The notes under the pieces: model-generated | Seen by the model: the letters and a program-made list of their open reading frames with translations, nothing else | The model's database searches: none | What the model was told of the DNA's origin: nothing | Origin: Pseudoalteromonas nigrifaciens | GTDB lineage: Bacteria > Pseudomonadota > Gammaproteobacteria > Enterobacterales > Alteromonadaceae | NCBI RefSeq assembly: GCF_002221505.1 | Contig: NZ_CP011036.1 | Span: 806,001 to 870,000 of the forward strand | DNA length: 64,000 nt | Reading direction: 5' to 3' | Made by a program: the position numbers and the translations under genes | Part shown: positions 1 to 64,000 of the stretch, piece by piece | Layout of the letters: each line of letters begins with the position of its first letter | Position numbering within the stretch: the stretch's first letter is position 1

Positions 1-424
1 TTAATATTTTAATTATATGTTACAAAAAGCAAAAAAACTAAACAAATTTAAATTGTTTATATTGTAAGTAGTATTTTATGTTGTGCTTGCTCATCATTGC
101 GGCAATTAATTAAATATTTTACCTGTATTAGGTGTTTTACTTACTTTAAAGGCTATTAATTATACTAGAGTAAGTTGCAACTTTATTACTATTCAGCTTA
201 GGTTTATTAATGACAATGGCGTCTTTTAGTATTAAACCAAAGTAACTACGACTATAATCACTAGCCATTAGTTATACTTTTAAGTAAGTACCTACCTAAA
301 TTAAATAGACTTAGCCGTTTATGTGATGAAGGGGGGCTAGAGTAAATTATAAATTTTGCAGCGACTAAGTTACAAAATAAGAGTAGGGCTTTTACAGCTT
401 GCAATGTGTTTATTTGGAGAAGAA
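1..424. other. AT-rich intergenic region upstream of the chemoreceptor
   Basis: No convincing coding sequence on either strand. The stretch is very AT-rich and full of stop codons. It presumably carries the promoter of the downstream chemoreceptor. A GCCGTTTA at 314-321 resembles a sigma-28 -10 element, but the nearest upstream TAAA (297-300) is 13 bases away instead of 15, so no promoter is called. Confidence 0.6.
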
Positions 425-2092
425 ATGAGTAATTTAAGCTTGAAAAGCAAATTGTTACTACTAGCTATTTTGCCGCTAATATTATTATTGGTCAGCTTTT
501 TATCAAGTTCGTACTATTTAGAAATGCAAAGTCAGCAGCACAGCTTTGACACTTTTAAAAGTAAGTTATTAAAAGATAAACAAACGCTATTAAAAACTGA
601 AATTGAAATTGGTAGTCAAGTAGTACAGCACCAGCTTGCAAATGGCACTGAGCAAGATGCTAAAAATGCATTAAGAAAACTAACCTTTGGCGAAGACGGC
701 TATTTCTTTATTTATGACACTAATGGCGTGAGTGTTTTTCATGCCATGTTAGGTGATGCGATAGAAGGGCAAAACAAAATAGCCATGACTGATCCCAATG
801 GTAAAAAAATCATTGTGGGCTTACTTGCACAAGCACGCCAGGGTGGCGGAGCATTTACCTATCATTTTCAAAAACCAAATACCAACGGCTTAGTTGAAAA
901 AATTGGTTATGCAGCGATGATCCCTGGAACCAACTGGATGCTAGGCACTGGCGCTTATATGGACGACATAGAAGCAGAGCTTGAAGGCTTTGAGCTATCT
1001 ATGCAAAAAAGCATGAACGAAAAAGTAACCACCTTATTGATCATTGCGTTCTTTTGTTTGTTATTAACTATTGCGGGTGCTTTATTTGCTGCCAACCATA
1101 TGCTTAAACCAATACAAAGAATGGTGCAAAGCCTTGATGACATAGCTAAAGGTGAAGGCGACTTAACTAGACGTTTAGAAATTGACAGCCACGACGAAAT
1201 TGGCCAATTAGGTGAGTCGTTTAATATATTCGTGAGTAAATTGCACGGTATTATAGCCAGTGTGGTTGATGTAACTAACGATGTTAAAACAGCATCAGTA
1301 GATATAAATACGCAAACTTTGGTGATTGAAGATAAGTTATTAAAACATAATCATGAAACTGATTTAGTCGCGACCGCGATTACTGAAATGTCTGCAACCT
1401 CTCACGAAGTGGCTCAAAATACGACCCAAGTTGCGGTGTCAACTCAGGCAGCAACGCAAGAAGTAGCAAGAGCGCAAGAATGTGTTGATATATCTTTAAG
1501 TGAAGTATCAAACTTAATGGCCGAAATAAATACAGCTGCAGAACAGGTTGATTCATTAAGTGAGCAATCTAAAAAGATTAATAGTGTATTAAGCGTTATT
1601 GGTGGTATTGCAGAGCAAACAAATTTACTGGCACTTAACGCAGCAATTGAAGCGGCTCGTGCGGGTGAGCAGGGCAGAGGTTTTGCAGTCGTTGCTGATG
1701 AAGTAAGAAGCTTAGCAAGTCGTACACAAGTAAGTACGTTAGAAATTAGCGAAATGCTTAGTGAGCTGCATAACTTAGTTACTGCGGCGGTTAACGCTAT
1801 GCAAGCAAGTCAGCAAAGCTGTAATCGCTCAGTTGAGTCATCACGTGCTATTTCAGAAAGCTTAGGCGCGGTTACTACATCGGTTACCACAATAAACGAT
1901 ATGAGTACCCAAATAGCAACAGCTGCAACAGAGCAAAGTAGTGTAACTGAAGAGATAAACCGTAATGTTTTTGCTATTCAAGAAATTGTAAATGAGCTAA
2001 CAGAGTCAAGTAAAACAACGTCATCGGTAAGTTTACATTTAGCTGGTCGTGGTGAAAGCTTAGGCGAATTGGTAGGGCAGTTTAAAATTTAA
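425..2092 (+). CDS. Methyl-accepting chemotaxis protein with Cache sensor domain
   Basis: Transmembrane chemoreceptor that passes periplasmic ligand signals to CheA/CheW. Visible in order: TM1 (about residues 8-29), a periplasmic single-Cache domain (about 35-190, with the [13 protein letters not shown] motif), TM2 (about 200-223), a HAMP linker, and the cytoplasmic coiled-coil signalling domain with the conserved hairpin tip [16 protein letters not shown] near residue 397. The reading frame is open upstream to a TTG at 356, but ATG 425 follows a good GGAGAAG ribosome site and begins directly with a short basic N-terminus and TM1, so it is preferred (555 residues). No CheR-docking pentapeptide is seen at the C-terminus. 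The ligand is unknown; Cache receptors of this type often sense small organic acids or amino acids. Confidence 0.93.
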
Positions 2093-2119
2093 GACATATT
2101 TTTAAATTTAATCATTTAT

Positions 2120-2146
2120 AAAGCCGTAATTTTTAGTTACGGCTTT
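2120..2146 (+). terminator. Rho-independent terminator after the chemoreceptor
   Basis: A perfect 10-bp stem, AAAGCCGTAA / TTACGGCTTT, with a 7-base loop is followed by a T-rich run, 28 bases after the stop codon. Confidence 0.85.
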
Positions 2147-2179
2147 TATTTTGCCTGCTGCAAAAAATCCTTCCTAGTT

Positions 2180-2374
2180 AACCTGAGCTCCGGATAATAA
2201 ACTTATCTCAAGCAGCTATTTTCAGCGCTAACTGCGTTGAATTTACTTGCAATAGGCCAGCTATTGACGCGTAAATTCGCCTTGTTTTCACTGAAAACCT
2301 CTGGCTAGAGAAAATAAAATTAAATATAACGATGATTCAATATGTTAGTAAATCTCTTAACCAGAGTTCAGGTT
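2180..2374. repeat. ~195-bp fold-back (MITE-like) element
   Basis: The ends are imperfect inverted repeats: AACCTGAGCTCCGGATAA at 2180-2197 against the reverse complement of 2357-2374, 15 of 18 matching. Inside, a second dyad is visible: the GTAAATTC/GAATTTAC pair and TTTTCAG/CTGAAAA blocks pair across a central AGCTATTG-like loop. It holds no open reading frame. This looks like a non-autonomous, miniature inverted-repeat element between the chemoreceptor terminator and mgtE. No second copy was noticed in the window. Confidence 0.55.
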
Positions 2375-2636
2375 AGTTAATGAAGATGTATGAAATTGCC
2401 TACACTTAAGCATCTGAAATCATATCAAAAGTAAGTCGTGATTGTGCTTGTATAATTAAATTTAAAAAATAATAAAAAAACATTAACCGCTGGTTATTTT
2501 TACGCATACAATGCGAAAAAAGCGGATGAGTTTGCATATTTTTTCAATATTTTATGCCCGCTACGTTACACTAATAGCAATACATATTAATAAGTGACTA
2601 TTTACTAATATAACCTACTAAAATTTAAGGCTTAAG

Positions 2637-3989
2637 ATGATTGAGTATCCGGTTGATAAACTACCCCAACTCATAAATGACTTATTACAGTGCGACACCA
2701 CAGAGCGCAAAAATAAGTTATTAATAGACGCACAATTAACATTATCAACTGAGCATTTATCATTGCTTTTTGAAGCAATACCTAAAGAGCAGCGCCTTGA
2801 AATTTGGCAGTTGTTAGATGAAGACACGCAACACGAAATATTTGTTAATTTAAGCGATGACAGCACCTTATGGTTACTGCAAACTTTAGATGATAGCGAC
2901 GGTTTTAAACTATTAGACGAAGTTAATGTAGAAGAGCTGCTTGAGCTTGAAGAAGTAATTCCTGAGCGATTTGTTGAGTATGCAAAAAAACAACTCGATG
3001 AAGCACAAACAAAGCAATATGAATTAGCGCAACAATACCCTTCTGAGCAAATAGGTCACTGGTTAGGTTTTGACTTTTTAAAAGTGTCTGAAAAGTTAAC
3101 CGCGGGAGGCGCTAAAAAGTTACTCCATAAAGGGTTGCCGCAGTTCACAGAGGTTATTTATTTAGTGAGCCGTAAGGGCAGTTTAATTGGTGAAGTGGCA
3201 ATTAATGATTTAATAAAAGCCAATGACAACGACAGTTTAATTACTTTAGCAAACCATGACTATGTATCGCTGCATGCAGATGATGATTTATACGAAGCTG
3301 CGGAAGTGGTTATTCATAGCGAAAAAATGGCAATGCCGGTTGTTAATGTTGATAACAAATTACTGGGCCGTTTAACCATTGCTTCAGCGTATGAGTTACG
3401 CCAAGAAATAACCGACGAGGCTGCCGCTAAAGCGGGTGGTCTGCGTGAAGACGAAGATTTATTTGCGAGTGTGCGAAAAAGTGCTAAAAACCGAGGTATT
3501 TGGTTAGGTATAAATTTGGCGACTGCATTTTTAGCCTCGTGGTTTATTGGCCTGTTTGGTGCAACTATAGAGCAAGTAGTGGCTTTAGCGGTATTAATGC
3601 CAATAGTGGCCTCTATGGGCGGAATTGCCGGGAGTCAAACGCTCACCGTTATTGTACGTGGCTTGGCACTTGGCCAGGTAACCGACTCTAACCGCGCAGC
3701 GCTACTTAAAAAAGAGCTAAGAGTGGGCGCGGTAAATGGTTTTGTATGGGCTTTTGTTATTGGCGCATTGACCTTTTTGTGGTTTAACGACGTTATGCTA
3801 AGTATTACTATTACCGTGGCTATTTTGCTTAACTTAGTTGCAGCATCGTTAGCCGGTGTAGTGATCCCTTCTATTTTAGATAAAATGAAAATAGATCCTG
3901 CGCTTTCGGGCTCAGTTATTTTAACTACAGTAACCGATATAGTTGGTTTTGTTACCTTTTTAGGTTTAGGTAGTTTGCTACTGTTATAG
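2637..3989 (+). CDS. mgtE: Magnesium transporter MgtE
   Basis: Mg2+-selective channel of the inner membrane, gated by cytosolic Mg2+. The 450 residues show the family order: an acidic MgtE N-domain (about 20-125), a tandem CBS pair (about 135-255) that senses Mg2+, a connecting helix, and a C-terminal five-helix membrane domain (about 310-448) with the MPIVASMGGIAGSQ pore-region signature. Full length for the family. The N-terminal half is very rich in Asp and Glu, as expected for a Mg2+-sensing gate. A CNNM-like membrane protein follows 42 bp downstream in the same direction, so the pair is probably co-transcribed in Mg2+ or divalent-cation homeostasis. Confidence 0.95.
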   Translation: MIEYPVDKLPQLINDLLQCDTTERKNKLLIDAQLTLSTEHLSLLFEAIPKEQRLEIWQLLDEDTQHEIFVNLSDDSTLWLLQTLDDSDGFKLLDEVNVEELLELEEVIPERFVEYAKKQLDEAQTKQYELAQQYPSEQIGHWLGFDFLKVSEKLTAGGAKKLLHKGLPQFTEVIYLVSRKGSLIGEVAINDLIKANDNDSLITLANHDYVSLHADDDLYEAAEVVIHSEKMAMPVVNVDNKLLGRLTIASAYELRQEITDEAAAKAGGLREDEDLFASVRKSAKNRGIWLGINLATAFLASWFIGLFGATIEQVVALAVLMPIVASMGGIAGSQTLTVIVRGLALGQVTDSNRAALLKKELRVGAVNGFVWAFVIGALTFLWFNDVMLSITITVAILLNLVAASLAGVVIPSILDKMKIDPALSGSVILTTVTDIVGFVTFLGLGSLLLL

Positions 3990-4031
3990 TGCCTTGTATC
4001 GCAAGGAACGCGTAAATAAATAGGAAAAACA

Positions 4032-5093
4032 ATGACTTTTGATGTCATGATTTGGTGTGCTATTGCACTGTGTATTTCGCAGTCAGCAATATTTTCGGGT
4101 TTAAACTTGGCGTTTTTTTCGCTAAGTAGATTACAACTCGAAATGGAAAGCAGTAAAGGTAACGCCGCTGCGATAAAAGTAATGGCACTGCGTAACGATT
4201 CAAACTTTTTACTCTCGACTATTTTGTGGGGAAACGTAGGTATTAACGTACTGCTGACCTTACTTTCTGACTCGGTATTAATGGGTGCAAGTTCTTTTTT
4301 ATTCTCAACTATTGCTATTACTATTATTGGCGAAATTACACCACAGGCGTATTTTTCACGTAATGCGTTAAAAATGGCCAGCATGTTGTCGCCGTTAATT
4401 AAGTTTTATCAATTACTGTTTTATGTCGTTGCTAAGCCTACAGGGCTAATACTCGATGCTTGGTTAGGCAAAGAAGGTATTACCTACTTTGCAGAGAGTG
4501 AGCTCAGAGGCATTATTCGTAAGCACATAGAAGCTGAAGAAGCCGATGTACAGCACGTAGAAGGTATTGGTGCACTTAACTTTTTTAGTTTAGATGAAAT
4601 TAGTGTTACTCAAGAAGGCGAAGTGATAGATCCCGACTCAATCATAGCGTTACCAACCAAGCTTGATTTACCAATATTTCCTGAACTAACACTCAGTGCC
4701 GATAATGAATTTTTACGCAAACTGCACAAGTCTGGTTACAACTGGGTAATTATTACTAATCAGGCCGGTGATCCTTTGTTAGTGGTTGATGCGGATGGCT
4801 TTTTACGCGCAGCTTTGTTTGAGCCAGACACATTTGATCCGTACCACTTTTGCCACAGACCAATAATAGTGATCGATGAAAGTATGCGCTTAAGTGACGT
4901 TATTTTAAAAATTCGCGCCAGTCATTCATTAGACAAGTCATTCGATGGGGCAATTGAGCACGATGTAGTACTGGTATGGGGCGATGAAAAACGCATTATT
5001 ACTGGGGCTGATATTTTTGGCCGATTACTAAAAGGTATGAGTGCGCCTAAACTTGAATTAAACCCCAGTATAGATCAACCTAAACCGCTTTAA
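4032..5093 (+). CDS. Short CNNM/DUF21-family membrane protein
   Basis: The N-terminal ~150 residues form a DUF21/CNNM transmembrane domain: four hydrophobic segments, with the conserved IFSGLNLAFFSLSRLQLE stretch near the first helix and the GEITPQAYFSR motif. The remainder has one degenerate CBS-like region (about 200-330). The usual C-terminal CorC_HlyC domain of ~420-residue relatives is missing, so at 353 residues this is a short form. CNNM/CorC proteins are linked to Mg2+ and Co2+ efflux. Placement directly after mgtE supports a role in Mg2+ balance, but the direction of transport cannot be read from sequence. The stop codon lies inside a terminator hairpin. Confidence 0.8.
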   Translation: MTFDVMIWCAIALCISQSAIFSGLNLAFFSLSRLQLEMESSKGNAAAIKVMALRNDSNFLLSTILWGNVGINVLLTLLSDSVLMGASSFLFSTIAITIIGEITPQAYFSRNALKMASMLSPLIKFYQLLFYVVAKPTGLILDAWLGKEGITYFAESELRGIIRKHIEAEEADVQHVEGIGALNFFSLDEISVTQEGEVIDPDSIIALPTKLDLPIFPELTLSADNEFLRKLHKSGYNWVIITNQAGDPLLVVDADGFLRAALFEPDTFDPYHFCHRPIIVIDESMRLSDVILKIRASHSLDKSFDGAIEHDVVLVWGDEKRIITGADIFGRLLKGMSAPKLELNPSIDQPKPL

Positions 5094-5103
5094 ACGGTTT
5101 AGG
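5079..5103. terminator. Bidirectional terminator overlapping the DUF21 stop codon
   Basis: CCTAAACCG (5079-5087) and CGGTTTAGG (5095-5103) form a perfect 9-bp stem around a 7-base loop that contains the stop codon of the DUF21 gene. It lies between two convergent genes. Confidence 0.7.
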
Positions 5104-5111
5104 TTTATAAA

Positions 5112-5939
5112 TTAATCACCTTTAATAATACTAACAATGCGCTGCGGTAAAGGTATTTCAATATTCGCTTTATTCATAGCGCTATAAACCCCACCATTAA
5201 TAGCCAACTTGGTTTCGATTATTTTAGTGGTTGGTACCCAGTAGCGGTAGCTAATAGTTACGCCATTGTCGGCAAAGCGTTCTATACCAATTTGTGCATT
5301 GGGCACTTTAGCCACAAGCTCATGGCCATTCACAACATCTTCAATTAGTTGAACTGCGGTATTTGAGCACGCGCTGTAAGCAATGGTAATTTCGCCTTTT
5401 ACCAATGAAAACTTAAACGAGTTATGGAGTATTTCACCGAGGATATGCTTATTGGGTATAGTTATTTCTACCTTTTCTTCGTCAATAAGTACTGTATGCC
5501 CCAGCTCTATTATTTTAACTTGCCCGCTGACATTTTTAACCTCTATAGTGTCGCCAACCACAAAAGGACGAGTGGCAATAATAGCAAGGCCAGCACCATA
5601 ATTAGACAACATACCTTGCATTGCCAAACCCGCACCAAGCGACGCAGCACCAATAGCGGCCACAAAAGGGGTAACACTAATGCCTATTTTGCCCAGCGCA
5701 ATAATAATGACAATTATTATGAGCAACACTTTAACTAGGTTACTCACAAAGTTAGTTAACGTGACGTCAATATTATGGCGAGCCATTAAATTAGCCACTA
5801 CGTTGGCAAGCTTTTGCGCAACCCATAAGCCAATTAAGAGTATGAAAATAGCACCTACAATTTGCATGCTATAGGTAACTAAATACTCGGTAAGCATGGC
5901 GTAGTATTTTTCAAACTGTTCTATTTCTGGGCTGATCAT
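5112..5939 (-). CDS. MscS-family small-conductance mechanosensitive channel
   Basis: Inner-membrane channel that opens under membrane tension and releases solutes on osmotic downshock. The 275 residues show three N-terminal helices (about 22-45, 65-88, 95-128). The pore-lining TM3 has the Gly/Ala-rich pattern AAIGAASLGAGLAMQG followed by LSNYGAG, and the beta domain starts with RPFVVGDTIEV. The length is close to the classic MscS core, without the large periplasmic N-terminus of MscK/MscM types. It stands alone between a convergent DUF21 gene and the lrgAB pair. Confidence 0.93.
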   Translation of the reverse strand: MISPEIEQFEKYYAMLTEYLVTYSMQIVGAIFILLIGLWVAQKLANVVANLMARHNIDVTLTNFVSNLVKVLLIIIVIIIALGKIGISVTPFVAAIGAASLGAGLAMQGMLSNYGAGLAIIATRPFVVGDTIEVKNVSGQVKIIELGHTVLIDEEKVEITIPNKHILGEILHNSFKFSLVKGEITIAYSACSNTAVQLIEDVVNGHELVAKVPNAQIGIERFADNGVTISYRYWVPTTKIIETKLAINGGVYSAMNKANIEIPLPQRIVSIIKGD

Positions 5940-5976
5940 ATATGCTCTTAAGATGGCTGTTAAATATTTTTGCTAA

Positions 5977-6720
5977 CTATAGCAAAGTGTTGACTAAGAT
6001 TGGATATAAAAACGGTACTATTACAGCCGTTAAAAGCGCACTTAATGCCATGGCAACCGATGAAAATGCACCTATTTTAGGATGCTCAACCAATGCTGCT
6101 GCGGTGCCAATAGCGTGACAGGCAGTACCCATGGCAACGCCTTGCGCTTCATGGTTATAAATTTTAATTAGTTTAAAAAGTACAAAGCCAAATAAAGCAC
6201 CCAATAAACCAATAAAAATAACCAAGGCAGCAGCGAGTGAGTCAATACCGCCTAATGACTCGGTTACAATTAGCGTTATAGGAGTTGTTACACTCAATGC
6301 TGCAACTGAGGCGCTAAGTTGTGTGGGTACAGCAAATATCATGCTGAGTAAAAAAGCCACTACAGTGGCGTTAATAATCCCTAAACTACAAGTGGTTACA
6401 ATTAAGAGTAAGTTTTTACGTACATGAACAAACTGCTGATATAAAGGTAATGCTAGTGCCACAATAGCGGGCTCTAACAGCCAACTTAGTAATTGGCTGT
6501 GGCTAGCAAATTTAGTGTAAGGCAAGTTTAAATTAACCAAGAGTAAAGCAATAATAGCTATACTTAAAAATACAGGGTTAGTAAGTGATTTTAAAATAAC
6601 ATGCTTAACCCGCTGGTTAAGTAGCCTTAATAATAAAAACAGCGCAATAATAAACGGTACGCTAAGCCACCATAAATCTGGAGTTAGTTGTGTTGTTAGC
6701 GATTTTAGTTGCTCAGTCAT
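5977..6720 (-). CDS. lrgB: LrgB/CidB-family membrane protein
   Basis: Integral membrane protein with about seven hydrophobic helices. The signature region TTPITLIVTESLGGIDSLAA and the GTACHAIGTA segment are typical of LrgB. With LrgA it forms the holin/antiholin-like pair implicated in murein hydrolase control and in pyruvate or small-acid export in other bacteria. It overlaps the upstream lrgA by 8 bp, so the two are translationally coupled. No LytTR or LysR regulator gene is adjacent. Confidence 0.9.
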   Translation of the reverse strand: MTEQLKSLTTQLTPDLWWLSVPFIIALFLLLRLLNQRVKHVILKSLTNPVFLSIAIIALLLVNLNLPYTKFASHSQLLSWLLEPAIVALALPLYQQFVHVRKNLLLIVTTCSLGIINATVVAFLLSMIFAVPTQLSASVAALSVTTPITLIVTESLGGIDSLAAALVIFIGLLGALFGFVLFKLIKIYNHEAQGVAMGTACHAIGTAAALVEHPKIGAFSSVAMALSALLTAVIVPFLYPILVNTLL

Positions 6721-7078
6721 TATTTACGCGTCCTTTAAAGTAGGCAATAACACTACTCACTAACAATAAGGTACTAATAGGGACTAGCAATACAATGGCA
6801 ACTAAAAAAGGCCAATGCGACTTTATTAAGCCAAGGTGCTCAATAAAGCCAACCCCCGCAGGAATAAAAAAGATGGGCATAATATTTAAAATAGGTGAAG
6901 CGCAGGGCTTTAATTGATGCTCTTTTACTATGCCAGTTAACAGTAGCAGCAATAAAATAACCATTGCTAGTAAAGGCGCAGGAAAACTGCCGCCAATACT
7001 GTGCATAATGAATTTAGCCGCCGCTAAGCAGAGTAAAATAATTGCGCTACTTAACACATATTTCATTAGAGAACTCAT
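6713..7078 (-). CDS. lrgA: LrgA/CidA-family holin-like protein
   Basis: A small membrane protein of 121 residues with four hydrophobic segments and the LrgA/CidA motif PIFFIPAGVGFIEH. It is the partner of the downstream LrgB, sharing an 8-bp overlap. The family is holin-like and acts in the cytoplasmic membrane. The chosen ATG lacks a strong ribosome site; the ATG four codons later (MKYVL) is an alternative. Confidence 0.9.
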   Translation of the reverse strand: MSSLMKYVLSSAIILLCLAAAKFIMHSIGGSFPAPLLAMVILLLLLLTGIVKEHQLKPCASPILNIMPIFFIPAGVGFIEHLGLIKSHWPFLVAIVLLVPISTLLLVSSVIAYFKGRVNND

Positions 7079-7133
7079 TGGAAAGTCAGGAATTTAACTT
7101 TAACAAATCCCTGTTATTTATGCATGCATCATC

Positions 7134-7925
7134 TTACCAGCGTTTAGGGTTGGCATAATGAATATCGGTTTTACCCTTTGCTTTAGCAATTGCCTTTTTG
7201 GTATTTGGGCTAAGTAATAATCTAATTTGGCTAAAGGTTTCTTTGGCGAGTATGTTGCGTTGCTGAGTTTTATAGCTTTGCTGGGTAACGCGCTTAATTG
7301 CCGCCAGAGTGTCGGGCGAGCGGGCTAATAGTATTTCCAACATTTTTTGTGTGGCAGCCTCGGTGTCATCAGTTACTTGAGTGACCAAGCCAAGCTCTTT
7401 TGCTTGTAGCGCACTTATTGGATCAGCATGGCTGGCAAGCCATAGTGCTTGGTCGCGTTTTACTAAACCGCTCATTACAACATTAGCCCCCATATCTGGG
7501 CATAACCCCCAACGCGCTTCCATAATGGCAAATTGGGCATCGTGGTGCACTATTCTATAGTCAGCGCCGAGTGCAATTTGCAATCCACCGCCAAGGCAGT
7601 TGCCATTAATTTGGGCAATAACCGGCACGCTAAGCGATTGCCAACCCAATACTACCCGCTGGGCTAAATTTTTATTGCCAGGTAACCATTTAAATAATAA
7701 TTTAATAATATTAAGCGGCGACGCCATAACTGCGGCTATATCTAACCCCGCGCAAAAGTGATCGCCATCGCCTTTTAAAACTACGGCGCGGATGCTGCGA
7801 TCTTTTTTAAGCTTTTTTATTATTTTATTAAGCTCAACAAACATAGCAAAGCTTAAAGCATTTTGTTTTTGAGCTCTGCTTAGTGTGACAATTGCAATGC
7901 CTTGTTGTTTTTCTAACTTTATCAT
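7134..7925 (-). CDS. Enoyl-CoA hydratase/isomerase (crotonase) family protein
   Basis: A 263-residue single-domain crotonase. The oxyanion-hole segments are clear: FCAGLDI near residue 58 and NGNCLGGGLQIALGADYRI near 107. The two classical hydratase glutamates are not in their usual places: the first position is Gln (GGGLQ), and the second motif reads GLCPDMGA, with Asp. An Asp there is known from dienoyl-CoA isomerase-type members, so a hydratase function should not be assumed. The substrate is unknown. The gene stands alone; upstream lies a 310-bp TIR element. Confidence 0.85.
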   Translation of the reverse strand: MIKLEKQQGIAIVTLSRAQKQNALSFAMFVELNKIIKKLKKDRSIRAVVLKGDGDHFCAGLDIAAVMASPLNIIKLLFKWLPGNKNLAQRVVLGWQSLSVPVIAQINGNCLGGGLQIALGADYRIVHHDAQFAIMEARWGLCPDMGANVVMSGLVKRDQALWLASHADPISALQAKELGLVTQVTDDTEAATQKMLEILLARSPDTLAAIKRVTQQSYKTQQRNILAKETFSQIRLLLSPNTKKAIAKAKGKTDIHYANPKRW

Positions 7926-7997
7926 TTTGCACTCCTCTGACCTGTTGCCTGAGCTTATGATGTTATTTAAGTTAAGTAAAGTGAGCGTGGTTGATTA

Positions 7998-8307
7998 GGG
8001 TCTGTTTATCTTTCAAGGTTAAATTTGCAGCAGTGTGTTTGGTATTTAGGCAAGGCAGAGCCTATGTGGTGTGGTTATTCCCCATAAATAGGCGATAACG
8101 TAGCATCAATGCCAAACATGCGCTGCCCGAAGGGTTCTGCCTAGGGGCGATTGACTCTTTGTTGCCTACATGGATGTAGGTAAGGGGCGTGAGCAGGACG
8201 CGGAAGCTTTGCTCGGTTTTTACTTAGCCCACTAGGTTACAAACCTCGCGCCGTGATTAAATCGCCCCTAGTTTGAACAAATTTAATCCGCAAAGGTCAA
8301 CAGACCC
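7998..8307 (-). repeat. ~310-bp TIR element flanked by TA, copy 1
   Basis: Begins GGGTCTGTT and ends AACAGACCC. The outer ~30 bp form imperfect terminal inverted repeats (GGGTCTGTT, CTTT and TTAAATTTG blocks shared). A TA dinucleotide flanks both ends (7996-7997 and 8308-8309), as expected for a TA target duplication. It has no transposase. Almost the same sequence is present in reverse orientation at 52908-53218. It looks like a non-autonomous MITE that an IS630/Tc1-like transposase could move (inference from the TA target). Strand is relative to the second copy. Confidence 0.8.
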
Positions 8308-8472
8308 TAAAATAAAATGAATTTATTATTCAGCGGTAGGTCTCAATTGATTGATTTTACTTATAACAATTAAGAGACTGAAGAAAGTCAGTTTTTTCAG
8401 CGTTTTTTTCTCAAAACAACGATAACTTTTGGTATTATGATCATACTTTAAAAGCTCAAAGGTTAACTACTC

Positions 8473-8793
8473 ATGTCAGGCCCGCGTTTATACACAGAAG
8501 AAGAAGCAACTCATCAAGCGTACGATATTTTTTTAGAGTTGGCACCAAGCAACCTGAATGAGCAAGACGTTGAAACTTTTAATCAATACAGAGAAGAACT
8601 TGGTTTTATTGAAGAGGGCGAGCCCGATGAGCAATGGCAGGATTTTGTTGCTCTAGAAGTTGAAGCTGATCATTTTTTGCAGGTGTTAGTAGGCTTAGAA
8701 TTTGAAAATGACGATGTATTATTCGCTAAAATTTTAATTAGCCGTGATAAAGACGCGCCTTTTTGTCACATTTTATGGAAAGAGACTGAGTAA
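8473..8793 (+). CDS. yciU: DUF440 family putative double-stranded DNA mimic protein
   Basis: A small, strongly acidic protein of 106 residues matching the YciU/HI1450 family, whose surface charge pattern resembles dsDNA and which is thought to bind basic DNA-binding proteins. Visible features are the acidic N-terminal helix region (YTEEEATHQAYDIFLELA), the EEGEPDEQWQDF stretch and the closing DAPFCHILWK motif. It is full length. It sits alone, about 165 bp after the TIR element, with an AAAGG-type ribosome site. Confidence 0.88.
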   Translation: MSGPRLYTEEEATHQAYDIFLELAPSNLNEQDVETFNQYREELGFIEEGEPDEQWQDFVALEVEADHFLQVLVGLEFENDDVLFAKILISRDKDAPFCHILWKETE

Positions 8794-8842
8794 CTCAGTT
8801 TTAGTTAAAGTTGTTTTATGATCACCTACAAGAGAGAGTGTT

Positions 8843-9655
8843 TTGCGTAAGTTTTTATTCTTAATTTTTTTAATGGTTTGCCGCCCAAGTTGGGCTGTCG
8901 ATCCTTTTGAAGATTTTCATGAATACGGACAACTCTCGGATGAAGAAATTCATGATTTACATAAAGGCGAAATGCTTTACGGCGACACCGAATTTGGTTT
9001 TATATTAAGTAAAGGCAATACTAATTCGACCAGTTTTAAACTCAAAGGTAACCTTTATCAAGATTTTGAAAGCTGGCGTAATCAATTTAAAATAGATTCT
9101 TTATACAAACGCGATCATAACGATGACACCGGAAAGTCTGATGTGACCGCTAACCGGGTGTTTATATCAGCGCAAGGTAACTACAAAGTAGGCGTTAAGA
9201 ATTCCTCATTTTTTATTTATGGCGATTACGAAGAAGATAAATTTAGCGGTCTAGCGTTTAAAAGTACTGTAGCAACAGGTTATGGTGCGCGCGTTTACCA
9301 AGGCGTTAAAAATAAAGTTGATATTGATATAGGACCTGGTTTGTATCGCTCTGTGGCTGAGGAGCAGTCTGATGTTAGCGAAGATGATAAAAACAAAGTA
9401 GGTTATTTAGTGCGTTTTGCTATGCAATGGGAGCGGTTGGTTTCTGAGCGAACGCGCTTTAACCAAGATGTAAGTATAGAGCAGTCTTTGTCGGGGCTTA
9501 ATTCACGATTAAAGTCAGAAACAGCCTTGATCAGCCAAGTAATTGGTGGGGTATCACTTAAGTTTGCTTATATGTATCGTTATAATTCCAAACCTGAAGA
9601 AAATAAGCTCAAGTTTGACTCAGAGCTCAGCGCAACATTAGTTTATAGCTTTTAA
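8843..9655 (+). CDS. DUF481 (YdiY-like) outer-membrane protein
   Basis: Starts at TTG 8843 behind an AGAGAGAG ribosome site. The signal peptide MRKFLFLIFLMVCRPSWA is followed by VDPFEDF. The mature part has the alternating amphipathic strands of a beta-barrel, begins with the DUF481 signature GDTEFGFILSKGNTNS and ends in LVYSF, with the terminal Phe typical of Bam-assembled barrels. The length (270) fits the salt-induced outer-membrane protein family. Substrate unknown. Confidence 0.85.
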   Translation: MRKFLFLIFLMVCRPSWAVDPFEDFHEYGQLSDEEIHDLHKGEMLYGDTEFGFILSKGNTNSTSFKLKGNLYQDFESWRNQFKIDSLYKRDHNDDTGKSDVTANRVFISAQGNYKVGVKNSSFFIYGDYEEDKFSGLAFKSTVATGYGARVYQGVKNKVDIDIGPGLYRSVAEEQSDVSEDDKNKVGYLVRFAMQWERLVSERTRFNQDVSIEQSLSGLNSRLKSETALISQVIGGVSLKFAYMYRYNSKPEENKLKFDSELSATLVYSF

Positions 9656-9700
9656 GTTGTTTTATTTTTAATCGTATCGTTATTTAATTTTGAGAGTGTT

Positions 9701-10135
9701 ATGTATCAGCATAAGCAGTATGCGCTATTTATATTTTTTGTATTAGTCTGGATTGGTGGCTTTGTAGCCCTTGCCTGGAATTTAATTGGGGCTGATGGCC
9801 CACTTATGGTGTTTGCCGGTATTTTAGTGCTGGTGGGTTTTTTGTTTCATGGCTTAACCGTAAAAGTAAATGACACTCATATTAGTTGGGCATTTGGTCC
9901 AGGTGTTGCTGGGCAAAGTATTGCACTTGCAGATATTGCAGAAGCTAAAGCGGTGCAAAACTCGTATCGTCATGGTATTGGTATTCGTATTACCCACGAT
10001 GGCTGGATATATACAGTGTCTGGTTTTAGTGCGATTCAACTTACCCTTAAAGATGGCACTTTATACAGAGTGGGTACTAATGATCAGCAAGGCTTACTCA
10101 CAGCGCTTGAAGGTAAAACCTGCAGAAACACTTAA
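9701..10135 (+). CDS. Small membrane protein with a PH-like C-terminal domain
   Basis: Not assigned to a named family. Two hydrophobic helices (about 8-26 and 33-52) are followed by a ~85-residue beta-rich cytosolic part (LTVKVNDTHISWAFGPGV..., IALADIAEA...) that resembles bacterial PH-domain-like proteins. It ends at GKTCRNT. Shifting by one base near 10118 continues the protein in the +1 frame as VKPAETLKAATDDVKPAAV up to 10172, so the C-terminus may have been frameshifted. It lies between the DUF481 gene and a bidirectional terminator. Confidence 0.7.
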   Translation: MYQHKQYALFIFFVLVWIGGFVALAWNLIGADGPLMVFAGILVLVGFLFHGLTVKVNDTHISWAFGPGVAGQSIALADIAEAKAVQNSYRHGIGIRITHDGWIYTVSGFSAIQLTLKDGTLYRVGTNDQQGLLTALEGKTCRNT

Positions 10136-10200
10136 AGCAGCTACCGATGATGTTAAACCTGCTGCGGTTTAAATGTAATTAAATTGAGTTTAGTAACAAA

Positions 10201-10221
10201 AAAAGCGCCTTAGGCGCTTTT
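10201..10221. terminator. Bidirectional terminator between convergent genes
   Basis: AAAAGCGCC / GGCGCTTTT form a perfect 9-bp stem with a 3-base loop, with A-rich and T-rich flanks on the two sides. It serves the upstream membrane-protein gene and the leftward slyD. Confidence 0.9.
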
Positions 10222-10239
10222 TTATTTGCTTAGGGCATT

Positions 10240-10725
10240 TTAGTGGTCGTGACCACAACCGCCTTCACCATGTACATGACCATGGCTTAGTTCTTCTTCG
10301 GTTGCATCGCGTACTTCTAAAATTTCTACATTAAAGTTAAGCGTAATACCAGCCAGTGGGTTATTACCATCTACAATAACTTCTTCGTCTTGAATGTCGA
10401 TGATCATGACTGATTGATCGCCATCATCGGTTGATGCACGAAACTGCATACCCACTTCAATTTCCATGCCTTCAAACATTTCTTTAGGCACAGCTTGCAT
10501 TAAGTTGTCACTACGTTCGCCGTAACCTTCATCAGGTTCAACTTTTACGCTTAACGTGTCGCCAGCTTGTTTGCCTTGCAGAGCATTTTCTAGGCCTGAA
10601 ATTAGATAGCCGGTGCCAATAATAAAAATTAATGGTTCGCCATCGAACGAGTTATCAATGGTATTGCCGTCATTATCTAATACCGAATAATGCATTTTTA
10701 CCACTTTGTTTGCTGCAACGATCAT
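10240..10725 (-). CDS. slyD: FKBP-type peptidyl-prolyl isomerase SlyD
   Basis: Cytosolic prolyl isomerase, chaperone and metallochaperone. The 161 residues show the split FKBP domain (GEPLIFIIGTGYLISGLENA, then the PLAGITLNFNVEILEV segment) with the inserted IF chaperone domain at about 70-125, and a His/Cys-rich metal-binding tail (GHVHGEGGCGHDH) that is shorter than in E. coli SlyD. It begins 12 bp downstream of the ygfZ stop codon region and runs in the same direction. Confidence 0.92.
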   Translation of the reverse strand: MIVAANKVVKMHYSVLDNDGNTIDNSFDGEPLIFIIGTGYLISGLENALQGKQAGDTLSVKVEPDEGYGERSDNLMQAVPKEMFEGMEIEVGMQFRASTDDGDQSVMIIDIQDEEVIVDGNNPLAGITLNFNVEILEVRDATEEELSHGHVHGEGGCGHDH

Positions 10726-10737
10726 AGTCAGTCCTAT

Positions 10738-11649
10738 TTATTCATCTTCAAGAGAGTAGGGTAGAGGAAGAATGTTTAGCTCTACCGAAGGAGTGTGTTT
10801 TGCACGAAGTACCTGAGTAACATCAGTATCGTTTGGCAACACGACAAGGCCAGTAAGTGTTTTACTTTGTTCATTAAAGCTCTGGCTGATAAGTTTACCA
10901 GCGCGGCGCCAGTTTTCGCCTAGTTGTCTTTCTAGATCCAACTCAGTAAGTAACCCATCGCTTTGCCCTGAAACGATATACATAGCACGCTTATTTTTAC
11001 CTAAGTATTTCATTCGCGCTACGGTTTCTTGCCCTGCGTAACAGCCTTTTTTAAAGCTAATGCCACCTATTGCTTGCAAGTTAACCATTTGCGGCACGTA
11101 TTCACCAATCGCTTGCTCATTAAGCTGTGGCTCGCCGGCTAAAATAGCAGCTTGTTGCCATAGCATATCGTTTTCAAGCGTTACTACGTTATCAGGCAAG
11201 TTAAATTGCTCATCTACCATTAGTAAAAGTCGATTGCCGGTAAGCTTAAGAGCTTTACCATGGCTAAAATCGCATGCAGTGTCTTGCGCCGCAAATTCGA
11301 TATTAAGTTGTGTGAGTAACTCAGTAAAGTCGTCGCTAATTAAGCCAATTAATCGCTGTGGTGCTACGTTAATGTCTACTTTAGCAAATACCGCATACTT
11401 TTTTAACTCGGCTAAAGAGCACTCCACTTCAGCCTTAGAGCCAATTAAATAGTAATGATCTTGATGAGAAAATAATTTAAACACGCCCCATAACTTACCT
11501 TTGGCGCTACAGTGCCCGGCCCAAAGATAATTGTTGTTGGTTAGCTTGTTGATATCCTGAGTGATTTGTCCGTGAAGATAAGATAATTTATCTGCGCCAG
11601 AGAAGCTAATAAGCTGATGAGATAAAGCACATGCATGAACAATCGACAT
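10738..11649 (-). CDS. ygfZ: tRNA-modifying / Fe-S assembly protein YgfZ
   Basis: Folate-binding protein of the GcvT-like family that helps assemble certain [4Fe-4S] enzymes, including the tRNA methylthiolase MiaB. The diagnostic KGCYAGQE motif with its essential Cys is present near residue 200. ATG 11649 is chosen because AGAAGG precedes it at the proper distance; an in-frame GTG two codons upstream is possible. As in E. coli it is divergent from sdhE (ygfY), whose product flavinylates succinate dehydrogenase. Confidence 0.92.
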   Translation of the reverse strand: MSIVHACALSHQLISFSGADKLSYLHGQITQDINKLTNNNYLWAGHCSAKGKLWGVFKLFSHQDHYYLIGSKAEVECSLAELKKYAVFAKVDINVAPQRLIGLISDDFTELLTQLNIEFAAQDTACDFSHGKALKLTGNRLLLMVDEQFNLPDNVVTLENDMLWQQAAILAGEPQLNEQAIGEYVPQMVNLQAIGGISFKKGCYAGQETVARMKYLGKNKRAMYIVSGQSDGLLTELDLERQLGENWRRAGKLISQSFNEQSKTLTGLVVLPNDTDVTQVLRAKHTPSVELNILPLPYSLEDE

Positions 11650-11813
11650 AAACACCTTCTTTGACTATTTAATGAGGTAACATAATAACGTAGATACAAC
11701 CTTGGGTACAGCAGCTAACTCTGTACGGGTTTTTATTATTTTAATAAGTGATTAAGAGCTGCTAAATTAATTGGTATTTGTTAAACTCAGGTCAATTAAA
11801 TATGAGGTTTAAA

Positions 11814-12065
11814 ATGACTGAAATTCATAGTAAAGCACGTATCCGTTGGGCTTGTCGCCGTGGCATGCTAGAGCTAGATGTATTGTTTATGCCCTTTGTA
11901 GAGGATGCTTTTGATTCACTTAGCGTTGAACAGCAAGCTATTTTTCAGCGTTTACTTACCGAAGAAGATCCTGACTTATTTGCTTGGTTTATGGGCCATA
12001 AAGAATGTAAAGATGAGCAGCTCAACAGCATGGTGCAACTTATTTTAGACCGAGTTCGTGTATAG
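11814..12065 (+). CDS. sdhE: FAD assembly factor SdhE
   Basis: A small helical protein that promotes covalent FAD attachment to the succinate dehydrogenase flavoprotein. The family signature RWACRRGMLELDVLFMPF is present near the N-terminus, including the RGxxE motif, followed by the EEDPDLFAWFMG motif. The frame is open upstream to 11778, but ATG 11814 has GAGG six bases before it and gives the usual 83 residues. It overlaps ygfX by 8 bp and is divergent from ygfZ, the order conserved in gammaproteobacteria. Confidence 0.93.
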   Translation: MTEIHSKARIRWACRRGMLELDVLFMPFVEDAFDSLSVEQQAIFQRLLTEEDPDLFAWFMGHKECKDEQLNSMVQLILDRVRV

Positions 12066-12474
12066 GTTTACAGTTACAGCAAACAAAACAGACCATAAAC
12101 CTATTGTGGTCTTTTTTTGTGTTTTAACATTATTGCTGTGCTTATTTTTAAGTTCACTCGAGGCAATCATTTTTTGCATAGTTGTTAACTTTGTAGCGGC
12201 CATACTTGTATGGCTAAAAATGCAGGCAGTACAGCCACTTGAAGGCGTTATTATTTTAGCCCCAAAGCAGTTTAGGTTTGAAAATAGCACACGGTTAATT
12301 CAAGGCGAAATAAGTGCTAAAAGCCGCTTAATTGGCAACAGTGTTTGGCTTTATATTAAGGGTTTTAATAACAACTATTGGCTGATTATTACAGCCAATA
12401 GTGTTGATGTACAAAGCTATGCGCGCCTAAAACGCGCCACACTTAATGCAATTAACGCTGTGGAGTTAAAATAG
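12058..12474 (+). CDS. ygfX: YgfX (CptA-like) membrane protein
   Basis: A 138-residue protein with two N-terminal transmembrane helices (about 17-50) and a cytosolic beta-rich C-terminus, in the conserved position after sdhE. It starts at GTG 12058, overlapping sdhE. In E. coli the pair was described as a type IV toxin-antitoxin system (CptA/CptB) that affects FtsZ and MreB, though the SdhE role of the partner is better supported. Sequence conservation is low, so the call rests mainly on topology and context. Its 3' end overlaps convergent nadB by 23 bp. Confidence 0.8.
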
Positions 12475-14059
12475 TAGGTGTTGGATTAGCGTTTTGCTCT
12501 GGATAGTCAATAGTGTAGTGCAGGCCACGGCTTTCTTTACGCTCAAGTGCACTGCGAATAATTAGTTCGGCAACTTGTACCAAATTACGCAGCTCTAACA
12601 AGTTATTACTAACTCTAAAGTTAGCGTAATAGTCATGTATTTCCTGCTGTAACAACTCAACTCTATGTAGTGCACGCTCTAAGCGTTTAGTTGAGCGCAC
12701 AATACCCACGTAGTCCCACATAAACAACCTTAGTTCATGCCAGTTGTGAGTAATCACTATTTCTTCATCTGAATTAGCTACGCGGCTTTCATCCCAGTGC
12801 GGCAGATTAATGGGCTCTGGTGCATGTTCAATTTTGCTTAAAATGTCTTTTGCAGCCGCATGGGCAAACACAATACACTCTAGTAATGAGTTACTCGCCA
12901 TACGATTAGCACCATGTAAGCCGGTATAAGCAACTTCACCTACTGCATATAAGTTATCTAAATCGGTTTTACCATTAAAGTCAGTCATTACTCCACCACA
13001 GGTATAATGCGCTGCAGGTACAACAGGAATAGGATCTTTGGTAATATCGAGCCCGACACTTAGACACTTTGCATATATAGTGGGGAAGTGCTCAATAATA
13101 AAATCTTTATCTTTGTGACTAATGTCTAAAAATACGCAATTGGCACCCAAACGTTTCATTTCAAAGTCGATAGCGCGAGCAACAATATCGCGAGGAGCAA
13201 GCTCTTCACGCTCATCAAACTCGTGCATAAATCGGCTGCCGTCGGGGCGTCTTAAATAAGCGCCTTCACCACGCATTGCCTCGGTAATTAAAAAGTTTTG
13301 TAATTCAGGGTGGTACAAACTGGTTGGATGAAACTGGTTAAATTCCATGTTCGCCACTCTACAACCCGCACGCCATGCCATAGCAATACCATCACCACTG
13401 GAGACATCAGGGTTTGAAGTATACAAATACACTTTACTAGCGCCACCTGTAGCTAAAGCAACAAATTTAGCCGCAATTGTTTCTACTTTTTTGGCGTTTT
13501 TATTCCATACATACATGCCATTTATATGCGAGCTGGCTTTATTGCCGCTTTTATCTGTAATTAAATCAATGGCGTTGTAATGCTCTAACAGGGTGATGTT
13601 TTTGTGGGCTTGAACTTGGCTGATTAATGTAGTTTGTACGGCTTTACCAGTAGCGTCGGCGGCGTGTAAAATGCGTCGGTGGCTGTGGCCGCCTTCACGC
13701 GTTAAATGAAAACGCTCTTTACCATGGCTATCCAGCTCTATATCAAACGGTACGCCTTGATTAATTAACCATTGCAAACAATCGTGGGCATTACTAGCGG
13801 TATAGTGCACTGCTTCTTTGTCGCATAAGCCACCGCCCGCATCGAGCGTGTCTTGCACATGTGATTCTATACTGTCATGTTTCTTATCAAATACCGCGGC
13901 TATACCACCTTGGGCATAGAGTGTGGAGCCTTCAGTGAGTGCTCCCTTACTGATTACGGTAACGTTACAATAGTTAGCTAAAGATAAGGCAAGTGATAAG
14001 CCCGCTGCGCCGCTACCGATAATAGCGACATCTGCAATGTGATGTTTATTTTGGTTCAT
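12452..14059 (-). CDS. nadB: L-aspartate oxidase
   Basis: FAD enzyme oxidising L-aspartate to iminoaspartate, the first step of de novo NAD synthesis. The FAD-binding GxGxxG motif ([15 protein letters not shown]) is at the N-terminus. [11 protein letters not shown] and [15 protein letters not shown] are present in the catalytic part, followed by [10 protein letters not shown] and the [11 protein letters not shown] motif, with a helical C-terminal domain. At 535 residues it matches the family length. It is divergent from rpoE, as in many gammaproteobacteria. Confidence 0.96.
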
Positions 14060-14210
14060 GTCAGAGGTACTTTGCGGTTACAATGCCCATATAGAGCAAT
14101 GTTTGTTTTCAATAGTGGTAGTTGTATCATATTTGCCATCATACCAAGTAGTAATTTTGGCTCTAACTACGGTTATTTACGACTATTTAATAAAAAAACA
14201 ATATAAAGCA

Positions 14211-14237
14211 GAACTTTTTATTCATGTAAGAGTCAGA
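14211..14237 (+). promoter_or_regulatory. Candidate sigma-E promoter of the rpoE operon
   Basis: GAACTT (14211-14216) and TCAGA (14233-14237) are separated by 16 bases, close to the sigma-E consensus (GGAACTT-N16-TCTGA). Autoregulation of rpoE from such a promoter is known in E. coli. The site lies upstream of both plausible rpoE start codons. Confidence 0.45.
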
Positions 14238-14303
14238 GTATCTGTGAACAATGGCGACACTATGAATGATAAGCAAAAATTAGACACAGGAGTACCGGCT
14301 CGA

Positions 14304-14885
14304 ATGAGCGAGCAGGATCAAGATTTAGCGCTAGTAAAAAGGGTTCAGCAAGGAGATAAAAACGCCTTCAACCTATTAGTAAAGAAGTATCAAAACAAAA
14401 TTGCCGGTTTGATCTCACGTTATGTGTCAAATCAGGGTGATATTGCAGATGTAGCACAAGAAGCGTTTATAAAAGCTTATCGTGCGCTTCCTAACTTCAG
14501 GGGCGATAGTGCCTTTTATACTTGGTTGTACCGTATTGCAGTAAATTGTGCTAAAAATTATTTAGTAGCTCAGGGGCGTAAACCGCCAGCAAGTGATATA
14601 GACGCACAAGATGCCGAATTTTATGACTGCGCGGACTCAATGCGTTCTAACGCATCTCCTGAAAATTTACTGCTGAGCGAAGAAGTACGCGCTGTTATTT
14701 TTAATACGATTGATAGTTTGCCTGAAGATCTTAAAACCGCAATCACCCTCAGAGAAATTGAAGGGATGAGCTATGAAGAAATAGCTGTGGTAATGGATTG
14801 CCCAGTCGGGACGGTACGTTCGCGTATATTTCGTGCCCGTGAAGCAATTGATAACAAATTAAACCCATTAATAGGCGAGTCTTAG
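14304..14885 (+). CDS. rpoE: RNA polymerase sigma factor RpoE (sigma-E)
   Basis: ECF sigma factor for envelope stress. Region 2 (FRGDSAFYTWLYRIAVNCAKNYL) and region 4 (ITLREIEGMSYEEIAVVM, then DCPVGTVRSRIFRAREAID) are intact. Starting at ATG 14304 (MSEQDQDLALVKRVQQGD) gives 193 residues, collinear with E. coli RpoE (191). An in-frame ATG at 14262 would add 14 residues and has a comparable upstream region. It is the first gene of rpoE-rseABC, one base before rseA. Confidence 0.96.
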   Translation: MSEQDQDLALVKRVQQGDKNAFNLLVKKYQNKIAGLISRYVSNQGDIADVAQEAFIKAYRALPNFRGDSAFYTWLYRIAVNCAKNYLVAQGRKPPASDIDAQDAEFYDCADSMRSNASPENLLLSEEVRAVIFNTIDSLPEDLKTAITLREIEGMSYEEIAVVMDCPVGTVRSRIFRAREAIDNKLNPLIGES

Positions 14886-14886
14886 T

Positions 14887-15504
14887 ATGATAAAAGCACA
14901 CGTTAACAGGTTAGATGACGAATCGTTATCTGCATTACTTGACGGCGAGCAACAACTAGCAGATGCAAAAATTGCAGAGCAAGACGTTGCTACCTTTGGC
15001 CGTTATGCGTTAATTGGTGATGCAATGCGAGCTCAAAAAGATCACAGCGATATTCATATTGATATTAGCAAGCGTGTTGCGTTAGCACTCGAAAGCGAAC
15101 CAGTATATGCAGATTTCAGTCAGTCTAAAGCGCAATCTGCGCCGCAAAGTGATACTATAAACGACAATAAAGTTGTGGCATTTAATTGGCGCAAGCCAGT
15201 GGCGCAACTTGCAATTGCAGCAAGTGTTGCTATGTTTGCTATTGTAGGCGTAAATATGTTGCCACAGGGCGATGGCGCGCAACAAAGCGAAATTCCATTG
15301 CTGCAAACAACACCTTTTACAGGTACTGCATCACCAGTGAGTTATTCATCGGAGCCCGCGCTTAAAAACGCAGAAAATGGTTTGCGTGAATTGCAGCAGC
15401 AACGTATTGGCGCACTTGTTTTAGAGCATCAACGCCAAGCTCGTGTTGCACATTCATTAGAGGCTGCGCAAACGGATGCAAAAAAACCAGAGGAAAACAA
15501 CTAA
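14887..15504 (+). CDS. rseA: Anti-sigma-E factor RseA
   Basis: Single-pass inner-membrane anti-sigma factor cleaved by DegS and RseP during envelope stress. The N-terminal cytosolic sigma-binding domain (ESLSALLDGE..., YALIGDAMR) is followed by one transmembrane helix (about residues 100-118, LAIAASVAMFAIVGVNML) and a Gln/Ala-rich periplasmic tail. Length 205, near that of E. coli RseA (216). It lies directly after rpoE and 4 bp before rseB. Confidence 0.93.
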   Translation: MIKAHVNRLDDESLSALLDGEQQLADAKIAEQDVATFGRYALIGDAMRAQKDHSDIHIDISKRVALALESEPVYADFSQSKAQSAPQSDTINDNKVVAFNWRKPVAQLAIAASVAMFAIVGVNMLPQGDGAQQSEIPLLQTTPFTGTASPVSYSSEPALKNAENGLRELQQQRIGALVLEHQRQARVAHSLEAAQTDAKKPEENN

Positions 15505-15508
15505 TTAA

Positions 15509-16462
15509 ATGAAAGTAATTACTTTTATTCTGTCGCTGGCAATCAGCTTTAATACCTTTGCCAGCGACACCAATCCTGCCAAAGATTTACTGCTTAAAAT
15601 GGCTAATGCCGTTCATACCCGTAACTTTGACGCCTCGTTTGTGGTTGTTAAAGGTAAAACCATGGAACCCTACCGTTGGTTACATGCAAAACAAGATGAC
15701 ATTGAGATAGAACACTTAAGTTTACTCAATGGCGCGGGCCTAGAAATGGTACGCGTTGACAACCAAGTTACTTATTTTGAGCCGCAATCAGAGCCTTATT
15801 CACTTACAACTGATTCAATTGCAGGGCCAATTCCTGAAGTACTGTTTAAAAACGTTGAGCGTTTAAGTGGCCATTATGACTTTGTACTTGGTGGAAAAGG
15901 GCGTATATCAGGACGAGCAGCTCAGTTAGTACGTATAGAATCTAAAGATGAAGACAAATATAACTACTGGATTTGGCTTGATATGGAATCCTCTTTATTA
16001 CTAAAAGCAGCCTATGTTAATCATCAAGGCGAAGCTTTAGAGCAACTGCAACTTACCCACATAAGTGTTACAGAGCAGCCTGCTAGTATGTTGCTGGAAA
16101 TACTTAATCGCAACTTTCCAACCCCGTTACCAAATAACTCACTCGAAACATTGGTCAGTGATAAGGCAAAAACGTGGAAAATAGACTGGTTGCCAGCAGG
16201 CTTTGAATTATTAAAATCAGACCGCCATAAATTAGATTTAAATAATGAATTAACCGACTACTATTTATTTTCAGATGGCTTTGTAGAAGTGTCGGTATTT
16301 ATACAAAGACCTTTGCCGGGTAAGCGCTTAAGTGGCTCACTCACCTCTGGGGCAACCACAGTTTATATGCACAACGGCGGTAATTTTGATGTTTCGGTGG
16401 TGGGTAATATTCCTAGTTTAACGGCCAAAAAAATTGCAGAGTCGGTGACCCGCGCATTATAA
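15509..16462 (+). CDS. rseB: Periplasmic sigma-E regulator RseB
   Basis: Binds the RseA periplasmic tail and protects it from DegS; lipopolysaccharide intermediates release it. A signal peptide (cleavage after FNTFA) precedes a MucB/RseB N-terminal domain with a LolA-like fold (about 20-200) and a smaller C-terminal domain (about 215-315). Length 317, as in E. coli (318). Confidence 0.94.
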   Translation: MKVITFILSLAISFNTFASDTNPAKDLLLKMANAVHTRNFDASFVVVKGKTMEPYRWLHAKQDDIEIEHLSLLNGAGLEMVRVDNQVTYFEPQSEPYSLTTDSIAGPIPEVLFKNVERLSGHYDFVLGGKGRISGRAAQLVRIESKDEDKYNYWIWLDMESSLLLKAAYVNHQGEALEQLQLTHISVTEQPASMLLEILNRNFPTPLPNNSLETLVSDKAKTWKIDWLPAGFELLKSDRHKLDLNNELTDYYLFSDGFVEVSVFIQRPLPGKRLSGSLTSGATTVYMHNGGNFDVSVVGNIPSLTAKKIAESVTRAL

Positions 16463-16482
16463 ACGATTTATAAAGAGTTGTT

Positions 16483-16932
16483 ATGATAGAACAAACCTTA
16501 AAAGTTGTGGCCCTTAGTGGCCACATTGCACATTTAGAGGCACAACAAAAACAAGCATGCGAAGGCTGTAATGGTCGTTGTGGATCGCAGGTGTTTAGTA
16601 AGTTATTTGGCAGTGCTAAAAAAACCTTTCCCTATAAATTTGACACGCCCGTAGTGGTGGGACAAAAAATCACCTTGTCGCTTGATGACAGCCACGTTGT
16701 TAAACACGCCTTTACTGTATATATGTTGCCGCTATTTTTAAGCCTAGGCTTTGCGCTAGTTGCCGCTGAATTACTGTTAGTTACCGAAGGATGGCAAATT
16801 TTAGCTGCTGCTTTGGGTGGCGGTATTGGCTTTTTAATGGCTAAAATGTGGGTTAAATCATTCAGGCATGATATCAAAGTGATAAAAATTCATCCAATTA
16901 GCCTTCCTTTAACTCAAATAGATGGTGATTGA
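16483..16932 (+). CDS. rseC: RseC/MucC-family membrane protein
   Basis: Inner-membrane protein of the sigma-E operon. It has the N-terminal Cys cluster CEGCNGRCG and two transmembrane helices (about residues 80-120). In other species RseC modestly affects sigma-E activity and is linked to SoxR reduction. It is the last gene of rpoE-rseABC and is followed by a hairpin and lepA. Confidence 0.92.
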   Translation: MIEQTLKVVALSGHIAHLEAQQKQACEGCNGRCGSQVFSKLFGSAKKTFPYKFDTPVVVGQKITLSLDDSHVVKHAFTVYMLPLFLSLGFALVAAELLLVTEGWQILAAALGGGIGFLMAKMWVKSFRHDIKVIKIHPISLPLTQIDGD

Positions 16933-16970
16933 TGCCAATTAAATGTAAAATTGCCCGCTTACGCCACAGC

Positions 16971-17004
16971 AACTTGAAAATATAAAAATAAATATTTTCA
17001 AGTT
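16971..17004. other. Long AT-rich hairpin between rseC and lepA
   Basis: A perfect 13-bp stem, AACTTGAAAATAT / ATATTTTCAAGTT, with an 8-base loop. No long T run follows, so it may be a weak terminator or mRNA-processing structure separating the rpoE operon from lepA. Confidence 0.6.
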
Positions 17005-17054
17005 GTTTAGGTATATCTACTTAGTCCATTAAAATAGAGTTTAGAATCCATTTT

Positions 17055-18845
17055 ATGAAGCATATCCGTAATTTTTCGATCATCGCCCACATTGACCATG
17101 GTAAATCGACCCTTTCAGATCGTTTGATCCAAGTTTGTGGTGGTTTAACCGACCGTGAAATGCAAAAACAGGTTTTGGATTCAATGGATATTGAGCGCGA
17201 ACGTGGTATTACCATTAAAGCGCAAAGTGTAACCTTGAATTATAAAGCCAATGACGGCGAGATCTACCAGCTTAACTTTATCGACACCCCAGGGCATGTT
17301 GATTTTACTTATGAAGTATCACGCTCATTAGCAGCATGTGAAGGTGCGTTACTCGTTGTAGATGCTGGTCAAGGTGTTGAAGCACAAACACTGGCAAATT
17401 GTTACACTGCCATTGAAATGAACTTAGAAGTTATTCCTGTACTTAATAAAATAGATTTACCACAAGCCGATCCGCTTCGTGTGGCTGAAGAAATTGAAGA
17501 TATTATTGGTATTGATGCCCTAGATGCAGTGCAATGTAGCGCTAAAACTGGCGTTGGTATTGCTGAAGTACTTGAAATGATAGTTAAAGATGTACCGCCA
17601 CCGGTTGGCGATAAAGATGCTCCTCTTCAAGCACTTATAATTGACTCATGGTTTGACCCATACCAAGGTGTTGTATCATTAGTGCGCATTAAGCACGGTG
17701 AATTGCGCGCGGGCGACAAAATTAAAATCATGTCGAACGATCACGTACACACAGCCGATCAGGTAGGTGTATTTACACCAAAGCAAACTAACACAGGTAT
17801 TTTAAGAACCGGTGAAGTAGGCTTTGTAATTGCTGGTATTAAAGAAATACATGGTGCACCTGTTGGCGATACTATTACTCATCAAAAAAATGCGGCACCA
17901 TTGCGTTTACCTGGTTTTCAAAAAATAAAACCACAAGTGTATGCAGGTATGTTCCCAATTGCTTCTGATGAATATGAATCGTTTCGTGATGCGCTTAATA
18001 AATTAAGCTTAAACGATGCGTCGTTATTTTTCGAACCAGAGAACTCAACAGCACTTGGTTTTGGTTTTCGTTGTGGCTTTTTAGGCATGCTACACATGGA
18101 AATTATTCAAGAGCGTTTAGAACGTGAATACGATATTGATTTAATTACCACAGCACCAACCGTAATTTATGAAGTAGTGACTAAAAAAGACGGGACTTTC
18201 CAAATTGATAACCCATCTGATTTACCTGCGGTAAACGATATTTTAGAAATTCGTGAACCGATTGTAGAAGCCAATATTTTAGTGCCGCAAGAATACTTAG
18301 GTAGTGTTATTACCTTGTGTGTTGATAAGCGTGGCATGCAAACTAAAATGTCATATCATGGTAAGCAAGTTGCGGTAACTTACGAACTGCCTATGGCAGA
18401 AGTAGTTATGGACTTTTTTGATAAGTTAAAATCAACCAGTCGTGGCTTTGCGTCGCTTGATTACAACTTTAAGCATTTCCAAACATCAGATATGGTACGT
18501 GTTGATATTTTAATCAACTCAGAGCGCGTCGACGCGCTGGCGATCATTGCTCACCGCGACAGTGCGCAATCACGTGGTCGCCAATTAGCCGATGCACTAA
18601 AAGAGCTAATTCCACGTCAAATGTTTGATATTGCGATTCAAGCAGCTATTGGCGGACATGTTATTGCCCGTACTACGATAAAACAGATGCGTAAAAACGT
18701 AATTGCTAAGTGTTACGGCGGTGACGTGAGTCGTAAGAAAAAGCTACTTAAAAAGCAAAAAGATGGTAAAAAACGCATGAAGCAAGTAGGTAACGTTGAA
18801 GTGCCTCAAGAAGCGTTTTTAGCTATTTTAAAAGTTGGTAAATAA
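17055..18845 (+). CDS. lepA: Elongation factor 4 (LepA)
   Basis: Ribosome-associated translational GTPase, implicated in back-translocation and in 30S biogenesis. G1 ([10 protein letters not shown]), G3 (DTPGH) and G4 (NKID) are intact, followed by EF-G-like domains II, III and V and the LepA-specific C-terminal domain ending in KAKK-like basic motifs ([16 protein letters not shown]). At 596 residues it is collinear with the E. coli protein. It lies 16 bp upstream of lepB. Confidence 0.98.
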
Positions 18846-18861
18846 AAACAAAGGATTATAA

Positions 18862-19797
18862 ATGGCTGGCTATTTTTCAGTTTTATTGGTGCTATTAACC
18901 TTAGGCTCAGGTCTAATATGGTTAATAGACCACTTAATGTTTGCGCCGAAACGAAATGCGCATTTGGCTATGGCAGAGGCTTCTGCTGGTGGTAAATTAG
19001 ATGAAGAAACTGCCGCATTAATCGCACCAGAGCCTATGCTTACTGAAACAGCAAAGTCGATTTTTCCGATGATTGCTGCTATCACTATATTTAGATCGTT
19101 TATGTTTGAACCGTTTCAAATACCTTCAGGTTCAATGATGCCTACTTTATTAGTAGGAGATTTTATTTTAGTGCAAAAGTATTCGTACGGAATTAAAGAC
19201 CCAGTATGGCGCAGCCAATTAGTTGATGTAGGTGAGCCTGAGCGTGGTGATATTATTGTTTTTAAATACCCGCTAGACGAAAAGGTCGATTTTATTAAAC
19301 GCACAATAGGCTTGCCTGGCGATATAATTGTTTATCGTGATAAGCGTTTATATATTCAACCTAATTGTAAAGCTGGTGAAACCCAGCAGGGTGAGCTGCT
19401 TTGTAATGAATTTAATAAAATTGATTTTAAATTAATTAATGATGACGAATTTAAGCAAGGCTCAATGGCATTAGCGCGTTTAAATGAAAACTTAACTACG
19501 TTAAGCCATGATATTTTAATTAACCCTCAGGCGCCTGAACGTAAAGGGCGTTATTATCAGCAACCAGGTACACCTACCGATGAATGGGTTGTTCCTGCTG
19601 ATCATTATTTTATGATGGGTGATAATCGCGATAACAGCCAAGATAGTCGCTTTTGGGGTTTTGTGCCAAAAGAAAACTTGGTGGGTAAAGCTGTCTTTAT
19701 ATGGATGAGTTTTGAATTTGATAATGGCCCAGATGACATTTTACCAGGATGGGTTCCAACTGGTGTTCGTTTTGAACGCCTAGGTAATATTCAATAG
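18862..19797 (+). CDS. lepB: Signal peptidase I
   Basis: Membrane serine protease that removes signal peptides from exported proteins. Two N-terminal membrane segments (about 4-22 and 68-86) precede the periplasmic catalytic domain. The Ser nucleophile is in [13 protein letters not shown] and the Lys general base in [12 protein letters not shown]. The C-terminal box [16 protein letters not shown] is also present. Length 311, slightly shorter than in E. coli (324). The lepA-lepB-rnc-era order is conserved. Confidence 0.97.
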
Positions 19798-19799
19798 CA

Positions 19800-20477
19800 A
19801 TGAAAAAAAATGTAACAGAACTATACAAAACAATAGACTACATATTTGCAGATCAAGGCTTGCTTGAGCAAGCAATGACGCATCGTAGTCATAAAGGTCA
19901 GCATAACGAGCGACTAGAATTTTTAGGCGATTCAATTTTAAGCTTTGTGATTGCAAATGCGCTGTATGCTAAGTTTCCTAAAGCGCGTGAAGGCGATTTA
20001 AGCCGTATGCGCTCTACCTTAGTGCGTGGTCAAACATTGGCTGAATTTGGCTTAGAGTTTGGCTTAGGGGATTATTTACGCTTAGGTCCAGGCGAGCTAA
20101 AAAGTGGCGGCTTTCGTCGCGAGTCAACACTTGCCGATGCCGTAGAGGCGATTATTGGCGCTGTGTTTTTAGATTCGGATATTGAACGCTGTGGCGAATT
20201 AATTTTATCTTGGTATGAAGAGCGTTTAAATGCTATTTCACCAGGGCTTAATCAAAAAGATCCTAAGACCCTGCTGCAAGAGCATTTGCAAGCTCGTAAA
20301 CTATCGTTACCGGGCTATACAGTTGTTGATACAAAAGGCCAGGCACACAATCAAACATTCACGGTTGAATGTATTGTTGATGGCATGGATAGCATTATTT
20401 CTGTTGGTAGCTCGCGTCGTAAAGCCGAACAAAAAGCTGCTGAAAAAGCATTGAAGATACTCAAAAATGAACCTTGA
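19800..20477 (+). CDS. rnc: Ribonuclease III
   Basis: Double-strand-specific endoribonuclease for rRNA processing and mRNA decay. The catalytic signature [11 protein letters not shown] is followed by the second acidic site ([13 protein letters not shown]) and a C-terminal double-stranded RNA-binding domain (about 155-225). Length 225, as in E. coli (226). It overlaps era by 11 bp, implying translational coupling. Confidence 0.98.
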
Positions 20478-21399
20478 TACCTTAATACAACCACACGATG
20501 GCGATATAGATACGTTTTGCGGCATGATCGCAATAGTAGGGCGCCCTAACGTAGGTAAATCTACTTTACTTAATAAAATTATTGAGCAAAAGGTTAGTAT
20601 TACCTCACGTAAGCCACAAACCACACGCCACCGTATTATGGGTATTCATACCGAAGGTAAGCATCAAGCTGTTTACGTTGATACACCTGGGCTACACGTT
20701 GAAGAAAAACGTGCTATTAACCGCTTAATGAACCGCGCAGCATCTAGTTCAATTGGTGATGTAGAGCTTATTATATTTGTAGTTGAAGGCACCCACTGGA
20801 ATGCCGATGACGACATGGTACTTAATAAAGTATCGCAAAGTGGTAAGCCGGTATTATTGGTGATCAATAAAATAGATTTAGTAAAAGATCGCGACCTAGT
20901 ACTGCCTCATATGAAGTGGTTAGGCGACAAGTTTGACTTTATTGGTATTATGCCAGTGTCGGCTGAGCAAGGTAAAAATATCGACTTGATCAAAGCTGAA
21001 GTAACTAAACGCCTTCAGCCAAGTGAATTTTATTTTCCAGAAGACTACGTAACCGACCGTTCAATGCGCTTTATGGCAGCAGAAACCATTCGTGAAAAGC
21101 TAATGCGTTTTATGGGCGAGGAGCTACCGTATTCTGTTACTGTTGAAATAGAGCAGTTTAAATGGCAAGAAAACGGTATTTGGCATATCAATGGTTTAAT
21201 ACTCGTTGAGCGCGAAACACAAAAGCGTATGGTGATTGGTAATAAAGGCGAAAAGCTAAAAACCATTGGTCGCGAAGCACGTAAAGATCTTGAAGAAATG
21301 CTCGATAATAAAGTGTTTTTAGAGCTTTGGGTTAAAGTTAAATCGGGTTGGGCTGATGACGAGCGCGCATTAAGAAGCCTAGGTTATGGTGAAGACTAA
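20467..21399 (+). CDS. era: GTPase Era
   Basis: Essential GTPase for 16S rRNA maturation and 30S assembly. G1 is [10 protein letters not shown]3 is DTPG and G4 is NKID; the C-terminal KH domain carries [15 protein letters not shown]. Relative to E. coli Era, a short N-terminal extension of about 10 residues precedes the G domain. It overlaps rnc and is followed 22 bp later by recO. Confidence 0.98.
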
Positions 21400-21421
21400 T
21401 AATCTGCTAGCAGTTTAAATT

Positions 21422-22114
21422 ATGGATAGCGACTTCTACAGAGCGTATTTATTACATCGGCGTCCTTATAGTGACTCCCAAGTAATGCTTGATATGCTAG
21501 TAGAAGGCGTTGGCCAACTTAGAATGCTAGCCCGTATTAGTGGCCGCCAGGCCACTAAACATAAAGCGCAATTACAACCTTTCCAAGCCTTGTTGGTACA
21601 TTACAACGGCAAGTACGATTTAAAATACATCAACAAATTTGAACTGCACGGTACGCCACTTTTTTTAAAAGGTGATGAGCTTTATTGCGGCTTTTATTTA
21701 AATGAATTAACTAATCGAATTGTGCCAATTAATGAACCGATTGATCAGGTTTTTCAGCTTTATAATACGCACTTAAAAAACCTTAATAGCGGTGCTAATT
21801 TACAAGCAGTACTGCGTTCTTACGAATTTCAACTATTAGAACTATTAGGTTATGGCGTCGATTTTAGTTTTGACGCCAGCGGTGAACCCATAGATGAAAA
21901 GCGAACGTATAGCTATTTTGCAGAAGTTGGCTTTTTAGTACAAGACGATCCGCGCTCTGGATTTAGCGGTTTGCAACTTAATGCCATAGCTAATCATGAC
22001 TTTAGCCAAGCAGATGTGCTATATATGGCAAAGCAATTAAGCCGCTACTTATTAAAGCCACTACTTGGTAATAAACCATTAAAAAGTCGTGAGTTATTTG
22101 CGGCCTCTCAATAA
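21422..22114 (+). CDS. recO: DNA repair protein RecO
   Basis: Recombination mediator of the RecFOR pathway; loads RecA on SSB-coated gaps. An N-terminal OB fold ([18 protein letters not shown]) is followed by an alpha-helical domain. The zinc-finger cysteines of some RecO proteins are absent, as is common in gammaproteobacteria. 230 residues, between era and pdxJ in the conserved order. Confidence 0.95.
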
Positions 22115-22136
22115 ACGTAATTTTACAGGTAAAATA

Positions 22137-22868
22137 ATGAAAGATATTCTTTTGGGTGTAAACGTTGATCATATTGCAACACTTCGCCAAGCACGTGGCA
22201 CTAGCTACCCTGATCCAGCACATGCAGCAAGTGTAGCTGAGCATGCAGGAGCCGACGGTATCACTATTCATTTACGTGAAGATCGCCGTCATATTCAAGA
22301 CCGTGACGTGTATGTAATGGCTAAAACCATACAAACACGCATGAACCTTGAAACAGCCGTAACCGATGAAATGATCAATATTGCACTTGAGGTAAAACCT
22401 GAGTACGTATGCCTAGTGCCAGAAAAACGCGAAGAGCTAACCACCGAAGGCGGACTTGATGTGGCGGGTAATCTTGAAAAAATTACCGCAGCAACAAAAA
22501 CCTTGAGCGACGCAGGTATTAAAGTTTCGTTATTTATTGATGCCGATAAAGCGCAGCTAGATGCAGCTAAAGCAACAGGCGCTCCGTATGTTGAAATTCA
22601 TACCGGTGCTTATGCAGATGCTACAACCGATGAGGCAATAAGCAAAGAGCTTGAACATATTCGCCAAGGCGTTAAATACGCAGCCAGTATTGGCTTAATT
22701 GTCAATGCGGGCCATGGTTTGCATTACCATAATGTAAAACCAATTGCCGCAATGGAAGAAATTTATGAGCTTAATATTGGTCACGCCATTATTGCTCGTG
22801 CCGCCATTGATGGGCTAGATAAAGCCGTACGCGATATGAAACGCTTAATGCTTGAAGCGCGTGCCTAA
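22137..22868 (+). CDS. pdxJ: Pyridoxine 5'-phosphate synthase
   Basis: TIM-barrel enzyme condensing 3-amino-1-hydroxyacetone phosphate with deoxyxylulose 5-phosphate to make pyridoxine 5'-phosphate. [20 protein letters not shown] at the N-terminus, HLREDRRHI and [11 protein letters not shown] are family motifs. ATG 22137 gives 243 residues, equal to E. coli PdxJ; the frame is open upstream into recO but lacks a better start. Confidence 0.97.
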
Positions 22869-23003
22869 AGCCTCGCTTTAAATAAGCTACTTGAAGCTTC
22901 TTGCTACTTAGTTATATTAGGTGCATGGAGCTTCTAATTTTGAGCCCGGCTGTTATGCAAGTTAGCAACTAGCTTGGGTGAGTACAATTAAAGCCACTAA
23001 AAG

Positions 23004-23372
23004 TTAAGAATATACTGCCAAAATAGCGCCACTTGGGTCGCGAATAATAAAATAGCTTTCGCCACCATATTCAATCGGCCCTTTAATAATTTCACCTCCT
23101 AACTCCAGCGTTTTTTGTGCGCTAAGCTGAGCATTTTCTACGCGAACATACATTAACCACTGTGCTGGTAAATCGGCGTTATCGCCCTTAGCATGGCAAA
23201 TGCCTGCTATTGTCCCTTGTGCGTTATTCATATTAAAATCATTGTAACTGCCCATATCTACAGGCTCTTTTTGCCAACCAACAACGTGTGCATAAAAGTC
23301 GCTGATTTGTTGTGCATCAGCCACAGTAAGATCGCGCCATTCAATACTACCAATTACCTTGTTATTGCTCAT
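23004..23372 (-). CDS. VOC-family (glyoxalase/bleomycin-resistance-like) protein
   Basis: A small beta-alpha-beta-beta-beta module protein of 122 residues, with the opening EWRDLTVADAQQISDFYAHV and the closing YFIIRDPSGAILAVYS typical of the vicinal oxygen chelate fold. The substrate cannot be deduced. It stands alone between pdxJ (convergent) and barA (same strand). Confidence 0.85.
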   Translation of the reverse strand: MSNNKVIGSIEWRDLTVADAQQISDFYAHVVGWQKEPVDMGSYNDFNMNNAQGTIAGICHAKGDNADLPAQWLMYVRVENAQLSAQKTLELGGEIIKGPIEYGGESYFIIRDPSGAILAVYS

Positions 23373-23434
23373 AAAGTCTCTTCCTATTTATTGTACTGAT
23401 GGCGCAATAGCTATCGTTTTATAGTTTTGAGCCT

Positions 23435-26191
23435 TTAATTTTTAGCATCAAGTAGTAAGTTTTCTAGCTCGTCTTGTAGTTCAAATAACTCAGGTTCAAT
23501 GCTGGCTAATACGCAGTTACTTTTTAACGCGGTTTCGATTGTTTCGGCCAGCGACTTTAATTTAGGAACGCCAGTGTAGCAACACGCACCATGTAACTTA
23601 TGAATAATGCTAAGTACCTGTTTGCAGTCTTCATCGGCAATAGCTTGTGCTAATAGGCTAAGTGTTTCGGGCACGCTGAGTAATAACATATTGAGCATTT
23701 CTAATGCCAGCTCACTTTTACCGCCAGCATGTTGCAGTGCTATGCCCCAATCAAGGCGCACACTCTTAAAAGGGGGCGGGCTTTGTGGCATGTTTTTTAG
23801 TTTATCGCGGCTAACCGGTAGTTGTGGGCTGTGATCGCAAATAATTTGATTGAGCATGTCCTCATCAATCGGTTTAGTTAAATAGCCTTCAAAACCGTCT
23901 TTTAATAACTGCTCTTTTTCGCTATGCAGTGCATGTGCGGTCACTGCAATTATTGGAGTATCTTCGTTTAATGATGATTCTTTAATTAACTTACAGGCAG
24001 TAATACCATCCATAATTGGCATTTGTATGTCCATAAATATTACGTCGTACTTGTGGCTTTTACTCAAACTGTAAGCTTGCGAGCCATTGTGCGCAGTGTC
24101 TATTAGCTCAACCTGCTCATTAAGTAAGGTATAAATTAATTTTAAGTTAGCGTCATTATCGTCAACTACTAATACTTTTAACGGCAAGAGTGTTTGCTCA
24201 TTTTGCTCAATGTTGTGCACCGGGTGATCTAATCGATACGGCGCGGCAAGTAGTTCACACAATTTACGATGGTTAAGCGGTTTACTTAAGCAGGCATCAG
24301 CGCCGCTGCCAATAAAGGCTTCACGCATACTATGCGATACCGTGTTGAGCATTAAATATAAATAGTCGGTTGATTCACGCACCGCTTTTACATGAGCCTT
24401 TAAACGCTGCATATCGTTAACCGAGGCCATATCACCAATGATACAAATATCATATTGCTGCTCTTTATTGTCGATTGCTGCTAAAAATTCTGCATCGCTA
24501 AAGCAGCCGGTCACACTTATTTGCCATTCGTTAAGCAAAGATAAAACAGCATGATGGGTGTGCTCGTGTGGCTCTAAATATAAAACATGCTTACCGAGCA
24601 AAGATTTAGTTGGTAAGTCACTGGCAAACACATGATTAGGCAGTCTAAATACGCCATTAAAGGTAAAGCAGGTGCCATTACCAGGGGCTGAGTTAAGTGT
24701 AATTTTACCACTCATGGCCTCTACAATATGCTTGGTGATAATTAGCCCCAAGCCAGTGCCACCAAATTTACGGGTAATACTTGAATCGGCTTGGCCAAAG
24801 GCGGTAAATAATGCATCTTGCTTATCAACAGGAATACCTACGCCGGTATCGGCCACTGAGACTAAAATAGAGGTGCGCTCATCATCGAGTAGTCTATGGC
24901 TAATGTCGACTTTTATAGCGCCTTTTTCGGTAAACTTAATTGCGTTACTTAATAAATTAATTAAAACTTGTTTTAATCGCGTAGGATCACCGGTTAGGTG
25001 ATCGGGCACTTGCGGGCTAATATAAATAGACAGCTCAAGCTGCTTATCATGGGCGCTTGGGGCTAACAGCGTCATTACTTCGTTAACGGTATCGCGCAAC
25101 TGAAACTGAATAGACTCAAGTTCCATAGCGCCTGCTTCTAATTTTGAAAAGTCTAATATATCGCTAATAATGGTCATTAAACTATTAGCCGACAGTTCAA
25201 TGGTATCTAAGTAATCTTTTTGGTTTTTATTTAATGGCGTTTTATGCAGCTGACGCGTAAAACCAATCACGCCATTTAAAGGGGTGCGTAGCTCATGACT
25301 CATTTTTGCCAAAAAGTCAGATTTAACCCGGTTGGCATCTTGGGCTTCTTTTTTGGCCATAGTGAGCTGAATATTTTGCGTTTCGTACTGCTCTAGTGTT
25401 TCGCGGTAATCACTGGTGGCTTGATCAATGTTTTTTTGCATTTCATCTTTTTGCATCACCATAGAGTAAGAAATAGTATTTAACCCTTCGCGGAGCAACT
25501 CAAACTCACCAACCATAGATTCGTTTAAACCAGTTTCTCTTTTACCTTCCACGAGCCTATCGGTTGCCAGTACTAATTTATTAAGAGGGCTCATAAACAT
25601 ATGGCTAAGTTTAAGTGCTAAAATGGCGGCCAAGACCAAGGCTAGTATAATAACAATACCACTGACCAGTAAGGCCCTTTGCTGACCAATAACTGCTTGA
25701 TCTCTATTTAACTGTAATACTACAGTTCCTAGTGAGGTTTGAAATATCGATTTATCCCATTTTGTATCAGGACTTGTGTGATTAATAATGGGTGTAAAAA
25801 AGGTAATTAAATCATCTGTTTTATGAACTTGAGTGGCATTAAGATTATTTAGTTGCTCGTTGTTGAGCAAGTCATCAAACGAGCGATGATAGTTACTGGT
25901 TATTATTAGCTTATTATTGTCGTCAAATAATGCAATCGCTTTTACTACTGGGGAGTGCTTATTGTGGGTATAGCTAATGACACGATTTAGTAGTTGTTTG
26001 TTTTTTTCAAGTAATGGCTGCTCAAGTGCAATAGCAAGGGGCTCTGAAATAGTAGTCCCTTGTTGATATAAAATTTCATCAAGCTCAATGTAACGATTTA
26101 TTGTAAAATAACCACCGAGTAACAATCCAATGATCACCGTGGGGATCAGAGTGAGTGTTAAAACAGAATCGCGTAAGCCTAATTTAGTCAT
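23435..26191 (-). CDS. barA: Hybrid sensor histidine kinase BarA
   Basis: Tripartite sensor of the BarA/UvrY (GacS/GacA) pathway, which controls Csr small RNAs and carbon metabolism. Order: TM1, a periplasmic sensor domain (about 30-170), TM2 (about 173-195), HAMP, HisKA with MSHELRTPLNG, an HATPase domain with the FGGTGLGL box, a degenerate receiver (about 545-660), an intact receiver with MDIQMPIMDG, and a C-terminal Hpt domain with the HKLHGACCY histidine. At 918 residues it equals E. coli BarA in length, and it is likewise divergent from rlmD. Confidence 0.95.
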   Translation of the reverse strand: MTKLGLRDSVLTLTLIPTVIIGLLLGGYFTINRYIELDEILYQQGTTISEPLAIALEQPLLEKNKQLLNRVISYTHNKHSPVVKAIALFDDNNKLIITSNYHRSFDDLLNNEQLNNLNATQVHKTDDLITFFTPIINHTSPDTKWDKSIFQTSLGTVVLQLNRDQAVIGQQRALLVSGIVIILALVLAAILALKLSHMFMSPLNKLVLATDRLVEGKRETGLNESMVGEFELLREGLNTISYSMVMQKDEMQKNIDQATSDYRETLEQYETQNIQLTMAKKEAQDANRVKSDFLAKMSHELRTPLNGVIGFTRQLHKTPLNKNQKDYLDTIELSANSLMTIISDILDFSKLEAGAMELESIQFQLRDTVNEVMTLLAPSAHDKQLELSIYISPQVPDHLTGDPTRLKQVLINLLSNAIKFTEKGAIKVDISHRLLDDERTSILVSVADTGVGIPVDKQDALFTAFGQADSSITRKFGGTGLGLIITKHIVEAMSGKITLNSAPGNGTCFTFNGVFRLPNHVFASDLPTKSLLGKHVLYLEPHEHTHHAVLSLLNEWQISVTGCFSDAEFLAAIDNKEQQYDICIIGDMASVNDMQRLKAHVKAVRESTDYLYLMLNTVSHSMREAFIGSGADACLSKPLNHRKLCELLAAPYRLDHPVHNIEQNEQTLLPLKVLVVDDNDANLKLIYTLLNEQVELIDTAHNGSQAYSLSKSHKYDVIFMDIQMPIMDGITACKLIKESSLNEDTPIIAVTAHALHSEKEQLLKDGFEGYLTKPIDEDMLNQIICDHSPQLPVSRDKLKNMPQSPPPFKSVRLDWGIALQHAGGKSELALEMLNMLLLSVPETLSLLAQAIADEDCKQVLSIIHKLHGACCYTGVPKLKSLAETIETALKSNCVLASIEPELFELQDELENLLLDAKN

Positions 26192-26293
26192 ATTGGGAGC
26201 GTTATTATTGTTATCAGCATGCTCAGAGTATATACGGATAATGAGGTATTCTGCAATTGGAGTCGATTCATCAAATGTTTAAGGTAATGCCTA

Positions 26294-27619
26294 ATGGCGC
26301 AAATATTTAAAGCAACAAAAAAACCGCTAAAACAACAGTCTTTAGTGCTCGATATCACCGCCATGGATCACCATGGTCGCGGCATAGCGAAACACAATAA
26401 TAAAGTGTGCTTTGTAAGTAATGCTTTGCCAAACGAGCAAGTAAAAGCCACCATTGTTGCCGACAAAGCGCGTTACAGCGAAGCGCAAACACATAAAGTA
26501 TTACAGGCGAGTGAATATCGCGTAGCGCCGTTTTGTGAGCATTATAATCAATGTGGTGGTTGTCAGTTACAGCATTTAGATAGCAGCCAACAGGTAGTCG
26601 AAAAGCAAATAGCAGTGAGCAAATTATTTGAAAAGTTTGCCAAGCTTGATGAATTAAACTGGCAAGCACCCTTATTAAGTAAAGCCACTCATTACCGACG
26701 AAGTGCTCGTTTAGCGGTAATGTTTGATAAAAAAGCAAAAAAAATGCATGTAGGCTATAGAGCAAGTGGCTCTAAAAGTATTATTAGTATTAATGAGTGC
26801 CCAGTACTAAGTGAAGTATTTGCAAATGTATTTACTGTATTTGATAACTTAATTAATCAACACAAGGCATTGCACAGTGTATCTCACTTGCAATTGTGCC
26901 AAGGCGATGAGCAAAACTTTGTTATTATTCGCCACACAAAACCTATTTCAGAGGATATAAAAGCACTGGTAGCACAAAGTGCCGCTGAGCAACAATGGCA
27001 ATTAGTGTGGCAAAGCGAAAGTGAAGTGATTGAACACTCACATTTAGCCATGCCATTTTATGCACTTGAAGAGTTAGGGTTAAAGTTTGAATTTGGCTTA
27101 AATAACTTTATCCAAGTTAATGCTAGCGTTAATCAAGCAATGCTTAAACAAGCACAAAATTGGCTGGCACTAAAAGGCGACGAAAACGTATTAGATTTAT
27201 TTTGTGGTATTGGTAACTTTTCACTAGTGCTGGCAAAACAAGCAAAAACAGTAATTGGTGTAGAAGGGGTTGCTTCAGCGGTTGCAATGGCAACGCAAAA
27301 TGCGCACACTAACTCAATCACTAATGCTCAATTTAATTGCTTTGATTTAACAAATAAAATTGAAACGGCTTCGTGGTTTAATAAAAATTTAGATGTACTG
27401 GTGTTAGACCCCTCACGTACTGGGGCGATAACGGTATTAGAACAACTTCCTTTAAAGCAGTTTAAAACTATTTTATACGTCTCATGCGACCCTGTTACTT
27501 TAGCCCGTGACAGCGCTATTATTTCGCAAGCAGGCTTTGAACTGCATAAAATTGGGCTAATGAATATGTTTCCGCACACCGGACATATTGAAACTATGGC
27601 GTTATTTCAACGGAGGTAA
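26294..27619 (+). CDS. rlmD: 23S rRNA (uracil-1939-C5)-methyltransferase RlmD
   Basis: SAM-dependent Fe-S methyltransferase modifying U1939 of 23S rRNA. An N-terminal TRAM domain is followed by the Fe-S ligand cluster CEHYNQCGGCQ with a fourth Cys in NECPVL. The SAM motif is DLFCGIGNFS and the catalytic Cys is in SCDPVTLARD. 441 residues, full length. It begins the rightward rlmD-relA-mazG run, with relA starting 8 bp later. Confidence 0.96.
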   Translation: MAQIFKATKKPLKQQSLVLDITAMDHHGRGIAKHNNKVCFVSNALPNEQVKATIVADKARYSEAQTHKVLQASEYRVAPFCEHYNQCGGCQLQHLDSSQQVVEKQIAVSKLFEKFAKLDELNWQAPLLSKATHYRRSARLAVMFDKKAKKMHVGYRASGSKSIISINECPVLSEVFANVFTVFDNLINQHKALHSVSHLQLCQGDEQNFVIIRHTKPISEDIKALVAQSAAEQQWQLVWQSESEVIEHSHLAMPFYALEELGLKFEFGLNNFIQVNASVNQAMLKQAQNWLALKGDENVLDLFCGIGNFSLVLAKQAKTVIGVEGVASAVAMATQNAHTNSITNAQFNCFDLTNKIETASWFNKNLDVLVLDPSRTGAITVLEQLPLKQFKTILYVSCDPVTLARDSAIISQAGFELHKIGLMNMFPHTGHIETMALFQRR

Positions 27620-27627
27620 AGCGCATT

Positions 27628-29784
27628 ATGGTAGCTACACGTCAATCACATCAACAGGATGAAACCGGGGATTTTGCTAGTCGCTTAAAGTTACTTGCTC
27701 TGTCGGCAGAAAAAGTAGAGCTGCTTAATAAAGCACAGGCACTTTGTTTAGCGTGCGACAATACCACCCGACAAAGCACAGCCATTGAAATGGTCGAAAT
27801 TTTAGCCGAGCTTAATCTTGATGCAGACTCATTAGCTACTGCTTATTTAACGCCGTATTTTATAAATAACTTAGTCACCCTTGAAACTGTTGAAGAGCAG
27901 CTAGGTAGCAGTATTGCGGTATTGCTAAACGGGGTCGCACAAATGGCGACTATTAGCACTTTGGCGCATCAAGGAAAAGGCACGGTACAGGTTGATAATA
28001 TTCGCCGTATGTTACTTGCTATGGTAGAGGATGTGCGCGCGGTTGTTATTAAGTTAGCAGAGCAAGTATGTCATTTACGCAATGTAAAAAATGCCGCAGA
28101 AGAAGAGCGCGTTATTGCCGCCAAAGAAACCGCCGACATTTTTGCACCACTGGCAAACCGCTTAGGTATAGGGCAATTAAAGTGGGAGCTTGAAGACTTA
28201 TCGTTTAGGTATTTACACCCCAATATTTATAAAAACATTGCCAAACAGCTTGATGACAAACGCTTAGCGCGTGAAGCCTACATGGAAGACATGGTAGCGC
28301 AAGTTAAAAGGCGCTTAAGCGAGGCGGGCATAGAAGCTGAGGTTTACGGGCGACCAAAGCATATTTACAGCATTTATAAAAAAATGGCGCAAAAAAACTA
28401 CGAGTTTGATCAACTGTTTGATATTCGTGCAATGCGTATTGTGGTGCAGCGCCTGCAAGATTGTTACGGCGCACTGGGCATAGTGCACACTAACTGGCGT
28501 CATTTGCATAAAGAGTTTGACGACTACGTAGCCACGCCAAAGCAAAATGGCTATCAGTCTATTCATACCGTGGTATTTGGCCCCGAAGGCAAAACGGTAG
28601 AGATTCAAATTCGCACTAGCGATATGCACCAAGATGCCGAGTTGGGTGTTGCTGCGCATTGGATGTATAAAGAAGGCGCATTGCCAGGGCGAGGCTCAGG
28701 TTATGAGCAAAAAATTAGCTGGTTGCGTAAACTATTACAATGGCAAGAAGAAGTGGTTGATGGCAGCGACCTAGCGCAAGAGCTTAAAAACCAAGTGGTA
28801 GAAGACCGTGTATACGTATTTACCCCGCGCGGCGATATTTTTGATTTACCACTGGGAGCAACACCATTAGATTTTGCTTATTATATTCACTCTAATGTGG
28901 GGCATCGTTGTATTGGCGCTAAAGTATTTGGCAAAATAGTGCCATTTACCCATCAATTAAGCACCGGCGATCAGGTAGAAATTCTTACCCAAAAACAGCC
29001 AAACCCCAGCCGCGATTGGTTAAACCCGTCATTAGGCTATATAAAATCATCGCGTGCTAGAGCAAAAATACACCATTGGTTTAAACAGCTCGATCGCGAC
29101 AAAAATCTTAGTGCCGGTAAAGAAATACTTGATAACGAACTGCAAAAGCTCGATTTAAATTATAGAGACTTAGCACCCGCTATTAAGCGTTTTAACTTTA
29201 AAGAGCTCGACGATTTAATGGTCGCCATTGGCGCAGGCGATATTCGCCTTAATCAAATGCTTAACTTTGTTACCGATCGCCCCGAAGACGAGCCGGTAAT
29301 ACGCTTTAAAACCCCAACAAAAGTAACCGGCGATAATAACGGTATTGTGGTTGACGGCGTAGGCAGTTTAATGAGTCATGTTGCTAAATGTTGTCGTCCG
29401 GTTCCGGGGGATGAAATTATTGGCTATATAACGCAAGGGCGCGGTATTGGTGTACATCGTGATGATTGCGACTCGTTTGATAATTTAAAAACTCAGCACC
29501 CAGAGCGGGTTATTTCTGTAAGCTGGTCAGACGATATTCATAACTCCTATGCGCTAAGTATTAGAATAGAAGCCAGCGATCGCTCAGGTTTAATTCGTGA
29601 CATAAGTGTAGTGTTAGCCAACGAAAAAGTGAATGTGCTAAATATGAATGTAAATACCGTTGATGATAATCAAATTGCTATATTTACTATGCAAATAGAG
29701 GTACACGATCTGTCGGGTACTAATAGAGTGCTTTCTAAGTTACACCAAATTGAAGGTGTACACAGTGCAAAGCGAGGGCAATAA
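27628..29784 (+). CDS. relA: GTP pyrophosphokinase RelA
   Basis: Ribosome-associated (p)ppGpp synthetase of the stringent response. The N-terminal pseudo-hydrolase domain lacks the HD pair (IAVLLNGVAQMATI where SpoT has HDxxED), so the enzyme should be synthetase-only. The synthetase domain has GRPKHIYSIYKKM and NGYQSIHTVV. TGS (VYVFTPRGDIFDLPLGATP), helical, zinc-finger (AKCCRPVPGDEIIGY) and C-terminal ACT domains follow. 718 residues; ribosome site GAGG before ATG 27628. Confidence 0.97.
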   Translation: MVATRQSHQQDETGDFASRLKLLALSAEKVELLNKAQALCLACDNTTRQSTAIEMVEILAELNLDADSLATAYLTPYFINNLVTLETVEEQLGSSIAVLLNGVAQMATISTLAHQGKGTVQVDNIRRMLLAMVEDVRAVVIKLAEQVCHLRNVKNAAEEERVIAAKETADIFAPLANRLGIGQLKWELEDLSFRYLHPNIYKNIAKQLDDKRLAREAYMEDMVAQVKRRLSEAGIEAEVYGRPKHIYSIYKKMAQKNYEFDQLFDIRAMRIVVQRLQDCYGALGIVHTNWRHLHKEFDDYVATPKQNGYQSIHTVVFGPEGKTVEIQIRTSDMHQDAELGVAAHWMYKEGALPGRGSGYEQKISWLRKLLQWQEEVVDGSDLAQELKNQVVEDRVYVFTPRGDIFDLPLGATPLDFAYYIHSNVGHRCIGAKVFGKIVPFTHQLSTGDQVEILTQKQPNPSRDWLNPSLGYIKSSRARAKIHHWFKQLDRDKNLSAGKEILDNELQKLDLNYRDLAPAIKRFNFKELDDLMVAIGAGDIRLNQMLNFVTDRPEDEPVIRFKTPTKVTGDNNGIVVDGVGSLMSHVAKCCRPVPGDEIIGYITQGRGIGVHRDDCDSFDNLKTQHPERVISVSWSDDIHNSYALSIRIEASDRSGLIRDISVVLANEKVNVLNMNVNTVDDNQIAIFTMQIEVHDLSGTNRVLSKLHQIEGVHSAKRGQ

Positions 29785-29786
29785 AT

Positions 29787-30584
29787 ATGGCAGATAACGC
29801 CGCGCTTGCGCAACTACTAAATATAATGAAAACGCTAAGAGATCCTGAGCTTGGTTGCCCCTGGGATCGTAAGCAAACTTTTAGCTCAATAGTGCCGCAC
29901 ACTATTGAGGAAGCGTTTGAAGTGGCCGATTGCATTGAATCGGGCAATTTAGGTGAGCTTAAAAATGAACTTGGCGATTTACTCTTTCAAATTGTGTTTT
30001 ATGCTCAACTTGCAAATGAGCAAAAACTATTTGATTTTAACGATATAGTGACACAATTAAACGCTAAACTTACGCGCCGCCATCCTCATGTGTTCGACAA
30101 GCAAACAGCGCTAAGCGATGATGAGCTTGCAGCGCAGTGGCAAGCAATTAAGGCACAAGAGCGCAGCGCTAAAACTGCAAGCGCTACATCTTCGCTGTGG
30201 CAAGATATTCCCGTTAATATGCCAAGCTTAAGCAAAGCTAAAAAAATTCAGCAGCGGGTAGCAGCTCTTGGTTTTGATTGGCCAAGTTACCATGGTGCAT
30301 TGGATAAAGTGAGCGAAGAAGTAGACGAAGTAAAAGAAGCACTCGCTCACAATCCGTATTCAGATCATAGTGCAGAAGAGCTGGGCGATTTACTGTTTGC
30401 TACAGTAAACGTTGCGCGCCATATAAAGCGCGACCCAGAGCAATTACTGCGCAGCGCCAGCGACAAGTTTTCAACTCGCTTTGAAAAAGTCCAAGCTTAT
30501 TTAAATGCCCAAGGTAAATGTTTAGAGTCTGCCACGCTTGATGAGATGGATGCAGCATGGGATGAGATCAAAAAAGTCAAATAG
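29787..30584 (+). CDS. mazG: Nucleoside triphosphate pyrophosphohydrolase MazG
   Basis: House-cleaning NTP pyrophosphatase. Two MazG repeats are visible, with the acidic metal-binding pattern EEAFEVADCIE...ELGDLLFQIVF in the first and EEVDEVKEAL...EELGDLLFATVN in the second. 265 residues, 2 bp after relA, the same order as in E. coli except that no mazEF toxin-antitoxin pair lies between them. Confidence 0.96.
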   Translation: MADNAALAQLLNIMKTLRDPELGCPWDRKQTFSSIVPHTIEEAFEVADCIESGNLGELKNELGDLLFQIVFYAQLANEQKLFDFNDIVTQLNAKLTRRHPHVFDKQTALSDDELAAQWQAIKAQERSAKTASATSSLWQDIPVNMPSLSKAKKIQQRVAALGFDWPSYHGALDKVSEEVDEVKEALAHNPYSDHSAEELGDLLFATVNVARHIKRDPEQLLRSASDKFSTRFEKVQAYLNAQGKCLESATLDEMDAAWDEIKKVK

Positions 30585-30729
30585 TTTGTAGTAAAATTAT
30601 GGCTGTTTTTTGTGCTTACAATTTCTAATTTTAGCTGGATTGATTGGCTATGCTTTGGTACAATTTCTCCCCGTCCTGTTTATATTCCAAAATCACTTGT
30701 TTGGGTATTATATTCCTTTTAATTCCTGA

Positions 30730-32379
<1,650 letters not shown>

Positions 32380-32388
32380 TATTAATAG

Positions 32389-32407
32389 GCCGTGCATATT
32401 GCACGGC
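32389..32407 (+). terminator. Hairpin between pyrG and eno
   Basis: GCCGTGCA / TGCACGGC, a perfect 8-bp stem with a 3-base loop, is followed by TTATTTGTTTT. It probably acts as a terminator or attenuator between pyrG and eno. Confidence 0.75.
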
Positions 32408-32446
32408 TTATTTGTTTTAAATGCCAACCAAATTAGTTTAAATTAA

Positions 32447-33787
<1,341 letters not shown>

Positions 33788-33820
33788 TTCTTTAATTAGA
33801 ATATGATGTTTAAGCTTATA

Positions 33821-33848
33821 AATCCTCACTTTGGTGGGGATTTTTTTT
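33821..33848 (+). terminator. Terminator of eno
   Basis: AATCCTCAC / GTGGGGATT stem (9 pairs, one G-T) with a 4-base loop is followed by eight T residues, 34 bases after the eno stop codon. Confidence 0.92.
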
Positions 33849-34000
33849 GCCTAGGTAAAAAAAGTAAAACAGTAACCAGAAAATCAGAAGTGAGATAACT
33901 GTCAGTAACAGTTTAAATACGATTTTTAGGTGGGGTTTTCTATCTCTCTTTTTAGTTTAAATATGTTAAAAGTAGTGTGAAAAGACTTTAAGTGAATATA

Positions 34001-34101
34001 TGCACAAAGAGGTTATGAGGCGCTACGCTTTAGAGAAGCTAAAAAGACTAAATAATGTGTCTTGTCACTGCTCATTTACTCTCATTTTTTCTCTTTGTGC
34101 A
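34001..34101. repeat. 101-bp palindromic-ended repeat unit, copy A
   Basis: Begins TGCACAAAGAG and ends CTCTTTGTGCA, a perfect 11-bp inverted repeat. The body (GCGCTACGCTTTAGAGAAG, then CACTGCTCATTTACTCTCAT) closely matches two units at 56967-57067 and 57090-57191. The sequence after it (AAATGATTTACTCACAACGGAG) resembles the start of the next unit in the 57-kb tandem pair, so a decayed second copy probably follows. The rest of the eno-mutH gap (33849-34000) shows nothing recognisable. Confidence 0.75.
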
Positions 34102-34198
34102 AAAATTTTAAATGATTTACTCACAACGGAGTTTTTCAAGTTAGTTGTCGCCTCAAGTTTAATTTTATGCCGCCCTAATTTACTTCTATTTGTACAAA

Positions 34199-34870
34199 TT
34201 AAAGTTGAAACTGCTGTTTTAAAATTTCGCCGGTAAAGCTGGTTTTTAAATAAAAGCCACGGGGCAGGGTTTTAATAATTTTACCATTAGGGCCAATAGC
34301 ATCGGTTACTATTTTACTGTGCGCGGCTTTAGGGCGAATTTGAATTGCGTCACCTAAATGCCCCGATATTTCATCAATACGCCCTAGCGCAATAAGCTCC
34401 ATTTGTTCTTCCCAATCGCGTTGCAGTAAAGCGTCTTGCTCAGGTGTGGGTTGCCATAAAAAGCCGCTGCCTATGATCCTATCAAACGGGGCTATGTCGC
34501 GCTCGCTGAGTATAGGCAACCAAAGTACATGGTTTAGTTTTTTACGCACGCTGCTTACGTGCCAGGTCATGCCAGTAACGTTAATGAGTGGGGTTACCGA
34601 CACAAAGGTGGTTTCTAGCGGCTTGCCTTTATAAGAAATTGGCAATGTTTTTAGCTCTATGCCTAAATCTTCAAAATCGGGCAGTGGTTTTGAGCCAGCA
34701 GTTGCGCCTAATACATATTCAATTAATTGCCCCGTCCAGCCTTTTTCACGGAGTAAATCGTCAGGCGTTTTAAAGTTATACTCATTGGCTAATTGGCCAA
34801 GGGTAAGCCCAGCAATATTATTAACACGCTGCATTAAGTCATTAATTGAATGTGGTTTTATAGGTCGCAT
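34199..34870 (-). CDS. mutH: DNA mismatch repair endonuclease MutH
   Basis: Nicks the unmethylated strand at hemimethylated GATC sites when activated by MutS/MutL, so a Dam-directed repair system is expected. The catalytic D-(X)n-E-x-K motif reads DFEDLGIELKTLPI near residue 75. 223 residues against 229 in E. coli. It is divergent from rppH, as in most enteric and marine relatives. Confidence 0.95.
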   Translation of the reverse strand: MRPIKPHSINDLMQRVNNIAGLTLGQLANEYNFKTPDDLLREKGWTGQLIEYVLGATAGSKPLPDFEDLGIELKTLPISYKGKPLETTFVSVTPLINVTGMTWHVSSVRKKLNHVLWLPILSERDIAPFDRIIGSGFLWQPTPEQDALLQRDWEEQMELIALGRIDEISGHLGDAIQIRPKAAHSKIVTDAIGPNGKIIKTLPRGFYLKTSFTGEILKQQFQL

Positions 34871-35106
34871 ACTGTTTATTTAAGTTGAATAAATACCATC
34901 GCCATGATAGCAAATCAGTCCAGCCGTGGATATCTTTGCCTTTGAGTGTTTTTTGTGCACCTTGGGTTTGGTGCAATTTTACACACTTTAATAAACAGTT
35001 AAATAAATATAAGCCCATGAATTATAATGAAATTTAAAAATAAACTGTTCAGTTTTCATTAAGTGACACTAAGGTTGTTTGAATGAGTACACATATATAA
35101 ACATGT

Positions 35107-35198
35107 TTATCCACAGAATCTGTGGAGAAATCCAGTTTTGCGATCTTATATTGTGGATTTGTTTGCTAAATGAGCGTGTTTTACAAAAGTTATGCACA
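35107..35198. promoter_or_regulatory. Cluster of DnaA-box-like sites upstream of rppH
   Basis: TTATCCACA (35107-35115) and TTATGCACA (35190-35198) both match the DnaA consensus TTATNCACA. The first forms a near-perfect dyad with CTGTGGAGAAA (35120-35130), and a weaker site ATTGTGGATTT lies at 35150-35160. The whole mutH-rppH gap (34871-35296) is AT-rich, with no gene. This is a candidate DnaA-binding region; no replication origin genes are nearby. Confidence 0.45.
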
Positions 35199-35296
35199 AG
35201 CTGTGAGTAACCACAGTAAATATTCCAATATTGTTTGCCGTAAAGCAGGTAATGTGGAACAATCATTAAAAATCGACTTACAAATGAGGCACTAAG

Positions 35297-35815
35297 GTGA
35301 TTGATGCCGAAGGTTTTCGTGCCAATGTCGGAATTGTAATTTGCAATAACCAAGGACAAGTGTTTTGGGCTAGACGTTATGGTCAACATTCTTGGCAATT
35401 TCCCCAAGGCGGTGTTGACGATGGTGAAACGCCAGAACAAACCATGTACCGCGAATTACACGAAGAAGTAGGCTTGCGACCAGAAGATGTAGAGATAGTC
35501 GCAAGTTCTAAACATTGGTTACGCTATAAGTTACCCAAACGATTAATACGCCGTGACTCAAGTCCGGTATGTATTGGGCAAAAACAAAAATGGTTTTTAC
35601 TAAAACTACGCTGTAAAGATGAGGACGTAAATTTACTTAAAACCCATCATCCTGAATTTGATGATTGGCGCTGGGTAAGTTATTGGTATCCGGTAAGGCA
35701 GGTGGTGTCGTTTAAACGCGATGTTTATCGGCGTGTAATGAAAGAGTTTGCTCCTTTTGCTATGCCTTTTAATAAACGCGAACAGCAAAAAGATCATTGG
35801 CGAAATAAAAGGTAG
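35297..35815 (+). CDS. rppH: RNA pyrophosphohydrolase RppH
   Basis: Nudix hydrolase that removes 5' pyrophosphate from mRNA and starts RNase E-dependent decay. The Nudix box [23 protein letters not shown] region (near residues 37-59) is intact, preceded by QHSWQFPQ. The start is GTG 35297, giving the family N-terminus [15 protein letters not shown], with GAGG about 8 bases upstream. 172 residues. First gene of the run rppH-ptsP-tauE-lgt-thyA-galU. Confidence 0.96.
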
Positions 35816-35843
35816 TTAGTTTAGTAAATTAAAGGAGCAGGAC

Positions 35844-38108
35844 ATGCTGGCAACACTTAGGTCTATTGCAGAGTCGGTTTCGCAACAAGCGAATTTAGAC
35901 AGTGCTTTAGCGTGCTTTGTGACAATGGTTAAAGAAGCCATGCAAACCCAGTGCTGCTCTATTTATTTTGCTGACTACAGCCAAGATAACTTTGTACTTA
36001 TGGCCACCGAAGGGTTAAACCCCGATGCGGTGGGTAAGTTTAGAATTGGCTTTACCGAAGGCCTAGTAGGGCTGGTGGCACAGCGCGAGGAGGCAATTAA
36101 TATTGCCTTTGCCAAATCTCATCCCCGCTTTAAGCTCTCCCCAGAAGTAAACGAAGAAGGCTATAACGCATTTTTGTCTGTGCCTGTGGTGCATCAAAAA
36201 AAAGTACTGGGCGTTATTGTAGTACAACAAAAAATGGCGCGTGTATTTAGCCAAGATGAAGAATCGTTTTTAATTACTTTGTCGGCGCAACTTGCCTCAC
36301 AATTAGCGCATGCTGAAATAAAAGAAGTATTGCGTCAAGATGAGTCTTCTCATCAAACCTCGGTATTAAAAGGGGTGTCGAGTGCTCCGGGTATTAGTAT
36401 TGGCCATGCATTTGTAGTTATTCCTAAAGTTAACTTTAAATCAATTGAGCTTGAAAAAGAAAGCGATGTAAATGAGCAACGACGCTTATTTACCCAAGCC
36501 GTAGCGGCAACCCGAAAAGAATTTAATACACTATCAATGACACTAAGTGATTCTATTCCGCATGAGGCTTTGGCTGTTTTTGATGTTTATCAGCAATTAC
36601 TCGATGCTAAAAGCTTAGGTCATAACGTTGAGATGGAGTTGCAACAAGGTTGGTGTGCAAAAAGCGCCTTAAAAATAGTAATTGAGCGTTTAATCGCTCA
36701 GTTTAATGCCATGCAAGACCCATACATAAAAGAGCGCGCGGTTGATGTTAAAGACATTGGCCTGCGAGTGTTGCACCACCTTGTTAATACCGAATTCGCA
36801 ATAAAAGATTATCCACCCAATACCATACTTATAGCGCATACACTTACTCCAGCCATGCTGGCTGAGGTGCCTAACGATCGCCTAGTGGGGGTGGTGAGCA
36901 TAAATGGCTCGGCAAACAGTCATGCGTCAATATTAACCCGTGCTATGGGCGTGCCTGCTATTTGGGGCATCGAAGATATTCCATTACTGCAATTAAATAG
37001 TAAACCAATGATTTTGGATGCGTTTTCGGGGCGGTTATATATTTCCCCATCGCAAATGCTAATTGATGAATACACAGAATTACAACACCAAGACAACTTA
37101 CTTAATAATCGTTTTTTAGCCGAGCAAAACTTTACAGCGGTCACCCTTGATGGTGAACACATAAGTTTACTACTCAATGCGGGGCTGGAGTTAAACACGC
37201 AGCAAAACAGTGCCCATATTTGTGACGGCGTTGGCTTGTACCGCACCGAAGCCTGGTTTATGCAAAAAGGGCAGTTTCCATCGCAATCAGAGCAAGAAAC
37301 CTGGTACCGAGAAGTGCTTAATAGTTATTACCCTAATCCGGTAGTAATGCGAACGTTGGATATTGGTGGCGATAAAGTTCTCGATTATTTTAATATTACC
37401 GAAGAAAATCCCTTTTTAGGTTGGCGCGGTATTCGCATTAGTTTAGATCACCCTGAGCTATTTTTAGATCAGCTCAAAGCCATGCTTAAAGCAAATATAG
37501 GCTTAGGTAATTTAAAAATAATGCTGCCGATGATAAGTGGTACAGAAGAAGTAGACGAATCATTAGCTCTTTTTGAGCAAGCGTATTTTGAGCTTAACGA
37601 GCAATACCCAGAGCAAACAATTGAACGACCCGATATAGGTATTATGCTTGAAGTACCGTCGAGTGTATTTATGCTGGCAGACTGGTCTAAAAAAGTCGAT
37701 TTTTGCTCAGTGGGCAGTAACGATTTAACGCAATACCTGCTCGCTGTAGACAGATCAAACGCGCGGGTTGCAGAACTGTTTAACCCGTATCACCCTGCAG
37801 TGCTCAGAGTGTTAAATAATGTGGCTCGTGAGTGCCAGCAATACGAGCTACCGTTTAGTTTATGCGGCGAGCTTGGCGGCGATCCTGAAGGCGCAATATT
37901 ACTTATTGCCATGGGGTATCGTCGTTTAAGTATGAACTTATCATCATTAAATAAAGTTAAATGGGTGCTTAGGCGCTTACATGTCAGCGAAATGGAAGCA
38001 TTACTTAAAGAGTGCTTAGCGCAATCGTCGGCTAAGCAAGTATTACGTTTAACTCGCAGCTTTATGATAGAGCATGAATTAGGCAACTTATTTTACACCC
38101 CAAAATAA
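35844..38108 (+). CDS. ptsP: Phosphoenolpyruvate-protein phosphotransferase PtsP (EI-Ntr)
   Basis: First enzyme of the nitrogen PTS; autophosphorylates with PEP and passes phosphate to NPr. An N-terminal GAF domain (about 1-150) is followed by the EI core, with the active-site His in NGSANSHASILTRAMG and the PEP-binding C-terminal barrel (VGSNDLTQYLLAVDR, FSLCGELGGDP). 754 residues, full length. Confidence 0.97.
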   Translation: MLATLRSIAESVSQQANLDSALACFVTMVKEAMQTQCCSIYFADYSQDNFVLMATEGLNPDAVGKFRIGFTEGLVGLVAQREEAINIAFAKSHPRFKLSPEVNEEGYNAFLSVPVVHQKKVLGVIVVQQKMARVFSQDEESFLITLSAQLASQLAHAEIKEVLRQDESSHQTSVLKGVSSAPGISIGHAFVVIPKVNFKSIELEKESDVNEQRRLFTQAVAATRKEFNTLSMTLSDSIPHEALAVFDVYQQLLDAKSLGHNVEMELQQGWCAKSALKIVIERLIAQFNAMQDPYIKERAVDVKDIGLRVLHHLVNTEFAIKDYPPNTILIAHTLTPAMLAEVPNDRLVGVVSINGSANSHASILTRAMGVPAIWGIEDIPLLQLNSKPMILDAFSGRLYISPSQMLIDEYTELQHQDNLLNNRFLAEQNFTAVTLDGEHISLLLNAGLELNTQQNSAHICDGVGLYRTEAWFMQKGQFPSQSEQETWYREVLNSYYPNPVVMRTLDIGGDKVLDYFNITEENPFLGWRGIRISLDHPELFLDQLKAMLKANIGLGNLKIMLPMISGTEEVDESLALFEQAYFELNEQYPEQTIERPDIGIMLEVPSSVFMLADWSKKVDFCSVGSNDLTQYLLAVDRSNARVAELFNPYHPAVLRVLNNVARECQQYELPFSLCGELGGDPEGAILLIAMGYRRLSMNLSSLNKVKWVLRRLHVSEMEALLKECLAQSSAKQVLRLTRSFMIEHELGNLFYTPK

Positions 38109-38175
38109 ATTCTCGTGTTAACTGTAATCAGAATCCATTAAGATACGCGCATAATAAAAGGTATATGGGATAACT

Positions 38176-38985
38176 ATGTATGATCTAGGATTATTGGTTG
38201 CAAGTTGCGCGCTACTAGGCTGTGTTGTCGGATTTTTAGCCGGATTACTCGGAATTGGTGGTGGCTTAATTATTGTTCCCGTATTAAGTGCCTTATTACT
38301 CGCTTTTAATGTAACGGCTGTTGAAAACGTATTAGTTATTGCCATTGCAACATCGCTTGCTTCTATTTTGTTTACCTCTACATCTTCAGCGCTGGCTCAT
38401 CATAAAAATGATAACGTGCCTTGGGTTATTGCACCTTGGGTTATGTCGGGCGTAGCTGTTGGCGCGCTAATTAGTGGCTTTGCTGCAAGCTTAATACCCG
38501 AGCAAATATTACGCACAGTATTTGCTGTAAGCGTGGTATTTATTGCTTTAAGAATGGTGTTATCAGCTCGCAATAAACCTTTGTCAGAAAAACCTTTACC
38601 GTCGGGTCCTATTCTAGGCAGCTTATGCGCCATTATGGGGGCACTATCTGGATTAATAGGTATAGGTGGTGGCGCACTAATAGTGCCTTTACTGCATTAT
38701 TTTTCGGTTGATATTAAAAAGGCCATAGGCTGCGCTGCAGCATGCGGAATTGTTATCGCCTTTTTTGGCTCTATTGGTTATATCAGTGCCGGATGGCAGG
38801 TTACCGATTTAGAACACGGTTTTGCAGGGTTTGTATACTTACCCGCATTATTTGGGATTGTAATTACCTCGTGGTTTATAGCGCCTATTGGCGCTAAAGC
38901 AACCCACTATTTACCGGTTAATACAATAAAGAAAGTTTTCGCGGTGTTACTTGTTATCATCGCAATTAAAATGGTTTTTAGCTAA
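38176..38985 (+). CDS. TauE/SafE-family sulfite/anion exporter
   Basis: Inner-membrane permease with about eight hydrophobic helices. The duplicated family motifs FLAGLLGIGGGLIIVPVL (N half) and LSGLIGIGGGALIVPLL (C half) are clear. Family members export sulfite, sulfoacetate or other small organic anions; the substrate here is unknown. It sits between ptsP and lgt, an order also found in other marine gammaproteobacteria. Confidence 0.92.
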   Translation: MYDLGLLVASCALLGCVVGFLAGLLGIGGGLIIVPVLSALLLAFNVTAVENVLVIAIATSLASILFTSTSSALAHHKNDNVPWVIAPWVMSGVAVGALISGFAASLIPEQILRTVFAVSVVFIALRMVLSARNKPLSEKPLPSGPILGSLCAIMGALSGLIGIGGGALIVPLLHYFSVDIKKAIGCAAACGIVIAFFGSIGYISAGWQVTDLEHGFAGFVYLPALFGIVITSWFIAPIGAKATHYLPVNTIKKVFAVLLVIIAIKMVFS

Positions 38986-38997
38986 AGGTTTATTTTT

Positions 38998-39801
38998 ATG
39001 GCACTGGAATTTCCTGTAATCGATCCGATCATATTTTCTGTCGGGCCACTGAGTGTACGTTGGTACGGATTAATGTATTTAATAGGTTTTGCATTTGCAA
39101 TGTGGTTTGCAAATCGCCAAGCGGCAAAACCAAATTCAGGTTGGACTAAAGACCAAGTAGGCGACTTCCTATTTTACGGCATGCTAGGGGTAATTCTTGG
39201 TGGGCGTATTGGTTATGTATTATTTTATCAATTTAGCTATTTTATAGAAAACCCCCTATATTTGTTCAGGATAGATCAAGGTGGAATGTCGTTTCATGGT
39301 GGCACCTTAGGAGTGATAACCGCGGTTGTTATTTTTGCTTGGACACGTAAAAAGTCAATACTGCAAGTAGGCGACTTTGTTGCACCGCTTGTACCGGTAG
39401 GTTTATTAGCTGGACGTATAGGTAACTTTATAAATGGTGAGCTTTGGGGTCGAGTAAGCGATGTACCATGGGCTATGGTATTTCCAACCGGCGGGCCGTT
39501 AGCACGCCATCCATCGCAGCTATACGAAGCATTTTTTGAAGGCTTAGTATTATTTTTAATTTTACAGTGGTTTATTAAAAAGCCTCGCCCTGCTGGTAGT
39601 GTAGCGGGTGTATTTTTACTAGGTTACGGCACATTTAGATTTTGTATTGAGTACTTTCGCCAACCAGATGCACAGCTGGGTTTATTTGCCGACTTTATCT
39701 CGATGGGGCAAATACTCTCGCTGCCTATGATAGTAGGCGGGTTAGGCTTATTAATTTGGGCTTATAAGCAAGCACCACAAAAAACAGCGGTAAAGGGTTA
39801 G
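38998..39801 (+). CDS. lgt: Prolipoprotein diacylglyceryl transferase
   Basis: Membrane enzyme adding diacylglycerol to the lipobox Cys of prolipoproteins. Seven helices, the essential MSFHGGTLG motif and the Lgt signature [14 protein letters not shown] are present. 267 residues. The window encodes at least eight predicted lipoproteins that would be its substrates. Confidence 0.97.
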
Positions 39802-39811
39802 AATAAATACC

Positions 39812-40663
39812 ATGAAACAATATTTACAATTATGTCAGCGTATTGTTGATGAAGGCCAGTGGGTAGAAAACAAACGTACGGGCACACGCTGTTTAACCGT
39901 GATCAACGCCGATTTAGAGTACGATGTGGCGAATAATCAGTTTCCTATGATCACCACACGTAAAAGCTATTACAAAGCAGCTATTGCCGAATTACTCGGT
40001 TACTTGCGTGGCTACGATAGCGCGGCACAGTTTCGCGAAATAGGCTGTAAAACCTGGGATGCAAACGCAAACGAAAATAGCGCTTGGCTTAATAATCTGC
40101 ACCGTAAAGGTGAGGACGACATGGGGCGTGTTTATGGCGTACAAGGGCGTGCTTGGCAGCGCCCAGATGGCTCAACGCTAGACCAACTAGCAAAAGTAAT
40201 TAATAACTTAAAAAATGGTATAGACGATCGCGGTGAAATAATTAGTTTTTACAACCCAGGCGAATTTGAGCTTGGCTGTTTACGCCCGTGCATGCACACG
40301 CACACGTTTTCATTATTAGGTGACACACTTTATTTAACGTCAATTCAGCGTAGCTGCGACGTACCGCTAGGGCTTAATTTTAATCAAATTCAGTGTTTTG
40401 TATTACTGGCATTAGTGGCGCAAATTACTGGGCATAAAGCGGGTAAGGCGTATCATAAAATTACCAACGCGCATATTTATGAAAACCAGCTTGAGCTAAT
40501 GCGCGATGTGCAGTTAAAACGCGAGCCATTTGCATCGCCGCAGTTAAAAATTAATCCAAACATTAAATCACTAAACGATATAGAAACCTGGGTAACACGC
40601 GATGACTTTGAAGTGACAGGTTATGAGTGTCACGAAGCTATTCAATACCCATTTTCGGTATAA
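39812..40663 (+). CDS. thyA: Thymidylate synthase
   Basis: Methylates dUMP to dTMP using methylene-tetrahydrofolate. The catalytic Cys is in LRPCMHTH, followed by [17 protein letters not shown] and [15 protein letters not shown]. At 283 residues it is longer than E. coli ThyA (264), matching the Alteromonadales/Vibrio form. It lies 10 bp after lgt and 23 bp before galU. Confidence 0.97.
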
Positions 40664-40686
40664 CAAAACAGATTAAGGAAAACACC

Positions 40687-41565
40687 ATGAAAGCAGTGAT
40701 CCCCGTAGCGGGCCTCGGAACACGCATGTTACCAGCCACCAAAGCAATTCCAAAAGAAATGCTGCCGGTTGTTGACCGTCCACTAATTCAGTACGTAGTT
40801 AACGAAGCCGTTGCCGCAGGTATTAAAGAAATAGTACTGGTAACGCATTCAAGTAAAAACTCAATCGAAAACCACTTCGACACCAGTTTTGAGCTTGAAG
40901 CCACACTAGAAAAACGAGTAAAACGACAGCTACTTGCCGAAATACAGTCTATTTGTCCTAAAGATGTAACCATTATTCAAGTACGCCAAGGCGAGGCCAA
41001 AGGCCTAGGGCATGCAATTAACTGTGCAGCGCCAATTATAGGTAACGAACCATTTGTGGTTATTTTACCCGATGTAATAATTGATGATATGGAAAGTGAT
41101 CTTAGTAAAGATAACTTGGCCGAAATGATCAGCCGCTTTGAGCAAACTCAACATAGCCAAATAATGGTAGAGCCAGTTCCAATGGCTGAAGTTGATCAAT
41201 TTGGTGTTGTTGACTTAGGCAGTGTTGAGCTAAAACAAGGCGAAAGTTCGCCAATTCATAACATGGTAGAAAAGCCACCAGTTAATGAAGCACCATCAAA
41301 CCTTGCAGTAGTAGGGCGCTATGTATTAAGTAAAAATATTTGGCCATTACTCGCTAAAACCCCGCAAGGAGCTGGTAACGAAATTCAGCTTACTGACGCT
41401 ATTGCCATGCTAATGCAGCACGAAACTGTTGATGCATACGCAATTAAAGGGCGCAGCCACGATTGTGGTAGTAAAATTGGTTATCTTAAAGCAACTATTG
41501 AGTTTGCACTGCGTCGTGAAGAATTTGCTGACGAGTTAAAAACGTTTATTAAAACATTAATTTAA
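40687..41565 (+). CDS. galU: UTP-glucose-1-phosphate uridylyltransferase
   Basis: Makes UDP-glucose for LPS and polysaccharide synthesis. The nucleotidyltransferase signature [19 protein letters not shown] is at the N-terminus, and [19 protein letters not shown] follows in the second half. ATG 40687 with an AAGGA site is chosen over an upstream in-frame ATG inside thyA; it gives 292 residues. A strong terminator follows. Confidence 0.96.
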
Positions 41566-41592
41566 CATACCTACTTTTTATAAAAGTAACTA

Positions 41593-41617
41593 AAAGACGC
41601 CTATATGGCGTCTTTTT
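41593..41617 (+). terminator. Terminator of galU
   Basis: AAAGACGCC / GGCGTCTTT perfect 9-bp stem with a 5-base loop, followed by further T residues, 28 bases after the galU stop codon. Confidence 0.92.
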
Positions 41618-41811
41618 TGTTTTATAGTCGTTAATATCGTAGTCTTTGGCGATAAAAACATTATAACTGCAGACACGCTGCAAAATATAATGTAACATTT
41701 GTGTTAATTACTGTTTGATTTGTTGACTACTAAGCTAAAAAGTACATTAATTGCTTCAGTAATCATTGATATAAAATAAACTCAGTTATATATCCAAGCA
41801 CAATTAATAAA

Positions 41812-41862
41812 GTTAAACGCTTACTTATAAGAATGTTTAACTGAAATGTAAGTGTACTTACA
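41812..41862 (+). promoter_or_regulatory. Two adjacent dyads upstream of the first SPOR lipoprotein gene
   Basis: GTTAAAC (41812-41818) pairs with GTTTAAC (41835-41841), with CTTA/TAAG inside. TGTAAGT-GT-ACTTACA (41847-41862) is a perfect 7+7 dyad ending 22 bases before the start codon. Either could be an operator or mRNA hairpin. The rest of the galU-SPOR gap (41618-41811) is AT-rich; no sigma-54 or sigma-28 site was seen in it. Confidence 0.4.
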
Positions 41863-41884
41863 CTACTTTCAGGGCAGCGAATGC

Positions 41885-42562
41885 ATGTTTAAATATAAAA
41901 AAAATAATACTTTAATATTGAGTTTGCTTATACTCTTGTTTAGCACTGCTTGTGCAACTGCGCCCAACAAAACGCTATTAGCAGAGCCAATAAACGACTC
42001 GCCTGAATATGTGTCTATTACTGCATTAGAGCTGGCGCAATTAAAAGATGCTGCAATGCAATGGCAGCAAGCCCGCTCTGGGATTGAACGACTTTTAAAG
42101 CTAGAAAAAGATATTACCTATTTGGTAAACCATATAGATATTATAAATAGCAAAGCAATTGCGCAGTCTAATCAAAAAAATCACAACCAATATAATCGCC
42201 CCACGCGCAAACAACGCTACTCAAGTAAAGCTCAGCAAGCAATTAAACCAGCTTATAATACAAAGCCAACGGTAAAATTAAACACCCCAAAGCACGTTTT
42301 TGCATTGCAAGTTGCGTCGCTCGATTCCGAAAAAGACTTAGTTAAAGCATGGCAAGAACTCAATGAGCAAGCTGCGCCGTTATTTAGAGATAAAATTCGC
42401 ACCAATGTTGAAACAGCAAATGTTAATAATAAAACCTACTATCGATTAAAGTTAGGCGTGTATCAAAACTTTAAAAATGCCCAAGCCGATTGCAACGTGT
42501 TTAAACTTTATAAACTCGACTGCATAGTAAGTAACTACACAGATAAACCGGTAAAGCTGTAG
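41885..42562 (+). CDS. SPOR-domain lipoprotein, paralogue 1 of 3
   Basis: Predicted lipoprotein: a basic N-terminus and hydrophobic stretch end in the lipobox FSTAC, with Ala after the Cys (no inner-membrane retention Asp). A conserved helical segment follows (SITALELAQLKDAAMQWQQA, about residues 40-75), then a Lys/Gln-rich linker and a C-terminal SPOR-like domain (about 145-215: VFALQVASLDS..., YYRLKLGVYQNFKNAQADC). SPOR domains bind denuded septal peptidoglycan. The same three-part layout recurs in the next two lipoprotein genes. ATG 41885 is chosen because the upstream in-frame extension lacks a signal peptide. Function unknown. Confidence 0.8.
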   Translation: MFKYKKNNTLILSLLILLFSTACATAPNKTLLAEPINDSPEYVSITALELAQLKDAAMQWQQARSGIERLLKLEKDITYLVNHIDIINSKAIAQSNQKNHNQYNRPTRKQRYSSKAQQAIKPAYNTKPTVKLNTPKHVFALQVASLDSEKDLVKAWQELNEQAAPLFRDKIRTNVETANVNNKTYYRLKLGVYQNFKNAQADCNVFKLYKLDCIVSNYTDKPVKL

Positions 42563-42619
42563 TTATACCAACTAGCTTTAAATATAAAGTTGCTTATGCT
42601 TTATTTATCAATAGAATAT

Positions 42620-42642
42620 GCAGCTTACCTAAGCTGCTTTTT
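42620..42642 (+). terminator. Terminator after SPOR paralogue 1
   Basis: GCAGCTTA / TAAGCTGC perfect 8-bp stem with a 2-base loop, followed by TTTTT. Paralogue 2 therefore probably has its own promoter. Confidence 0.8.
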
Positions 42643-42687
42643 ATAAATTAATTATAAAAAAATAAACAAAAAAGGTTAATAATCCTA

Positions 42688-43299
42688 ATGCTTTTAAAAT
42701 GGAACTTTAAGCGCATTACACTAATACTAGGATTGTCATTAGTTATAAGTGCATGCAATACAACTAAGCAAAATGAAAGCGCAGAACCGCTTGTAAAACA
42801 AGGCGCAGTAAATGCGCCGCAAAGTATACTTATTAAAAAAGCAGATTTAGTTTTACTACAAGACTCTGCAAAACAGTGGAAAAATGCTCAAACTAATGTT
42901 GACAAAATAAGCCAGCTAGAACACAAATTAACGCAGCTAACAGCCACTCTTATGCAACAAATAGAGCAGTCAGAACCCCCCTTAAGCGAACCTAAAGAAA
43001 CAATATTTAATTTAAATACTCGGTTAGATAAACCCCCAGCATTATTTTCTATACAAGTCGGTGCTTTTAAAAATGAGCCCGCACTTCATAGCGCATTAGC
43101 GCAATTAAAGTTAAAAGCCCCAAACATAATACATACTGAAACAGTCGTTAATATCGAGCCTGTAGTAGCTAACAAAGTTACTTTGTATCGATTAAAGCTA
43201 GGCTCTTATAAAAGTAAAGCTGCAGCACAAAGCGATTGTAAAACCTTAATACAGCAGCAAGTAGCTTGTTTTGTGGGCAATTACACCCAAAAAATTTAG
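42688..43299 (+). CDS. SPOR-domain lipoprotein, paralogue 2 of 3
   Basis: A signal sequence ends in the lipobox VISAC followed by Asn. The conserved helical segment (ILIKKADLVLLQDSAKQWKN, about residues 47-90) and a C-terminal SPOR-like domain (about 118-200: LFSIQVGAFKNEPALHSAL..., YRLKLGSYKSKAAAQSDC) match paralogues 1 and 3, including a Cys late in the domain. 203 residues with a shorter linker than paralogue 1. Its substrate is probably peptidoglycan (family inference); the cellular role is unknown. Confidence 0.8.
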   Translation: MLLKWNFKRITLILGLSLVISACNTTKQNESAEPLVKQGAVNAPQSILIKKADLVLLQDSAKQWKNAQTNVDKISQLEHKLTQLTATLMQQIEQSEPPLSEPKETIFNLNTRLDKPPALFSIQVGAFKNEPALHSALAQLKLKAPNIIHTETVVNIEPVVANKVTLYRLKLGSYKSKAAAQSDCKTLIQQQVACFVGNYTQKI

Positions 43300-43464
43300 C
43301 GAAGTATGTTTTAGGTATTTAAAGCTGATTAGTTATAACGTTGAAACTCAATTTACCTGTGTGCTAACACATACCTATAAGTCGAGCTAAAATTAATACA
43401 GCAGTTAAAACCCAGCAATGCAGTTTGTAAGTTCAATGCTAATTTAATAGCCAAGTAAAAATTT

Positions 43465-43486
43465 AAAAGGCAAATAATATGACGCG
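43465..43486 (+). pseudogene. Stranded ribosome site and start codon left of the IS30 element
   Basis: AAAAGG (43465-43470), then ATG ACG CG at 43479-43486, abuts the left end of the insertion sequence. The coding sequence of SPOR paralogue 3 resumes within four bases of the other end. The likely reading is that the element split the original 5' end of that gene after its second codon. No clear target duplication confirms this. Confidence 0.45.
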
Positions 43487-44573
43487 GATTCAAATCTGAA
43501 GTGCATAACGTTTAGGCGGCTTTAGCCGCCAAGTGATCCTGCATCAATTTTGCAGGCGTTTCAAATCCAAGTGTCTTCCTCGGACGATTATTAAGTTGCT
43601 CAAGTACTGGTATAACTTGCGCTGGTGTTACCGCCTTAAAATCTGTGCTCTTCGGCCAATACTGACGTAGTAATCCATTCGTGTTTTCATTCAATCCGCG
43701 CTCCCATGAGTGATAAGGGTGAGCAAAATAAACAGGAACACTTAAAGCGTCTGTGATTTGCTCGTGATAAGCGAACTCTTTTCCATTGTCAGCCGTGATG
43801 CTATGAAGCGCTGACCTATATGGCCTTAATAGTTCTATCGTCGCCGTAGTGACGGCTTCCGCTGTTTTTCCTGCCACCTGAGTTGATACAGTGAATTGGG
43901 TGACCCGCTCTACAATGGTAACAAGGGCGCCTCGATGACCTTTACCTATGACGGTATCTATTTCCCAATCTCCGATACGGCCTTTCTCATCAACTATTTG
44001 TGGACGTTCTTCAATGCTAACGCGATTTTTTATTTGCCCTCGGTTTGTTTTACAATGACTGCGCTTGTGATATTTCTTACCGTGTCGGCGCAGATGTAGG
44101 TATAACTCACCACCTGCTTTTTTATCTTCCCAGATATACAGATAAATGCATTCATGGCTGACAGACCGTTCACTTTCTTTGCGTAACCATCCCGTTATTT
44201 GTTCAGGACTCCACTTCTCATTAAGCTTCTGGGTAATTAAAGCTATCATTTCAGGTGTCATCTTAAGCGGTTTTCTTACACTTCTTCGACGAAACAAAGC
44301 CCGCTCATGAGCTTGTTTGTGTCTGTAACCTCGCTTACCTGTATTTCTAGAAAGCTCTCTTGAAATCGTAGATTGCGATAAATTAGTTAGCTCAGCAATA
44401 CTTTGTTGCGTAAAACCGCTTTTCTTTAGAACGGCGATCTGGCATCTTTGCGCATAGGTCAGTTGTTTGTAATGTCTCATTGTAAAATCTCTTGCCGGAG
44501 AAAAAGCAGTTAGCTTATGAGCAACTGACCACTTTATCTAGCCAAAACAAGTTATGCACTTACAATTTGAATC
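43487..44573 (-). mobile_element. IS30-family insertion sequence
   Basis: 1087 bp bounded by 23-bp terminal inverted repeats (43487-43509 and 44551-44573) that match at 20 of 23 positions: GATTCAAAT, three mismatches, then AAGTGCATAAC. One intact transposase fills the element on the minus strand. No obvious target duplication is seen at the ends. It lies between the second and third SPOR lipoprotein genes. Confidence 0.88.
43512..44480 (-). CDS. IS30-family transposase
   Basis: DDE transposase of 322 residues, apparently intact. The N-terminal helix-turn-helix (LTYAQRCQIAVLKKSGFTQQ, SQSTISRELSRN) binds the ends. The catalytic domain shows the acidic residues in GDWEIDTVIGKGH, TADNGKEFA and the WERGLNENTNGLLRQYWPK signature that defines IS30. 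Full length for the family, so the element may be active. Confidence 0.96.
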   Translation of the reverse strand: MRHYKQLTYAQRCQIAVLKKSGFTQQSIAELTNLSQSTISRELSRNTGKRGYRHKQAHERALFRRRSVRKPLKMTPEMIALITQKLNEKWSPEQITGWLRKESERSVSHECIYLYIWEDKKAGGELYLHLRRHGKKYHKRSHCKTNRGQIKNRVSIEERPQIVDEKGRIGDWEIDTVIGKGHRGALVTIVERVTQFTVSTQVAGKTAEAVTTATIELLRPYRSALHSITADNGKEFAYHEQITDALSVPVYFAHPYHSWERGLNENTNGLLRQYWPKSTDFKAVTPAQVIPVLEQLNNRPRKTLGFETPAKLMQDHLAAKAA

Positions 44574-44576
44574 TAG

Positions 44577-45230
44577 GTGATAAAACAACAGCTAATGAGA
44601 TTGTTAAGTATTAGCCTAATTGTACTTTGTGGATGCAGTAGTAAAGTTAAAGAGGCTCAACACAATGTTACTACCACAAATAAGGTTAGTAATGAGGTTA
44701 CTATTTCGGCAGAAGAATTAGCGCAATTAAGAGCATCATCTCAACAATGGCAACAAGCCAAAGCAGGCGTTAGACGTTTGCTTGTTATTGAACACGATTT
44801 AAAGTTACTTATTAGCCAATTAAATGAAGTAGCGCAACGAGAATCGACAACACAAAGTAATCTAAAGCAAGAGGGGAGCAACCTAAATCAAGACACTACA
44901 GCGTCAGAAGAGGCTGTTAATGTGCAAGCCAAAGCAACCGTACAACCTAAAGTAATACAGCCATTGTTTGCCCTGCAGGTCGCATCGGTTACCGATTGGA
45001 TACGATTAACCCAAAGTTATAATGAAGTGAAATCTAAGGCTACAAAACTATTAGCAAGCCCATTTATTGCCAACGTAGAAACCGCAAAGGTTAAAGGGGT
45101 TACTTTTTATCGCTTAAAAATTGGCGCTTATAAACTTCAAAAAAATGCAACGGCAGATTGCGATATACTAAAGCAGCATCAAGTGGGTTGTATTGTTAGT
45201 AATTACACAGAACAACCATTAAAATTATAA
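44577..45230 (+). CDS. SPOR-domain lipoprotein, paralogue 3 of 3 (5' end altered by IS30)
   Basis: The lipobox LCGC is followed by Ser. The conserved helical segment (VTISAEELAQLRASSQQWQQ, about 40-80), a linker and a SPOR-like domain (about 137-215: LFALQVASVTDW..., FYRLKIGAYKLQKNATADC) make it closest to paralogue 1. GTG 44577 lies 4 bases from the IS right end and has no native ribosome site; ATG 44595 (MRLLSISLIVLCGC) still gives a usable signal peptide. Its expression now depends on sequence inside or beyond the element. It is followed closely by the FlgO-family genes. Confidence 0.75.
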   Translation: MIKQQLMRLLSISLIVLCGCSSKVKEAQHNVTTTNKVSNEVTISAEELAQLRASSQQWQQAKAGVRRLLVIEHDLKLLISQLNEVAQRESTTQSNLKQEGSNLNQDTTASEEAVNVQAKATVQPKVIQPLFALQVASVTDWIRLTQSYNEVKSKATKLLASPFIANVETAKVKGVTFYRLKIGAYKLQKNATADCDILKQHQVGCIVSNYTEQPLKL

Positions 45231-45232
45231 AT

Positions 45233-45248
45233 AGGCATAGTAATTGCT
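45233..45248 (+). promoter_or_regulatory. Candidate sigma-54 promoter before the FlgO-family operon
   Basis: AGGCATAGTAATTGCT has GG and GC separated by exactly 10 bases, and TTGCT at -12, as in the sigma-54 consensus TGGCAC-N5-TTGCA. It starts 3 bases after the paralogue 3 stop codon and 49 bases before the first FlgO-family ATG. The same kind of site precedes flgB, flgF, flgP and flgT in this window. Confidence 0.6.
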
Positions 45249-45281
45249 TTGTTATTGTCATGTTTTTTGAGGATGGCAACT

Positions 45282-45875
45282 ATGCGCCTTTTATTACCGT
45301 TATTATTAGTAAACTTAGCAGCATGTAGCTTAACACCACAGCCTGAGCCAAGTGTGAGCACGCCTGCGCGTATAGCAACCATGGCACCTTATACGGTTAA
45401 CGACTACGTAAATAACTTAACTTATCAGCTTAGTCACTTTAAAGGGCCTTTAAGCGGTAACTCTCGCATTGGGGTAAGCAGCTTTTATTACGCAAACGCG
45501 CTAGATTCAAAGCTTCCCAGCGGCCAAGCTGAAGGTTTAAGCCAGCAAATTCAAGAAAGCCTGCTAACACAATTCACTCAATTGGGATATAACACCGTTG
45601 AGTACCGTTTAAGTAATAATATAAATTTAGCATCTAACGCCGACAGCGCGCTTAGCAGAGATATAACTAAACTGCGCGAACGTCAGAATATTGACTTAAT
45701 TATTACCGGCACAGTTACGCGCCAGCAACATGCTTACATTGTTAATGCCCGATTGGTTAATATTAATAATAAACACGTTTTATCAGCTGGCAGTACCGAA
45801 ATCCCGATTAATGTAATGTGGGGCAGTGAAAAAGTTCAGCAACGCGATAATAACTTATATCGCAGCGAATACTAA
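45282..45875 (+). CDS. FlgO-domain lipoprotein, paralogue 1 of 3
   Basis: A predicted outer-membrane lipoprotein (signal ending VNLAAC, then Ser). The FlgO domain covers about residues 30-180: YTVNDYVNNLTYQL, SRIGVSSFYYANALDS, QIQESLLTQFTQLGY, DLIITGTVTRQQHAYIVNARLV. In Vibrio, FlgO is an outer-membrane component needed for motility with FlgP and FlgT. GAGG sits 9 bases before ATG 45282; earlier in-frame starts lack a better site. 197 residues. Which of the three paralogues is the true FlgO is undecided. Confidence 0.82.
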   Translation: MRLLLPLLLVNLAACSLTPQPEPSVSTPARIATMAPYTVNDYVNNLTYQLSHFKGPLSGNSRIGVSSFYYANALDSKLPSGQAEGLSQQIQESLLTQFTQLGYNTVEYRLSNNINLASNADSALSRDITKLRERQNIDLIITGTVTRQQHAYIVNARLVNINNKHVLSAGSTEIPINVMWGSEKVQQRDNNLYRSEY

Positions 45876-45888
45876 TTAGGAGCACAAA

Positions 45889-46581
45889 ATGAAAAAGCTA
45901 TTACTTACATTATGTTTGCCATTGGGCTTTGGGTGCTCACAAATGCTAACAGGCATGAACTCAGACACCACACAAAAAAATCAAAACAACTCAGTACAAT
46001 TGGCTAATGGCGAGCGTGCAGTGGCAGCCCCAATGACCGACAATCAGGTATATCAGTCGGGGTTAGGGCAACATACTAATTATTCAAAATCGAGCACGCC
46101 ATCACGTAAAAACATTAATCATTATGTGCGTGGCATAATGCAAAGCATGGTAGAAAACCTACAATATGTGAACGAAAAAACACCACTGGCCGTTTCAAGT
46201 TTTGTGTTTTTAGATGATGATTACAACGACGCAAGTTTGTTAGGAAATCAAATTGCCGAAAGTTTTATGCATGAACTACACAGCTTTGGCATACCTGTTA
46301 TCGACTTTAAAACTACCGATTATATGCGCGTAACCCCAAGCGGCGACTTTGTATTTAGCCGCGACTACCTTGAGCTAAACCAAGATCAAAACTTTAACTA
46401 TGTTTTAGCCGGTACTTTAGTAAGCCATCAAGGTGGTGTGCTTGTAAATGCACGTATTATTGGCTTAGCTAGTAAAGCCGTAGTAGGAACAGCGCAAGGC
46501 TTTATTCCTCAGTCAGTGGTTGATGCACTTAATAGTAGCTACAGAACCGATGGCATTATGCTTAAACAAGCCAGTAAATGA
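45889..46581 (+). CDS. FlgO-domain lipoprotein, paralogue 2 of 3
   Basis: The lipobox GFGC is followed by Ser. A low-complexity Asn/Gln spacer leads into a FlgO domain (about 85-220) with LGNQIAESFMHELHSFGI, VIDFKTTDYMRV, GDFVFSRDYLEL and NYVLAGTLVSHQGGVLVNAR. A good AGGAG site precedes the ATG, 13 bp after paralogue 1. 230 residues. It is more similar to paralogue 3 than to paralogue 1. Confidence 0.82.
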   Translation: MKKLLLTLCLPLGFGCSQMLTGMNSDTTQKNQNNSVQLANGERAVAAPMTDNQVYQSGLGQHTNYSKSSTPSRKNINHYVRGIMQSMVENLQYVNEKTPLAVSSFVFLDDDYNDASLLGNQIAESFMHELHSFGIPVIDFKTTDYMRVTPSGDFVFSRDYLELNQDQNFNYVLAGTLVSHQGGVLVNARIIGLASKAVVGTAQGFIPQSVVDALNSSYRTDGIMLKQASK

Positions 46582-46592
46582 GCGAGGCAATA

Positions 46593-47252
46593 ATGGGTTA
46601 CAAATTAAATAGCGTTACCGCATTATTTATCCTGCTAGGATTGGCAGGGTGCTCTACTGCGGGTAATAATAAGCAGGTTAAAACTAATAATGCAGACACT
46701 CATTTTGATGTGAATGCTCGTTATGAGCATGCACAAGGGCTAAAAACGCAGAGCGAATACGACGCGTCGCGACAATTTACGCCGTTAAAACATCATAAAA
46801 CCTTGGTTAATTATGTAGAGCAAATGGCGCTTGATTTAGTCGACACTCTAGAGTCTGTTAGTGAGCTTGATGAGAGCATAAATATAGCGGTGACAAGCAT
46901 AGTCGATTTAGATGCCACCCTAAATAACAGCAACCAGCTGGGTAACCAAATATCAGAAACACTCATTCATCAACTACAAAAGTTTGGTTATGGGGTGGTT
47001 GATTTTAAAACGAGTGATGCAATAAACGTAAATCGCCGTGGCGACTTTGTTTTTTCACGAGACATAAAAAACCTTAGCAAAAAGCATATGGCAAGCCATG
47101 TACTCGGTGGTACGTTAATATACCGCGCTAATGGCGTTACAGTGAATACCCGAGTTATAAACGTAAATAATAAACAAGTCGTTGCCAGTAGCCGAAAATT
47201 TATACCAATATACGTTTTAAACAAAGAAGATATCTACTTATCAAGTAATTAA
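46593..47252 (+). CDS. FlgO-domain lipoprotein, paralogue 3 of 3
   Basis: The lipobox GLAGC is followed by Ser, then a spacer and a FlgO domain (about 75-210): LGNQISETLIHQLQKFGY, VVDFKTSDAINV, RGDFVFSRDIKNL, VLGGTLIYRANGVTVNTRV. An ATGA overlap at 46578 would start 5 codons earlier, but GAGG lies 6 bases before ATG 46593, which is preferred. Last gene before tRNA-Arg. The three FlgO-like proteins may form a ring or hetero-oligomer at the outer membrane (inference). Confidence 0.82.
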   Translation: MGYKLNSVTALFILLGLAGCSTAGNNKQVKTNNADTHFDVNARYEHAQGLKTQSEYDASRQFTPLKHHKTLVNYVEQMALDLVDTLESVSELDESINIAVTSIVDLDATLNNSNQLGNQISETLIHQLQKFGYGVVDFKTSDAINVNRRGDFVFSRDIKNLSKKHMASHVLGGTLIYRANGVTVNTRVINVNNKQVVASSRKFIPIYVLNKEDIYLSSN

Positions 47253-47310
47253 ACACAGTTTGCACTTGATCCAAAAAAGACAATGCCGTTATAATTTTAG
47301 CCTCAGTTTA

Positions 47311-47385
47311 GGCCTCTTAGTTAAATGGATATAACGGCCCCCTCCTAAGGGGCAGTTGCAAGTTCGATTCTTGCAGGGGCTACCA
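47311..47385 (+). tRNA. tRNA-Arg (anticodon CCT)
   Basis: 75 nt with encoded CCA. Acceptor GGCCTCT / AGGGGCT (first pair G-U), D stem GTTA/TAAC, anticodon stem GCCCC/GGGGC with loop CTCCTAA (anticodon 47344-47346), T stem GCAAG/CTTGC with loop TTCGATT. It closely resembles E. coli tRNA-Arg(CCT) and reads AGG codons. This tRNA is a known integration target in some bacteria, but no integrase or att duplication is seen here. Confidence 0.96.
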
Positions 47386-47644
47386 GTAAAATCAATGAGT
47401 TATGGGGTTGGTGCTTTGAAGTTCAAACTTTATCTAGCACATATGTAGCTGTGCTAACTCAGGCATTCATTTTCAAAAAAAGATTATTAATACTTCTGTA
47501 TTTTAAACATCTAATTCAATTTATCACTTCAGTCGAATAAATATTACAGCACTAAGTTAAAGCTAGGCCGTGATATAAAAAACTTTATTCAGGTTTTGTC
47601 GCGCTGGCGAGTCGTGTTAAACGTAACATGGGTGGTTAATTTTT

Positions 47645-47680
47645 ACGTAGGTTGGCTTGATCAAAGCGAAACCCAACGAA
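47645..47680. repeat. REP-like palindromic sequence
   Basis: GTAGGTTGG, a spacer with AAGCGAAA, then CCCAAC: a pattern of the GTAGGTTGGG...CCCAACG family of short palindromic repeats scattered in gammaproteobacterial intergenic DNA. Only one copy is present in the window. Confidence 0.45.
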
Positions 47681-47750
47681 AAATTATGTTATCAATTAAT
47701 ATCGCTGTTTTGCATTATCGATTGGCTGTCACTCGCTTTAAGTTGAGCAT

Positions 47751-47778
47751 AAAAAAGCGAGTAAATAAATTTACTCGC
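47751..47778 (-). terminator. Terminator of the Lpd-like gene
   Basis: GCGAGTAAAT / ATTTACTCGC perfect 10-bp stem with a 2-base loop. Read leftward it is followed by six T residues (AAAAAA at 47751-47756 on the given strand). Confidence 0.8.
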
Positions 47779-47800
47779 TGATTATTTTTATTTAGCCTTG

Positions 47801-47840
47801 TAAGCCCTAAGCCCTAAGCCCTAAGCCCTAAGCCCTAAGC
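47801..47840. repeat. Heptamer tandem array (TAAGCCC x 5.7)
   Basis: Five perfect TAAGCCC copies plus TAAGC end exactly at the base before the stop codon of the leftward reductase gene. It is a candidate slippage-prone array; copy number likely varies among strains (inference). Confidence 0.9.
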
Positions 47841-49289
47841 TTATGCCCCCGGGCCACATTCCATACAATGGTTAATAATGTCTGGGCCAAATTTAAGTTT
47901 GGCGTTTAAGTCGCGCAGCGCTGTGCGTAGCCCTTCTTCGATCACTGGGTGGTAATAAGGCATTTCTAACATTTGTGGTACGGTCATTTTGTTTTGTACC
48001 GCCCATGCTAGTAGGTGAGCTAAATGCTCGGCTTGTGGGCCGATAAATTCTGCACCTAAAAATAACCCTGTGCCTTGCTCGGCGTAAACACGCATGTGGC
48101 CTTTGTTTTTAAGCATGACGCGGCTGCGGCCTTGGTTTTCAAAGCTTACTTCGCCTATTTCAAAACAGTCGCAGCTGCCTAAGCGAGTGGTGATCTCTTT
48201 ATAACTTTCGCCAACCATGGCTATTTGCGGGTCGCTAAATACGGCGGCAATTTTTGCTCTGCGTAATCCTGGTTGTACATCGGGGAAGCGTCCAGCATTT
48301 TGGCCAGCAATTAGACCTTGATCGGATGCTTCGTGTAATAGTGGCAGCATATTACTGGCGTCGCCTGCGATAAATATATTTGAATCGCCACATTGCATTG
48401 TTTTAGCATTAGCAACAGGTACGCCGCGCTCATCAAGTTCAATACCGGTGTTTTCTAAGCCGAGTTTATCTGTGTTTGGTACGCGCCCCGTTGCGGCAAG
48501 TACGTAGTCAAATTGCTCGGTGTGTTTAGCACCTTGTTTGTCGGTGTAAGTAAGCTGCGCTTTGTTGTTTACTTGCATCATGTCGGATACGTTTGAGTCG
48601 GTATCAACAAAAAATTCTTCGGCAAATACGGTGTTTGCGTAGTCTTTTACTACTGGGTCGGTAAGGGGGCCAATTGCACCACCAACACCAAATAATTTTA
48701 CTTTAACGCCTAAACGGTGCAGTGCTTGGCCAATTTCAAGGCCGATAACACCTGGGCCAAATACGGCTACCGATTCTGGAAGGTCGTCCCAGTCAAATAC
48801 GTCGTCGTTTATAATTAATTTGTCGCCAAAATTATTAAATACGCCAGGGTATGAAGGGCGTGAGCCGGTTGCTATAACAAAGCGTTTAGCAGTAATTACG
48901 GTGTGATCATCTATTTGTATGCGGTTTGCGTCTAAAAATTTAGCATAGCCACGAATTTTGTCATCGCTTGGAAGCTCATCTACAGCTTCTACTACAAATC
49001 CGGCAAAGCGGTCGCGTTCACTTTTAACGCGTGCCATCACTTCTTTACCATTAATACGTGGTGCAGAGCTGTGTACACCAAATGCAGGTGCCATTGTGAT
49101 TGAGTGCGCAGCTTCAGCAGCTGCAATTAATAATTTACTCGGCATGCAACCAACTCGTGCGCAGGTAGTGCCGTAAGGGCCTGATTCGATCATAAGTACG
49201 TTATTTGTAAATTGTTTAGCATTACGATAAGCACTTAAACCCGCAGTACCCGCACCAATAACAACAACGTCGGTTTGCAATTCTTTCAT
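47841..49289 (-). CDS. Dihydrolipoamide dehydrogenase-like flavoprotein disulfide reductase
   Basis: FAD/NAD(P)-dependent pyridine nucleotide-disulfide oxidoreductase. The FAD motif GAGTAGLSAYRNA and the redox-active pair CARVGC are present. A second GxGxxG (FGPGVIGLEIGQAL) binds NAD(P), and the C-terminal HPVIEEGLRTALRDL holds the catalytic His-Glu. The tail CMECGPGA adds two Cys. ATG 49289 follows AAGGA. It lies 70 bp downstream of the peroxiredoxin-glutaredoxin gene and probably supplies electrons in peroxide detoxification rather than serving a 2-oxoacid dehydrogenase, whose genes are absent here (inference). Confidence 0.88.
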   Translation of the reverse strand: MKELQTDVVVIGAGTAGLSAYRNAKQFTNNVLMIESGPYGTTCARVGCMPSKLLIAAAEAAHSITMAPAFGVHSSAPRINGKEVMARVKSERDRFAGFVVEAVDELPSDDKIRGYAKFLDANRIQIDDHTVITAKRFVIATGSRPSYPGVFNNFGDKLIINDDVFDWDDLPESVAVFGPGVIGLEIGQALHRLGVKVKLFGVGGAIGPLTDPVVKDYANTVFAEEFFVDTDSNVSDMMQVNNKAQLTYTDKQGAKHTEQFDYVLAATGRVPNTDKLGLENTGIELDERGVPVANAKTMQCGDSNIFIAGDASNMLPLLHEASDQGLIAGQNAGRFPDVQPGLRRAKIAAVFSDPQIAMVGESYKEITTRLGSCDCFEIGEVSFENQGRSRVMLKNKGHMRVYAEQGTGLFLGAEFIGPQAEHLAHLLAWAVQNKMTVPQMLEMPYYHPVIEEGLRTALRDLNAKLKFGPDIINHCMECGPGA

Positions 49290-49359
49290 TATTTTTTCCT
49301 TATAAAATAGGGGCAACCAGTGCCCCTATTTATATTTACTAATTGAGCAAAATTATTAA

Positions 49360-50088
49360 TTAAGCAAAGTATTTTTCTAAATCGTCTGAGCCACCAATGT
49401 GCTTACCGCCAATAAATACTTGTGGAACGGTTTCACGGCCAGATACTGCTTTAAGGCTTGTTAGTGATGCGCCTGAGCCCATAACAATTTCTTCAAATGC
49501 AAAGCCTTTTTCTGTAAGAAGCGCTTTAGCTTTTGAACAGAACGGACAACCAGGTTTAGTAAATACAGTTACTGGCTCTGGTTTAGCTTGCTTAGGGTTG
49601 ATGTAGTCAAGCATTGTATCTGCGTCAGATACTTCAAACGGGTCGCCTGGTAAATCTGGTTCGATGAACATTTTGTCGATCACGCCATCTTTTACAAGCA
49701 TAGAGTATCTCCAGCTGCGCTTACCAAAACCTAGGTCATTTTTATCTACTAACATGCCCATGCCGTCAGTAAATTCGCCGTTACCGTCTGGTAGTAAAGT
49801 AATGTTTTGCGCTTCTTGATGCTCAGCCCATGCGTTCATTACAAAGGTGTCGTTTACCGATAAACATACAATTTCGTCAACGCCGTTTTGCTTAAGTACG
49901 CCAGCTAGTTCGTTGTAACGTGGTAAATGAGTAGACGAACACGTTGGTGTAAATGCACCCGGTAGTGAAAATACAACAACCGTTTTACCTTTAAAAATGT
50001 CGTCTGTTGTTACTGATTTCCATTCATCGTTTTGACGAGTTGCAAATGTAACGCTTGGGATTGTTTTGCCTTCAATATTGTTTAACAT
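49360..50088 (-). CDS. Peroxiredoxin-glutaredoxin fusion protein
   Basis: Glutathione-dependent peroxidase. An N-terminal Prx5-type domain (about 1-160, peroxidatic Cys in [14 protein letters not shown]) is fused to a C-terminal glutaredoxin (about 170-242, active site [10 protein letters not shown] and [17 protein letters not shown]). This matches the PGdx hybrids of Haemophilus and Vibrio. ATG 50088 with an AGAGGA site gives 242 residues. It is divergent from oxyR across a clear OxyR site, so peroxide induction is expected. Confidence 0.95.
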
Positions 50089-50148
50089 AATTTTTGTTCC
50101 TCTTGATTTGTTGATAGCCATTATGGCGGTGATTTAAATATAGTTCCA

Positions 50149-50185
50149 ATCGTTTGTTTGTATTAAACTGATAGGTATAAGCTAT
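50149..50185. promoter_or_regulatory. OxyR-binding site between prx-grx and oxyR
   Basis: ATCG-N7-GTAT-N7-ATAG-N7-CTAT matches the OxyR tetrad motif ATAG-N7-CTAT-N7-ATAG-N7-CTAT at 14 of 16 defined positions. It lies just upstream of oxyR (start 50196) and 61 bp from the divergent peroxidase start. Confidence 0.75.
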
Positions 50186-50195
50186 CAGCCTGGTA

Positions 50196-51104
50196 ATGAA
50201 TATGAACTTAAAAGATTTAGAGTATGTAAAAGCCATAGCGCACTTTAAGCACTTTCGTAAAGCGGCCGATGCGTGCTTTGTAAGCCAGCCTACCTTAAGT
50301 GGCCAAGTAAAAAAACTTGAACAGGAGCTAGGTGTTACTTTATTTGACCGCTCTACTAAGCAGGTAACATTAACCGCTAAAGGCGAGCGTTTATTAACAC
50401 AAATTAATGTTATTTTAGAACAAACACAAATACTTAAAGAGCTTGCTGCTACGTCAAACGAGCCGCTACAGGGTAAGTTAACTATTGGTATTATTCCAAC
50501 CATTGCGCCTTATTTACTGCCGGTATTACTCACTTCAATGAAAGAGGCGTTTATTAATAGTCGCTTTTCGTTTATTGAAATGCAAACCGCTACAATTTTA
50601 GAAGCGCTAGATAACGGTGAGCTCGACTTTGCAATTTTGGCTGATGTACCCGAGCTCAAAAAGTACCATAGCGTTAATTTATACAAAGAAGATTTTTTAG
50701 TGGCTGTATCACACGATAATTCATTAGCTCAGCAAAAAAAAGTAGCGCTGCGCGAATTACAAGGATGCAGCCTATTAATGTTAAGTGATGGCCATTGCTT
50801 TAAAGATCAAGCCCAACAGTTTTGTTTTTCGGCAGGAGTTAATGTGTCGAGCCAGTATCAGGGTAATAGTTTAGAAACATTACTGGCGCTGGTGGCTATG
50901 GATGACGGGGTTACATTTGTGCCTAAATTGGCTTGTACTGAGCGCGTAGGGGTTAATTATTTAGCTATTTATCCTAATCAGCAGCGCAATATAGTATTTG
51001 CATGTAGAAAGCATTACCCGCATTTATCGGGGGTTGAACAATTGGGTGAATGGTTGTCGGCTCACCCTAATTTAAAGGCTAAATTAACTAAATCGTTGAA
51101 TTAA
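50196..51104 (+). CDS. oxyR: Hydrogen-peroxide-inducible regulator OxyR
   Basis: LysR-type regulator. The N-terminal winged helix (HFRKAADACFVSQPTLSGQVK) is typical, and the redox pair is conserved in DGHCFKDQAQQFCF, equivalent to Cys199 and Cys208 of E. coli OxyR. 302 residues. Divergent from the peroxidase it probably regulates. Its end overlaps convergent flgT by 4 bp. Confidence 0.95.
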   Translation: MNMNLKDLEYVKAIAHFKHFRKAADACFVSQPTLSGQVKKLEQELGVTLFDRSTKQVTLTAKGERLLTQINVILEQTQILKELAATSNEPLQGKLTIGIIPTIAPYLLPVLLTSMKEAFINSRFSFIEMQTATILEALDNGELDFAILADVPELKKYHSVNLYKEDFLVAVSHDNSLAQQKKVALRELQGCSLLMLSDGHCFKDQAQQFCFSAGVNVSSQYQGNSLETLLALVAMDDGVTFVPKLACTERVGVNYLAIYPNQQRNIVFACRKHYPHLSGVEQLGEWLSAHPNLKAKLTKSLN

Positions 51105-52294
51105 AGGTTTTGGCTAACTATTTCGACTATATCGTTAATTTGCACGCCCGGAAGTGGTGCATTATTAATGCTTACCGCAATGGCACTTTGTTGATATAAC
51201 TGCTCAACACGAATGCTATTAAGGGTAATTACTTTATGCGGCATAGTATTGCCTAAAGCGTCTGTTAGGTAATTGTGGTGTGCTATGCTAAGTAGTTGAC
51301 CTTTTTTAAGACCATGTGCTTTACCTAAGTTAATCACTATGTTGCCCTGATCAAGGTGCATAATTTTTCCTTGAGTAGGCAAGCAGGCCATAGCTGATTG
51401 TAAATCGTAACTTAGCGTTTGGTTTATATCGTTTATGCTTTGCCCATAGGGTGATTGCCAAAACATACTACTGTTAACATCAACAATAGCGGTTTTTTCA
51501 AATGGCCAAATAGCTTGGTTTTTATAGCTATTTTGCCAAAGCTGTTCATAAGTAGTGCCATCAAAAAGGGTAAACTCTATTTGGTAACTACGTTGATAGC
51601 TTTCGTCTTGCCAAAAGGCATAGTCGCTATTGAGCTTATCGCTAGTTGATAGGTTGGTTATTTGGCTTAATAAAACGTACTGCGCGTTACTACGCGAGGA
51701 AATATCTTCTAGTTGCGCATTAGAGTAGTCGTGTTGCTGCGAAAAATACTTATCGACCTTTATTGCGTTATTGTAATAAGCGATTGGTACAGCGCTCATT
51801 TTTGACTTTTGCAATGCGGTATAAATATTTTTGCTAACCGCTTTATCTATGTCAAATATTTGACCCATGCGGGCTTGTTCACGATGATTAAGCTGGCTTT
51901 GGGTAACGGCCACAAACTTTTTAAAACTACTTTGTGGGCATTGCTCTGTTTGCGCAAAAATATCTAAGCGTAGTGTAATAGCTAGCTGATTATTATGACG
52001 TTCTTCGCTCACAAGTTCTATTTTTTGAATTTCGCCATGGCTGCTTATTTTAAGCTGATCTTGCATTAGCACGCCGTCTACTAAGGTTTGCACCGAGCTT
52101 ACCCGCGCACCAGAGAACACTAACGCTTGTGTAATGGCATCTTTAATTGCTGCAGATTTAGCTGCGCCTACATCGCTACTTTTAACTTGTGCATGGCCGG
52201 TCGATTCATACCACTGCGCTGCAGTAAAAGGCGAAAACGTTAATAAAGCAGTTGCGCTTAATCCTGCAAATACCGATGATAAAAACGAATTCAT
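51101..52294 (-). CDS. flgT: Flagellar H-ring protein FlgT
   Basis: Periplasmic protein forming the H ring around the LP ring in Vibrio-type sodium- or high-torque motors. Cleavable signal peptide (about 1-26, SPFTAA). The N-terminal domain (YESTGHAQVKSSDVGAAKSA, ALVFSGARVSSVQ) fits FlgT_N, a middle domain follows, and the C-terminal beta domain (QGNIVINLGKAHGLKKGQLL) fits FlgT_C. 397 residues. It is divergent from flgP, each gene behind its own sigma-54-type promoter. Confidence 0.9.
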   Translation of the reverse strand: MNSFLSSVFAGLSATALLTFSPFTAAQWYESTGHAQVKSSDVGAAKSAAIKDAITQALVFSGARVSSVQTLVDGVLMQDQLKISSHGEIQKIELVSEERHNNQLAITLRLDIFAQTEQCPQSSFKKFVAVTQSQLNHREQARMGQIFDIDKAVSKNIYTALQKSKMSAVPIAYYNNAIKVDKYFSQQHDYSNAQLEDISSRSNAQYVLLSQITNLSTSDKLNSDYAFWQDESYQRSYQIEFTLFDGTTYEQLWQNSYKNQAIWPFEKTAIVDVNSSMFWQSPYGQSINDINQTLSYDLQSAMACLPTQGKIMHLDQGNIVINLGKAHGLKKGQLLSIAHHNYLTDALGNTMPHKVITLNSIRVEQLYQQSAIAVSINNAPLPGVQINDIVEIVSQNL

Positions 52295-52337
52295 ACATTT
52301 ACTCCAGTTAAATTTTAGCTATTAGCATAAGTTACAC

Positions 52338-52353
52338 AGCAAGGAGCGTACCA
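52338..52353 (-). promoter_or_regulatory. Candidate sigma-54 promoter of flgT
   Basis: On the minus strand TGGTACGCTCCTTGCT matches TGGCAC-N5-TTGCA, with GG and GC 10 bases apart, 44 bp upstream of the flgT start codon. Confidence 0.7.
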
Positions 52354-52388
52354 ATATTATTTGTGAGTAAACACCACTTAAGTGTCAA

Positions 52389-52404
52389 TGGCATTAAACC
52401 TGCA
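52389..52404 (+). promoter_or_regulatory. Candidate sigma-54 promoter of flgP
   Basis: TGGCATTAAACCTGCA has GG-N10-GC and fits the sigma-54 consensus, 46 bp upstream of the flgP start codon. Confidence 0.7.
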
Positions 52405-52449
52405 TAAGTATCGTATAATTATTTAATTTGTTTTTTAGGGCTAGGTACT

Positions 52450-52908
52450 ATGCGAGTAATGCCATTACTTATCACGTTAGGATGCATAACCTTAAGCGGT
52501 TGTAGCAATATGTTTGATAAGCACGTTGAATACAAATATGTAGAGCCAAACAATTATCCGGTATTAAAAGCCGTGGGTTATGCACCTATTAGCCTGCAGT
52601 CGGGTGTTAATAAGTCGCAAAAGCAGTTAATGGCTATTAAAGCTTCTAAGCTAGAAGCGTATCGAGAGCTTGCAGAGCAAGTGTATGGGCAACAAATTAC
52701 CGCAGGTACTACAGTTGCAGGTTCAATAGCACAAGACGATTACCTACAAAGCAAAGTGCAGGGCATTATTAAAGGCGCACAAGTTATAAAAGCCTACGCG
52801 GTAGACGACACCTATATAACTGAGCTTGAACTAAATATGAAGCGCGTGCACGACCTGTACATAGGCGAAATTAAACCCCGAGAAGTTAAAAAAGTAACTT
52901 ATTACTAG
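52450..52908 (+). CDS. flgP: Flagellar outer-membrane lipoprotein FlgP
   Basis: LPP20-family lipoprotein required for a stable, functional flagellum in Vibrio and for the basal disk in Campylobacter. The lipobox LSGC is followed by Ser. The LPP20 core is visible: LKAVGYAPIS, KASKLEAYRELAEQVYG, then the IKGAQVIKAYAVDDTYITELEL ending. 152 residues. The stop codon TAG straddles the left junction of a 311-bp TIR element, so the element was inserted at the very end of the gene without changing the protein. Confidence 0.9.
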   Translation: MRVMPLLITLGCITLSGCSNMFDKHVEYKYVEPNNYPVLKAVGYAPISLQSGVNKSQKQLMAIKASKLEAYRELAEQVYGQQITAGTTVAGSIAQDDYLQSKVQGIIKGAQVIKAYAVDDTYITELELNMKRVHDLYIGEIKPREVKKVTYY

Positions 52909-53218
52909 GGTCTGTTGACCTTTGCGGATTAAAATTTGTTCAAGCTAGGGGCGATTTAATCGCGGCGCGAGATTTGTAACCTAGTGGGCTAAGTAAAAAC
53001 CGAGCAAAGCTTCCGCGTCCTGCTCACGCCCCTTACCTACATCCATGTAGGCAACAAAGAGTCAATCGCTCCTAGGCAGAACCCTTCGGGCAGCGCATGT
53101 TTGGCATTAATGCTGCGTTATCGCCTATTTATGGGGAATAACCACACCACATAGGCTCTGCCTTGCCTTAATACCAAACACACTGCTGCAAATTTAACCT
53201 TGAAAGATCAACAGACCC
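52908..53218 (+). repeat. ~310-bp TIR element flanked by TA, copy 2
   Basis: Runs from GGGTCTGTTGACCTTT to GATCAACAGACCC, with TA on both sides (52906-52907 and 53219-53220). It is nearly identical, in reverse orientation, to 7998-8307. No coding capacity. The target TA belonged to the TAG stop codon of flgP; because G follows TA on both sides, TAG is regenerated at the left junction. Confidence 0.85.
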
Positions 53219-53252
53219 TAGTCCCCCTAAAAACGTTAGTAACTCTAAAAAC

Positions 53253-53288
53253 AAAAAAGCCTTAGCTGATCAACAGTTAAGGCTTTTT
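53253..53288. terminator. Bidirectional terminator downstream of flgN
   Basis: AAAAAAGCCTTA and TAAGGCTTTTTT form a long stem flanked by T runs on either strand, between the TIR element and the leftward flgN gene. Confidence 0.85.
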
Positions 53289-53313
53289 TATTATGTAAGA
53301 AGTTGTTTTTTAA

Positions 53314-53745
53314 TTAAGCTTTTAAATTACGTACCAAATTATTATCGGTGTTTATTACACTACCGGCTTGGTCGTAGGTCATAGAAGAGGGGGCACCAAT
53401 TAAAATATCTTTTAATTGTTTAACGCTTAATTGTGCTTGATGCGCTGCGTGGGCATTTACTTCATTTTGCTTTTGGCATTGCTCAAGCTTGCTGCGTATT
53501 AGTTTAATTAAATCGGTGATCTCGGTTGTTTGCTCATCGTTATTGGCAATCAACTTGTTGAGCTCTTTATCGAGGTTGCTTAGCGTGGTTAAAAAAGACA
53601 TTTTTTGTTGGGCAATTTCTTTTAAACCTTCACCACGGCGCGAGGCAATAGATGTTAGCTCGTCATTTAATAAAATATTAAGTGATTCTAAGCAATTGTG
53701 TTGCTCATTTAGTTTAATGGTAATTAAACTATTGTGATCAGCCAT
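53314..53745 (-). CDS. flgN: Flagellar export chaperone FlgN
   Basis: Cytosolic helical chaperone for hook-associated proteins FlgK and FlgL. The 143-residue, almost entirely alpha-helical protein (LNEQHNCLESLNILLNDELTS, IAQQKMSFLTTLSNLDKELN) fits the FlgN pattern; sequence conservation in the family is low and position after flgM is decisive. ATG 53745 is used; it overlaps the flgM stop by 8 bp. Confidence 0.85.
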   Translation of the reverse strand: MADHNSLITIKLNEQHNCLESLNILLNDELTSIASRRGEGLKEIAQQKMSFLTTLSNLDKELNKLIANNDEQTTEITDLIKLIRSKLEQCQKQNEVNAHAAHQAQLSVKQLKDILIGAPSSMTYDQAGSVINTDNNLVRNLKA

Positions 53746-54058
53746 AAACGTTAAACTCAAATTCAGCTAGGTTTTTTGCAAGTTTTTCGCTGTCTATTTG
53801 GTATTTACCCTCAGTGATTGCTTTTTTAAGCTCTGCCACTTTATCGGTATCAAAACCAGGAGACTGCTGCGCTTTATCTTGCAGGGTTTTTAGCTGTTTA
53901 GCTTGCGGGGTTAAGCTTACAGAGTCGCTGGCAGCTTTAGGCGCCGAAGACTGTGCAGCTTGCGTATTTGCATTATCTCTTTGTATATCAACTTTTTGCT
54001 GCTTAGTGTTAGTTAACACATTTGCTTGTTGATTACCTTTATTAACTTGACCGACCAT
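53738..54058 (-). CDS. flgM: Anti-sigma-28 factor FlgM
   Basis: Binds and holds FliA (sigma-28) until hook completion, then is exported. A disordered Gln/Asn/Ala-rich N-terminal half leads to the FlgM C-terminal motif (DSVSLTPQAKQLKTLQ..., DKVAELKKAITEGKYQIDSEKLAKNL). 106 residues. A near-perfect sigma-28 promoter precedes it, giving the usual autoregulatory loop. Confidence 0.95.
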   Translation of the reverse strand: MVGQVNKGNQQANVLTNTKQQKVDIQRDNANTQAAQSSAPKAASDSVSLTPQAKQLKTLQDKAQQSPGFDTDKVAELKKAITEGKYQIDSEKLAKNLAEFEFNVYG

Positions 54059-54094
54059 AATAATAAACCTGTATATTACCCAACTAATGCCAAG

Positions 54095-54121
54095 TTATCG
54101 GCATATACATAAGATACTTTA
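54095..54121 (-). promoter_or_regulatory. Sigma-28 (FliA) promoter of flgM-flgN
   Basis: On the minus strand TAAA, 15 bases, then GCCGATAA, exactly the FliA consensus TAAA-N15-GCCGATAA, 37 bp upstream of the flgM start. Confidence 0.88.
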
Positions 54122-54134
54122 GTATAAATTTAAA

Positions 54135-54842
54135 TTATATATTAACTTGTACAGACTCTACACCATCTACGCGAGCATTTAAAACTTTACCGGTTTTTTT
54201 GTTTTTTACTTTAACTTGCTCGCCAAGGCTACCATCTTCAAGTGCAATACCGGTTGTTTTAACTTTTAAGCCCTTAATATTAGCATTAATATTTACAGCA
54301 TCGCCTTTGCACACCATGCATATTTGGCTCAATAAAAGTGGCATTCCGCTGCGTATATTTCGTTTACTTCGGCTGCCTATTAATAATGCTGGGTTATCTA
54401 AATATTGTACTCTGATAAAGTGAGTTGAGCGCATTTCAATACTTAAATGCGCCGCAGTTATTACTTCGCCGCGAGCTAAATTTACATTAGCAACTACAAC
54501 AGGAGCCGTTTCGGTTACTCTTACGTGTACATACTGGGCCCAGTTGTTAGTGTCGTTACATTTTATTTGTAATGTTACTTGGCGATTAAAAGGCGGATCG
54601 CTGGGGAGTAATAACTCAGGCTCTGATTCGCAACTGCGATCGGGAGTGCGGGGGTCGAGCGGTAACGCACTAAGCTGTATTTTATTTTCATCAAGGTTGT
54701 TAATTTGCGCAGCAACATGAGTTATAGCCATTTGTTGTAATATGTCTTTGCTAAATACTTTAGCCTCTAAAGGCAAAGTTAAACAGAGGCTAGTAAGAAC
54801 ATAAAAAACACTGTATCTTCTGATTTTTTTTAACAAACTCAT
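54135..54842 (-). CDS. flgA: Flagellar P-ring assembly chaperone FlgA
   Basis: Periplasmic chaperone for P-ring (FlgI) assembly. Signal peptide (cleavage near LPLEA), then a beta-rich body with the SAF-domain part (VVVANVNLARGEVITAAHL, GSRSKRNIRSGMPLLLSQI) and the C-terminal KNKKTGKVLNARVDG. 235 residues. First gene of the leftward flgA-flgM-flgN group, divergent from cheV. Confidence 0.93.
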   Translation of the reverse strand: MSLLKKIRRYSVFYVLTSLCLTLPLEAKVFSKDILQQMAITHVAAQINNLDENKIQLSALPLDPRTPDRSCESEPELLLPSDPPFNRQVTLQIKCNDTNNWAQYVHVRVTETAPVVVANVNLARGEVITAAHLSIEMRSTHFIRVQYLDNPALLIGSRSKRNIRSGMPLLLSQICMVCKGDAVNINANIKGLKVKTTGIALEDGSLGEQVKVKNKKTGKVLNARVDGVESVQVNI

Positions 54843-54938
54843 AATGTTTCGGCTATGCTTATAGGTTAAAACAGGGTATAAATATTTAGCGTCAAAAAGT
54901 AGACGCTCCCGTTGTATTATGTGACTTTATAGATTCAA

Positions 54939-54954
54939 AGCAATTATCGTTCCG
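54939..54954 (-). promoter_or_regulatory. Possible sigma-54 promoter of flgA
   Basis: On the minus strand CGGAACGATAATTGCT has GG-N10-GC and TTGCT but lacks the usual C after GG. It lies 97 bp upstream of flgA. Weaker than the other sigma-54 sites here. Confidence 0.4.
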
Positions 54955-54980
54955 TATAGTTTGTTTTTTAGGAGATTTGA

Positions 54981-55916
54981 ATGGCAGGTATTTTAGACTC
55001 AGTAAACCAACGAACCCAGTTGGTGGGGCAAAACCGCTTAGAGCTACTACTATTTAAACTCAGAGGGCGTCAGCGTTTTGGGATTAATGTGTTTAAAGTG
55101 AGAGAGGTACTGCAATGTCCTCCTCTTACCAATATGCCAAAATCAAATGCTTACATTCGTGGTGTTGCCCATATTCGCGGCCAAACTATTTCGGTTATTG
55201 ACCTTTCTATGGCTGTGGGTGGGCGTCCAATTGAAAATATTAAAGACAGTTTTATAATTATTGCTGAATATAATCGTACCGTTCAAGGTTTTTTAGTTGG
55301 CGGTGTAGAGCGTATTGTAAATATGAACTGGGAAAAAATAATGCCGCCACCGCCAGGTGCAGGCCGGTATTCTTACTTAACTGCTGTAACTGAAATAGAA
55401 AACGAATTAGTTGAAATTTTAGATGTAGAAAAAATATTAAACGAAATTTGCCCAGTTAATACCGAAGTAAGTGCCGATGTTGCGGCTACACAAGGTGACA
55501 TTAAAAAAGATTTAGGCGAGCGAATTGTTTTTATTGCCGATGACTCAGCAGTAGCACGAAACCAAGTTAAGCGAGCATTAGAGCCACTTGGCGTTCAAAC
55601 TGAGCTTGCCAAAAATGGTAAAGAAGCACTTAAGCGATTAAAAGAAATAGCCGAACATGACTGCGTAAACGATATTACAGAACGTGTAGGGTTACTTATT
55701 TCGGATGTAGAAATGCCTGAAATGGATGGCTATACATTAACCGCCGAAATAAAAGCGGATCCTAAATTGGCACCATTACATGTTATTTTACATACCTCGT
55801 TAAGTGGCGTGTTTAATCAGGCCATGGTTGAAAAAGTAGGTGCAGATGACTTTATTGCAAAATTTAATCCCGACGAACTCGCAACAGCAGTAAGAAAATG
55901 GGTTCATTGTGATTAA
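54981..55916 (+). CDS. cheV: Chemotaxis coupling protein CheV
   Basis: A CheW-like domain (about 10-160) is fused to a C-terminal receiver (about 180-308, phosphoacceptor Asp in LLISDVEMPEMDG). It couples receptors to CheA and may act as a phosphate sink or in adaptation. 311 residues. Precedes cheR by 20 bp in the order found in Vibrio and Shewanella flagellar clusters. Confidence 0.96.
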   Translation: MAGILDSVNQRTQLVGQNRLELLLFKLRGRQRFGINVFKVREVLQCPPLTNMPKSNAYIRGVAHIRGQTISVIDLSMAVGGRPIENIKDSFIIIAEYNRTVQGFLVGGVERIVNMNWEKIMPPPPGAGRYSYLTAVTEIENELVEILDVEKILNEICPVNTEVSADVAATQGDIKKDLGERIVFIADDSAVARNQVKRALEPLGVQTELAKNGKEALKRLKEIAEHDCVNDITERVGLLISDVEMPEMDGYTLTAEIKADPKLAPLHVILHTSLSGVFNQAMVEKVGADDFIAKFNPDELATAVRKWVHCD

Positions 55917-55936
55917 TAAATATAGGTGTTATTGAT

Positions 55937-56767
55937 TTGAATAGTAAAGATTTACAGCAAAGTGAATACGATCAATTTCGCTTATTTTTAGAACAACAGT
56001 GCGGTATTGTATTAGGCGAAAACAAACAATACTTGGTTAAAAGCCGTTTAGCGCCGTTAATGAAGCGATTTAATGTTGAGTCTTTGTCACAGCTAGTAAA
56101 TAAAACCTTGGGTTTGCATGAGCGCCAATTACGCGCTGCAGTGGTTGATGCAATGACCACCAATGAAACCCTATGGTTTAGAGATCAATATCCGTTTGAG
56201 TTATTAAAAACTAAACTGTTTCCAGAGTTTAAAGGGCTTAACAGGCCATTAAAAATATGGTCTGCGGCAAGCTCTTCTGGTCAAGAACCATATTCAATTG
56301 CTATGTCGGTTGCTGAGTTTCAGACAAGTTCTCCTGGGGTTTTACGCATGGGAGCGCAAATAGTGGCTACCGATATATCAAATACTATGCTGGATATGTG
56401 TAAACACGCCGAGTATGACGCGTTAGCACTAGCAAGAGGGCTCTCGGCCGAACGCCGCAAAAAGTTTTTTAAAGACAGCGGCAATGGTATGGCTCAGGTT
56501 ATCGACCCAATAAAAAAGCAGGTTAACTTTAGACACCTTAATTTACTCGACTCATACGCGCTTTTAGGCAAGTTTGATATTATATTTTGCCGCAATGTGT
56601 TGATTTACTTTGCACCAGAAGTAAAAGCAAAAATTATTGCTAAATTTTCTCAAGCACTTAATCCTAAAGGTTATTTACTTTTAGGTGCGTCGGAATCAAT
56701 GAGCGGTTTAAGTAATGATTTTGATATGGTTAGATGTAATCCTGGTATTATTTACCAAAAGAAATAA
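55937..56767 (+). CDS. cheR: Chemotaxis protein methyltransferase CheR
   Basis: SAM-dependent methylation of chemoreceptor glutamates. The N-terminal helical domain is followed by the Rossmann domain (IWSAASSSGQEPYSIAMSV, IVATDISNTMLD, FDIIFCRNVLIYF). Starts at TTG 55937 with AGG about 10 bases upstream; no ATG start fits the family N-terminus. 276 residues. Confidence 0.95.
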   Translation: MNSKDLQQSEYDQFRLFLEQQCGIVLGENKQYLVKSRLAPLMKRFNVESLSQLVNKTLGLHERQLRAAVVDAMTTNETLWFRDQYPFELLKTKLFPEFKGLNRPLKIWSAASSSGQEPYSIAMSVAEFQTSSPGVLRMGAQIVATDISNTMLDMCKHAEYDALALARGLSAERRKKFFKDSGNGMAQVIDPIKKQVNFRHLNLLDSYALLGKFDIIFCRNVLIYFAPEVKAKIIAKFSQALNPKGYLLLGASESMSGLSNDFDMVRCNPGIIYQKK

Positions 56768-56814
56768 CTGCAAGTGTGAAGTGTGAGCAGTTTGCACATT
56801 TTAAGCATTATTTT

Positions 56815-56839
56815 AAACGACGCATTTAGCGTCGTTTTT
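56815..56839 (+). terminator. Terminator of cheV-cheR
   Basis: AAACGACGC / GCGTCGTTT perfect 9-bp stem with a 5-base loop, followed by TT, 48 bases after cheR. Confidence 0.9.
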
Positions 56840-56966
56840 CGTTTTAGCGATAAGCAAGTAATTAGCCAAGCTTTGTGTATTACCAAGCACTGTGTATAAG
56901 TTATAGCTTCGCACATCCCCTTATTTAAAGCGCATTGTGCCAATATGTTTAAGCGAACATACATAT

Positions 56967-57067
56967 CCACAAAAAGGCTATGAAGTGCTGCACTTTAGAG
57001 AGGTAAAACCACTAGATTATGTGTTTAAATCACTGCTCAATTACCCTCATTGTTTTCTCTTTGTGCA
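56967..57067. repeat. 101-bp palindromic-ended repeat unit, copy B
   Basis: Starts CCACAAAAAGGCTATGA (slightly decayed end) and finishes TTTTCTCTTTGTGCA. The body GCACTTTAGAGAGG ... AAATCACTGCTCAATTACCCTCAT matches copies A and C. Separated from copy C by 22 bases, so B and C are a direct tandem pair. Confidence 0.7.
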
Positions 57068-57089
57068 AAATAATATTTAAATGCTTTAT

Positions 57090-57191
57090 TCACAAAGAGG
57101 CTAAGAGGGCGCTGCGCTTTAGAGAAGAAAAAATAGATAAATTATCTGTTTAAATCACTGCTCATATACTCCCATTCGCATCCATTGTGCA
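57090..57191. repeat. 101-bp palindromic-ended repeat unit, copy C
   Basis: Starts TCACAAAGAGGCTAAGAGG and ends TCCATTGTGCA (decayed right end). The core GCGCTGCGCTTTAGAGAAG is the best match to copy A. Apart from the two repeats, the terminator and the sigma-54 promoter, the cheR-flgB gap (56768-57396) holds nothing recognisable. Confidence 0.7.
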
Positions 57192-57346
57192 AATGTGCTT
57201 TAGAGTTTTTAACTGCTGGCATTTTTATAATAACTTTATTGGCTCATATCAATTTACTTATTGCCTTAAAATCTCCCTAAAACCTGCACTTTAAATAGCT
57301 ATATTTAATCAGCTTAGTAAATAACTTTAAACAAAAATTAGTTAAA

Positions 57347-57362
57347 TGGCTTATTTCTTGCT
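57347..57362 (+). promoter_or_regulatory. Sigma-54 promoter of flgBCDE
   Basis: TGGCTTATTTCTTGCT: GG-N10-GC with TTGCT at -12. 35 bases before the flgB start. Control of flg genes by sigma-54 with FlrC is known in Vibrio-type polar systems. Confidence 0.75.
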
Positions 57363-57396
57363 TTGTTCAAGCTAAGTCAATTTTTTGGAGATGGTT

Positions 57397-57804
57397 ATGG
57401 CTATCAGTTTTGATAAAGCGCTTGGTGTGCACCCGCACGCTATGTTGATCCGTTCGCAAAGAGCCGAAATGCTCGCTACCAATATCGCTAATGCTGATAC
57501 GCCGGGCTATAAAGCAAAAGATATAGACTTTGCCTCTGCACTAAAAACGGCAAAGTCACACCAACAAGGCGGCAATAGTATGGTCAGAACCAACAGTAAA
57601 CACATTGCCGGTGGTAGTAAAGAAGTAGGTGGTTCAGAAATGTTTCGTAATGCAAATCAACCAGATACAGGTGATGGCAACTCGGTTGATATACAGGTGG
57701 AACGAAACTTGTATGCACAGAATGCTATGGAGTATCAGGCCAGCTTGCAATTTTTAAGCGGCAGATTTAAAGGTCTGAAAAAAGCACTCGGTAGCCAAGG
57801 ATAA
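57397..57804 (+). CDS. flgB: Flagellar basal-body rod protein FlgB
   Basis: Proximal rod subunit. The N-terminal motif LATNIANADTPGYKAKD defines the family. TTGGAG six bases before ATG 57397 decides the start; in-frame starts just upstream overlap that site. 135 residues. First gene of flgBCDE. Confidence 0.96.
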   Translation: MAISFDKALGVHPHAMLIRSQRAEMLATNIANADTPGYKAKDIDFASALKTAKSHQQGGNSMVRTNSKHIAGGSKEVGGSEMFRNANQPDTGDGNSVDIQVERNLYAQNAMEYQASLQFLSGRFKGLKKALGSQG

Positions 57805-57809
57805 TAATT

Positions 57810-58241
57810 ATGAGTTTATATAATGTTTTTGATATTGCTGGTTCTGGTATGAGCGCACAAAATGTGCGTTTAAACACCACCGCAAGTAATATTTCTAATG
57901 CGAATACTATTAGTTCTTCTCAGGATAAAACTTACCGAGCGCGACAACCTGTATTTGCTGCTGAGCTTACTAAAGCTTCAGCATCAGCAAGTAATCCACA
58001 GGGCTCCGCTGTTGGCGTTAAAGTATTAGGCATTGTTGAGAGCAACAAACCATTACAAATCGAATATAACCCAAACCATCCAAGTGCGGATGAAAATGGC
58101 TATATCTATAAACCCAACGTTAATGTTGTTGAGGAGATGGCAAACATGATTTCTGCCTCTCGTTCGTATCAAACAAATGTGCAAGTTGCCGATGCAGCAA
58201 AGCAAATGTTAAGTAAAACACTGCTGCTAGGCCAGCGGTAA
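57810..58241 (+). CDS. flgC: Flagellar basal-body rod protein FlgC
   Basis: Proximal rod subunit. N-terminal SGMSAQNVRLNTTASNISNA and C-terminal NVVEEMANMISASRSYQTNV are the rod/hook-family helices that pack in the axial structure. 143 residues, 5 bp after flgB. Confidence 0.97.
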   Translation: MSLYNVFDIAGSGMSAQNVRLNTTASNISNANTISSSQDKTYRARQPVFAAELTKASASASNPQGSAVGVKVLGIVESNKPLQIEYNPNHPSADENGYIYKPNVNVVEEMANMISASRSYQTNVQVADAAKQMLSKTLLLGQR

Positions 58242-58254
58242 CAGAGGGTAGGTT

Positions 58255-58932
58255 ATGAGTAACGATATTAGTACATCTTCATCCTATTTAGACTCTTTAC
58301 GGTGGCAAGAAAAACAAGCAGCCAGTAAAGACAAGAGTGATGCGTTAACCCAAGAAGATTTTTTCTCATTACTAACGCAGCAACTGTCGTTTCAAGATCC
58401 GAGTAAACCGGCTGATAACGATCAGATGATTGCGCAAATGACTAGCTTTACTATGGCTGAGGGAATTTCAAATTTAAACTCTAACTTTGAAGCTTTAGCT
58501 GCATCAATGACATCAAATTCAGCACTGCAAGCATCTACATTAGTAGGCAAGCAGGCGCTTTTAGAGTCTGACACATTAGATTTAAATGAAGCAGGTGATG
58601 CACGAGGCTCAGTTGTTGCCGAAAAGCCAGTTGAAAGCTTAAAGCTTAGAATTGAAGATGAGTCTGGGCAGTTAGTTAGAACCATAGATTTAGGCTCGCA
58701 ACCAGCTGGTGCAGTGCGTTTTGCATGGGATGGTAAAAACGAAGCGGGTGAGCGCCTACCTCCTGGCGAATATAAAATTAAAGCTGAGGGGAGTACTAAT
58801 GGTGAGTTTTCGAGCCTGCCAATTGCTACCTTTAAAAATATTGAGAGTGTTAATATTAATGGTGCAAATGGCATCATTATTAACACTAAAGAAGGTGCGG
58901 TTAGGCTGACTGATGTTGCAGAAATCGCGTAA
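58255..58932 (+). CDS. flgD: Flagellar hook assembly protein FlgD
   Basis: Hook cap scaffold, lost when the hook is finished. The N-terminal export/cap segment (TQEDFFSLLTQQLSFQDPSK) is followed by a FLG_D Ig-like domain (RTIDLGSQPAGAVRFAWDGK, GERLPPGEYKI). 225 residues. Confidence 0.97.
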   Translation: MSNDISTSSSYLDSLRWQEKQAASKDKSDALTQEDFFSLLTQQLSFQDPSKPADNDQMIAQMTSFTMAEGISNLNSNFEALAASMTSNSALQASTLVGKQALLESDTLDLNEAGDARGSVVAEKPVESLKLRIEDESGQLVRTIDLGSQPAGAVRFAWDGKNEAGERLPPGEYKIKAEGSTNGEFSSLPIATFKNIESVNINGANGIIINTKEGAVRLTDVAEIA

Positions 58933-58981
58933 AAGATTCATTAGCCAGCGGGCTAAAAATTAAATAGTTTAGAGGTCAATT

Positions 58982-60346
58982 ATGAGCTTCAATATTGCAT
59001 TATCCGGCCTTGCTGCCGCACAAAAAGATTTAAACGTTACGGCAAATAATATAGCCAACGTAAATACTACGGGTTTTAAAGAGTCGCGCGCAGAATTTGC
59101 TGACGTGTATGCATCGTCGGTATTTAGTTCGGGTAAAACAAAAAATGGTGACGGCGTGCAAACGACTATGGTTGCACAACAATTTCATCAAGGATCATTA
59201 CAGTTTACCAATAACTCGTTAGATTTAGCGATTACCGGTGAAGGTTACTTTGCAACCAGCCAAGACCTAGGCGCGCAAGATTTTACTTACACACGTGCCG
59301 GCGCATTTAAGTTAAACAAAGACAACTTTGTGGTAGATGCAAATGGCAGCTTTTTACAAGGCTTTCCGGTTGACCCTTCAACAGGCGATACTACATCAGT
59401 GAGTTTAAGCACTTCATCGGCTTTACAAATACCTGACTCGTCAGGATCGCCGCGTGCTACTTCAAGCGTGTATAGCTCGTTTAATTTAGACTCACGATCA
59501 ATTGCACCTACAATTGCGTTTAACCCTACCGAAAGTGCAACTTATAATTCATCAACCTCAACAACCGTGTATGACTCACTCGGTGAGCCACATGTATTGC
59601 AGCTATTTTTTGTGAAAAGCGACCCTGCAGTACCCGGTAATGAAAATCAATGGAGCGTACATTCAACACTTGATGGTAAATCCTTTGGTGCCAATGGGGT
59701 TGAGCAAACAGTAGCTCCGTACACTCCTATGACTACTTTTCAGTTTGACTCAAGTGGCTTACCGCAAAGTACAGACGGCACGCCAAACGTAAGTAACACT
59801 TTTAATCCATTGTCTATTGCAGCTGGTGGCGGTGGTACAGCGGGGCTTTCTGATTTATTAACCAATGGCGCTACCTTCCCAGCGCCTGTTGAAATTAACT
59901 GGCGTGATGAAACCGGTACAGCTAATAAAATACCTACTCAATACGCAAGTCGCTTTGAAGTAAAAGCACTTGAGCAAGACGGTGCAACGGTTGGCCGTTT
60001 AGCGGGTATTGATATTGGCGCCGACGGTAAAGTTGTGGCTTCGTACAGTAATGGCGACTCAACATTTTTAGGCCAAGTGGCTATGGTGCGTTTTTCAAAC
60101 TCGCAAGGTTTACAACAAGTGGGCAGCACAGGTTGGAAAGCGAGTATAGCGTCAGGCGAGCCTATTGCTGGTGAACCAGGCTCTGGCACATTAGGTAATA
60201 TCAACTCATCAGCGCTTGAGCAGTCAAACGTAAACTTAACTAACGAACTAGTTGATTTGATTAGCGCACAGCGTAATTTCCAAGCAAACTCGCGAGCGCT
60301 GGAAGTTAACTCAACAATTCAGCAAAGTATTCTGCAAATTAGATAA
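58982..60346 (+). CDS. flgE: Flagellar hook protein FlgE
   Basis: Structural subunit of the hook. The N-terminal helix with LNVTANNIANVNTTGFKES and the C-terminal helix (ELVDLISAQRNFQANSRALE) are conserved, with variable D1-D2 domains between them. 454 residues, about 50 longer than the E. coli hook protein. Followed by a terminator, so flgBCDE and flgFGHI are probably separate units. Confidence 0.97.
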   Translation: MSFNIALSGLAAAQKDLNVTANNIANVNTTGFKESRAEFADVYASSVFSSGKTKNGDGVQTTMVAQQFHQGSLQFTNNSLDLAITGEGYFATSQDLGAQDFTYTRAGAFKLNKDNFVVDANGSFLQGFPVDPSTGDTTSVSLSTSSALQIPDSSGSPRATSSVYSSFNLDSRSIAPTIAFNPTESATYNSSTSTTVYDSLGEPHVLQLFFVKSDPAVPGNENQWSVHSTLDGKSFGANGVEQTVAPYTPMTTFQFDSSGLPQSTDGTPNVSNTFNPLSIAAGGGGTAGLSDLLTNGATFPAPVEINWRDETGTANKIPTQYASRFEVKALEQDGATVGRLAGIDIGADGKVVASYSNGDSTFLGQVAMVRFSNSQGLQQVGSTGWKASIASGEPIAGEPGSGTLGNINSSALEQSNVNLTNELVDLISAQRNFQANSRALEVNSTIQQSILQIR

Positions 60347-60372
60347 AGCACAATTTATTAATTTGAATATTC

Positions 60373-60398
60373 AAGGCTGCTTAATTGCAGCCTTTTTT
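60373..60398 (+). terminator. Terminator between flgE and flgF
   Basis: AAGGCTGC / GCAGCCTT perfect 8-bp stem with a 6-base loop, followed by TTTT, 26 bases after the flgE stop codon. Confidence 0.9.
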
Positions 60399-60431
60399 GT
60401 TTATAAGATCAGGTTTGAGGCGTCAGGTATC

Positions 60432-60466
60432 AACCTAGAACCTAGCCCCTAGAACCTCATCCCTAT
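60432..60466. repeat. Degenerate heptamer array in the flgE-flgF gap
   Basis: AACCTAG, AACCTAG, CCCCTAG, AACCTCA and TCCCTAT follow one another with 7-base periodicity. Period and composition resemble the TAAGCCC array at 47801-47840. Confidence 0.55.
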
Positions 60467-60533
60467 AATTTCTGCAGCTACCGGCGGTATACCACATTGC
60501 TTGGCGGTGCAGTTTTACTGCTGTATTTAACAA

Positions 60534-60549
60534 TGGCGCATATATTGCA
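60534..60549 (+). promoter_or_regulatory. Sigma-54 promoter of flgFGHI
   Basis: TGGCGCATATATTGCA matches TGGCAC-N5-TTGCA at all invariant positions (GG-N10-GC), 37 bases before the flgF start. Best sigma-54 site in the window. Confidence 0.82.
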
Positions 60550-60585
60550 TTTGTTCTTACAGAGATTTTTAAGTGAGTCGATGTT

Positions 60586-61329
60586 ATGGATAAAATGGTC
60601 TACATTGCCGCGTCTGGCGCTAAGCAAAGCTTAATGGGGCTTGCCCTTAAAGCCAATAATTTGGCGAACGCAAACACTACAGGTTTTAAAGCCGACTTTG
60701 CCCAAGCTCGATCTATGCAAGCGTTTGGTGAAGGTTTGCCATCGCGGGTGTTTTCTATGGAAGAGCGCCCAGGTTCAAACATGACATCGGGTGGCATACA
60801 GCAAACCGGTCGCGAGCTCGACATTGCCATGAGCGATAACGCCTGGCTGAGTGTACAAGACGCCTCCGGCAACGAAGCTTATACAAAAGTAGGTACGCTT
60901 AATATTACCGCCGAAGGCATGTTAGTTACCAGCGGTGGTCGTCAAGTAATTGGCGAAGGCGGCCCTATTATTTTGCCAGTCCCGATTGAAAAAATAGAAT
61001 TTAGTAAAGACGGTGCCATACAAGTACGCCCACAAGGCGCGCCGGCTAACTTTTTAGAAGAGGTTGATCGTTTAAAAGTGGTTGAGGCAAATAACTCAAC
61101 ACTTGAAAAAGGTAACGATGGTTTATTTAGACCAAAACCAAATCAAACGGTTGAAACCTCAGCTAACGTACAAGTGATAAGCGGCGCATTAGAAATGTCG
61201 AACGTTAATCCGGTACACGAAATGGTCGATATGATCAGCCATCAACGCCAATTTGAATTACAAGTAAAGCTAATGAAAACAGCAGAAGAAATAGATCAAT
61301 CGCAAGATCAGCTGTTGCGCATAGTTTAA
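60586..61329 (+). CDS. flgF: Flagellar basal-body rod protein FlgF
   Basis: Rod subunit between FlgC and FlgG. The N-terminal motif LKANNLANANTTGFKAD and C-terminal NVNPVHEMVDMISHQRQFE define the family. 247 residues, 21 bp before flgG. Confidence 0.97.
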   Translation: MDKMVYIAASGAKQSLMGLALKANNLANANTTGFKADFAQARSMQAFGEGLPSRVFSMEERPGSNMTSGGIQQTGRELDIAMSDNAWLSVQDASGNEAYTKVGTLNITAEGMLVTSGGRQVIGEGGPIILPVPIEKIEFSKDGAIQVRPQGAPANFLEEVDRLKVVEANNSTLEKGNDGLFRPKPNQTVETSANVQVISGALEMSNVNPVHEMVDMISHQRQFELQVKLMKTAEEIDQSQDQLLRIV

Positions 61330-61350
61330 CTTTAAAATGAGGACACGATT

Positions 61351-62139
61351 ATGAATCCAGCATTGTGGATCAGTAAAACTGGGCTTGACGCCCAACAAAC
61401 CGACATTTCGGTTATTTCAAATAACTTAGCCAACGCCAGTACGGTTGGTTATAAAAAAAGCCGCGCCGTTTTTGAAGATTTACTTTACCAAAACATTAAT
61501 CAGCCAGGCGGTCGCTCATCGCAAGATACCGAAATGCCATCAGGTTTAATGCTAGGTGCTGGTGCTAAAGTGGTAGCTAACCAAAAAAACTTTTCGCAAG
61601 GTAATATGCTAACTACTGAAAATTCACTAGATTGGATGATTTCTGGTTCAGGCTTTTTTGAAGTATTGCAGCCAGATGGCAATATTGCTTATTCGCGCAA
61701 CGGACAATTTACCACCGATGGCGACGGGCGAGTTGTAACCTCGGGTGCCGGTTATGTAGTTCAACCTGAAATGAACGTACCCGACGACGCGCAATCAATA
61801 ACTGTATCGCAAGACGGTGAAGTGTCTGTACGTGTTGCAGGGCAGGCCGATAACGTGGTTATTGGACAAATTACCATTAGTGACTTTATTAATCCGTCGG
61901 GCCTTGAGCCTATAGGGCAAAACCTTTACACCGAAACTGCGGTAAGTGGCGCGCCGGTGCAGGGTAACCCTGGGGTTGATGGGCTAGGCACTATTATTCA
62001 AGGCTCACTAGAAACGTCAAACGTAAACGTAACCGAAGAGTTGGTAAACCTAATAGAAACCCAACGTGTTTACGAAATGAACTCAAAAGTAATTTCGGCA
62101 GTTGATGAAATGATGAGCTACATCAATCAGCAATTATAA
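61351..62139 (+). CDS. flgG: Flagellar distal rod protein FlgG
   Basis: Main subunit of the distal rod. N-terminal ISVISNNLANASTVGYKKS and C-terminal VNVTEELVNLIETQRVYEMN are conserved, and the FlgG-specific stretch after the first helix (YQNINQPGGRSSQDTEMPSG) is present. 262 residues, close to E. coli FlgG (260). Confidence 0.98.
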   Translation: MNPALWISKTGLDAQQTDISVISNNLANASTVGYKKSRAVFEDLLYQNINQPGGRSSQDTEMPSGLMLGAGAKVVANQKNFSQGNMLTTENSLDWMISGSGFFEVLQPDGNIAYSRNGQFTTDGDGRVVTSGAGYVVQPEMNVPDDAQSITVSQDGEVSVRVAGQADNVVIGQITISDFINPSGLEPIGQNLYTETAVSGAPVQGNPGVDGLGTIIQGSLETSNVNVTEELVNLIETQRVYEMNSKVISAVDEMMSYINQQL

Positions 62140-62155
62140 TATTTTAGAGGTTATT

Positions 62156-62839
62156 ATGCGCAATATTATATTATTTGCAGCGGGTACTTTATTGTTAAGT
62201 GGCTGTGTGTCTACACAAAATAGTGATGTAGTACAAGACGATCCTTACTACGCACCCATGTACCCAGAACCCAATGTTGAACCGGCAGTTGCTAATGGCT
62301 CACTGTTTAATACGTATTTATCGAACGACTTATACGCTGATAAAAAAGCACTGCGTACCGGCGATATAATTACGGTTAAATTGCAAGAATCTACGCAAGC
62401 CTCTAAAGCGGCAAAAACAGAAACTGATAAACAGTCAGACGCAAAACTCGACCCCGTTATTGGTTTAGGCGGATTACCGGTAAATATTGGCGGCGACAGC
62501 ATTCAATTTGGTATTGGCAGCGACGCGTCATTTAAAGGCGACTCAAAATCAAATCAGTCAAATAGTTTAGCCGGTGATATATCGGTAAATGTAATGCGTG
62601 TTTTACCTAATGGTAACTTAGTTATTCGCGGCGAAAAATGGCTAACGTTAAACTCAGGCGAAGAATTTATTCGTTTAGAGGGATTAGTAAGGCCAGAAGA
62701 TGTAACTGCAGACAATACCGTACAGTCAAATAGAATTGCTAATGCACGAATTCAATATTCGGGCAAAGGGCAAACTCAAGAAGCACAAAGTGCCGGTTGG
62801 CTAACACGCTTTTTTAGTAGCTCACTTTTTCCTTTTTAG
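62156..62839 (+). CDS. flgH: Flagellar L-ring lipoprotein FlgH
   Basis: Outer-membrane ring subunit. The lipobox LLSGC is followed by Val. The FlgH core has LYADKKALRTGDIITVKL, NGNLVIRGEKWLTLNSGEE and IRLEGLVRPEDV. 227 residues, full length, 17 bp after flgG. Confidence 0.97.
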   Translation: MRNIILFAAGTLLLSGCVSTQNSDVVQDDPYYAPMYPEPNVEPAVANGSLFNTYLSNDLYADKKALRTGDIITVKLQESTQASKAAKTETDKQSDAKLDPVIGLGGLPVNIGGDSIQFGIGSDASFKGDSKSNQSNSLAGDISVNVMRVLPNGNLVIRGEKWLTLNSGEEFIRLEGLVRPEDVTADNTVQSNRIANARIQYSGKGQTQEAQSAGWLTRFFSSSLFPF

Positions 62840-62851
62840 AGGACATTCATT

Positions 62852-63946
62852 ATGAATGTATTTAAAGTTTTTTGTTTAATGGTGTTACTTGGCTGGCAAC
62901 TTCCTGCCATGGCCGAGCGCATTAAAGATGTGTCTATGGTTGAGGGCGTACGCTCAAACCAATTAGTAGGCTATGGCCTAGTTGTTGGCTTACCTGGTAC
63001 GGGCGAGCAAAGCCGATTTACCGAGCAAAGCTTTAAAGGCATGTTAAACAGCTTTGGCATTACGTTACCAGCAAGCTTAAAACCAAAAATTAAAAACGTG
63101 GCTGCGGTTGCAGTGCATGCAGAGCTACCGCCTTTTAGAAAGCCCGGGCAAACTATAGATATTACCGTATCATCTATTGGTAGTGCAGGTAGTTTACGCG
63201 GTGGTACTTTACTACAAACCTTTTTAAAAGGGGTCGACGGCAACGTATACGCTATTGGCCAAGGTAGTTTAATTGTAGGTGGTTTAGGCGCAGAGGGGCT
63301 TGATGGCAGTAAAGTCGTTATAAACACGCCAACAGTGGGGCGCATTCCAAATGGCGCAACCGTTGAGCGCGCAGTTAAAAGCCCATTTATGCAAAACGAC
63401 TATATTACTTTTAACTTAAATCGCCCAGACTTTACTACCGCTAAGCGATTAGAAAAAACCATAAACGATTTAGTTGGCCCAAATAGCGCCCAAGCACTCG
63501 ATGCAGCGTCTATTAGAGTTATTGCCCCAAGAGACGCCTCGCAGCGCGTGTCTTATTTATCAACGCTCGAAAACCTAGAGTTTACCCCAGCAGATACAGC
63601 GGCAAAAATTATCGTTAACTCGCGTACCGGTACTATTGTTATTGGTAAAAACGTAAAGCTACAACCTGCGGCTATTACCCATGGTGGCTTAACAGTAACT
63701 ATTGCGGAGCAACAAAACGTATCGCAACCTAATGCTTTTAGTGATGGCGATACCGTTGTTACCCAGCAAAGTATTATAGATATAAAACAAGACGACTCAC
63801 GGGCATTTGTATTTAACCCCGGAGTGAGCCTAGATGACCTAGTACGCGCTATAAACGAAGTAGGCGCCGCGCCTGGCGATTTAATGGCAATACTAGAAGC
63901 CCTAAAAGAAGCTGGCGCAATAAACGGCCAGCTAGTTGTAATTTAA
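62852..63946 (+). CDS. flgI: Flagellar P-ring protein FlgI
   Basis: Periplasmic ring subunit that assembles with the help of FlgA. Signal peptide (cleavage near PAMA), then [20 protein letters not shown], the [15 protein letters not shown] segment and the C-terminal [19 protein letters not shown]. 364 residues, as in E. coli (365). flgJ would be expected next, beyond the window. Confidence 0.98.
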
Positions 63947-63954
63947 AACAACGT

Positions 63955-63999
63955 AATGCTATCGGTGGTCAGTTTTAAAAGCTGGTAACCGATGGCATT
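63955..63999. other. Long inverted repeat after flgI
   Basis: AATGCTATCGGT (63955-63966) and ACCGATGGCATT (63988-63999) pair at 11 of 12 positions, with a smaller CAG-TTTTAAAAG-CTG dyad inside. It may be a terminator or a REP-like element; the window ends too soon to see what follows. Confidence 0.55.
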
Positions 64000-64000
64000 T

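Follow-up and report, generated by a model that had tools for sequence, protein, structure and literature searches.

The window, a 64,000-nt stretch of Pseudoalteromonas nigrifaciens DNA (NZ_CP011036.1), carries a row of lipoprotein genes at 41885..47252. All six ORFs were confirmed on the plus strand: SPOR1 (41885..42562), SPOR2 (42688..43299) and SPOR3 (44577..45230) are followed by FlgO1 (45282..45875), FlgO2 (45889..46581) and FlgO3 (46578..47252). A first-pass annotation had proposed three SPOR and three FlgO genes here, and they are real. The SPOR domain scores 36.6, 48.8 and 27.0 bits in SPOR1, SPOR2 and SPOR3, respectively (Pfam cut-off 21 bits); the FlgO domain scores 118.1, 148.3 and 146.9 bits in FlgO1, FlgO2 and FlgO3 (cut-off 22.6 bits). 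Judged by eye, FlgO1 more likely starts at the ATG at 45282 than at the TTG at 45249 that opens the ORF. FlgO3 has an alternative start, the ATG at 46593.

The same annotation had described all six products as lipoproteins, with Ala, Asn or Ser after the lipobox Cys. A hydrophobic N-terminus and a Cys followed by one of these residues are indeed present in all six, but the strict motif [LVI][ASTVI][GAS]C is found in only three (SPOR2, FlgO1 and FlgO3). The lipoprotein character itself is borne out: the lipobox Cys is kept in 42/42 aligned SPOR relatives, none of which has Asp at +2. On the other hand, the term "triplicated" applied to both families is misleading. SPOR2 and SPOR3 are only 28% and 35% identical to SPOR1, and the other two FlgO proteins 23-28% identical to FlgO1. 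In a tree of 89 FlgO proteins, with some weak deep nodes and with long branches that join each other, FlgO1, FlgO2 and FlgO3 fall into three separate groups, each with members from other genera. Recent triplication is thus ruled out by the low identities and, for FlgO, by the tree.

The predicted structure of SPOR1 (mean pLDDT 81.6, pTM 0.47), the one SPOR lipoprotein of the window with a Foldseek match, shares its fold with the SPOR domains of CwlC, DedD, RlpA and DamX. A SPOR profile compared with PDB sequences matched no SPOR entry, whereas the fold search did find such entries. According to PMC6895207, the ligand residues of SPOR domains are a glutamine and a basic patch. A conserved glutamine is present in 38 and a conserved arginine in 41 of the 42 SPOR lipoproteins, the three from the window among them.

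The positions and strand of the head-to-tail row were right, but the row is broken, because an IS30 transposase overlooked by the first-pass annotation lies between SPOR2 and SPOR3 (43512..44480, minus strand; NCBIfam NF033563, 318 bits, cut-off 80). The IS30-family element spans 43483..44578, its approximate ends being set by comparison of the copies in the genome (eight full-length at 99-100% identity and one split at 98%). It has GA on each side, and its right end is defined by two copies. From the sequences flanking the IS30 copies and from the N-termini of SPOR3 relatives, the original ATG of SPOR3 was probably at 43479..43481 (plus strand). The element would sit just behind this start and separate it from the remaining coding sequence. 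The SPOR3 ORF now begins at a GTG created at the IS30 junction, with no evident ribosome site.

The FlgO operon has a sigma54-like promoter element at 45233..45248 (plus strand), with 2 mismatches to the sigma54 consensus. Such 2-mismatch matches are not rare (54 found in the window vs 45 expected), so the case for this promoter rests on conservation among related loci: a sigma54-like element lies upstream of FlgO1 at 32 of the 35 same-genus loci, and it resembles those of flgT and flgP. Neither the SPOR nor the FlgO genes have a perfect sigma28 match; the sole one is at 54095-54121 on the minus strand, upstream of flgM. A single uninterrupted operon of six genes was rejected in view of the IS30 element inside it, the FlgO1 promoter and the distribution of the genes among relatives.

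The bearing of FlgO on flagella, as proposed earlier, is well supported. First, every genome in which FlgO was found also carries FlgT (46/46, and 58/58 in an overlapping sample, leaving out a weak FlgO match of 668 aa in genome G038 and a FlgT match below cut-off in G057). Second, PDB searches match FlgO1, FlgO2 and FlgO3 to solved FlgO at E-values of 1.1e-12, 3.6e-35 and 2.3e-29, FlgO2 being the nearest, and the solved assemblies contain FlgO together with FlgP and FlgT. Third, the H-ring genes flgT (51101..52294, minus strand; Pfam FlgT_N, FlgT_M and FlgT_C above cut-off) and flgP (52450..52908, plus strand; Pfam LPP20 26.8 bits, cut-off 25.9; PDB FlgP at E 2.4e-22 and weaker) lie about 4-5 kb downstream of the six genes, where they had been overlooked. 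The H-ring composition is taken from PMC7990780 and PMC6375700, where the passages on the ring describe one FlgO. Given their own sigma54-like promoter, the co-occurrence with FlgT and the assemblies of FlgO with FlgP and FlgT, the three FlgO proteins are most probably lipoproteins of the H-ring.

The company of the SPOR genes is different. In 21 of the 35 same-genus genomes, the same place is occupied by a cassette for an outer-membrane usher, together with a PapD-like chaperone and a pair of DUF4402-type pilins. The full set, with both pilin-type genes, is present in 20 of the 21 cassettes, the one at L037 being incomplete. This cassette is the 5-kb filler seen in relatives, for which an rRNA operon was ruled out. 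The chaperone carries PapD_N. The usher family matches no Pfam or NCBIfam usher model, hhalign gave nothing against FimD and EcpC, and a profile search of the PDB returned only SdrD_B-like and chance matches. However, structure prediction and fold comparison give the usher a fold like the FimD/PapC barrel. It also contains an SdrD_B-like domain and ends in a C-terminal SPOR-like domain; this tail keeps the ligand glutamine in only 2 of 38 cases and aligns with SPOR1 alone at a probability of 12. Where members of the family are named, they are annotated as "hypothetical", "carboxypeptidase-like regulatory domain" or "SPOR domain-containing". Judged from models and gene content, the cassette is a formerly unrecognized kind of pilus-assembly operon with an unrecognized usher family, and it occurs next to FlgO genes in several marine bacteria.

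A SPOR-type gene flanks the usher in 76 of 79 loci. Within the genus it is present at 21/21 loci with the cassette vs 6/12 without (the divergent G033 excluded). No usher gene of this family was found in the genome of the window at E 1e-5, and a search of the window for pilin, chaperone or usher remnants gave nothing convincing. As read from the related loci, SPOR1-3 belong to an usher cassette that is otherwise lost from this genome. SPOR2-type genes, by best blast label, are present at three usher-less same-genus loci (L014, L018 and L033). Among these loci the dN/dS of SPOR1 is 0.04-0.08, with silent sites near saturation. Since it is low between usher-less loci too, SPOR1 may have a use in the absence of the usher.

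We therefore favor, at a probability of roughly 75%, a reading in which two adjacent transcription units, bordering the gene cluster for the polar flagellum, meet at this locus: an H-ring FlgO operon and the SPOR leftovers of a chaperone-usher cassette. FlgO1-3 would be outer-membrane H-ring lipoproteins, expressed from their own sigma54-like promoter as are flgT and flgP, and would help to fit the flagellum into that membrane. Their family, company and promoter are read from sequence; the role of each paralogue and the ring they build are inferred. SPOR1-3 would be the remainder of a cassette of SPOR-type lipoproteins, DUF4402-type pilins, PapD-like chaperone and SPOR-tailed usher. With their lipid in the outer membrane and a helix and linker across the periplasm, their SPOR domains would hold glycan strands without stem peptides. 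This grip would anchor usher and pilus to the wall, perhaps at the septum or pole. In the genome of the window, usher, chaperone and pilins would have been lost and SPOR3 separated from its start by IS30.

Nearly even odds may be given to the alternative that the two units are mere neighbors, the stretch from thyA/galU to flgT being a site of cassette turnover and FlgO unrelated to the SPOR/usher cassette. Between galU or thyA and FlgO1, some same-genus loci have the complete cassette, others only SPOR genes and others nothing. Moreover, the near relative G021 has a markedly different middle segment at this locus (dS 1.8 for SPOR3 vs 0.09-0.15 for SPOR1, FlgO1 and FlgO2). However, the pairing recurs in other genera: at 16 of 38 usher loci outside Pseudoalteromonas, FlgO genes adjoin the usher gene, in various gene orders and strands, and 14 of these 16 have no flgT or flgP within 8 kb.

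The same recurrence speaks for a coupled machine, in which the SPOR-tailed usher and its pilus would be held at the flagellated pole by SPOR and FlgO lipoproteins acting jointly. FlgO-family lipoproteins would then also be the outer-membrane seat of the SPOR-anchored usher, and one platform, with a FlgO ring serving flagellum and pilus, would place both at the same pole; hence the FlgO genes at usher loci in several Alteromonadales. In a sample of the order, the usher occurs only in FlgO-positive genomes (9/9; p 0.003, uncorrected for descent), and in 4 of these 9 all the FlgO genes that were found lie beside the usher, with flgT elsewhere. Together with the usher-side genes away from flgT and flgP, this suggests that FlgO may not be purely flagellar. 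In addition, 7 of 10 SPOR2b genes near usher-side FlgO genes have a sigma54-like element, which blurs the boundary between the two units. Nevertheless, we regard such a coupled machine as unlikely. Outside the genus, 22 of the 38 usher loci lack FlgO within 6.5 kb; inside it, the usher is missing from the locus in 12 of 34 FlgO-bearing genomes; and the pilin genes lack a sigma54-like element (77 DUF4402a genes, mean 3.90 vs 4.04). Some functional connection of the flagellar ring with the pilus would nonetheless be plausible.

The first-pass annotation suggested that the six lipoproteins form a peptidoglycan-to-outer-membrane scaffold, perhaps around the flagellar rings or cell pole; a single scaffold of this kind at the base of the flagellum, with no pilus, is improbable, since, although FlgO is an H-ring family and SPOR1 and SPOR2 are intact and SPOR1 slowly evolving without an usher, an usher-less 3+3 arrangement occurs at none of the 34 other same-genus loci, FlgO stands without any SPOR-type gene at 6 of 34 (galU-FlgO1 gap 8-565 bp), the FlgO promoter is separate and IS30 lies at the SPOR3 start. 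What survives of it are the protein families, the flagellar bearing of FlgO and the pairing, which deserved attention: FlgO and SPOR-type genes are linked at 27 of 33 same-genus loci rather than scattered, and stand side by side outside the genus as well.

In the open-licence PMC literature, SPOR was not treated with FlgO, FlgP or FlgT among the matches listed, nothing was found on DUF4402, SPOR domain with usher and pilus gave only matches unrelated by title, and no title on chaperone-usher systems in Pseudoalteromonas concerned a cassette of this kind. A SPOR-type wall anchor is not known from other chaperone-usher pili, and no paper on one was found in that literature, where FlgO combined with usher was covered too. 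An usher family whose tail and companion lipoproteins have a peptidoglycan-binding fold would thus represent an unfamiliar kind of wall anchor, and the three old FlgO paralogues in Pseudoalteromonas and its kin bear on the composition of the H-ring. It also becomes testable whether the placement of the pilus is tied to the polar flagellum. A shared ring-and-wall platform, if true, would extend the role of FlgO beyond flagellar motors, the only setting described so far.

Three known systems offer comparisons. The Vibrio H-ring (FlgO, FlgP, FlgT) shares with the window the FlgO domain, the lipoprotein character, the company of flgT and flgP and the restriction to FlgT genomes. However, where a single FlgO is described for Vibrio, the window has three old paralogues side by side, in an operon apart from flgT and flgP and beside genes of the SPOR/usher cassette. 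The cassettes of relatives resemble type 1 and P pili (FimD, PapC) in their pilin-chaperone-usher gene order, PapD_N chaperone and usher barrel fold. They differ in an usher unseen by Pfam and NCBIfam usher models or by hhalign to FimD and EcpC, in its SdrD_B-like domain and SPOR-like tail, in the SPOR lipoproteins alongside and in the DUF4402 pilins; in the window, the SPOR genes alone remain. Finally, the SPOR lipoproteins share the SPOR fold and the conserved glutamine and arginine with FtsN, DamX, DedD and RlpA, but they are predicted outer-membrane proteins tied to an usher cassette, with an invariant Cys pair and no catalytic domain found.

We hold with high confidence that FlgO1, FlgO2 and FlgO3 are flagellar, and with good confidence that the SPOR genes are, in relatives, anchors of a chaperone-usher cassette (two DUF4402-type pilins, a PapD-like chaperone, an usher with a SPOR-like tail, and SPOR-type lipoproteins) and, in the genome of the window, remnants of it. 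That genome (4.27 Mb, three contigs; the window is G000:C1:806001-870000) was searched and has no usher of the cassette's family. All six genes (41885..47252, plus strand) were found in the window, each within its family, SPOR or FlgO. An IS30 copy sits between SPOR2 and SPOR3; of the copies in the genome, eight are full-length (99-100%) and one is split (98%). Comparison of copies places its ends at ~43483 and ~44578, both flanked by GA, the right end resting on two copies only. Because a stretch with AGG and an ATG lies left of the element and the remainder of SPOR3 right of it, the sequence suggests that SPOR3 was separated from its probable start by IS30. A GTG created at the junction preserves the SPOR3 frame, and no evident ribosome site is seen at this GTG. 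The pre-insertion row is SPOR1-SPOR2-SPOR3-FlgO1-FlgO2-FlgO3. A tRNA gene immediately 3′ of FlgO3 (47311-47382; same place in locus L024) is a possible landing site for insertions. Further downstream, a short run of CCCTAAG-type repeats was seen by eye (47803-47840).

FlgO is present in 34 of 35 same-genus genomes, with at least three matches apiece; FlgT is likewise missing from the sole exception, G011. The FlgO1-2-3 row occurs in 33 of the 34 same-genus loci compared, G033 having a variant row. Between galU (or thyA) and FlgO1, 21 loci carry an usher and SPOR-type lipoprotein genes, accompanied in 20 of them by a pair of DUF4402-type genes plus a PapD-like chaperone; the 21st (L037) has only a fragment of the chaperone, and no pilins were recognised in it. 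The interval holds SPOR-type genes alone in six (G001, G006, G010, G015, G024, G030), the type to which the window locus belongs, and neither usher nor SPOR-type genes in six others (G002, G003, G016, G017, G023, G028). The first genes of L008, L017 and L035 have no BLAST label and are SPOR2b by profile in the same strains' named-genome loci. Relative to the near relative G021, dS is 0.09-0.15 for SPOR1, FlgO1 and FlgO2, 0.41 for FlgO3 and 1.8 for SPOR3, which points to an exchange of the middle segment. In G033 (L045, L036) a larger island adjoins flgT; several FlgO genes are found there along with DUF4402-type pilins and a pair of SPOR-tailed ushers, one of which has two SPOR stretches.

Among the 79 usher loci from the best 80 of 442 relatives in named genomes (41 of them Pseudoalteromonas, including some strains already among the same-genus loci), 76 have a SPOR-type gene within 6.5 kb; the other three (L126, L127, L129) are from Desulfobacterota. 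FlgO genes lie within the same 6.5 kb in 41/41 Pseudoalteromonas and 16/38 other loci, and flgT or flgP within 8 kb in two of these 16 (L095, L113). Gene order varies: three Paraglaciecola and two MAGs have FlgO1-2-3 before the pilins, whereas in Rheinheimera, Bowmanella, Alteromonas facilis, Aestuariibacter, Lacimicrobium and one MAG a pair of SPOR-type genes encloses two FlgO genes on the opposite strand. Among the matches listed in a protein search, the usher family extends to Desulfobacterota and Alphaproteobacteria, some members bear SPOR or copper-amine-oxidase-like domains, and none is named usher.

The companionship of FlgO and cassette may reflect a shared platform or chance adjacency; their probabilities overlap because each is compatible with the reading of flagellar FlgO and cassette-derived SPOR genes. 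In the order sample, the usher was found at E 1e-40 in 9/109 genomes, all FlgO-positive. A shared role is favoured by four of these (G109, G127, G138, G144; three being distant, partial usher matches), where all FlgO genes found are ~4.5 kb or less from the usher and flgT is on another contig or at least 18 kb off; in the remaining five, FlgO is elsewhere. An obligatory shared role is opposed by FlgO rows without usher and by usher loci without FlgO, including Shewanella, Thalassomonas, Psychromonas, Marinomonas and one Vibrio (locus ending at a contig end). Four Alteromonadales genomes with FlgO genes at the usher also carry a separate FlgO1-FlgO2(-FlgO3) row by housekeeping genes, away from flgT/flgP (L160-L163).

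Promoters were compared using the sigma54 consensus (at most two mismatches; shuffles as background), the counts not being independent because the loci are related. Elements occur upstream of FlgO1 in 32/35 loci (mean best mismatches, real/shuffled, 1.86/3.80), flgT in 22/24 (1.17/3.81) and flgP in 19/23 (2.13/3.90; a few at odd distances). FlgO2 (3.97/3.87), FlgO3 (3.62/3.81), usher (3.68/3.86) and galU (3.92/3.99) are at background, and SPOR1 slightly below it (3.36/4.05). At loci of other genera where FlgO adjoins the usher, 14/41 FlgO genes, mostly first genes, have an element (2.98/3.82), as do 7/10 SPOR2b genes (2.10/4.01), the latter also arguing for a shared role; pilin genes hardly do (77 DUF4402a, 3.90/4.04). 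The pattern is not enriched within the window taken alone. Upstream of flgM, 54095-54121 perfectly matches the sigma28 consensus.

In a tree of 89 proteins, with long branches, weak forks and rows hand-picked from the loci at hand, FlgO1, FlgO2 and FlgO3 form three separate starred groups, each including other genera, and the 1-2-3 order is seen again in L073, L076, L110, L113, L164, L040 and L160. Beyond the window, its genome encodes one more FlgO-domain lipoprotein, the fourth (L001, G000:C1:707590-707979), close to a Crp-like regulator; the 3.4 kb viewed there contain neither flagellar genes nor an usher. FlgT accompanies FlgO in 46/46 FlgO genomes of a 60-genome sample that includes the window's genome (leaving out G038, whose weak FlgO match lies in a 668-aa frame, and G057, with FlgT below the cut-off). 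In an overlapping 109-genome sample FlgO is found in 58 and FlgT in 60, FlgT being present in 58/58 FlgO genomes and occurring without FlgO in G108 and G123. Published accounts describe an H-ring of FlgO and FlgP, both outer-membrane lipoproteins, and FlgT, a periplasmic protein (PMC7990780, PMC6375700). Four solved entries, which from their chains appear to be flagellar motors, each contain 58 FlgO chains (9yfg, 9yh6, 9yh7, 9yds), together with FlgP in all four and FlgT in 9yfg, 9yh6 and 9yh7.
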